In this document: positions 1 through 34,969 of the stretch, piece by piece
How the letters are laid out: each line of letters begins with the position of its first letter
How positions within the stretch are numbered: position 1 is the stretch's first letter
DNA from: an uncultured Acidobacteriota bacterium
GTDB lineage: Bacteria; Acidobacteriota; Thermoanaerobaculia; UBA5066
Reading direction: 5' to 3'
NCBI GenBank assembly: GCA_903845115.1
Contig: CAIMWE010000059.1
Coordinates: 1-34,969 of the forward strand
DNA: 34,969 bases
Translations under genes and position numbers: made by a program
The notes under the pieces: model-generated
Databases searched by the model: none
The model's input: only the letters and a program-made list of their open reading frames with translations
Told to the model about the DNA's origin: nothing

Positions 1-120
1 CCGGCGGCGCCGGGTTCCCCTGATCAGAAGTGGCCGCCCTCGGCGAGGCGCGAAGCGCATCGACCGGCGGCGCCGGGTTCCCCTGATCAGAAGTGGCCGC
101 CCTCGGCGAGGCGCGAAGCG
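1..120. repeat. 57-bp perfect direct repeat, two copies
   Basis: Positions 1-57 and 64-120 are identical. They are separated by the 6-bp spacer CATCGA, giving a period of 63 bp. Each copy begins with the hairpin-forming CCGGCGGCGCCGG and runs through the purC stop into the last codons of purC. Only the second copy is joined to the full gene. The first lies at the window edge, so it may be a genuine tandem duplication of the purC 3' end or an assembly artefact at a contig boundary. Confidence 0.9.
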
Positions 121-1022
121 TCTCGAGCTGCCTTCATCTCCTCGCCCGTGAGGCGTTCGTACGCCTCGACGTAGCGCCGCCGGGTCCCCTCGACCACGTG
201 AGGCGGAAGCACGGGCGCGGGCGGCGACTTGTCCCACCCGGTCGACTCGAGCCAGTCCCTGACGAACTGCTTGTCGTACGACGGGGGAGAGCCCCCCGGC
301 CGGTAGAGGTCGGCTTCCCAGAAACGGGACGAATCGGGAGTCAGCGCCTCGTCCAGCCAGATGACGTTGCCGTCCTCGTCGAGACCGAACTCGAACTTCG
401 TGTCGGCGATGAGGATCCCCCGCGAGCGGGCGTACTCGGCCGCGCGCAGGTAGATCGCGATCGTCAGGTCGCGCAGCTTGCCGGCGAGGTCCCTGCCGAT
501 CTCGTTCGCCATCGTGTCGAAGGTGACGTTGTCGTCGTGGCCGGCCACCGCCTTCGTGGACGGCGTGAAGAGGGGGTCCGAGAGCTTCTCGGCCTCCACG
601 AGCCCGGGAGGGAGGCGGTGGCCGCAGACCGAACCGGTCCTGCGGTAGTCCTTCCATCCGGTCCCCGCGAGATAGCCCCGGGCGACGCACTCGAACGGGA
701 CGACCCGGCACTTCCTCGCGAGGACGCTCCTCCCCTCGAGGACGGAGCGGCTCTGGTCGAGGGGCGCCGGGAACCGCGCGGCGTCGGTCTCCACCAGGTG
801 ATTCCGGACTTCCCCCGAGAACTTCTGGAACCAGAAGTTCGAGAGCCGAGTCAGGATGATCCCCTTCCCGGCGATGCCCGGCGAGAGGACGACGTCGAAG
901 GCGGAGATCCGGTCGGTGGCGACGAGGAGCAGCCTGTTTCCGAGGTCGTAGACGTCCCGGACCTTTCCGCGGCGGGGGGGCTGGAGCCCGGCGAGGGAGG
1001 TCTGTTCGACAGCGGCGCTCAT
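87..1022 (-). CDS. purC: Phosphoribosylaminoimidazole-succinocarboxamide (SAICAR) synthase
   Basis: This enzyme joins CAIR and aspartate using ATP to make SAICAR in de novo purine synthesis in the cytoplasm. The 311-aa product shows the family motifs GKVRDVYDLG (about residues 19-28), TDRISAFD (36-43), DTKFEFG and LTPDSSRFW. Its length fits the longer, yeast-like PurC form rather than the roughly 240-aa form. I chose the ATG at 1022 because the motif-bearing N-terminus begins there. An in-frame start at 1103 would add 27 unrelated residues and run into pepA's start region. A TAGAAT hexamer ends 8 nt before the ATG and there is little SD, so the mRNA may be leaderless. The gene is divergent from pepA, and purA lies elsewhere in the window. 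Its 3' end lies in the duplicated 57-bp block. Confidence 0.96.
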   Translation of the reverse strand: MSAAVEQTSLAGLQPPRRGKVRDVYDLGNRLLLVATDRISAFDVVLSPGIAGKGIILTRLSNFWFQKFSGEVRNHLVETDAARFPAPLDQSRSVLEGRSVLARKCRVVPFECVARGYLAGTGWKDYRRTGSVCGHRLPPGLVEAEKLSDPLFTPSTKAVAGHDDNVTFDTMANEIGRDLAGKLRDLTIAIYLRAAEYARSRGILIADTKFEFGLDEDGNVIWLDEALTPDSSRFWEADLYRPGGSPPSYDKQFVRDWLESTGWDKSPPAPVLPPHVVEGTRRRYVEAYERLTGEEMKAARDASRLAEGGHF

Positions 1023-1036
1023 GACCTTGGATTCTA
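1023..1036 (-). promoter_or_regulatory. Candidate -10 of a near-leaderless purC promoter
   Basis: On the minus strand TAGAAT (1031-1036) matches the TATAAT consensus at five of six positions and is followed by only 8 nt before the purC ATG. A start site about 7 nt past the -10 would fall at or next to the initiation codon. No convincing -35 is visible. The only SD-like bases are AAGG, too close to the ATG. Confidence 0.45.
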
Positions 1037-1089
1037 GAGCGCCCGGTGTCGGCAGGTTAGACTTCGTTCCCCCGAGGAGGACCTGGACG

Positions 1090-2622
1090 TTGAAAGTCGT
1101 CATCCGAGATCCCAGCAGGAGCGCTCCGAGGTGCGGGGCCTACGTCGTCTTCGCCACGCAGGCCAAGGACGGGGCCCGCAAGCCGGTCCCGGCTGCCCTG
1201 GAAGAGGTCAAGAACGTGGCGGAAGGCGCGCTCGCGCCGACCGGAGGCGGGGAGGGCGCGCTCTCGGTGGCGCCTCTCCCGGCCGGAAGCCCGGCCGAAC
1301 GCCTCTACGTCTTCGGCGCGGGCTCTGCCGAGATCCTCTCTCCCCGGAAGGCGAGGACCCTCTTCCGCACGGTTCTCAAGACGCTCGAGAAGAACGGGGA
1401 GACGTCGGCGATCCTCGATTTTCCGTTCGGGCTGGAGCGGATGGACGGAGTGGAGAGCCGGGAATTCCTGCTCCGGACCTTCCTCCTTTCGGCCTACCGG
1501 TTCGACCGGTACAAGTCCGAGGGCAACACCGCACCCGAGCTGACCACGGTGCGATGGAACCTGGGGCGCGGCCCCTGGGCCGACGTGTCGCGCCAGGAGG
1601 CGGAGCGGGAAGCCCGCGAGGCCGCTGCCGTGGCGGCGGTCTCGGCCCTCGTCCGCGACGCCGGCAACACCCCCTCGAACGACCTGGTGCCCCGGCACTT
1701 CGCCGCCTGGGCCGCCCGGGAAGGGAAGGCGCGGGGGATCGCGGTCAGGGTCCTCGGCAAGAAGGAGATCGTGAAGGAGCGGATGGGGGGCCTCCTCGCC
1801 GTCAACCGCGGCGCCGCCGAGGAGCCCCGGTTCGTCGTCATGGAATACCGGGGCGGTCGGCGTGGAGAGGCGCCGGTCGTCCTCGTCGGCAAGGGCGTCA
1901 CGTTCGACTCGGGCGGCATCTCGATCAAGCCCTCCGAGAAGATGGGCGAGATGAAGTGGGACATGATGGGGGCCGCGACGGTCGTCGGCGTGATCCTCGC
2001 GGCGGCCGACACTCGCCTCGCGGTGAACCTCGTCGCCCTGGCTCCCCTCACCGAGAACCTCCCGTCCGGCTCGGCCTACAAGCCCGGGGACATCGTCCGG
2101 TTCCGGAATGGAAAGACGGCCGAGATCGACAACACCGACGCGGAGGGAAGGGTCATCCTGGCGGACGCCCTCGACTATGCGGGCCAGTGGAAGCCGTCGG
2201 CGATCGTCGACTACGCGACGCTGACGGGCGCCGCTGTCGTCGCCCTGGGGCTGGAAGCGGCGGTCGTCTTCTCCCCCGACGACAGCCTTTCCACCGGCCT
2301 GATCTCGGCCGGGGAACGGACGGACGAGCGGATCTGGAGGCTCCCGGTCTGGGAGGAGTACCGGGAGAGCATCCGCTCCGATTGGGCGGACATGAAGAAC
2401 TCGGGAGGGCGGTGGGGCGGTTCGATCAACGGGGCGATGTTCCTGAAGGAGTTCGTCCCTGCGGGAGCGGCCTGGGCCCATCTCGACATCGCGCCGACCG
2501 CGAACTACGACGGCGAGCACGGAGGCTACCCGACGGGGGCCACGTCCTTCGGCGTCGCCCTGACCCTTCGGTGGCTCCGCGACCGGCTTGCGCTGAAGCG
2601 GGCGGTCGACGGGCCGCACTGA
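1090..2622 (+). CDS. pepA: Leucyl aminopeptidase, M17 family
   Basis: This is a cytosolic two-metal aminopeptidase that removes N-terminal residues from peptides. The 510-aa product has the N-terminal macro-like domain and a C-terminal catalytic domain. The metal and active-site stretch GKGVTFDSGGISIKP spans about residues 267-281 and the family signature NTDAEGR about 348-354. I chose TTG at 1090 because GAGGAGG (1074-1080) lies 9 nt upstream and the protein then opens MKVVIRDPS, typical for the family. An in-frame ATG at 1021 would add 23 unlikely residues. The stop overlaps the recN ATG by one base, so translation is probably coupled. The gene is divergent from purC across 67 bp. Confidence 0.95.
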   Translation: MKVVIRDPSRSAPRCGAYVVFATQAKDGARKPVPAALEEVKNVAEGALAPTGGGEGALSVAPLPAGSPAERLYVFGAGSAEILSPRKARTLFRTVLKTLEKNGETSAILDFPFGLERMDGVESREFLLRTFLLSAYRFDRYKSEGNTAPELTTVRWNLGRGPWADVSRQEAEREAREAAAVAAVSALVRDAGNTPSNDLVPRHFAAWAAREGKARGIAVRVLGKKEIVKERMGGLLAVNRGAAEEPRFVVMEYRGGRRGEAPVVLVGKGVTFDSGGISIKPSEKMGEMKWDMMGAATVVGVILAAADTRLAVNLVALAPLTENLPSGSAYKPGDIVRFRNGKTAEIDNTDAEGRVILADALDYAGQWKPSAIVDYATLTGAAVVALGLEAAVVFSPDDSLSTGLISAGERTDERIWRLPVWEEYRESIRSDWADMKNSGGRWGGSINGAMFLKEFVPAGAAWAHLDIAPTANYDGEHGGYPTGATSFGVALTLRWLRDRLALKRAVDGPH

Positions 2623-4385
2623 TGCTTGTTTCGCTCAGGGTCCGCGACCTCGCGGTTCTCGAGGAGGTCGAGGTCTCCTTCGGCGGGGGGCTGACGGTGC
2701 TCACCGGAGAGACCGGGGCGGGAAAGTCCCTGGTGGTCGATGCCCTGTCGCTCCTCGCGGGCGACCGGGCGGATCCCTCCCTCGTCCGCGCGGGCGCCGA
2801 GCGCGCCGTCGTCGAAGGAGTGTTCGTCTCGGACGACCCGGAAGTCCGCCGGGTCCTGGAGGAAGGCGGCTTCGACGTCGGGGAGGGCTCCGGCGCCGGC
2901 GAAGGCGTCGAGGTGATCGTGCGGCGCGAGGTCGCCGGGGGAGGCAAGGGACGCCTCTTCCTGAACGGCTCGCCGGCCGTCCTCAGGACGCTTTCCGAGA
3001 TCGCCCCGCGGCTCCTCGTCCTCTACGGCCAGGCCGAGGCCCGCGAGCTGCTCGACGCCGGCTCGCCCCGGGAGCTGCTCGACCGGTTCGCGGGAGCCGT
3101 CTCGCTGGCCGGGGAGACGGCCCTCCTGCACGCGGCGTGGCGCGAGAAGGAGCAGGAGCGGGCCCGCATCGAGGCGGCGGGCACCCGGCGCGGGGAGCGG
3201 CTCGAGCTCCTGAGCTTCCAGATCGGCGAGATCGACGCGGTGAGTCCGCTTCCGGGGGAGGAGGAGAACCTCTCGGCGGAGAAGGCGGCGCTGTCGACGG
3301 TGGAGAAGCGGGGCGACCTCCTCTCCTCGGTTCTGGCCGCCCTGGAGTCGGACGAGGCGGGCGCGCTCCCGGCGCTCGCCGCGGCGCGGCGAAGCCTCGC
3401 CGCCCTCGCGGAGACCGACCCGGCCCACGGCGCGAGCCTCGCGGGGCTCCAGGAGGCGGTGGAGAGGATCTCCGACATCGCCGCGGTTCTCTCGAGGGAG
3501 CAGGAGCGCCTGGAGGCGAATCCGCGCCGCCTCGAGGAGGTCGCGGAGCGCCTGGGCGCGCTGGCGCAGCTGCGCCGGAAGTACGGACCGGCGCTGGCGG
3601 ACGTGCTGGCGTTCCGCGAACGGATCGGCCGGGAGTCCGACGACCTCACCGACATCGACCGGGCGATCGCCCGTGCGGCGGACGCGGAGGCGAAGGCGTT
3701 CCGGGAGTACCAGGGGAAGGCGGCCGCGCTCTCGGCGGAGAGGGCGGAGGCGGCGCCACGGTTGTCCGCGGCCGTCGTGAGGCACCTGAAGGAGCTCGCG
3801 TTCCTCTCGTCCCGATTCGGGGTCGAGGTCGCCCGGAAGGAAGGAAACGAAGCCTGGACCGTGCACGGCGCGGACGTCGTCACCTTCTCCTTCGCTCCGA
3901 ACCCCGGGGAGCCTCCCCGGCCCCTCTCGAAGATCGCCTCGGGCGGCGAGCTCTCCCGGGTGCAGCTCGCCCTGGCGGCGGCTCTCGCGGAGGCGGAAGA
4001 GCGGGCCGAGGCGAAAGGTCCGAGGGCGAAGGAGCCCTCCGGGCGCAAGGGGGCGCCGGTGCGGACGTTCGTTTTCGACGAGGTCGACGCGGGGGTGTCG
4101 GGCGCCACCGCCGCCGCCGTGGCGAGGAAGCTCCGGGCCCTCGCCGCGACCGGGCAGGTTCTCGTCGTGACCCACCTGCCGCAGGTCGCCGCCGCCGGCG
4201 AGTCGCACTTCTCGGTCGCCAAGGTGACGGCGCGGGGGCGGACCAAGACCCGGGTCACCGACCTCGACGAGAGCGGACGCGTCGAGGCGATCGCCTCGAT
4301 GCTCGACGGCGTCTCGGTGGGCGACGCCGCGAGGCAGCAGGCGATTCAGCTCCTGCGGTCGTCGGCGCCTGGCCTCCGGAGATGA
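2622..4385 (+). CDS. recN: DNA repair protein RecN
   Basis: RecN is an SMC-like ATPase that acts in repair of double-strand breaks. The 587-aa product has Walker A GETGAGKS (residues 29-36), a central coiled-coil region rich in Glu, Arg and Ala (about 170-390), the ABC signature SGGELSRVQLALA (from about 440) and Walker B FVFDEVDAG (from about 483). Family length is usually about 550 aa. Part of the surplus is a charged insert of about 25 residues between the signature and Walker B (EERAEAKGPRAKEPSGRKGA), which looks like a disordered linker. The ATG at 2622 shares a base with the pepA stop, and the stop overlaps the next gene as ATGA. This puts it in a pepA-recN-yrdC operon. Confidence 0.95.
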   Translation: MLVSLRVRDLAVLEEVEVSFGGGLTVLTGETGAGKSLVVDALSLLAGDRADPSLVRAGAERAVVEGVFVSDDPEVRRVLEEGGFDVGEGSGAGEGVEVIVRREVAGGGKGRLFLNGSPAVLRTLSEIAPRLLVLYGQAEARELLDAGSPRELLDRFAGAVSLAGETALLHAAWREKEQERARIEAAGTRRGERLELLSFQIGEIDAVSPLPGEEENLSAEKAALSTVEKRGDLLSSVLAALESDEAGALPALAAARRSLAALAETDPAHGASLAGLQEAVERISDIAAVLSREQERLEANPRRLEEVAERLGALAQLRRKYGPALADVLAFRERIGRESDDLTDIDRAIARAADAEAKAFREYQGKAAALSAERAEAAPRLSAAVVRHLKELAFLSSRFGVEVARKEGNEAWTVHGADVVTFSFAPNPGEPPRPLSKIASGGELSRVQLALAAALAEAEERAEAKGPRAKEPSGRKGAPVRTFVFDEVDAGVSGATAAAVARKLRALAATGQVLVVTHLPQVAAAGESHFSVAKVTARGRTKTRVTDLDESGRVEAIASMLDGVSVGDAARQQAIQLLRSSAPGLRR

Positions 4386-5050
4386 CGGGCCCCGGTGGCC
4401 CCGCGCGCCCGGCGAGGATCGCAAATCTCGCGGGCGCCACCGCGGAGGAGCTGAAGCCGGTCGTCGAGGCGGTGCGCGCGGGAGAGGTGATCGCGCTGCT
4501 GACCGAGACGCTGTGGGGCCTCTCGGCCGATCCGTTCTCGCGGCAGGCGATGGAGCGCCTCGTCGGGTTGAAGGGCCGCGAGGCGAGGAAGGGCTTCCTC
4601 TGTCTCGTGCCTTCGCTCGACTCCCTTGCGGCCCTCGGCGTGACGGTCGACCGGCGCATGGCGGACGCTCTCCGGCGCCTGTGGCCGTCGCCCGTGACGG
4701 TCGTCCTGCCGTCCGCGCGTCCCCTTCCGGCGAGCGGCGGTCTCGCGACCGTCGCCATCAGGATGCCGGACTCCGAGGCGCTCCTGAGCTTCCTCCGGGA
4801 GACGGGTCCTCTCGCGTCGACGAGCGCGAACACGGAAGGGGCCCCGCCGGTCTCGACGGCAATCGAGGTCGAACGGCTGTTCGGCGATCGGCTCGCCTGG
4901 ATCGTCGGCGGAATATGTACGCCGGAAGCACGCCCCTCGACTCTCCTGGACGCCACGGCGATCCCGGCCCGGATTCTCCGTCCCGGTGCCGGGGACGCCG
5001 CGGCCGGCCGCTTCCTCCTCGAGATCGAGGGTTATCCAGAGAGTCTGTGA
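4382..5050 (+). CDS. Sua5/YciO/YrdC family protein, probable threonylcarbamoyl-AMP synthase
   Basis: Members of this family make threonylcarbamoyl-AMP from Thr, bicarbonate and ATP, the first step toward t6A37 of ANN-decoding tRNAs. The 222-aa product has the fold's conserved segments: GEVIALLTETLWGLSADP near the N-terminus, LKGREARKGF, PSPVTVVLP, and the nucleotide-binding LASTSANTEGAPP. The canonical K-x-R and K-P pattern around the substrate site is only partly kept (KGR...RKG). An YciO-like paralogue therefore cannot be excluded, and I give no firm symbol. The ATG at 4382 overlaps the recN stop (ATGA). A 133-bp gap follows, so this may be the last gene of the pepA operon. Confidence 0.85.
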   Translation: MTGPGGPARPARIANLAGATAEELKPVVEAVRAGEVIALLTETLWGLSADPFSRQAMERLVGLKGREARKGFLCLVPSLDSLAALGVTVDRRMADALRRLWPSPVTVVLPSARPLPASGGLATVAIRMPDSEALLSFLRETGPLASTSANTEGAPPVSTAIEVERLFGDRLAWIVGGICTPEARPSTLLDATAIPARILRPGAGDAAAGRFLLEIEGYPESL

Positions 5051-5157
5051 ATATCGCTGTGGGTTCCTCCGGAATAGCGGGCTTCGAACGAGTCGGGCAG
5101 CGGCCCCTTTCCGCATTGCACTGGAACCTGTGCACGACCCGTCGGCGCCGGCGCGTC

Positions 5158-5187
5158 TGGTATCTTTCGGGTATGAGGCTTGCGTGA
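5158..5187 (+). promoter_or_regulatory. Extended -10 promoter and four-codon mini-ORF before the carbonic anhydrase gene
   Basis: TGG followed by TATCTT (5158-5166) resembles an extended -10. Six nt later, at 5173, stands ATG AGG CTT GCG TGA, encoding M-R-L-A. Its stop overlaps the GTG start (5184) of the carbonic anhydrase gene in the same GTGA arrangement used at true gene junctions here. A leaderless ATG could load ribosomes and hand them to the GTG. Alternatively, TGAGG (5174-5178) acts as a weak SD 5 nt before the GTG. Confidence 0.35.
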
Positions 5188-5714
5188 TCATTCGCCCTTT
5201 CGGCCAGGCGTTCCCGAGGATCGGCGAGAGAGTGTTCATCGCCGAGACCGGGGCCGTGATCGGCGACGTCGTCCTGGGAGACGACGTCTCGATCTGGTAT
5301 TCCTCGGTCGTCAGGGGTGACTGCTGCCACATCCGCATCGGGGCGCGGTCGAACGTGCAGGACAACTGCACCCTCCACGTGACGAGGGACACGGGGCCGC
5401 TGACCCTGGAAGAAGAGGTCACCCTCGGCCACAACGTCGTGGTGCACGCCTGCACGATCCGGCGGGGAGCGCTCGTCGGGATGAACTCCACGGTCCTGGA
5501 CGCCGCGGAGATCGGCGCGAGCGCCCTCGTCGCCGCCGGCTCCGTCGTCCTTCCCGGGACGTCGGTCGGCGCGCGCACGCTCTGGGCCGGGAACCCGGCG
5601 AGGTACAAGAGGGACCTGAGGCCGGAAGAGGTCGAGGGGCTCGAGACCTACTGGAAGAACTACCTCGACTACAAGGCCGTCTACCTCGCCGAGGACGCGC
5701 GGGCCTCCCGATGA
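5184..5714 (+). CDS. Gamma-class carbonic anhydrase-like protein, left-handed beta-helix
   Basis: The 176-aa product belongs to the gamma carbonic anhydrase/YrdA family, trimeric hexapeptide-repeat proteins that bind a metal between subunits. The sequence shows hexapeptide turns from [16 protein letters not shown] through [21 protein letters not shown]. It also shows the three expected His ligands, in NCTLHVT and the two of GHNVVVHAC. The C-terminal helix ([19 protein letters not shown]) is usual for the family. CO2 hydration is plausible but many homologues have no measured activity. I chose GTG at 5184 because the upstream frame has no family similarity. The stop overlaps hisS (ATGA). This appears to be the first gene of the hisS-aspS-aroB operon. 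Confidence 0.88.
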
Positions 5715-6960
5715 TCGCGAGCGTCAAGGGGACGAGGGACCTCCTCCCGCCGGAGACGCGGGTCTGGAACCGCGTGGAGGCGGTGGCCCGCGAGGTATTC
5801 GCCTTGCACGCGTTCGACGAGATCCGCACCCCAGTCCTGGAGTCGACCGACCTGTTCGTGCGGACGGTCGGCGAGTCGACCGACATCGTCCACAAGGAGA
5901 TGTACACGTTCACGGACCGGGGCGGGCGCTCGGTGACGCTCCGGCCGGAGAACACGGCCGGCGTCGCGAGGGCGTACGTCGAGCACGGGCTGGCGCAGGG
6001 CGGCGGGGCGCGGAAGCTCTACTACATCGGCCCGCAGTTCCGGTACGAGCGCCCGCAGAAGGGCCGCTACCGGGAGTTCCGTCAGATCGGGGCGGAGGTG
6101 CTCGGCGCGGCCGACCCCGCCACCGACGCCGAGGTCCTGGGCATGCTCTTCGACTTCCTCGCCCGGCTGGGGTTCACGGGACTCTCGGTGGCCCTCAATT
6201 CCGTCGGGACCGACGTCTGCCGGGGCGCCTACGTCGAGGCCCTGAGGGCCTACTTCTCGAATCACGCCGACCGGATGGGAGACGACGACCGGAGGCGTCT
6301 CGAGCAGAACCCGCTGCGCGTTCTCGACACGAAGGACCCGGCCGTGAAGGCGATCGTCGACGAGGCGCCCAGGATGCTCGACTTCCTCGACGCCGAGTCG
6401 GCCGCCCACCACGAGGAGCTGCTCGTCCTCCTGGACGCGGCCGGCATCCCGTACCGGATCGAGCCGCGGCTCGTGAGAGGGCTCGACTACTACACGAGGA
6501 CGGTCTTCGAGGTGACGGCGGGAGGCCTCGGAGCCCAGGACGCCCTCCTCGGCGGCGGCCGGTACGACCGGCTGGTCTCGGACCTGGGCGGCCCGAAGAC
6601 GGCCGGCATCGGGTTCGCGATCGGCGAGGACCGCCTGGTCGACGTCCTTCCGCCCGCGTTCCGGGACGAAGCCGCACGGGCCGGCTCGACGGTGGCTCTC
6701 GTCCCGCTGGACAGGAGCGACCGCGCCGCGGCGATGGAGCTGGCCCGGGCGCTGCGCGCCGCGGGGATCGCGGTGGATCTGGACCCGGCCGGCAAGGGTC
6801 CCGGCGCGGGGCTGAAAGGCGCCGAGCGCCGGGGCCTTTCGGTGGCCGTGCTGCTCGGTGGGCGCGAGCGGGAGGCCGGGACCGTCGTCGTCAAGAACCT
6901 CGCGTCGAGGACCCAGGAGACCGTCCCCGTCGGCCGGCTGGCCGAATTCTTGAAGGGATC

Positions 6961-6964
<4 letters not shown>
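5711..6964 (+). CDS. hisS: Histidyl-tRNA synthetase
   Basis: This class II synthetase charges tRNA-His. The 417-aa product opens with the typical [10 protein letters not shown]. It has motif 2 around [19 protein letters not shown], the histidine-specific [12 protein letters not shown], motif 3 around GGGRYDRL...[11 protein letters not shown], and a C-terminal anticodon-binding domain from about residue 325 (STVALVPL onward). Length is normal for bacterial HisRS. The ATG overlaps the preceding stop (ATGA) and the stop overlaps the aspS GTG (GTGA). The hisS-aspS pairing is common in bacteria and supports both calls. Confidence 0.97.
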
Positions 6965-8748
<1,784 letters not shown>

Positions 8749-8749
8749 G

Positions 8750-9862
8750 ATGGCGGCGCTCCGTTCCTTCCGCTTCTCTCCTGGACCGGGCCTCTCGACG
8801 GCGGTCGTCGTCGGGGAGGGGGCCCTGGGCCACCTGGCCAGAGAGCTCCCCCGGATCGCGCCCGGGAAGTGGTTCGTGGTCTCGTCCCAGCCCGTCTTCT
8901 TCCTCCACGGCGAGAGGTTCCTCCGCGAGGCCGCCGCCGCGGAGCTGGACCCGACGCCGGTCCTGGTGCCGGACGGCGAGCGGGCGAAGACTTGGCAAGT
9001 CCTGGGTCACGTCCTCGCGGAGCTGATCGCCCGCGGTCTCCGCCGGGATGGCGGAATCGTCGCCCTGGGAGGGGGGACCGTCGGGGACGTCGGCGGGCTG
9101 GCCGCCGCTCTCGCCCTGCGGGGAGTGCCGGTCGTCCAGGTTCCGACGACCCTGCTCGCGGCATCGGACAGCGCGCTCGGCGGCAAGACGGCCGTCGACC
9201 TGCCCGCCGGGAAGAACATGGTCGGCACGCTCCACCACCCCCGCCTCGTCGTCGTCGACCCCGCGCTCCTCCGCACCCTCCCGGACCGCGACTTCCGGTC
9301 CGGCCTGACCGAGGTGGTCAAGAGCGCGATGCTGGACGCGGCGTTCCTGCGCCGGATGCCCGCGCTCCTGAGCCCGCTGAAGGAGCGGCGGCATCCCGCC
9401 GTCGCCGAGGCGGTCTTCCGGTCGCTCCGGATGAAGGGACGGGTCGTGGCCTCCGACCCCGAGGAACGAAAGGGCCTCCGGTTCGCCCTGAACTTCGGGC
9501 ACACCGTCGGCCACGCCCTCGAGCAGGCGTCGGGACACCGGCTCTCGCACGGGGAGGCCGTGGCCTGGGGGCTCCTGGCGGCGCTGGTCCTCTCGGAGCG
9601 GCGCGGAGGGCTGGACCCGCTCCTTTCCGAACGGCTCTTCGGCTGGGTCGTGAGCCTGTCCGAGCCGCCCTCGCTCTCCCGGATGAGGATCGCGGCCTGG
9701 CCCGAGTTCCTGAAGGCGGACAAGAAGGGGGACCGGCGAGGCCTCCGGGCGGTGGTGCTGACCGGGCCAGGAAAGACCGCGACCATCCGGTGCGAGGCGG
9801 AGGAAGCGGGGGAGGCATTCCGGGAGGCCCGGCGCCGGTACAATACGGCACGGGATGGCTGA
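8750..9862 (+). CDS. aroB: 3-Dehydroquinate synthase
   Basis: AroB converts DAHP to 3-dehydroquinate, the second shikimate-pathway step, using NAD and a divalent metal. The 370-aa product has the NAD-binding GGGTVGD (107-113), PTTLLAASDSALGGKTAVD (132-150), GKNMVG (154-159) and the metal ligands Glu188 (in TEVVKS), His251 (NFGHTVGHALE) and His267 (SHGEAVAWG). Length is typical. It starts one base after the aspS stop and its 3' end overlaps the next gene by 8 bp, so it sits inside the operon. No other shikimate gene is in the window. Confidence 0.96.
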   Translation: MAALRSFRFSPGPGLSTAVVVGEGALGHLARELPRIAPGKWFVVSSQPVFFLHGERFLREAAAAELDPTPVLVPDGERAKTWQVLGHVLAELIARGLRRDGGIVALGGGTVGDVGGLAAALALRGVPVVQVPTTLLAASDSALGGKTAVDLPAGKNMVGTLHHPRLVVVDPALLRTLPDRDFRSGLTEVVKSAMLDAAFLRRMPALLSPLKERRHPAVAEAVFRSLRMKGRVVASDPEERKGLRFALNFGHTVGHALEQASGHRLSHGEAVAWGLLAALVLSERRGGLDPLLSERLFGWVVSLSEPPSLSRMRIAAWPEFLKADKKGDRRGLRAVVLTGPGKTATIRCEAEEAGEAFREARRRYNTARDG

Positions 9863-11600
9863 ACAGGGACGGCTCCGCGTCCGAATCGTCTTCGTGCTGC
9901 TCGGAGCTTTCTCCGCTGTCGCCGTCGTTCCCCTCGTCCTCTCGCACCTCAGGCTGGCGTCCATCAACGGGGAAGCGCTCCGGACGGTGGAGGAGCAGGT
10001 CCTCCTCCGAAGCGCCGTCAAGATCGCGGGCGACGCGGACAACTACTTCGCCCGGGCCGGGATCCACCTCCGGAAGATCGCCGACGGGCTCGTCCTGGCG
10101 GAGTCGATCGCGCCCGATCGGGACCCGTTCGGGTTCGTCGGGCAGAGCGCTCTGCTGATCGGCTACGCCCGGCAGGCCGAGGGATTCCTCGTGCTGCGGA
10201 CGCCCGACCTGTCGGGCCGGGGCGGCCGGTACGAGCCCGAGGGGCTGGAGCCGGCGGTGGAGGCCGAGCTTCGCCGGACGTGGGAAGCGGTGATGAAAGG
10301 GGACGGCAGGGAGATGGTGATCGGTCCGGCGATGCACGGGCCGATGTTCCCGGACGGCGGCATCGTGCTCGCCGTGCCGGTCACCTCCAGGAGCGGCGTG
10401 ATCCTGGGGGCGGTCCAGGCCCTCGTTTCGCTCTCCCGCGTGAAGGGGCTCCTCGAGGAGGAGCGGAAGCGGGAGGTCACCGCCTACGTCATCGACCGGT
10501 CCGGGAACCTGGTGGTCGCTTCCGACCCGGCGTTGATCGCTTCCCGCGAGGTTCTCCCGAAGGTGGAGCTGGTCCGCGAGTTCATCTCCCACCCGGTGCG
10601 GTTGACCAAGTCGTACACCCACGGGGAGGGCCGGGGCGCCCGGAAGGTCCTGGGAACCGTGGCCCCGCTGGACATCCTCGGGTGGGGAGTTCTCGTGGAG
10701 AAGGACGAGGCCAAGGCCTACGCGATGGTGGAACGGATGATCCGGGCCACCTGGATCGGCGCTGCCTTCGCCTTCCTGCTGGCCGTCGGCGTCGCCGTCG
10801 TCGCCGCGCGGCTCCTCTCCAAGCCCGTCGTGGAGCTGCTGGCGACGGCGCGGCTGGTGGCGGACGGCCAGTACTCCCAGCGGGTGCCGGTCCGGGGCGC
10901 GCGGGAGCTGGCCGACCTCTCGGAGACGTTCAACGTCATGTCCGACGCGATCGAGAAGAGCGTCGACCGCCTCAAGCAGGCCGCGAAGGAGAACCAGGAG
11001 CTCTTCTTCAACTCGATCCGGGCTCTGGCGGCGGCGATCGACGCCAAGGACCCGTACACTCGCGGCCACTCGGAGCGGGTCGCGCGGTACGCGGTGGTCC
11101 TGGCCAAGAACATGGGGCTGCCTCCCGAGGAGGTCCGGAAGGTGAGGATCTCGGCGCTCCTCCACGACGTGGGGAAGATCGGGATCGACGACCGGATCCT
11201 GCGGAAGCCGACGGCGCTCACGGACGAGGAATTCGAGGTGATGAAGACGCACCCGGTCAAGGGAGCCCTCATCATGGGGCAGATCCCCCAGCTGAAGGAG
11301 GTCATCCCTGGCATGAGGCACCACCACGAAAAATGGGCCGGAGACGGGTACCCGGACGGTCTCTGTGGCGAGGAGATCCCGAAGCTGGCGAGGATCATCG
11401 CCGTCGCCGACACCTTCGACGCGATGACCACCACGCGTCCCTACCAGAAGGCGATGAAGCTCGACTACGTGGTCTCCAGGATCCGGTCGTTCTCGGGGAT
11501 CCGGTTCGACCCCGAGGTGATCCAGGCGCTGGACCGCGCCTTCACGACCCACGAGCTCGAGGTCGTCGGCGAGGCCGCGCGGCTCGCGGTGACGGCTTGA
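9855..11600 (+). CDS. Membrane receptor with extracytoplasmic sensor, HAMP and HD-GYP domain
   Basis: This 581-aa protein is probably a cyclic-di-GMP phosphodiesterase. It has a transmembrane helix at about 9-30, a periplasmic Cache-like region (about 35-295), a second membrane helix (about 297-318), a HAMP segment (about 320-372) and an HD-GYP domain (about 390-565). The catalytic residues are present: H437-D438 in LLHDVGK, the triple His 489-491 with E492, and DGYP (497-500) in place of the G-Y-P core. HHE followed by DGYP is the pattern of active HD-GYP enzymes. The gene overlaps aroB by 8 bp and ends with TTGA overlapping the lipoprotein gene. It lies in a housekeeping operon with no other c-di-GMP gene in sight. 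Confidence 0.9.
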   Translation: MAEQGRLRVRIVFVLLGAFSAVAVVPLVLSHLRLASINGEALRTVEEQVLLRSAVKIAGDADNYFARAGIHLRKIADGLVLAESIAPDRDPFGFVGQSALLIGYARQAEGFLVLRTPDLSGRGGRYEPEGLEPAVEAELRRTWEAVMKGDGREMVIGPAMHGPMFPDGGIVLAVPVTSRSGVILGAVQALVSLSRVKGLLEEERKREVTAYVIDRSGNLVVASDPALIASREVLPKVELVREFISHPVRLTKSYTHGEGRGARKVLGTVAPLDILGWGVLVEKDEAKAYAMVERMIRATWIGAAFAFLLAVGVAVVAARLLSKPVVELLATARLVADGQYSQRVPVRGARELADLSETFNVMSDAIEKSVDRLKQAAKENQELFFNSIRALAAAIDAKDPYTRGHSERVARYAVVLAKNMGLPPEEVRKVRISALLHDVGKIGIDDRILRKPTALTDEEFEVMKTHPVKGALIMGQIPQLKEVIPGMRHHHEKWAGDGYPDGLCGEEIPKLARIIAVADTFDAMTTTRPYQKAMKLDYVVSRIRSFSGIRFDPEVIQALDRAFTTHELEVVGEAARLAVTA

Positions 11601-12385
11601 AGCGAACGCGAGCCCTCGTCCTGGCGGTGGCGGCCCTGGGGGCCGGCTGCAGCGGGCTCAAACAGAAGCCGGCGGAGCAGCAGAACCCGCTCACGGTCGA
11701 CATGCTCAACTACCGGAACGGCCTCGCCCTCCTCCGGGATGGGAAGGTCGACGAGGCGATCCAGCTCCTCAAGACCGCCGTCGACGCGTACCCGGGCGAC
11801 CCCGCCGTCTGGAACGGCCTCGGCCTCGCTCTCCTCTACAAGCAGGAGTACCCGCTGGCGATCGGCAACTTCTCCGAAGCGCTGCGCCTGAACCCGGACT
11901 TCGTGGAGGCCCGCAACAACCGGGGCGTCGCCTTCATGGAGATCGGGAAGCTGAGGGAGGCGGAGGCCGACTTTCAGGCCGTCCTGAGCGGGAGCGCTTC
12001 CCGGGAGAAGGTGACGGCACACTTCAACCAGGGGCAACTGGAGGTGAAGCGGGAGGCCTGGGAAGCGGCGGAGAAGGAGTTCACGATCGTCCTGGCGGAG
12101 GACCCGAAGTATCTCCGCGCCAGCCGGGAGCGCGGGCTCGTCAGGGTCCAGCGGGACGAGTTCTCGGACGCCCTCGACGACCTGCTCCGGTACCTGAAGG
12201 CCGAGCCGAGGGACGCTTCCGCGAACTACAATGCCGCGCTGGCGCTCCTGACGACCGGCCGAAGGGACGTCGCTCGAAAGTACATGCAGCGCGTCGTCGC
12301 CGCGGCGCCGGAGAGCGAAGAGGCGAAGAAGGCGAAACGATTCCTGGAAGACGAGCCGGCGAGCCCGCCCCGAAAGGAGAGGTGA
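11597..12385 (+). CDS. TPR-repeat lipoprotein
   Basis: The 262-aa product begins with a short signal peptide (MKRTRALVLAVAALGAGC) and Cys18 as the probable lipidation site. The -3 residue is Gly rather than the preferred Leu, so the lipobox is suboptimal. Roughly six tetratricopeptide repeats follow, for example NYRNGLALLRDGKVDEAIQL, VWNGLGLALLYKQEYPLAI and RNNRGVAFMEIGKLREAEAD. The C-terminus is charged. It resembles outer-membrane TPR adaptors such as PilF/PilW, but similarity at this level does not fix a role. The TTG start at 11597 overlaps the HD-GYP stop, implying coupled translation. The next gene starts 4 bp after the stop. Confidence 0.8.
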   Translation: MKRTRALVLAVAALGAGCSGLKQKPAEQQNPLTVDMLNYRNGLALLRDGKVDEAIQLLKTAVDAYPGDPAVWNGLGLALLYKQEYPLAIGNFSEALRLNPDFVEARNNRGVAFMEIGKLREAEADFQAVLSGSASREKVTAHFNQGQLEVKREAWEAAEKEFTIVLAEDPKYLRASRERGLVRVQRDEFSDALDDLLRYLKAEPRDASANYNAALALLTTGRRDVARKYMQRVVAAAPESEEAKKAKRFLEDEPASPPRKER

Positions 12386-12389
12386 CGTC

Positions 12390-12737
12390 ATGTTTGCCGA
12401 GATCCTCTCTCCGCTCCTCGGGACCCCGGGCGCCGTGGCGGCCGCCTTCTACGACCGGCAGGGGCAGGCGATCGCGGAGGTCGGGGACCGGGCCGCGATC
12501 GAGATCCTGGGAACGTACCACTCGGTCTGGTTCACCGACCTCGTCCGGGCGGCCGCGACGGGAGGGCTGGGAGAGCTGCGTGAGCTGACCATCGACTTCG
12601 GGGAGAGGCGGGCCGTTTCGGCTCTCGTGTCGGGACGCTACTACGTCGTGGTGGTCTTCGCTCCGGACGGCCTTCCGGCGACGGGGCGGGCCGCGCTGGC
12701 GGAGGCCTGCCGCCGCCTGGAGATCGAGGTCGCCTGA
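12390..12737 (+). CDS. Roadblock/LC7-like small protein
   Basis: The 115-aa product fits the Roadblock/LC7 fold. An N-terminal helix is followed by the strand pair AAAFYDRQGQAIAEVG, a long helix (AAIEILGTYHSVWFTDLVRAA), strands (ELRELTIDFGERRAVSALV, YYVVVVFAP) and a final helix. Bacterial members such as MglB act with small Ras-like GTPases in polarity and motility or as scaffolds. No partner GTPase of the MglA type is in the window. A clear SD (AAGGAGAGG, 12374-12382) precedes the ATG at 12390. The gene sits between the TPR lipoprotein and ftsY with almost no gaps. The fold call rests on pattern, not on a search. Confidence 0.55.
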   Translation: MFAEILSPLLGTPGAVAAAFYDRQGQAIAEVGDRAAIEILGTYHSVWFTDLVRAAATGGLGELRELTIDFGERRAVSALVSGRYYVVVVFAPDGLPATGRAALAEACRRLEIEVA

Positions 12738-13676
12738 ATGGACGCTCCAGGCTCTTCCCGCCCCTCGGTCCTGGCGCGCCTGAGGCGCGGCCTCCTCATG
12801 ACCCACACCGAGCTGATCGCGAAGGTGGGGGAGGCGGTCAAGGCGCGCGTCTCCGCGGACCCGAAGGCCCTGGAGGCGCTCGAGGAAGCCCTGATCGGAG
12901 GCGACGTCGGCCCGGCGACCGCGAGTGAGCTCGTGGAAGCCGTGCGGCAGGAGGTCGGCCGGAAGGGGTCCGCGGACGAGGGGCTGGTGCGGCGTGTCCT
13001 GCGGGAAGAGATCGAACGCCGCCTCTCCGTTCCGGCCCCGGCCCCGGCGACGGCATCCGGGGGCCCGAGGGTTCTCATGATGGTGGGCGTGAACGGAAGC
13101 GGGAAGACCACGACGGCGGCGAAGCTCGCGGCGCGCGCCTCGGTGGCGGGACGGTCGGTGATCCTCGCGGCCGCCGACACGTTCCGGGCGGCGGCGATCG
13201 AGCAGCTCGAGGTCTGGGCCGGGCGCCTCGGCATCCCGGTCATCAAGCACCGTCCCGGTGCCGACCCGGCCGCCGTGGTCCACGACGCCTGCACTGCCGC
13301 CAAGGCCCGGTCCGCGGACCTGTTGATCATCGACACCGCGGGACGGCTCCAGACGAAGCACAACCTGATGGAGGAGCTCTCGAAGATCCGGAGGATCGCC
13401 GGCCGGGAGATCCCGGGCGCCCCGCACGAGGTCCTCCTCGTCCTCGACGCCGTGAGCGGGCTGAACGGCCTGTCGCAGGCCCGGGAATTCACGAAGTCGT
13501 CGGGCGTGACCGGGCTCGTCCTCACGAAGATGGACGGAACGGCGAAGGGGGGCGTGATCCTCGCCATCGTCCGCGAGCTGAAGGTCCCCGTGAAGTACGT
13601 GGGCGTGGGCGAGACCGCCGAGGACCTCCTCGACTTCGACGCGGGGGCGTTCGCCGAGGCGATCGTGAATGGCTGA
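12738..13676 (+). CDS. ftsY: Signal recognition particle receptor FtsY
   Basis: FtsY is the SRP-receptor GTPase that docks ribosome-SRP complexes at the membrane. The 312-aa product has the four-helix N domain (about 1-95) and G domain (about 108-312). G1 is GVNGSGKTTT (117-126), then DTFRAAAIEQL, G3 DTAGR, and G4 TKMDGTAKGG. The acidic N-terminal A domain of the E. coli protein is absent. The first 20 residues are basic and could bind membrane lipids. The motif usually written DATTGQNA reads DAVSGLNGL, with Gln to Leu, at the GTPase interface. The ATG directly follows the preceding stop (TGA-ATG). The 3' end overlaps ribD by 8 bp. Confidence 0.95.
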   Translation: MDAPGSSRPSVLARLRRGLLMTHTELIAKVGEAVKARVSADPKALEALEEALIGGDVGPATASELVEAVRQEVGRKGSADEGLVRRVLREEIERRLSVPAPAPATASGGPRVLMMVGVNGSGKTTTAAKLAARASVAGRSVILAAADTFRAAAIEQLEVWAGRLGIPVIKHRPGADPAAVVHDACTAAKARSADLLIIDTAGRLQTKHNLMEELSKIRRIAGREIPGAPHEVLLVLDAVSGLNGLSQAREFTKSSGVTGLVLTKMDGTAKGGVILAIVRELKVPVKYVGVGETAEDLLDFDAGAFAEAIVNG

Positions 13677-14778
13677 TCCCGCCCTCGTCTGGAGACGGGT
13701 CTTCGAGCTCGCCGGGAGGGGGCGGTATTCCACCTCGCCGAACCCGCGGGTGGGCGCCGTGGTCGTCTCCGCCGACGGGACGATCGCCGGGGAGGGGTTC
13801 CACGAGAGGGCCGGGGGACCGCACGCCGAGGTGGCCGCCCTACGGGAAGCGGGCGAGAAGGCGCGAGGGGCCACGCTCTACGTGAACCTGGAGCCGTGCG
13901 CCCACCAGGGCCGGACGCCGCCCTGCGCGGACGCCGTGATCGCCGCCGGCGTGTCCCGGGTCCTCGCCTCCCTCGAGGACCCGGACCCGCGCACCCGGGG
14001 CGCGGGGCTGGCCCGTCTGCGCGGGGCAGGGATCGACGTGGAGACCGGGGCCTGCGCGGCGGAGGCGGCGCGGATGAACGAGATCTTCCTCGGCTCGGTG
14101 TCGTCCGGCCGGCCGTTCGTCCACCTGAAGTGGGCGTCGTCCCTGGACGGGAAGACCGCCTCGGCCAGCGGCGACTCGAAGTGGATCACGGGACCGGACG
14201 CCCGCGAGGAGTCGCTGCGGCTCCGGGAGGAGTGCGACGCCATCCTGGTCGGGTCCGGCACGGTCAGGGTGGACGACCCGCGGCTGACGCGGCGTCTCGG
14301 GTGGAACCGGTCGGTCGTGCCGCACCGGCGGATCGTCCTGGACGGCGACGCCTCCGTGCCTTCCGGGGCGCGGATGTTCGACCCGATCCCCGGGACGGAA
14401 GCGTGGCTGGTGACCGCCCGAGCGGCCGACGACCCGTCCCTCTCCTCCTTCCGGGCGCGCGGCGTCCACGTGGTGGCGGCCGCCGCGGCGGAGGGGCGGT
14501 TCGACCTGGGGGACCTTCTCCAGGCCCTCGGTCGGCTCGACGTCCGGTCGCTCCTCGTCGAGGGCGGGGGGGAGACCGCCTGGACCTTCCTGGCGGCCGG
14601 CTTCGCGGATCGTGTCACCGCGTTCGTGGCTCCCTCGCTGATCGGGGGCCAGGGCGCCCCGAGCCCGCTGGCGGGCGAGGGCTACCCCTCGGTGTCCCGG
14701 TTGCCCGCGCTGGACGACCTCGAGGTGGAGCGCATCGGGCGGGACCTGAGGATCACGGGACGCGTCGTCTTCGGGTGA
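13669..14778 (+). CDS. ribD: Bifunctional riboflavin biosynthesis deaminase/reductase
   Basis: RibD deaminates the pyrimidine made by GTP cyclohydrolase II and then reduces its ribosyl side chain with NADPH. The 369-aa product has an N-terminal cytidine-deaminase-like domain with the zinc site H52-A-E54 and PCAHQGRTPPC (Cys77, Cys86). A C-terminal reductase domain runs from about 145, starting at PFVHLKWASSLDGKTA and containing GSGTVRVDDPRLT and LLVEGGGETAW. Both halves look intact. It overlaps ftsY by 8 bp and is followed 15 bp later by ribE. No FMN riboswitch is seen upstream, and ribBA and ribH are not in the window. Confidence 0.96.
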   Translation: MADPALVWRRVFELAGRGRYSTSPNPRVGAVVVSADGTIAGEGFHERAGGPHAEVAALREAGEKARGATLYVNLEPCAHQGRTPPCADAVIAAGVSRVLASLEDPDPRTRGAGLARLRGAGIDVETGACAAEAARMNEIFLGSVSSGRPFVHLKWASSLDGKTASASGDSKWITGPDAREESLRLREECDAILVGSGTVRVDDPRLTRRLGWNRSVVPHRRIVLDGDASVPSGARMFDPIPGTEAWLVTARAADDPSLSSFRARGVHVVAAAAAEGRFDLGDLLQALGRLDVRSLLVEGGGETAWTFLAAGFADRVTAFVAPSLIGGQGAPSPLAGEGYPSVSRLPALDDLEVERIGRDLRITGRVVFG

Positions 14779-14780
14779 CG

Positions 14781-14793
14781 TAGGATCGGGCCG
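14781..14793 (+). promoter_or_regulatory. TAGGAT element directly before ribE
   Basis: TAGGAT (14781-14786) lies 7 nt before the ribE ATG in the short ribD-ribE gap, and there is no good SD. It may be a -10 giving a leaderless internal ribE transcript, like those seen before purC and hutH, or a weak AGGA ribosome site. Confidence 0.25.
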
Positions 14794-15444
14794 ATGTTCA
14801 CGGGTCTCGTCGAGGCGGTCGGGCGAGTGGTGGCGGTGGAGACCCGGCAGGCCGGATCGGTCCTGTCGGTCGAGAGGCCGCCCCTCTTTGCGGACGTGCG
14901 CGAGGCGGACAGCATCGCGGTCTCGGGAGTCTGCCTGACGGTCGTCGCGTCGGCCGACCGGGGCCGGCTGGAATTCGACGTCTCCCCGGAGACGCTGCAG
15001 CGCTCGACGCTCGGGAGCCTCCGCGCGGGCGCCCGCGTCAACCTCGAGAGGGCGATGGCCGCCGACGGGCGGTTCGGCGGGCACATCGTCGCGGGCCACG
15101 TCGACGCCACGGCGCGGATCGAGGGGATCCGGAGGGACGGGGACTTCTGGACCTACAGCTTCGGCCTGGACGACTCCTTCTCCCGCTACGTCGTGGAGAA
15201 GGGCTCGATCGCCCTCGACGGCATCTCGCTCACCGTCGCCGCGCTCGGGGAGCGCTCCTTCGCCGTCGCCGTGATTCCGTGGACGGCGGACCGGACGACC
15301 CTCGGGGCCCGCAGGAGCGGCGATCCGGTGAACGTGGAGGTGGACATCCTCGGGAAGTACGTCGAGCGGCTGCTCCTCGCGGACCGTTCCGGCGCCAGGG
15401 GGGACCGGGACGCCAGGCTCCGGGGCCTCCTCGGCGGTTCGTGA
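14794..15444 (+). CDS. ribE: Riboflavin synthase, alpha chain
   Basis: This enzyme dismutates two 6,7-dimethyl-8-ribityllumazine molecules to riboflavin. The 216-aa product consists of two similar lumazine-binding barrels. The first opens MFTGLVEAVGRV with DSIAVSGVCLTV. The second opens GGHIVAGHVDATARI with GSIALDGISLTV. The internal duplication is clear from the paired SIAVSGVCLTV and SIALDGISLTV. The C-terminal tail (GARGDRDARLRGLLGGS) extends beyond the usual end after KYVERLL. The stop overlaps the GTG start of hemW (GTGA). Confidence 0.96.
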   Translation: MFTGLVEAVGRVVAVETRQAGSVLSVERPPLFADVREADSIAVSGVCLTVVASADRGRLEFDVSPETLQRSTLGSLRAGARVNLERAMAADGRFGGHIVAGHVDATARIEGIRRDGDFWTYSFGLDDSFSRYVVEKGSIALDGISLTVAALGERSFAVAVIPWTADRTTLGARRSGDPVNVEVDILGKYVERLLLADRSGARGDRDARLRGLLGGS

Positions 15445-16556
15445 CCGGCTCCGGGGTCTACGTTCACGTCCCGTTCTGCGCTCGCCGCTGCAGCTACTGC
15501 TCCTTCGTGACCGCCGTGGGCAGGCAGGGAGAGGAAGCCTACTTCGATGCCCTGGAGCTTGAGGCGGAGGCGCGGCTCGGGGAGCTTCCGCTTCCGATCG
15601 ACACGGCCTATTTCGGGGGCGGAACGCCCTCCTACGTCGACCCCGCCCGCCTCGGCCGGCTGATCCTGCTCGTGAGGGGGGCCGGGGCGCGCCTGGTCGA
15701 GGTCACGGCGGAGGGAAACCCCGACGACCTCGACGTGACGACGCTCGACGGCCTTTCGGCGGCGGGGGTGAACCGCCTCTCGCTGGGAATCCAGTCCCTC
15801 GAGGACGCCGAGCTCGCCCTCCTCGACCGGCGGCACGACTCGGCCGGCGCCCTCGTGGCGCTCCGGAGGGCCGCGCCGCGGTTCGAGCGGATCTCGGCCG
15901 ACCTGATGATCGGGATTCCCGGTCAGACGAGGGAATCGCTCCGGAGGAGCGTCGAGGGAATCCTCGAGAGCGGGGCCGGGCACGTGTCGGCCTATCTCCT
16001 CGAGATCGAGAAGGCGCCCGGGCTTCTCGCCCTCCGCGAGGAATCCCCTGGCCTCTTCGCGGACGACGAAGAGGTCGCGGAGAGGTGGGAAGAGGTGAAC
16101 GAGGCGCTCGAGTCGGCCGGACTGGCGAGGTACGAGCTCTCGAACTGGGCGAGGCCGGGGCAGGAGAGCCGGCACAACCTGAAGTACTGGGAAGGGGAGC
16201 CGGTCCTCGGGCTCGGGCTCGCGGCTCATTCCTTCGACGGGGAGACCCGCCGGGCCAACACGGCCTCGATGGAGGAGTACCTGCGCCGGGTCGGCGAGCG
16301 CGGGCGCGCCGAGGCGACCCGGTCCCGCCTCCCGGCGGAGGAGGCGATCCGGGAGCGGGCGCTCCTGGGACTGAGGGTCGCTTCGGGAATCTCCGAGGAG
16401 GAGTACGACCGGGCCTGCTCGACCGCCGGAGCGGACGAGCGCGAGCGCCTGGGCCGTTGCGAGGAGGCCGCTCTCCTCGAAAGAAGGGAAGGCCGGATCC
16501 GGCTCACCCGGCGCGGCGTCCTCCTGTCGAACGAGGTCTTTTCTCTCCTCGTCTGA
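15441..16556 (+). CDS. hemW: HemW-like radical SAM protein
   Basis: HemW proteins bind a [4Fe-4S] cluster, SAM and heme and are thought to be heme chaperones. They were often annotated as coproporphyrinogen III oxidase. The 371-aa product has Cys13, Cys17 and Cys20 in PFCARRCSYCSF. A fourth Cys after that motif, as in true HemN, is absent, which favours HemW. GGGTPS, EGNPDD, RLSLGIQS and ISADLMIGIPGQT follow, then the substrate region YELSNWARPGQESRHNLKYW and a C-terminal winged-helix-like part. GTG at 15441 overlaps the ribE stop and puts the cluster motif at the usual distance. It ends the plus-strand series and is convergent with the permease gene. Confidence 0.92.
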   Translation: MTGSGVYVHVPFCARRCSYCSFVTAVGRQGEEAYFDALELEAEARLGELPLPIDTAYFGGGTPSYVDPARLGRLILLVRGAGARLVEVTAEGNPDDLDVTTLDGLSAAGVNRLSLGIQSLEDAELALLDRRHDSAGALVALRRAAPRFERISADLMIGIPGQTRESLRRSVEGILESGAGHVSAYLLEIEKAPGLLALREESPGLFADDEEVAERWEEVNEALESAGLARYELSNWARPGQESRHNLKYWEGEPVLGLGLAAHSFDGETRRANTASMEEYLRRVGERGRAEATRSRLPAEEAIRERALLGLRVASGISEEEYDRACSTAGADERERLGRCEEAALLERREGRIRLTRRGVLLSNEVFSLLV

Positions 16557-16604
16557 GCCCCCCGGCCTGCAGCTCCGCCCAGGACCGGCTCGTGCCGGAG
16601 ATCT

Positions 16605-17858
16605 TCATCCTCCGGCGTCGACCGGCTCCCCGGTGCCGCCTCCCTGCACCTTCAGGTAAACGGCGATCCCGGCCGTGATCGCCAGCGGCACCGCGGCCAG
16701 GAGGCCGGCGGTCGACAGGACCCCCAGGTGCAGCATCTCCGCGATCCCCACCGCCTGGACGCCGAGGGCGTTGCCGCTCTGCATCCCGAGGAGGTAGACC
16801 ATCGAGCGGGTGAGGAACTGGGGCGGCGCGGACTCCTTCACGATGCAGGCGTAGATGCTGACGCTCGCGAGCCCCATGCAGAGGCCGGCGGCGAAGATGG
16901 GGATCCCCGACAGGAGGAACGCCTTCGAGTCGAGGCAGACGGCGAGGACCCCGACGGCGGCGAAGAGGCCGGCCGCCGAGACCGGCGGGAGCTTGTGCAG
17001 CCGGTGCTCGAGGCGCACCGCCCAGAGGCTCCCGAGGATGGCTCCCACGGAGGCGAGCGCCGTCATCCCCCCCACGAACATGGGGCTCTTGCCCGCCTTG
17101 GACTGGAGGTAGTCGGAAAAGAGGTACTCCGCCCCGACGATGAGGGCCGAGACCGCCACCTGCCAGGCCGTCATGACGATCGCCGTCTTCCGCCCCGGAG
17201 CCTCCGCCCCCAGGGGGGTCGTGTCGGTCAGGTGCTCCGCGACCCGGCCCCGGAGGCCGAGGGTCGCGAAGACGACCGTCACCAGCCCGAGCCCCGCGTT
17301 GAGGAGGAAGAAGTCGCGCCAGCCCCCGGGAGAGTGCTGGGCGAAGTACCCTCCGACGAGGGGACCGGCCACGACGCCGAGGGCGGCGCCCACCTCGCCC
17401 CAGACGAGCGGGCGGGTGATCCGCCACCGGTGGAAGTCGGCCAGCGTCCAGAGCTGGCCGGCGAAGGCGATGGCTCCTCCCACGCCCATCACGAAGCGCC
17501 CGGCGAAGAAGGCGGGGGGCGCCTGGGAGAGGAAGCAGGTGATGTTCCCGGCCGAGAAGAGGAAGAGGCCCGAGAGGAAGAACGGGAGGGGAGGGACGTT
17601 CCGGCTGATCCACACGGAGAAGATGAGCGCGAGGACCATGACCCCGAAGAGCGGGTAGAGGTAGCTGTTGAGGATCATGCTCGACAGCTCCTCGCGGATG
17701 CCGAGGCTCGCGGCGATTCGAGCATTCGCCACGATGACGGCCGTCACCTCGAGGGCGGCGAAGGCCTCGATGAGGAAGAAGCCGATGTCGAAGAGCCGGT
17801 CGGTCGGGCTGTCCCGCCTCCCGGACGTCCCGTTCAGGGACCCGGTCTCGTGCGTCAC
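16605..17858 (-). CDS. Major facilitator superfamily permease, drug-exporter type
   Basis: The 417-aa protein has about 12 hydrophobic segments, starting with LFDIGFFLIEAFAALEVTAVIVA. The motif-A-like stretch between helices 2 and 3 is weak, while FFAGRFVMGVGGAIAFAGQ and GEVGAALGVVAGPLVGGYF resemble helices 4-5 of DHA-type exporters. The substrate is unknown. GTG at 17858 was chosen because it overlaps the stop of the upstream receptor gene as GTGA and leaves a short polar N-terminus before helix 1. Earlier in-frame codons lie inside the receptor gene. The coupling suggests that receptor and permease are made together and may interact. It is convergent with hemW. Confidence 0.85.
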   Translation of the reverse strand: MTHETGSLNGTSGRRDSPTDRLFDIGFFLIEAFAALEVTAVIVANARIAASLGIREELSSMILNSYLYPLFGVMVLALIFSVWISRNVPPLPFFLSGLFLFSAGNITCFLSQAPPAFFAGRFVMGVGGAIAFAGQLWTLADFHRWRITRPLVWGEVGAALGVVAGPLVGGYFAQHSPGGWRDFFLLNAGLGLVTVVFATLGLRGRVAEHLTDTTPLGAEAPGRKTAIVMTAWQVAVSALIVGAEYLFSDYLQSKAGKSPMFVGGMTALASVGAILGSLWAVRLEHRLHKLPPVSAAGLFAAVGVLAVCLDSKAFLLSGIPIFAAGLCMGLASVSIYACIVKESAPPQFLTRSMVYLLGMQSGNALGVQAVGIAEMLHLGVLSTAGLLAAVPLAITAGIAVYLKVQGGGTGEPVDAGG

Positions 17859-19003
17859 TTCGCCTCCCTCGCTTCTTTCGCGAGGAGGGTCCCCTTTTCC
17901 AGCGTCTCCCCGAGGACCTCCAGGGCCTGGGCCAGCTCCCGCAGTTCCGGGGCCTCCTCCTCTCCGGAGGGCGGCCGGGCGAAGTCGCCGCGGGCGTAGC
18001 GCCGCGCCTGGTCCGCGAGGCGGCGCAGGGGGCGCGAGATGATCTTGTCGAACGAGCGGTTGAGGACGAGGAGCGCGGCTCCTCCGAGGAAGAGGTAGAG
18101 GGTCAGGATTCGCCTCGCGAACCCGCCCAGCGGCGCGAGGCGGACGTCCAGCGGCCAGCTGACGACGAGAGACCAGGCGCCTCCTCCACGCGCCTCCGAG
18201 AGGGAATCGACCGGGGTCTCCACGATCCACGAGTTTCTCCCGCTGACCGGGTCCTTCATCTCGGTCATGCTGTCACCCCTCGCGTTGATCAGCTCGACGA
18301 GCTTCCCGACCCGCTCGCCCTTGCCGAGGTCTTCGAGGGCCTTCAGTTCCGGGTGAGCGATGACGTGGCCCTCCCGGCTGGCCAGGTAGATGCTTCCTCC
18401 CCCTCCCGGGTGGATCTTGCGCAGGCGCGAGACGAGCCCGTCGAGGTCGAGGTCCACCGTGGCCACTCCCACGATCCGCCCTTCGCGCCGGATCGGGGCC
18501 GAGAACGTCACCATCAGCGTTCCGCCCCCTCCCTCGTCGAAGTAGGGCTTGGACCAGAGTCCTCTTCCGGCCTCGACCGGAAGCCGGTACCAGTCCCACC
18601 GCAGGTACTCGTACGGGATCGAGAGCTCGCTCTCCAGCCCCTTCCGCCGGAAGGCGTAGGGCGCAAAACGGCCCAGGGGGGTCAGGCCCGGGTCGAGGAA
18701 GACCCCGGCCCCGTAGAGCCGGGGATTCTCGTGCAGCGACCGGCGGAGGAGCTCGCGGATCTCGTCGCCGCGCAGGGACTCGCCGATCGAGAGGCCCCGG
18801 GCCATCCCTTCTGCGATGAGGCGGGGGGGCTCGAACGTGAGGTCGATCCCCTCTTCCTCGAGCTTGGCGATCTGCAGCGACTCGAGCTTCAGCTGCTTGA
18901 GGAAGGTCTCCCGGCCCGCCCGGTAGCTTTCCCAGAGGAGGAGGATCAGGGGAATCCCCATGAGGATGCCGAGAAGGATCTGGATTCGCTTGCGAAGGCT
19001 CAC
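17855..19003 (-). CDS. Cache-HAMP membrane receptor without output domain
   Basis: The 382-aa protein has a membrane helix at about 6-24, a large extracytoplasmic double-Cache region (about 35-290; for example LYGAGVFLDPGLTPLGRFAPY, WSKPYFDEGGGGTLMVTFSAP, VGVATVDLDLDGLVSRL), a second helix (about 298-315) and a HAMP-like segment with a coiled-coil tail. It stops about 70 residues after the second helix, with no kinase, cyclase, methyl-accepting or phosphatase domain. GTG at 19003 was chosen because helix 1 follows directly. An ATG at 19114 would add 37 non-membrane residues. The stop overlaps the permease GTG. Its output may be the permease itself, or a partner kinase encoded elsewhere. Confidence 0.8.
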   Translation of the reverse strand: MSLRKRIQILLGILMGIPLILLLWESYRAGRETFLKQLKLESLQIAKLEEEGIDLTFEPPRLIAEGMARGLSIGESLRGDEIRELLRRSLHENPRLYGAGVFLDPGLTPLGRFAPYAFRRKGLESELSIPYEYLRWDWYRLPVEAGRGLWSKPYFDEGGGGTLMVTFSAPIRREGRIVGVATVDLDLDGLVSRLRKIHPGGGGSIYLASREGHVIAHPELKALEDLGKGERVGKLVELINARGDSMTEMKDPVSGRNSWIVETPVDSLSEARGGGAWSLVVSWPLDVRLAPLGGFARRILTLYLFLGGAALLVLNRSFDKIISRPLRRLADQARRYARGDFARPPSGEEEAPELRELAQALEVLGETLEKGTLLAKEAREAK

Positions 19004-19233
19004 GACCGTTCCCCCCGCGCTCGATCGGCGGAGGAACGGCTCAGCGGCGATGGACGGGAATTGCTGGGATGCGAAACGCTCTGCACCGCGCGAGAAAAGC
19101 AAGAATCGGGCCATAGGTCCGGCGAGAAATTCGCCCTGTTCGGATGTTTTGTGCCGATGATTTGCCGGTCCGTCGTCCCGGAGTGCGTCTCACGGGACGC
19201 TCCCTGGGACAGGAATAGGACGCCGGAATCCCA

Positions 19234-19259
19234 TGGCTGGCCCGCACCCGGGCCAGCCA
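19234..19259 (-). terminator. Strong hairpin after the short histidine kinase gene
   Basis: TGGCTGGCCCG and CGGGCCAGCCA form a perfect 11-bp stem with the 4-nt loop CACC, located 8 bp past the stop of the kinase gene. No U-tract follows on the minus strand, so it may be a U-less terminator or an mRNA-stabilising structure. The rest of 19004-19266 contains no gene I can support. Confidence 0.5.
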
Positions 19260-19266
19260 GCCGGGT

Positions 19267-20190
19267 CTACGGACGCCGAGCCGTCCGAAGACCGTTTCCG
19301 ACGACGGGCAGCGAGAAGGAGAAAATGGCTCCTCGGCCGAGGGAGCCCTCGGCCCGCACCTGTCCTCCGTGCCGCACCACGATTCGCTTGACCAGGGCGA
19401 GCCCGATGCCCGTTCCCTCGAATTCGGTCTCCCCGTGTAGCCGGTGAAAGACGCCGAACAGCTGGTCGGCGTAGGCCATGTCGAAGCCGGCTCCGTTGTC
19501 CTTCACGAAGTACTCGGGCCCCTCTGGACCGGGCCGCGAGCCGACCTCGATCACCGCGCGCTCCCGCTTCCCGCTGAACTTCACCGCATTCGAGAGGAGG
19601 TTCTGAAGGACGACCCGGATCAGCTCCGGGTCCCCGGTCGCGGGGGGGAGCTCCTCCGCTCGCGCCTCGAACCGATCCCACCGCTCGTCCGGGACGACCT
19701 CCCCGAGGAGCTCCTTCACCATGTTCGTCATGTCGATCGGCGCGCTCTTCATCTCGAGCCGGCTGGCGCGAGAGAAGCGGAGGAGGCCGTCGATCAGGTC
19801 GGACATCCGCAGGACGTTCGAGCGAACGAGCCCCACGAGACGCTGGACCTCGGGGTCGAGCTGCTCCAGATGGTCCCGGACGATGATCGCGGAGAACCCC
19901 TCGATCGCCCGAAGGGGAGCCCGCAGATCGTGCGACACGGAGTAGGAGAAGGCTTCCATCTCCTTGGTCGCAGCCTCCAGCTCGCCGCGCGTTCGTCGCA
20001 GCTCGTCGTTCTGCATCTCCAGCTCGGCCTGGTGGACCCCCAGCTCGTGGAGCAGGGAGCGGGCCTCCTCCGGAGATGGTTCCTGCCCTGCAGTTTCCCT
20101 GTCGGCGAACCGCTGCTCGGCCTTCAGGCGAAGGGACCGAGCGTCGGTCTTCACGGGAAGGGGAGTGGCTGGGCGCGGCTGCGCGTTCAT
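19267..20190 (-). CDS. Soluble sensor histidine kinase, short form
   Basis: The 307-aa protein has no membrane helix. Residues 15-75 form a charged helical segment (HELGVHQAELEMQNDELRRT) nearly matching the N-terminus of the 741-aa kinase at 23431-25656. The HisKA dimerisation domain follows with the phospho-acceptor His87 in SVSHDLRAPLRAI. The HATPase domain shows the N box NLLSNAVKFS, G1 DNGAGFDM and G2 EGTGIGLALVKR. No PAS or GAF domain is present, so signal input may come from a partner. It looks like the large kinase with its sensor modules removed. It lies 64 bp downstream of the 948-aa kinase gene, probably in the same operon. AGGAGG precedes the ATG at a long spacing of about 12 nt. 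No response regulator is nearby. Confidence 0.88.
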   Translation of the reverse strand: MNAQPRPATPLPVKTDARSLRLKAEQRFADRETAGQEPSPEEARSLLHELGVHQAELEMQNDELRRTRGELEAATKEMEAFSYSVSHDLRAPLRAIEGFSAIIVRDHLEQLDPEVQRLVGLVRSNVLRMSDLIDGLLRFSRASRLEMKSAPIDMTNMVKELLGEVVPDERWDRFEARAEELPPATGDPELIRVVLQNLLSNAVKFSGKRERAVIEVGSRPGPEGPEYFVKDNGAGFDMAYADQLFGVFHRLHGETEFEGTGIGLALVKRIVVRHGGQVRAEGSLGRGAIFSFSLPVVGNGLRTARRP

Positions 20191-20254
20191 GGACGCGCGA
20201 ATCCTCCTGTCGCCCCGGCCGGGCGTCTTCCGGTGAGCCGATCAGGCCTCCTGC

Positions 20255-23101
20255 TCACCTGCCTTCGTCTCCGGGTCCCTCGGGTCTCGTCGGCAGCGCG
20301 AACGAGAACGTCGCCCCCTTCCCGACCTCGCCTTCCGCCCAGACCCTTCCACCGTGCCGGGTCACGATCCTCTTGACCAGGGCCAGCCCGATGCCCGTCC
20401 CCTCGAACTCGGCCACGCTATGGAGCCGCTGGAAGACCCCGAAGAGCTTGTCGGCGTAGGCCATGTCGAACCCGGCCCCGCTGTCCCGGACCCGGTAGAC
20501 GGCGAAGTCTCCCTCGATTTCGCCGGTCACTTCGACCACCGGCTCGTCCGCGTGCGACGAGTACTTCAACGCGTTCGAGAGCAGGTTGATCCACACCTGC
20601 CGGAGCAGCGGGGCGTCCCCCTCCGCATCCGGTAGCTCGCCCAGCCGAAAGTCGACCTTCGTCCTTGTTTCCGGATCCCCGGCGACCTCCTCGAAGGCGG
20701 ACCGGGCGATCTCTTTCATGCCCAGCCGTGTGAGCCGGATCTCGGTCCGGCTGGTCCGCGAGAAGGCCAGGAGGTCGTCGATCAGATCGGACATCCTTTG
20801 CGTATTGGAGCCGATGACGCCCAGAAGACGCTCTCCTTCGGCGTCGAGCTGCCCGCCGTGGTTCCTGATGACCTTTTCGCCAAAGCCCTTGATCGCCCGG
20901 AGCGGCGCCCGAAGGTCGTGCGACACGGAGTGAGAGAAAGCGTCCAGCTCCCTGTTGGCGGCCTCCAAGGATGCCGTACGCTCCTCGACCCGCCGCTCCA
21001 GGTCGGCGTTCAGCTGGTCGATCCGCTCGGCGGCCTTCTTGCGGTCCGTGATGTCCTGCACGAGAGCGACGAGGTAGTCCACGGAACCGTCCGTCTTCCG
21101 GACGGCGGCCACCGACAGGTCCGTCGAGACCGGACTCCCGTCCTTCCGGACGAACCGCTTCTCCATCGAATAGGCGTCGATCTCGCCCCGGAGGACGCCC
21201 TCGAATCGCTCCACCTCCGCTCCGAGGTCCTCCGGGTGGGTCAGGTCCGCCCACGTCGACGGCCAGAGTTCCTCACGGCTGTATCCCAGAATCTGGCAGA
21301 GCCGGTCGTTGACCTCCAGCCACCCCTTCGTCGGGGACGTGATGCAGCTGCCGATCATGGGTAGCTCGAAGAAACGCCGGAAGCGCAACAGTGATTCGCG
21401 GACGGCCTCCTCCGCCTGCTTGTGCTCGGTGATGTCCATCAGTGTGTGCAGGCTGGCAGGGCGTCCATTCCATTGAATATTCACGACGGTGTTCGCCAAC
21501 ACCCAGCGGAAGCTTCCGTCCTTGTTCAGAAGCCGGAACTCCAGGACGGAGGGGAGCGACTCTCCCCACATCCTTCGTTGGTAGTTGTCCACGATCTCGG
21601 CGCGATCGTCCGGATGAACGAACAAGGGAAAAGGGTTCGAGACGATTTCGTCCGCCGAGAATCCGGTCATCGTGATACTGGCAGGGTTGAACTGCTCGAT
21701 CAGACCATCGTGGATCACCACGACGGCCTCGAAGGTGCTGTCTACCAGGAGCCGGTACTGTCCTTCACTCTCCCGCAGCGCCTCGTCGGCCTGCATGCGC
21801 TCGGTGATGTCGTCGAAAACGCCCAGGATGCCCTCGACCCGACCGCCGCCATCGAACAGAGGGATCTTGGTCGTATCGACCCATATCGGTGTGCCGTCCG
21901 CCCTCTGCAGTCGTTCCACGATATGACGTTTCGCCTTGCCACTACCGACGACCTGCGCGTCATCCGATCGATACGCTTCGGCCATTTCCCGAGGCCACGG
22001 CAAGTCGAAGTCCGTCTTCCCGACGACTTGCGCCGTGTCGGTCAAGCCCGCTGCCCGGGCGAATTGCTGGTTGCACCCGAGGTAGACGCTGTCCCTGTCT
22101 TTTCGGAAGATGGCCTGGGGGACGGAATCCAGGATCTCCCGGAGAAGCGCTCGATTGGCCCGTAAGTCCTCCTCGGCCTTCTTGCGCTCCGTGATGTCCC
22201 GTGTGATCTTCCCGAAGCCGCGCAGTTGACCCGACTCGTCCCGTAGGGCGGTGATGACGATGCTGGCGAAGAACCGGGAGCCGTCCTTGCGGACCCTCCA
22301 GCCTTCGTCTGCAAAGCGCCCTTCCGCCGCCGCCACCTTCAGTTCCCGTTCCGGCTTCCCGCTCTCGATGTCCTCCGGCGGATAGAACAGGGAGAAGTGC
22401 TGCCCGATGATCTCCTCCGGTCGATAGCCCTTGATCCGCTCGGCTCCCGCGTACCATCTCACGACCCGGCCAGCCGGGTCGAGCATGACGATGGCGTAGT
22501 CCTGGACGCCCTCGACCATCAGGCGGAAGTCCGTCTCCCGTTCGTGCAGAGCGCTTTCCGCTTTGTCCCTCTGTGTGCGGAATCGGCTCGATGAATAGGC
22601 ATTGGCGAGGCTCGCCTGGATGAGGGTGCGAAAGCGGTCCATCAGATCGCGTGTCCGCTTGAAGTACGCGTTCTCCTTCGTGTCGAGGATGCAGATGGTT
22701 CCGAACAGCTCGCCGTTCGGCCATGCGATGGGAAGGCCGCAGTAGGAAATCATGCCCAGCTGGATGTCTGGATTGTGGTCCCAGTCCGGGTCTTTCAAGG
22801 CATTGGGCACCAGCAGCTCGAGCCGGGTGCTCATGACCTTTTCGCAATAGAGCCCCGTTCCTAACGGCGCCTTCTCGCCCCGATGGTAGACGTTGCCGGG
22901 ACTGTGGCTACTGACGAACACCTCGAGTTCGTGCGGGTGCACTCGCATGATCAGCGCAGCCGGGACCCCCGCGATCTCCGCGAGCAGGTCGGCTGTGGTC
23001 TTCCAGTTCTCGATCTCCGCCTCCGGTAGCTCGATGTCGTCGAGTAGCGGGTATCTTGGGTATCTCGGGCCGAGTCTCTGGCCGTCGACTTCGGTCGACA
23101 T
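20255..23101 (-). CDS. GAF and multi-PAS sensor histidine kinase
   Basis: The 948-aa soluble protein has a GAF domain (about 35-170; PLGTGLYCEKVM, ISYCGLPIAWPNGELFGTIC) and four PAS/PAC units (about 190-305, 310-435, 445-560 and 565-690, each ending in DITE/DITD-type linkers). A coiled coil (LERRVEERTASLEAANREL) leads to HisKA with His728 in SVSHDLRAPLRAI and an HATPase domain (NLLSNALKYS, DSGAGFDM, EGTGIGLALVKR). No receiver domain or membrane helix is visible. The second PAS (VPQAIFRKDRDSVYLGCNQQFA) closely matches one in the 741-aa kinase, even at DNA level. The ATG at 23101 has no good SD. It is an orphan kinase and the ligand is unknown. Confidence 0.9.
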   Translation of the reverse strand: MSTEVDGQRLGPRYPRYPLLDDIELPEAEIENWKTTADLLAEIAGVPAALIMRVHPHELEVFVSSHSPGNVYHRGEKAPLGTGLYCEKVMSTRLELLVPNALKDPDWDHNPDIQLGMISYCGLPIAWPNGELFGTICILDTKENAYFKRTRDLMDRFRTLIQASLANAYSSSRFRTQRDKAESALHERETDFRLMVEGVQDYAIVMLDPAGRVVRWYAGAERIKGYRPEEIIGQHFSLFYPPEDIESGKPERELKVAAAEGRFADEGWRVRKDGSRFFASIVITALRDESGQLRGFGKITRDITERKKAEEDLRANRALLREILDSVPQAIFRKDRDSVYLGCNQQFARAAGLTDTAQVVGKTDFDLPWPREMAEAYRSDDAQVVGSGKAKRHIVERLQRADGTPIWVDTTKIPLFDGGGRVEGILGVFDDITERMQADEALRESEGQYRLLVDSTFEAVVVIHDGLIEQFNPASITMTGFSADEIVSNPFPLFVHPDDRAEIVDNYQRRMWGESLPSVLEFRLLNKDGSFRWVLANTVVNIQWNGRPASLHTLMDITEHKQAEEAVRESLLRFRRFFELPMIGSCITSPTKGWLEVNDRLCQILGYSREELWPSTWADLTHPEDLGAEVERFEGVLRGEIDAYSMEKRFVRKDGSPVSTDLSVAAVRKTDGSVDYLVALVQDITDRKKAAERIDQLNADLERRVEERTASLEAANRELDAFSHSVSHDLRAPLRAIKGFGEKVIRNHGGQLDAEGERLLGVIGSNTQRMSDLIDDLLAFSRTSRTEIRLTRLGMKEIARSAFEEVAGDPETRTKVDFRLGELPDAEGDAPLLRQVWINLLSNALKYSSHADEPVVEVTGEIEGDFAVYRVRDSGAGFDMAYADKLFGVFQRLHSVAEFEGTGIGLALVKRIVTRHGGRVWAEGEVGKGATFSFALPTRPEGPGDEGR

Positions 23102-23430
23102 GATCAGAGTCCCCAGGAGGGGCGTCGCGCCGCACGTTCGAGCCTCTCGAGCCCCGGCGAACTCCCTGGCACCGTCCTCGTGGTTCGTATCGGATCAGCC
23201 AGATCGCCGAGATTGACTCCTCGATAGCCGACCGGGGAAATAGAAATCCGCCGCGGGGAGCCGATGTGAAGGATGCCGGTTCGCAGACCATCCATTTTCC
23301 CTCTGACGAGCGTGCCGCCCTGGCACGGCCAAGGCCAGCGGGCCGATGGGAACGACACCGAGCAAGGGATCGCCGAATGGAACGGCATGGTCGGAACCTC
23401 TGCAAGCGGGATCATCTCACAGCGGCAGGG
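23102..23430. other. Intergenic stretch without a supported gene
   Basis: These 329 bp separate two minus-strand kinase genes. A minus-strand frame at 23104-23415 stays open for 103 codons but lacks an SD or recognisable similarity and is composition-driven. I see no convincing promoter, RNA fold or repeat. Local G+C looks lower than in the flanking genes around 23220-23300. Confidence 0.6.
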
Positions 23431-25656
23431 TCAGGAGCCTTTCGAAGTCCCCGGCGGCAGTACCAGCTTCCGCCGGGACGCGCTGACGTCGGACGGCGGC
23501 TTCACCGGAAGCCAGAAGGAGAAAATGGCTCCTCGGCCCAGCTCCCCTTCGGCCCAGATCCGCCCTCCGTGCCGGACGACGATCCTCCGGACCAGGGCGA
23601 GGCCGACCCCGGTCCCCTCGAACTCGTGGATCGCGTGGAGCCGGTGGAACACTCCGAACAGCTTGTCGACGAACTTCATGTCGAATCCGACCCCGTTGTC
23701 CCGGACCCGGTAGATCGCCTCGTCCCCCTCGACCTTGCCCTCGACGACGATTTCCGGGCGCTCCTGTCCAGAGGAGAACTTGACCGCGTTCGACAGGAGG
23801 TTCTCCCAGACCGTATTCAGGAGTCCGGCATCCCCGGTGGCCTCAGGCAGGACACCCACGGAGAAGGCGACCCGCGAGAGAAACGCAGGGTCCGCTACAA
23901 CCTGGGTGAATGCCTTCTTTGCGGCCTCGGTCATGTCCACCGAGCCAAAGGTGAGATCGGCCCGCCCCGCGCGAGAGAAGGAGAGGAGGTCGTCGATGAG
24001 GTGTCCCATCCGCTGAGCGTTCCAGCGGACCTGCCCGAAGTGGCGGCGTCCGTCGTCGTCGAGCTGCCCGCCATGGTCCCGGGCGATCAAGGCCGAGTGG
24101 CCGTCGATGGCCCGGAGGGGCGCCCGAAGCTCGTGGGCGACGGAGTACGAATAGGTTTCCAGCTCCCGGTTGGCTTCCGCCAGCTCCGCCGTCCTCTCCA
24201 CGACTCTCCGCTCCAGCTCGGCGTGGAGCGTCTGGAGTTCCTGCTCGGCCCGCTTTCGGTCGATGGCCGTCGCCATCTCGCCGGAAAGGAAAGAGAGGAA
24301 GTCCATGTCCGGCCTGCTGAAGCGCGCCTCGGTCGTGTAGGTCTGGACCACGACGGCGCCAATCGTCACGCCCGAGACCTCCAGGGGAGAGCCGAGCCAG
24401 CTGGAGGGAAAGGTGCCGTGGACTTCGACTTCTCTCCTCGCCACGAGATTCTCCAGGTCCTCGCGGGAAGCCAGCAGGGGCTTCCCGGTCCGGATCACGA
24501 ATTCCGTCAGTCCACGGCCAACGGGCTTCGGCGCGGGAGCCGGGTCGAACTCGTCCACGAAGTACGGAAATTCGAGCACTTCCTTCGCAGGGTCCAGAAG
24601 AGCGACGTAGAAGTTTCGCGCCTGAACCACTTCCCCGAAGATCGCGTGAGCGCGATCGAAGAAGTCGTCGAGGCTCCGTGTGCCGCTGGCAGCTTCCGAG
24701 ATACGGTAAGCCGCCTCCCGCATGCGCTCGGCGTGCCGCCGCCCGGTGATGTCCTCGAAGACACCCAGAATGCCCTGCGCCTCGCCTCTGGCGTCCAGCA
24801 TCGGGACCTTCGTCGTTTCGACCCACCGCTCGGTACCGTCCGACAGCCCACGCGCCGCCACGTGCCGTTTCGGGACCCCGCTCCCCATGACCCGCTCGTC
24901 ATCGGCTCGCTGGGCATCGGCTTCTTCCCGACGCCCGCTGAGGTCGAAGTCCGACTTGCCGACAACTTGCTCCGGGCCGGCCAACCCCACCCATCGGGCG
25001 AAGGGTTGGTTGCATCCGAGGTAGACGCTGGCCCGGTCCTTCCAGAAGATGGCCTGGGGGACCGAATCCAGGATCTCCCGGAGAAGAGCTCGATTGGCCC
25101 GTAGGGCCTCCTCCGCCTCCTTGCGCTCGGTCACGTCGGTCAACGCGACCCGACAGGACCTCGACCCGGAGAAAAGGTCGTCGTGGACGACGGAGTCGAT
25201 CCGGCCCCGGAAAGGCGCGCCTTCCTCCGTCACCATCCTCACCTCGAAGGACGACGGCTTCCCGGTCTCGAAAAGCCGCCGGAGGTGAAGGTCGTAGGTC
25301 TCCTGGCTCGCGGAATCGACGAAGCGGCTGAAGGGACGCCCGATGAGTGCCGTCCGGGGGACCCCCAGGCGGCCCGTGAGAGTCAGGTTCGCCTCCAGGA
25401 GCAGTCCCTTGTCATTCAGGACCGCGTATCCCACCGGGGCGAGGTCGTAGAGGTCGAAGTACTTCTCCCGGGATGCCTCCAGCTCGTCACGCGTTCGCCA
25501 CAGCTCCTCGTTCTGCAGCTCCATCTCGATCTGGCGGACCTCCAGCTCGTGGACGAGGCCGAGGGTCTCCTCGGGCCTCTGCTCGAGCCCGGGAGCTTTC
25601 CTGGCGGCGAGCCGGCGCTCGGCCTTCTCGCGCAAGGCCCGATCGTCATTCGTCAC
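23431..25656 (-). CDS. PAS-PAS-GAF sensor histidine kinase
   Basis: The 741-aa soluble protein has an N-terminal helical segment (about 5-62) like that of the 307-aa kinase. A PAS domain follows (about 65-178), then a second PAS (about 185-305; VPQAIFWKDRASVYLGCNQ), a GAF domain (about 315-465), a coiled coil, and HisKA with His508 in SVAHELRAPLRAI (Glu instead of the Asp in its two relatives). The HATPase domain carries NLLSNAVKFS, DNGVGFDM and EGTGVGLALVRR. GTG at 25656 is preferred because similarity to the short kinase begins there. An upstream in-frame ATG at 25833 would add 59 unrelated residues. A 14-codon reading frame (25653-25697) ends with a TGA overlapping this GTG, which may couple translation. 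No response regulator is nearby. Confidence 0.88.
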   Translation of the reverse strand: MTNDDRALREKAERRLAARKAPGLEQRPEETLGLVHELEVRQIEMELQNEELWRTRDELEASREKYFDLYDLAPVGYAVLNDKGLLLEANLTLTGRLGVPRTALIGRPFSRFVDSASQETYDLHLRRLFETGKPSSFEVRMVTEEGAPFRGRIDSVVHDDLFSGSRSCRVALTDVTERKEAEEALRANRALLREILDSVPQAIFWKDRASVYLGCNQPFARWVGLAGPEQVVGKSDFDLSGRREEADAQRADDERVMGSGVPKRHVAARGLSDGTERWVETTKVPMLDARGEAQGILGVFEDITGRRHAERMREAAYRISEAASGTRSLDDFFDRAHAIFGEVVQARNFYVALLDPAKEVLEFPYFVDEFDPAPAPKPVGRGLTEFVIRTGKPLLASREDLENLVARREVEVHGTFPSSWLGSPLEVSGVTIGAVVVQTYTTEARFSRPDMDFLSFLSGEMATAIDRKRAEQELQTLHAELERRVVERTAELAEANRELETYSYSVAHELRAPLRAIDGHSALIARDHGGQLDDDGRRHFGQVRWNAQRMGHLIDDLLSFSRAGRADLTFGSVDMTEAAKKAFTQVVADPAFLSRVAFSVGVLPEATGDAGLLNTVWENLLSNAVKFSSGQERPEIVVEGKVEGDEAIYRVRDNGVGFDMKFVDKLFGVFHRLHAIHEFEGTGVGLALVRRIVVRHGGRIWAEGELGRGAIFSFWLPVKPPSDVSASRRKLVLPPGTSKGS

Positions 25657-25759
25657 GAATGGGACCTTAGCGGGGGGTGGGCCGCGACCCGCTTCATATA
25701 GCCGTATGGACCGGCATGCTCGTTTCCGGAAGCAGGACGATGCTGGCCGCCTCCAAGGG

Positions 25760-25978
25760 CTAGGCGCCGCTGGAACCGTCGGGGAGACGGCCCAACTTCG
25801 TAGAAGAGGTGCCGCCGAAAAGGCCCCTCGCATCCGTCAGGGCCTTCGTCCCGCCAGCGGCAGTCGATATCACGTGCACGTGGTCCGGCTGCCAATGGAT
25901 AACGCCCCCGCTGACGACGTCGAGGTCGGCATCGGTGAGTTCGGTAGGCGTTTCAGGGGGCTTCTCGTCCTGAGCCAT
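25760..25978 (-). CDS. Small peptide with double-glycine type leader, candidate RiPP/bacteriocin precursor
   Basis: The 72-aa product starts MAQDEKPPETPTELTDADLD and continues VVSGG. An acidic leader of the ELTDADLDxVSGG form is typical of peptides cut after Gly-Gly by C39-type peptidase/ABC exporters. The predicted mature part is about 47 aa, begins VIHWQPDHVHVIS, has four His/Trp-rich positions near its start, further GG pairs (STAAGG, LFGG) and no Cys. AAAGGAG lies about 6 nt before the ATG, a stronger SD than most genes here, and a TTGACA -35 lies upstream. Reading on upstream of the ATG in frame adds 36 residues without support. No maturase, peptidase or transporter is in the window, so the export route is unknown. 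The three-kinase cluster lies downstream on the same strand. Confidence 0.7.
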   Translation of the reverse strand: MAQDEKPPETPTELTDADLDVVSGGVIHWQPDHVHVISTAAGGTKALTDARGLFGGTSSTKLGRLPDGSSGA

Positions 25979-26013
25979 CGGGACTCCTTTCGGGCTCGCG
26001 CTGAAATGCGCAG

Positions 26014-26043
26014 ATCGTGCGGCGCCGAGCTCCGCGATGTCAA
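26014..26043 (-). promoter_or_regulatory. Candidate sigma-70 type promoter of the GG-leader peptide gene
   Basis: On the minus strand a perfect -35 TTGACA (26038-26043) is followed after 18 nt by CACGAT (26014-26019), which keeps the A2, A5 and T6 of the -10 consensus. The expected start near 26007 leaves about 28 nt of 5' UTR containing the AAAGGAG ribosome site. The 143-bp region is also the upstream region of the divergent integrase remnant. Confidence 0.45.
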
Positions 26044-26121
26044 GTGAGGAACGGCGGAGATGCGCGCCGGAACCCGCCTGGGTCATCCCACCCAGAGAGC
26101 GCGAAGAAGGGGGGCTAGGGG

Positions 26122-26400
26122 ATGGCGAGCCTCGAGCGCGACAAGTGGGAAAACGTCATCCTCCGGTTCCGGGTCGGCGGTCGCGGCACGCCGGAGCTCC
26201 GGGAGAATCTCGGGCCGATGACGGTCGACGACGTCCGGGCCGAGGCGGACAAGATCGTCGGCCGCTGGTGCGGCACGACGCGGCACATTGATCCCCGGAT
26301 CATCTTCTCGGCGCTCGCCGATTCGTATGTGAAGGCTGAGGCGCCTCGGCTGTCGGATCAGGACCGGGCCCTCCTGTCGAGAGTCGTCCTGAGGCACCTT
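26122..26400 (+). pseudogene. 5' remnant of a tyrosine-type integrase
   Basis: The first 93 codons read like the N-terminal arm and SAM-like core-binding domain of a phage or island integrase: NVILRFRVGGRGTPELRENL, then DDVRAEADKIVG and FSALADSYVKAEAPRLSDQD leading to RHLRPLL. The catalytic domain is missing. Near 26400 the similarity in this frame ends and a different recombinase continues in another frame. In this frame translation runs to a stop at 26485-26487. AAGGGGGG about 7 nt before the ATG is a plausible ribosome site, so the 5' end looks original. The assignment is by pattern of the N-terminal region and is moderately sure. Confidence 0.55.
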
Positions 26401-26401
26401 C

Positions 26402-26741
26402 GACCTTTACTTCGAGCCGGACACTCTGCTCTACGAGAAGATCGACCAGGCTGCCTATCAGGCTCGACGGGCCCGCCTGGCATCTGATATCGAACGAGTG
26501 GAGGCAGAGCTAACGGAATGCGGTGATCCTGCCGCGAAGGTCCCACAGGCTCTCGATTTTGCGGTCGACGTTCTGTCTAACGCCAAGGCCCGTTGGCGCG
26601 GCTTCACGATGGAGCAGAGGCAACGCCTCATCAAGGCGTTCTTTCCGTCCGGCCTCGCATTTGACGGGCGAGAATTCCGAACACCCGTAACCGCCGCCTT
26701 TTTCAGTGTTTTAGGGACGATTTCGGGAGGAAATGAAAAGT
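26402..26741 (+). pseudogene. 3' remnant of a serine site-specific recombinase
   Basis: In the frame starting at 26402, DLYFEPDTLLYEKIDQAAYQ is followed by a coiled-coil segment (RRARLASDIERVEAEL). Then come WRGFTMEQRQRLIKAFFPSG, LAFDGREFRTPVTAAFFSVL and a short Asn-Glu-Lys tail, which is the usual C-terminus of large serine recombinases. The N-terminal catalytic and recombinase domains are absent, and a stop sits in this frame just upstream (about 26390). The frame continues into the antisense of tRNA-Glu, where it yields the familiar VPPAGFEPA string. That string is tRNA sequence, not protein. The remnant therefore ends at the tRNA 3' end, as expected for an integrated element. Confidence 0.65.
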
Positions 26742-26818
26742 TGGTACCCCCAGCGGGATTCGAACCCGCGATCTCGACCTTGAAAGGGTCGCGTCCTGGG
26801 CCGCTAGACGATGGGGGC
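26742..26818 (-). tRNA. tRNA-Glu (anticodon TTC)
   Basis: The minus strand folds as a cloverleaf. The acceptor stem is GCCCCCA with TGGGGGT (first pair G-U), the anticodon stem CGACC/GGTCG with loop CTTTCAA giving TTC, and the T arm GCGGGTTCGAATCCCGC. The discriminator is A and CCA is encoded. A recombinase remnant abuts the 3' end, so this gene probably served as an attachment site. Confidence 0.95.
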
Positions 26819-26866
26819 ACGCGGACGAGAGGCGGGATTCTAACCCATCCGGCGGGGCGGACTGGC

Positions 26867-27511
26867 TCAGGGGCTTCCGAGCTTCGTCCGGAGCTCTCCC
26901 AGCTCGGCGGTCAGGGCCTCGACCCGCTCCTCCAGCCGCGCCACCCGGCCGGCGAGAGTCTCCTGGGCCTCGGCGTGGGGGGCGGCGCCGGCAGGCGCAC
27001 TCAGGTCGGCCGGGAGGTCGCCGGAGAGAAGGTGCCCGAAGCGGGCCTCCTTCTGGCCGGGCCGGCGCGCGAGGATCGCCACGAGCGGATCCTTGCCGGC
27101 GGACAGCTCCGACAGAGTGGCGTCGACCTCGTCGAGGGAGGCGAACGGGTGGAGCCGCTCGCTGCGGCCCTTCAGCTCGCCGGGCGTCTGGGAGCCGCGC
27201 AGGAAGAGGAGAGTGAGGATCGCCTTGGCGGGCGGCGTCAGGCCGAGCTTCGCTGCCAGGTTCTCCTCCCACTTGTCGGTCCGCGAGCCGACCACCTTCC
27301 AGACGAGGACCAGCTCGCGCATCGACTCGAGGGCCCCGAGGACGTCCGTCTCCGACAGCTCCAGGACGGGCTCCCGGTTCGACTTCTGGTTGCACGCGGC
27401 GACGAGGGCGCCGAGCGTGAGGGGGTAGTACTCGGGAGTGGCCTGCTGCTTCTCCAGGAGCGATCCCAGTACCCGGATCTCGGCGGGGGCGAGGGTTCGA
27501 GGGAGGCGCAT
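26867..27511 (-). CDS. yceH: YceH family (DUF480, UPF0502) protein
   Basis: The 214-aa product matches the YceH family. It opens with LAPAEIRVLGSLLEKQQATP and continues EYYPLTLGALVAACNQKSNR, typical of the first winged-helix domain. A second winged helix (LTPPAKAILTLLFLRGSQTPGELKGR) follows, and the C-terminus is a coiled coil (GRVARLEERVEALTAELGEL). The family's biochemical role is not established. The coiled-coil tail suggests dimers. The ATG is preceded by TAAAGT with only 5 nt between and no SD, pointing to a leaderless mRNA. The gene lies 48 bp beyond tRNA-Glu on the same strand and diverges from hicA. Confidence 0.9.
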   Translation of the reverse strand: MRLPRTLAPAEIRVLGSLLEKQQATPEYYPLTLGALVAACNQKSNREPVLELSETDVLGALESMRELVLVWKVVGSRTDKWEENLAAKLGLTPPAKAILTLLFLRGSQTPGELKGRSERLHPFASLDEVDATLSELSAGKDPLVAILARRPGQKEARFGHLLSGDLPADLSAPAGAAPHAEAQETLAGRVARLEERVEALTAELGELRTKLGSP

Positions 27512-27522
27512 GCCTGACTTTA
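27512..27522 (-). promoter_or_regulatory. Candidate -10 directly before yceH
   Basis: TAAAGT (27517-27522 on the minus strand) matches TATAAT at four positions and is 5 nt from the ATG. With no SD, this suggests transcription starting at or very near the start codon. Confidence 0.35.
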
Positions 27523-27663
27523 CCCCCGCGGGGCGTCCTCTTCGTGGCTGAGATCGTCGGAGGCCGTGGCCAGGTCACCCGGGTGGAGAGATGGCCGAGG
27601 AGCGGGTGATGCCGGTCCCGCGGGCGGCGGTGGGGGAGCCCGCCCCCTGACCCGGCGCTCCCC

Positions 27664-27692
27664 TTGACTTCCCGGTCCGACGTGCGCATATT
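27664..27692 (+). promoter_or_regulatory. Candidate leaderless promoter of hicAB
   Basis: TTGACT (27664-27669) and CATATT (27687-27692) are spaced by 17 nt, and the hicA ATG follows 8 nt later with no SD. TATTTA at 27689-27694 is an alternative -10. The local A+T-rich patch stands out in this GC-rich region. The HicAB complex commonly represses its own promoter, but I see only a weak GTG...CAC inverted element here. Confidence 0.5.
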
Positions 27693-27700
27693 TACACACT

Positions 27701-27889
27701 ATGACGAGCAAGGAAATCATCCGGCGAATCCAGGCGGCCGGATGGGCCCACGCTCGCACCACGGGAAGCCCCTGGCACTTCCAGCACGCCACGAGGCCCG
27801 GCGTCGTCACCGTCCCTCATCCGAAACGGGACATGGCGGTCGGGACGCTCAAGAGCATCGAACGCCAATCAGGGGTGAAGCTGACATGA
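27701..27889 (+). CDS. hicA: HicA-family toxin, catalytic His replaced
   Basis: The 62-aa protein has the small dsRBD-like HicA fold: TSKEIIRRIQAAGW at the start, then HFQHATRPGVVTVPHPKRDM and VGTLKSIERQSGV. HicA toxins cleave mRNA and use a His in a conserved Gly-Ser-His. Here the segment reads TTGSPWHFQH, with a CCC Pro codon where CAC His is expected, a one-base difference. The toxin may be inactive, or the His two residues on may substitute. Its stop overlaps the hicB ATG (ATGA). Start and promoter spacing suggest a leaderless mRNA. Confidence 0.85.
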   Translation: MTSKEIIRRIQAAGWAHARTTGSPWHFQHATRPGVVTVPHPKRDMAVGTLKSIERQSGVKLT

Positions 27890-28290
27890 CGACCTACATC
27901 GGACTTCTGCGGAAGGACCCGGACTCAGACTTCGGCGTCGACTTTCCTGACTTCCCCGGTTGCATCACGGCCGGGACGACGATCGAGGAGGCGGTCGTCA
28001 TGGCCCGAGAGGCCCTCGGCGGGCACATCGAGGCCATGGTGGAGGACGGGGAGGAGATCCCCGCCCCGTCCGGCCTGGAGGCCGTCCTGGCCGATCCGGA
28101 CAACAAGGGGGCCGTGCCGATCCTCGTGCCGGTGGAGCTGCCCGGGAAGGCCGTCCGCGTCAACATCATCGTCCCGGACCGCGACCTGAAGGCGATCGAC
28201 GCCTATGTGAAGAGCCACGGGATGACCAGGTCGGGGTTCCTCGTGACGGCCGCGAAGAAGGCGATGGGGGCGCGCGGAAAGCACGCGTGA
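27886..28290 (+). CDS. hicB: HicB-family antitoxin
   Basis: The 134-aa protein pairs with HicA. It has an N-terminal partial RNase H-like domain (TYIGLLRKDPDSDFGVDFPD, PGCITAGTTIEEAV, AREALGGHIEAMVEDGEEIP). A C-terminal ribbon-helix-helix (VRVNIIVPDRDLKAIDAYV, KSHGMTRSGFLVTAAKKAM) would bind the operator. Both regions look intact, so autoregulation remains possible even if the toxin is dead. The ATG overlaps the hicA stop, giving toxin-first order as usual for hicAB. A short GGCGA/TCGCC hairpin (28291-28306) follows the stop. tRNA-Lys lies convergent 32 bp downstream. Confidence 0.9.
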   Translation: MTTYIGLLRKDPDSDFGVDFPDFPGCITAGTTIEEAVVMAREALGGHIEAMVEDGEEIPAPSGLEAVLADPDNKGAVPILVPVELPGKAVRVNIIVPDRDLKAIDAYVKSHGMTRSGFLVTAAKKAMGARGKHA

Positions 28291-28321
28291 GGCGATCTGC
28301 TTCGCCCGCGAGAGTTGAGAT

Positions 28322-28396
28322 TGGTGAGCCGTGCGGGGATCGAACCCGCGACCTCTTGCTTAAAAGGCAAATGCTCTGCCACTGAGCTAACGGCCC
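28322..28396 (-). tRNA. tRNA-Lys (anticodon TTT)
   Basis: The minus strand gives acceptor GGGCCGT with ACGGCTC (one G-U pair), D arm GCTCAGTGGCAGAGC, anticodon stem TTTGC/GCAAG with loop CTTTTAA giving TTT, T arm GCGGGTTCGATCCCCGC, discriminator A and encoded CCA. It lies downstream of purA on the same strand, 46 bp after the purA stop. Confidence 0.95.
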
Positions 28397-28442
28397 GACC
28401 TGAACCGAGTCTACTTCAAGGCGAGGTGGCGGCGGCCTCGGG

Positions 28443-29774
28443 CTACCGGACCGTGGCGGGGAGCCAGGCGTCCAGCCGGGTGCCGGGGCGCAGGATCGTC
28501 TCGTGCCTCTTGGCGCCCGTGCCGAGGAGGGCGACGCGGCACCCGACCTCCTCCTCGAGGGCCGCGACGTACTGCCGGGCCTTCTCCGGGAGGCGCTCGA
28601 ACTCGCTGATGCCCGCCGTGCTCGACTTCCATCCCGGGAAGTCGCGGTAGACCGGGCAGGCCTGCTCGTAGTGGTCGATCCGCGCCGGGATCTCGGTGAG
28701 GGTCCGGTCGCCGATCCGGTACCCGACGCAGATCCGGATCGGGTCCTCCTCGTCGAGGATGTCGAGCTTCGTGAGGGCGAGAGCGTCCAGGCCGCCGATC
28801 CGGACGGCGGTCCGGGCGACGATGGCGTCGAACCAGCCGGTCCGGCGGGGGCGCCCGGTCACCGTCCCGAACTCGCCGCCGCGCGTCCGGATCCTCTCGC
28901 CGATCTCGTCGTGGAGCTCGGTGGGGAAGGGGCCGGAGCCGACGCGGGTGGTGTAGGCCTTCATGACGGCCACCACGACGCCGATGGCGGAGGGGGGGAG
29001 CCCGAGACCGATGGCCGCCCCGCCGGGGCCGCAGGAGGACGACGTGACGAACGGATAGGTCCCGTGGTCGAGGTCGAGCATCAGGCCCTGGGCTCCCTCG
29101 CAGAGGAGGCGCGCCCCGGCCTCGAGCCGCTCGGAGATGAGGACGCTGACGTCCGTGACCATGGGAGCGAGGCGCCGGCCGCACTCGATGTACTCGGCGA
29201 GCGTCGCCTCGACGTTCGGCGCCTCCACCTGGAAGAAGTGCTTCAGAGCGTCGGTGTGGTACGAGAGGAGGGGCATGACCGCCTTCACGAAGCGGTCGGG
29301 GTCGACGAGGTCGGCCATCCGGATGCCGGTGCGCGCCGCCTTGGTCTCGTAGGTGGGACCGATCCCGCGGGAGGTGGTCCCGATCCCGGCGCTGCCGAGC
29401 GCCTTCTCCCTCGCGCCGTCCATCAGGGCGTGCGTCGGGAGGATGACGTGGGCCCGGTCGGAGATCCGGAGGTTGTCGCCGATGGGAACGCCGGCCTTCC
29501 GGAGGCTGTCCATCTCGGCGAGGAGCGCCCGCGGGTCCACGACGAGCCCGTTGCCGATGAGGTTGAGGACTCCCTCCCGGCAGATGCCGGACGGAATGAG
29601 CCGGAGGGCGAAGTGCCGGTCCTCGAACTTGACGGTGTGCCCGGCGTTGTGTCCACCCTGATAACGCGCCACCAGGTCGAAGCTCGGGGAGATCAGGTCG
29701 ACGACCTTCCCTTTTCCCTCGTCGCCCCACTGACCCCCGACGACCACCACGACATTACGGTTCTGCTGTCTCAC
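28443..29774 (-). CDS. purA: Adenylosuccinate synthetase
   Basis: PurA joins IMP and aspartate with GTP to give adenylosuccinate, the first committed AMP step. The 443-aa product has the GTP-binding GGQWGDEGKGK (13-23), QGGHNAGHTV, the IMP-site TTSRGIGPTYETKAARTGIR stretch, EGAQGLMLDLDHGTYPFVTS and the C-terminal GTP-specificity segment LTKLDILD. Length is standard. The start is GTG at 29774. TAAAAT lies 6 nt upstream and there is no SD, so a leaderless mRNA is likely. It diverges from hutH across 74 bp, and tRNA-Lys follows it. Confidence 0.97.
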   Translation of the reverse strand: MRQQNRNVVVVVGGQWGDEGKGKVVDLISPSFDLVARYQGGHNAGHTVKFEDRHFALRLIPSGICREGVLNLIGNGLVVDPRALLAEMDSLRKAGVPIGDNLRISDRAHVILPTHALMDGAREKALGSAGIGTTSRGIGPTYETKAARTGIRMADLVDPDRFVKAVMPLLSYHTDALKHFFQVEAPNVEATLAEYIECGRRLAPMVTDVSVLISERLEAGARLLCEGAQGLMLDLDHGTYPFVTSSSCGPGGAAIGLGLPPSAIGVVVAVMKAYTTRVGSGPFPTELHDEIGERIRTRGGEFGTVTGRPRRTGWFDAIVARTAVRIGGLDALALTKLDILDEEDPIRICVGYRIGDRTLTEIPARIDHYEQACPVYRDFPGWKSSTAGISEFERLPEKARQYVAALEEEVGCRVALLGTGAKRHETILRPGTRLDAWLPATVR

Positions 29775-29786
29775 CCGCGGATTTTA
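29775..29786 (-). promoter_or_regulatory. Candidate -10 directly before purA
   Basis: TAAAAT (29781-29786, minus strand) matches five of six -10 bases and is 6 nt from the GTG start. No -35 or SD is apparent. Transcription would begin at about the first base of the start codon. Confidence 0.45.
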
Positions 29787-29834
29787 GCCCGGTTCGGGGG
29801 CGGGGGGCCCGGAATGACGAACGGCCCCGGGTGC

Positions 29835-29848
29835 GAGAATCGCGGGCG
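29835..29848 (+). promoter_or_regulatory. Candidate -10 directly before hutH
   Basis: GAGAAT (29835-29840) keeps A2, A4, A5 and T6 of the consensus and lies 8 nt before the ATG at 29849. ATGACG (29814-29819) is a weak -35 at a short 15-nt spacing. There is no SD. Confidence 0.35.
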
Positions 29849-31378
29849 ATGCGCGACCGACTCGTTCTCGACGGCGATTCCCTCACCCTCTCCGACCTGG
29901 CCGGCGCGGCGGACGGACGCCCGGCGGTCGCTCTCTCCCCGGACGCGGCGGCGAGGGTGGACGCCTCCCGCGCCGTCATCGACCGCGCGGTCGCGGAGAA
30001 CCGGGTGGTCTACGGCGTGACGACCGGGTTCGGGAAGTTCGCCGACGTCGTGATCCCTCGCGACCGGCTGGAGGAGCTGCAGCGGAACCTGGTGGAGAGC
30101 CACGCGGCCGGCGTGGGCGAGCCGATCCCGTCCCGGACCGTCAGGGCCCTGATGCTCCTCCGGGCCAACTGCCTGGCGAAGGGGTTTTCCGGCGTGAGAC
30201 GGGAGACCCTGGAGTTCCTGATCCGCCTGCTCGTGGCGGGGGTCCACCCGATCGTCCCTTCCCAGGGGTCGGTCGGAGCGTCGGGCGACCTCGCGCCCCT
30301 CGCTCACCTGGCGCGGGCGCTGATCGGGGAGGGGGAGGTCGAGTACGGGGGAGTCACGATGCCGGCGAGCGAGGCCCTCCGGAAGGAAGGGCTCGTGCCC
30401 GTCACGTTCGGGGCGAAGGAGGGGCTCGCGCTCATCAACGGCACGCAGCTGACGACGGCCGTGGGGGCGCTGGCCCTGCACCGTCTCCTCGCCCTCCTGA
30501 AGGCGGCCGACCTCCTGGCCTCGATGACGATCGACGCGCTGAAGGGGACCGACGCGGCGTTCGACCCGAGGGTCCACGCGGCCCGGCCGCACCCCGGGCA
30601 GGGGGCGTCGGCCGCGAACCTCTGGAAGCTCCTCTCCGGGTCCCCGATCCGGGAGAGCCACCGCCACTGCGCCGGGGTGCAGGACGCCTACGCGCTCCGG
30701 TGCACGCCGCAGGTCCACGGCACGGTCCGCGACGCGGCGGCGCACGCGCTGCGGGTGGTGGAGATCGAGATGAACGCGGCGACCGACAACCCGATGGTGT
30801 TCGCGGGGAAGGACGGCGAGGGGACGCTGATCTCCGGGGGGAACTTCCACGCCGCGCCCGTGGCCCTCGTGTTCGACATGCTGACCGCGGCCGTGACCGA
30901 CCTGGCGTCGATCTCGGAGCGGCGGATCGAGCGCCTCGTGAACCCGACGCTCTCGCCGGACCTCCCCCCGTTCCTGGTGAGGGAGGGGGGGCTCAACTCG
31001 GGCTTCATGATGCTGCACGTCACGGCGGCGGCCCTCGTCTCGGAGTGCAAGGCGAACTCCTTTCCGGCGTCGGTGGACTCGATCCCGACGTCGGCGGGGA
31101 AAGAGGACCACGTCTCGATGGGGCCCATCGCCGCGAGGAAGTTCGCGCGGAACGTCGAGAACCTCGAGAACGTCCTGGCGGTGGAGTTCCTGGCGGCCGC
31201 TCAGGGACTCGAGTTCCGGCGCCCCCTCCGGAGCTCGGAGCCGATCGAGGAGGCCCACGACCTGCTGCGGACGCGGGTCCCGTTCTGGGAGAAGGACCGC
31301 TTCGCGGCGCCGGACATCGCCGCCGCCCGCCAGGTCCTCACCGCCGGTCTTGGGAGCGTCCTGACGCGGCTGGGGTGA
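29849..31378 (+). CDS. hutH: Histidine ammonia-lyase
   Basis: HutH removes ammonia from histidine to give trans-urocanate, the first step of histidine breakdown. The 509-aa product contains VVYGVTTGFG with the catalytic Tyr (about 54). The MIO-forming Ala144-Ser145-Gly146 sits in SVGASGDLAPLAH. NGTQ, TDNPM and the C-terminal helical part are also present. Tyr/Phe ammonia-lyase activity is less likely given the overall HutH pattern, but substrate choice cannot be proven by eye. ATG at 29849 is preferred over an in-frame GTG at 29831. The other hut genes are not in the window. Its last 41 bp overlap the convergent ATPase gene. Confidence 0.92.
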   Translation: MRDRLVLDGDSLTLSDLAGAADGRPAVALSPDAAARVDASRAVIDRAVAENRVVYGVTTGFGKFADVVIPRDRLEELQRNLVESHAAGVGEPIPSRTVRALMLLRANCLAKGFSGVRRETLEFLIRLLVAGVHPIVPSQGSVGASGDLAPLAHLARALIGEGEVEYGGVTMPASEALRKEGLVPVTFGAKEGLALINGTQLTTAVGALALHRLLALLKAADLLASMTIDALKGTDAAFDPRVHAARPHPGQGASAANLWKLLSGSPIRESHRHCAGVQDAYALRCTPQVHGTVRDAAAHALRVVEIEMNAATDNPMVFAGKDGEGTLISGGNFHAAPVALVFDMLTAAVTDLASISERRIERLVNPTLSPDLPPFLVREGGLNSGFMMLHVTAAALVSECKANSFPASVDSIPTSAGKEDHVSMGPIAARKFARNVENLENVLAVEFLAAAQGLEFRRPLRSSEPIEEAHDLLRTRVPFWEKDRFAAPDIAAARQVLTAGLGSVLTRLG

Positions 31379-33242
31379 CCGACGCTTCCGCGATGCGGAA
31401 GGCCAGCTCGGAGGGGAGGTCGGCGGAGAGGGCACCGCTCTCGGGAAAGACCAGGGTCGGGAGGCGGTCGAGGACCGGAGCGAGGCCGGGAGGCGGCCCG
31501 GAGGACGGACACCGGTTGATCAGGAGCGACGGGCGCTTACCCCCGTCGAGGAGCGCCTGGACCAGGGTGGCCGACGTCGCGAGGGCGGTGGCGTCGGGGG
31601 AGGTGGCGACGACGAAGCGGGCGTGGGAGAGCTCGTCGGCCGTGGCGCGGCTCCGGCCGGCGAACCCGTCGTAGAGGCCGTCGAAGACCCGGAAGAACTC
31701 GGCGAGGTCGGAGAGGAAACCGAAGCCGAGGGCCTTGTCGGCGACCCTGAGGATCGCCGCGGCCCCCCGGGCGGTCCCCGAGAGGGCCCGGTTGAGCAGG
31801 GAGTCGCTCCGCAGGAACCACCGGAGCGCGTCGTTCTCGAGGAGCTCGACCATGCGGCGGGGCGCCGAGAGGAAGTCGAGGCCCCGGGCCGCCGGGGGGG
31901 TGTCGAGGACGATCAGGTCGATGTCGGGGTTCTTCGAGTGCTCGGCCAGGGCCTCCACTCCCATGTACTCGGTGACGCCCGGGAGGGAGTGGACGAGCCC
32001 GGAATAGAGAGGGTTCGCGCGGATCCGGCGGCCCGCGTCCTCGGGGGCGATCCGCTTCAGGAGGCGGTCGAAGGTGGCCGCGGGGTCGATCTGCATGGCG
32101 CGGAGCTGGCCGCCCGGCGGGATCCCCCGGCCCGTCACCTCGACCGGGTGGTCGGCCATGCCGGAGAGGCCGAGGGCCTGGACCAGCCTGCGGGCCGGAT
32201 CGACGGTCATCACGAGGACGCGCCGCCCCTTCCGGGCGGCGGCCAGGCCGCAAGCTGCCGCCAGAGTGGTCTTCCCGACCCCGCCCGGGCCGACCAGGAC
32301 GAGGAGGCGTTCGGTCGCCAGCGCCTCGTCCAGGGCGAAGGGGATCCTCGGCGCCCGGGCGCCGCCCGGGCCCGGGGCCGGGTGGCCCAGAGGCGCAGCC
32401 GGCTTCCCCAGCAGCTGGTCGACGAACGCGCCCAGGAAGGCCCGGTCGGGAGGGCCAGACATCTCCGAGACGCGGATGGTCGGCAGCGAGAGGCGGGGGA
32501 GGACCTCGGTTCTCCCTCCCCGTCCGATGCGGTTGACCAGCAGGAGTGTCGACGCGATGCCCGCTCGTTCCTGAGCCCCGTCCTCCATCTCCTCCGTCTC
32601 GCGGGCCGCCAGCTCCGAGGGCTCGGCGACGAGGACGAGGGCAGCCTTCCGCGGATCGGAGAGGAGGGCGTCCAGGTCGGCGGCGAGTCCCCGGAGGGGA
32701 CCTCCCGGGATCGTCTCGAGGAGAGTCCTGGGAAGGGCGAGAAGCGAGAGGGCGTGCCCGGTGGCCGGGGCGTCGAGGATGACGACGTCGTACTTCGGGA
32801 GGCCCGCCCGGGAGCGCGTCCGCTGGAGGATCTGCCGGACCTTCCCGAGGAGGAGCACGTCGGGGAGGCCCGGCGTCGCCCGCGTGAAGTACCGGAAGGT
32901 CGACGAACCGAGGATCTGCGAGGCGACGAAGGAGATCGGGATGGCCGACCGGACGAAGTCCTCCAGGACGCCGGAGAAGGAGGTCGTCAGGAGGTGGAGC
33001 CCCTTCTCGACCTGGGTCTCCCGGTAGCCCGGGTCGTCCGCGCCGAACAGGGGCGCGGCGTCGGCCCGCCCGTCCGTGAAGACGAGGAGCGTGGCCTTGC
33101 CGCTGCGGGCCGCGAGGACGGCGAGGGCGGCGGCGGCCGTGCTCTTCCCGGTTCCCCCCTTGCCGGAGACGACGACGAGCCGGCGTTCCAGGGTCGACGC
33201 GAGGGGGCCTTCGATCTGCTCGGAAGATGCCAACGCCCGCAT
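31338..33242 (-). CDS. Two-domain ArsA/Get3-like ATPase (fused)
   Basis: The 634-aa protein holds two SIMIBI-class ATPase domains in tandem. The first has the deviant Walker A GKGGTGKS (27-34) with the signature Lys and switch II DAPATGHAL (about 157-165). The second has GPGGVGKTT (about 318-326), lacking the signature Lys, and DTPPAARGLDFL. A linker rich in Pro and Gly (about 278-300) joins them. The Cys triad that binds arsenite in ArsA is not seen, and no arsenic genes are nearby, so arsenite export is unlikely. The layout recalls the mycobacterial Rv3679/Rv3680 pair of Get3-like ATPases, here in one chain. The ATG at 33242 is preferred because GGAAGG lies 7 nt upstream. It overlaps hutH by 41 bp tail to tail. 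Confidence 0.85.
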   Translation of the reverse strand: MRALASSEQIEGPLASTLERRLVVVSGKGGTGKSTAAAALAVLAARSGKATLLVFTDGRADAAPLFGADDPGYRETQVEKGLHLLTTSFSGVLEDFVRSAIPISFVASQILGSSTFRYFTRATPGLPDVLLLGKVRQILQRTRSRAGLPKYDVVILDAPATGHALSLLALPRTLLETIPGGPLRGLAADLDALLSDPRKAALVLVAEPSELAARETEEMEDGAQERAGIASTLLLVNRIGRGGRTEVLPRLSLPTIRVSEMSGPPDRAFLGAFVDQLLGKPAAPLGHPAPGPGGARAPRIPFALDEALATERLLVLVGPGGVGKTTLAAACGLAAARKGRRVLVMTVDPARRLVQALGLSGMADHPVEVTGRGIPPGGQLRAMQIDPAATFDRLLKRIAPEDAGRRIRANPLYSGLVHSLPGVTEYMGVEALAEHSKNPDIDLIVLDTPPAARGLDFLSAPRRMVELLENDALRWFLRSDSLLNRALSGTARGAAAILRVADKALGFGFLSDLAEFFRVFDGLYDGFAGRSRATADELSHARFVVATSPDATALATSATLVQALLDGGKRPSLLINRCPSSGPPPGLAPVLDRLPTLVFPESGALSADLPSELAFRIAEASVTPAASGRSQDRR

Positions 33243-33297
33243 TTTCACGCCTTCCGGCCCTCCGGGGCGGCCTTTCGCGTTTCACCCGGCCTGGGCA

Positions 33298-33303
33298 GAT
33301 AAT
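33298..33303 (+). promoter_or_regulatory. Candidate -10 of the phasin-like gene
   Basis: GATAAT matches five of six -10 bases, about 38 nt before the ATG at 33342. The -35 is unclear. The A+T-rich stretch 33298-33331 stands out in the 99-bp divergent gap and ends in the AAGGAG ribosome site. Confidence 0.3.
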
Positions 33304-33341
33304 CGGCTCTGGAATATTCATCGGGGATATAAGGAGTGGAG

Positions 33342-33617
33342 ATGGTCGAAGATCTGTTTCGTGCGCTGCGGTCGAAGGGCGAGGAGGTCGTGACGGAGGT
33401 CTCCAACAGGATCCTCGCGAATCCCGCGTTCGTGGAGGTCCTGAAGAAGGGGATGGTCGTCGGAGAAGTGGTGGAAAAGCAGGTCGGAGCCGCCCTCAAG
33501 AAGATGAACGTGGCGACTCGCAAGGACCTCTCGAAGATGGAAGCCAGGATCGCGGAGCTCGAATCGGAGCTGGCGTCTCTCAAGTCGGCGGGTGCGAAGC
33601 GTCCGCGGGCGAAGTAG
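33342..33617 (+). CDS. Small phasin-like coiled-coil protein
   Basis: The 91-aa product is helical: an amphipathic N-terminal half (EDLFRALRSKGEEVVTEVSN, then ILANPAFVEVLKKGMVVGEV), the segment NVATRKDLSKMEARIAELES forming a heptad coiled coil, and a basic tail AKRPRAK. The VATRKDLxxLExRIxxLE pattern is shared with PhaF/PhaI-type granule-associated proteins and with small ubiquinone-factor-like proteins. Polymer granules are one option but no pha genes are here. AAGGAG (33331-33336) lies 5 nt before the ATG at 33342. An in-frame GTG at 33336 overlaps the SD and is unlikely. The next gene starts 21 bp later with its own SD. Confidence 0.65.
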   Translation: MVEDLFRALRSKGEEVVTEVSNRILANPAFVEVLKKGMVVGEVVEKQVGAALKKMNVATRKDLSKMEARIAELESELASLKSAGAKRPRAK

Positions 33618-33638
33618 ACCCGCGGCATCGGAGGATTG

Positions 33639-34820
33639 ATGAGCCAGGAAGAGGCCGAAGGGGCCCGTGTTCGCCGTCCGCGGCGGGCCCGCGGTGAGGT
33701 CGTCGCTTTCCCTCCCAAGGTGAAGCGTCCGAAGGTCGCGATCACGGGAGGGGCGGGGTTTCTCGGGTCGAGGCTGGTGAAGGCGCTGGCGCTCGCGGAG
33801 GAGTGGGACATCGTCGTCCTCGATCTCGCTCCGGGATCGAACGCTCCCGCCGAGGTGCGCCACCGGTTCCTCGACCTGAACCTCCCCCACGCGGACGGAA
33901 CCGTCTACCGGATCCTGAAGGACGAGGAGCCGGACGTGGTGGTCCACCTCGCGGCCATCAGGAGTCCGTCCCTCGACACGACCTACTCGCACGAGCTGAA
34001 CTCCCTCGGCGCGCTGCACGTCCTCGCCGCGGCCGGCGAGGCGAAGATCCCGAAGATCGTGATGGGCTCGACCACGATGGTCTACGGCGCCAGGGGCGAC
34101 AACCCGAACTTCTTGACGGAAGACCACCGGCTGCGGGCCGACGCCGACGACCGGTTCGTCCAGGATTTCGTGGAGGCCGAGAAGCACGCCCGCGACCACC
34201 AGAGGAACTACCCCGAGTCCCACGTCTCGGTCCTCCGGTTCGCCCAGGTCCACGCGCCCGAGGTCAGGGACTACAAGGCGAAGTACTTCGAGTCGTTCTT
34301 CGCGGTCACGATGCTCGGCTACGACCCGCTCATCCAGGTCCTCCACCCCGAGGACGCCACGTCGGCCCTCCTGAAGGCGGTCTGCCTCGGGGAGGTCCGC
34401 GGCGTGTTCAACATCGCTCCGGAAGGGGTGCTGCCGCTCTCGTCGATCCTCCTGCTGTACGGCGCCCTCCCGGTGCCGGTTCCGCACCCGCTCGCCTACC
34501 CGCTCATCGAGGCGGCCTGGCTCGCGGGGCTGGCGCTCGCTCCGGGGATCCACGCCCACTACCTGCGCTACCTCTGCGTCGCCTCGAACGAGAAGGCCAG
34601 GAACGTCCTCGGATGGTCGCCGGTCTGGACGACCCTCGACTCGGTCCTCGAGTCGGCGCAGGCGCACCGCGGACAGGACCGGGTGCTCGACTGGGCCGCG
34701 CTGGAAGAGGCTGCCCGGCGGGCGGCCTACCGCTACGAGCAGCGCGTCCACCAGACGCGCCGGACGCCGGCGGCGGAGCCCCCCGTCGGGACGCCGTCGG
34801 AGAAGGAGGCGGTCTCGTGA
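33639..34820 (+). CDS. Atypical NAD(P)-binding SDR (epimerase family), catalytic Tyr/Lys apparently lost
   Basis: The 393-aa protein has a basic disordered N-terminus (about 1-30), the nucleotide-binding GGAGFLG (37-43), DLNLP, VVHLAAIRSP and the family's MGSTTMVYG. In extended SDRs a Tyr-x-x-x-Lys follows, usually in a YxxDKxExE context. Here the aligned stretch is FVQDFVEAE (173-181), with Phe at both positions. It may be a nucleotide-binding or regulatory protein rather than an oxidoreductase. The C-terminal half ends with a region rich in Leu, Ala and Pro (about 265-310) and a charged helix. GGAGG lies 4 nt before the ATG at 33639. The stop overlaps the next gene's GTG (GTGA). Confidence 0.8.
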   Translation: MSQEEAEGARVRRPRRARGEVVAFPPKVKRPKVAITGGAGFLGSRLVKALALAEEWDIVVLDLAPGSNAPAEVRHRFLDLNLPHADGTVYRILKDEEPDVVVHLAAIRSPSLDTTYSHELNSLGALHVLAAAGEAKIPKIVMGSTTMVYGARGDNPNFLTEDHRLRADADDRFVQDFVEAEKHARDHQRNYPESHVSVLRFAQVHAPEVRDYKAKYFESFFAVTMLGYDPLIQVLHPEDATSALLKAVCLGEVRGVFNIAPEGVLPLSSILLLYGALPVPVPHPLAYPLIEAAWLAGLALAPGIHAHYLRYLCVASNEKARNVLGWSPVWTTLDSVLESAQAHRGQDRVLDWAALEEAARRAAYRYEQRVHQTRRTPAAEPPVGTPSEKEAVS

Positions 34821-34969
34821 GGAGCGCCCATCACGAAGGTGTCCGATCCGACCCCGGCTTCACCCCGAGCCTCGCCCAGCGACACGGAAACGAGGACGCG
34901 CTCCGCTCGGCGCTGGGCGAGGCCGGCCGGTTCCTGAGGGAAAACCCCCAGTTCACCTCCCCGAGGTCC
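34817..34969 (+). CDS. 5' part of an unrecognised gene, cut by the window end
   Basis: From GTG at 34817 the frame is open to the window end (51 codons). It starts MRSAHHEGVRSDPGFTPS and continues with a charged, probably helical region (EDALRSALGEAGRFLRENPQ). AAGGAGG (34803-34809) is 7 nt before the GTG, and the GTG overlaps the SDR stop, so the start is well supported and translation is coupled. I recognise no family from this piece. Confidence 0.7.
   Translation, partial: MRSAHHEGVRSDPGFTPSLAQRHGNEDALRSALGEAGRFLRENPQFTSPRS

What the first reader, a model, noticed from the sequence alone, without database searches (positions are those of the whole stretch)
25760..25978. Orphan GG-leader peptide gene upstream of the kinase cluster
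Seen: a 72-codon frame with AAAGGAG at good spacing, a TTGACA -35, an acidic leader ending in Val-Val-Ser-Gly-Gly, and a 47-aa Cys-free follower rich in His and Trp near its start. Known: leaders of the form ELTDxxLxxVSGG are removed by C39 peptidase/ABC exporters in bacteriocins, pheromones and many RiPPs. Inference: a secreted or modified peptide, perhaps a signal for one of the soluble kinases encoded next to it on the same strand. No export or modification gene is in the window, so a distant shared exporter would be needed. Peptides of this kind are often missed by annotation.
Basis: partly seen in the sequence, partly recalled or inferred. Interest (0 to 1): 0.72.

Follow-up and report, generated by a model that had tools for sequence, protein, structure and literature searches.

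The report
Orphan short double-glycine leader peptide gene
A small, probably unannotated gene encodes a 72-residue peptide carrying the export-and-cleavage tag used by bacteriocin-like peptides; its genome has three complete matching exporters elsewhere, so it is most likely one more orphan secreted peptide of a prolific producer rather than a signal for the kinases beside it.

Summary
Window 25978..25760 (minus strand) is a 72-codon ORF with GAAAGGAG before its ATG. A 25-residue acidic leader ends ELTDADLDVVSGG, followed by a 47-residue Cys-free core. The junction is not chance: the reversed-pattern control gave 0 hits in 61, 149 and 396 genomes. The genome has three complete NHLM-type export sets with intact C39 peptidases, and at least ten more double-glycine precursors whose junctions share Leu/Ile/Met(-12), Leu(-7) and Val/Ile/Ala(-4) before GG. 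These positions fill the pockets seen in the LahT C39 crystal structure, where the last 13 leader residues suffice for cleavage.

The peptide lacks the NHLP or Nif11 domain of most of those precursors: a "mini-leader" form. A second orphan of this form (71 aa, Cys-free) lies on contig C38, a third in a same-class genome.

The kinase-signal idea is not supported. The adjacent kinases are soluble. About ten recent paralogues of the first kinase share sequence only up to about its start codon. No GG peptide was found beside 80 kinase relatives.

The core has no homologue anywhere searched and weak coding statistics, as known precursor cores here also do. Verdict: new member of a known kind; modest interest.

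The parts
25760..25978 (-). 72-codon ORF of the double-glycine leader peptide (stop codon included)
   Evidence: junction unique in the genome
25904..25978 (-). 25-residue leader MAQDEKPPETPTELTDADLDVVSGG; L-12, L-7, V-4, G-2, G-1
   Evidence: recognition positions from PMC6363468
25763..25903 (-). 47-residue core VIHWQPDHVHV...GSSGA, no Cys, no homologue found
25984..25990 (-). ribosome-binding site AAAGGAG, 5 nt before the ATG
   Evidence: sequence
26038..26043 (-). TTGACA, possible -35; no matching -10 consensus
   Evidence: scan negative
23431..25656 (-). adjacent soluble PAS-PAS-GAF-HisKA-HATPase kinase, starting about 100 nt downstream of the peptide stop; judged not functionally paired

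Best explanation
This is a stand-alone gene for a short double-glycine-leader precursor peptide. [quoted passage not shown] One of the three NHLM-type exporters encoded elsewhere in the genome would cut after Gly-Gly and export the 47-residue core VIHWQPDHVHV...GSSGA. The core is either unmodified or modified in trans by one of the genome's RiPP enzymes. Its likely role is a bacteriocin-like or other secreted peptide. Shown here: the ORF, its junction, the exporters and sibling precursors. Inferred: expression, cleavage, export and role.
For: Junction far above chance. In some searches, 12 of 13 hits to the junction pattern lie at the leader end of small precursor-like ORFs. Three NHLM export sets, scoring above curated cut-offs, carry the Q/C/H/D residues of C39. 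The genome carries five NHLP and about three Nif11 precursors plus others, several on contigs away from the exporters. A second orphan mini-leader Cys-free peptide sits at C38 next to a pyruvate:ferredoxin oxidoreductase-like gene; G106 has a further one. LahT cleaves a 17-mer holding only the last 13 leader residues, and also short leaders such as those of lacticin 481 and haloduracin beta (PMC6363468). 'Other' double-glycine precursors (150 of 290) are common in cyanobacteria, and some precursors escape annotation (PMC3140520).
Against: No homologue of the core in 60 relatives, 84,980 species genomes (pattern-seeded scan), IMG/VR or plasmids, so conservation cannot be used to show selection. 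The core's codon score is negative and the whole-ORF score lies below the 5th percentile of 73-codon stretches of neighbouring genes, although known precursor cores in this genome score as low. No promoter or terminator consensus. No modification or export gene was recognised on the 35-kb contig.
Confidence: 0.72

Rival explanations
1. Decaying remnant: the ORF derives from an NHLP-type precursor (like those at C16, ADADLELVAGGxxxW) that lost its N-terminal domain, and the core is drifting; it is not, or barely, functional.
For: Core codon score is negative; no relatives keep it; among the closest junctions in the genome is the C16 NHLP pair, sharing D-x-D-L-x-x-V-x-G-G and a Trp at core position 4; flanking 25.98-26.74 kb holds no recognisable gene.
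Against: The leader keeps every recognised C39 contact, an intact start codon and one of the best ribosome-binding sites among the precursors compared; leader codon score is positive; a separate Cys-free mini-leader peptide exists at C38, so the short form recurs.
Confidence: 0.15
2. Peptide pheromone whose exported core is sensed by the adjacent histidine kinases.
For: Same strand, first kinase starts about 100 nt downstream; GG leaders are used by pheromones in Gram-positive bacteria (general knowledge).
Against: Adjacent kinases are soluble PAS/GAF proteins. About ten recent paralogues (72-90% DNA identity) share sequence only up to about the kinase start, not the peptide. No GG peptide beside 80 kinase relatives (675 kb) or beside the paralogues.
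Confidence: 0.05
3. Chance ORF that happens to carry the motif.
For: Weak overall codon score; one of 13 pattern hits in relatives was a false positive inside an FAD-type enzyme (L023).
Against: 0 control hits in 61, 149 and 396 genomes, 0 in 2.1 Mb of Markov shuffles; motif sits 25 codons after an ATG with a strong RBS, in a genome with three cognate exporters.
Confidence: 0.06

Closest known systems
NHLP (TIGR03793) and Nif11 (TIGR03798) leader RiPP precursors with NHLM exporters
   Same: Same junction grammar (E-L-[STN]-D-x-D-L-x-x-V-x-G-G); same genome holds five NHLP and about three Nif11 precursors above cut-off and three NHLM export sets.
   Different: The N-terminal NHLP or Nif11 domain (about 50-65 residues before the junction) is absent; no match to either model.
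Short double-glycine leader peptides (class II bacteriocin type, TIGR01847/TIGR03949; 'Other' precursors of cyanobacteria, PMC3140520)
   Same: Leader of about 25 residues, acidic, ending in GG, with a short unrelated core.
   Different: No curated short-leader model matches above cut-off; no adjacent transporter or immunity gene recognised.
CTB family bacteriocin (NF038167)
   Same: Only named peptide family giving any match, over the leader junction (14.3 bits, E = 0.034).
   Different: Far below the cut-off of 32 bits; core unrelated.

Membership tests
Double-glycine (C39-processed) leader peptides | Leader ending GG/GA/GS with hydrophobic residues at -4, -7, -12 | tested here: met
   V-4, L-7, L-12, D-8, G-2, G-1; contacts from PMC6363468
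Double-glycine (C39-processed) leader peptides | C39 peptidase ABC exporter available in the genome | tested here: met
   Three, TIGR03796 1074-1101 bits against a cut-off of 853, catalytic residues present
Double-glycine (C39-processed) leader peptides | Actual cleavage after GG and export of the core | not testable with these tools
   Needs an in vitro protease assay or peptidomics
NHLP leader family (TIGR03793) | Nitrile-hydratase-alpha-like N-terminal leader domain | tested here: not met
   No match in NCBIfam or Pfam scans; not among the genome's TIGR03793 matches up to E = 1
Nif11 leader family (TIGR03798) | Nif11-like N-terminal domain | tested here: not met
   Not among matches
CTB family bacteriocin (NF038167) | Score above curated cut-off of 32 bits | tested here: not met
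   14.3 bits
Lanthipeptides | Cys plus Ser/Thr in the core for thioether rings | tested here: not met
   No Cys in the peptide
Peptide pheromone with adjacent receptor kinase | Neighbouring kinase with membrane or extracytoplasmic sensor, and co-conserved pair | tested here: not met
   Soluble kinases; peptide not part of the duplicated kinase unit

The most novel reading that the evidence does not exclude
The genome uses a scattered set of domain-less 'mini-leader' double-glycine peptides with Cys-free cores (C59, C38, perhaps C117) as unlinked cargo of shared NHLM exporters: a secreted-peptide class, separate from the NHLP/Nif11 RiPPs, that cluster-based genome mining would miss.
Probability: 0.3. 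Interest if true: 0.5.

Novelty: new member of a known kind. Interest (0 to 1): 0.3.

Why it matters
If expressed, it shows that NHLM-type exporters can serve stand-alone mini-leader peptides located far from them, so searches limited to the surroundings of exporters or modification enzymes miss part of the cargo. It does not change what is known of the mechanism: C39 recognition of the last 13 leader residues is already established.

Tried and rejected
Core homologues: none in 60 relatives (the E of about 0.02-0.07 hits are weak and mostly fragments of larger frames, L007 overlapping an efflux protein), GTDB genomes, IMG/VR, plasmids. Synteny of the YceH neighbourhood: not conserved. Kinase pairing: rejected. 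A mobile-element origin near tRNA-Glu: no Pfam or PHROG match to the flanking ORFs. Structured RNA: only the tRNA. Structure prediction of the peptide alone: mean pLDDT 50.6, pTM 0.20, uninformative; a helix at residues 16-21 agrees with, but does not test, the expected C39-docking helix. Genome names are withheld, so the taxon was not determined.

Full report
What is there. The sequence is MAQDEKPPETPTELTDADLDVVSGG | VIHWQPDHVHVISTAAGGTKALTDARGLFGGTSSTKLGRLPDGSSGA. The leader has net charge about -6.5, the core about +1 and no cysteine. GAAAGGAGTCCCG precedes the ATG.

Is it more than chance? The strict junction pattern occurs once in the 5.85-Mb genome, with no hit for the reversed control. 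A version with a looser residue before GG found 13 places in 61 genomes with 0 control hits. Twelve of those 13 are the leader ends of small precursor-like ORFs, and one is inside an FAD-type enzyme. Curated models confirm NHLP or Nif11 membership above cut-off for three of four tested. The LTD/VSGG form finds only this ORF and one more in 149 class members; the [ST]/VSGG form finds only this ORF and one more, a Nif11-type precursor, in 396 genomes of the phylum; both have 0 control hits. Markov shuffles of the window give none in 2.1 Mb.

Is it a gene? The reading frame is the best of six, but its codon score (-2) is far below that of equally long stretches of neighbouring genes (5th percentile about 13). 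Splitting the ORF explains part of this: the leader scores +5.4 over 25 codons, the core -7.4 over 48. The same split was made for thirteen other double-glycine precursors or candidates of this genome. All their leaders are positive, while seven of their cores are negative (for example C16a -7.1 over 13, C25a -14.2 over 78, C25b -7.0 over 44). So a poor core score is normal here, although it is also what decay would look like.

Exporters. The genome has three C39 domains. Each belongs to an NHLM-type set: peptidase-ABC (TIGR03796), second ABC (TIGR03797) and HlyD. The ABC models pass their curated cut-offs in all three sets, and TIGR03794 does in the two HlyD proteins tested. The third HlyD is called from its position and start (MIFRQVALDRLTSPEQLDQLM) and was not scanned. 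The Gln, Cys, His and Asp of the C39 active site are present in all three.

Siblings. Five NHLP precursors pass the cut-off and about three Nif11 precursors do; others carry the junction without either domain. The closest in style is C38: MTTREISDSGTEKEGTGPNAELNDEQLEGVAGG | GVASFVHDVMDRIKDKAMPVVVYATSDGSTWKADYGGE. It is 71 aa, Cys-free, and beside a pyruvate:ferredoxin oxidoreductase-like gene. C117 carries MPDEKTKKSDPEAAAQPVPEGKLSEQDLAWVSGKLSDEALEGLAGA..., next to a Nif11 peptide. In G106 of the same class a short peptide ends its leader CELTEDDLENVSGG. The whole genome carries 11 hits to the loosest pattern against 1 for the control.

How it would work. In the LahT C39 protease the recognition motif lies in the last 13 leader residues. 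[quoted passage not shown] short leaders (lacticin 481, haloduracin beta) are cleaved too (PMC6363468). The window peptide has V-4, L-7, L-12 and D-8. Loss of the NHLP or Nif11 domain therefore need not prevent cleavage. Haft et al. argued that leader conservation reflects the transport system more than the modifying enzymes (PMC2887384). Export by one of the three unlinked sets is the natural inference; which one, and whether the core is modified first, is open.

The kinase idea. The first neighbour kinase is a soluble PAS-PAS-GAF-HisKA-HATPase protein (highest 19-residue hydropathy 1.39). It has about ten recent paralogues in the genome with 72-90% DNA identity. Their similarity starts at, or within about 40 nt of, the kinase start codon (in some copies further inside) and never reaches the peptide. 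No double-glycine ORF was seen around those paralogues or in 675 kb around 80 kinase relatives. The two genes look like neighbours by accident.

What remains open. No homologue of the core was found, so selection on the core cannot be tested. Among the closest junctions in the genome is the C16 NHLP pair (QLADADLELVAGG-EMCW, QIADTDLELVAGG-NIRW, against ELTDADLDVVSGG-VIHW), all with Trp four residues after GG. A truncated derivative of such a precursor is possible. That reading is a rival on function (remnant) and also a plausible origin for a working mini-leader gene.

Verdict. A real, probably unannotated double-glycine leader peptide gene; a new member of a known kind, with a short leader and an orphan position. 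Interest 0.3.

Noticed in passing
G000 contig C25, locus L168:7460-12206: LanB-like dehydratase with a TIGR03891 domain (1081 aa) flanked by two peptides with LSLKKETVK leaders that also end in a double-glycine-like junction: a class I lanthipeptide-like cluster.
   Followed up: partly
G000 contig C16, locus L159:3676-7051: Two NHLP precursors (cores EMCWGNCGNCAP and NIRWTNVCGFR) on either side of a radical SAM protein and a DUF2332 protein; Trp at core position 4 is shared with the window peptide.
   Followed up: partly
G000 contig C259, locus L163: NHLP precursor with Cys-rich core followed by YcaO and a ThcOx-type oxidase: a compact thiazole/oxazole cluster.
   Followed up: partly
G000 contig C94, locus L017:4736-19999: NHLM exporter set beside a 1022-aa DUF4135 (LanM-type N-terminus) protein and a TfuA-like protein.
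   Followed up: partly
window 23431-25656 and C2, C117, C169, C273, C127, C98, C194: A recently expanded family of soluble PAS/GAF histidine kinases (about ten copies, 72-90% DNA identity over the N-terminal part).
   Followed up: partly
window 26122-26740: Open frames on the + strand next to tRNA-Glu (26742-26818) that read to the eye like recombinase fragments, but match no Pfam or PHROG family.
   Followed up: partly
window 27664-28290: HicB-like antitoxin frame beside tRNA-Lys (28322-28396); the small ORF 27701-27889 before it looks HicA-like by eye.
   Followed up: no
L051:1392-1625 (G106:C1313): Short double-glycine peptide whose core is a tandem repeat of Q-V-T-P-V-R-A, convergent with a gene that looks like a JmjC/cupin protein by eye (no NCBIfam match).
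   Followed up: partly
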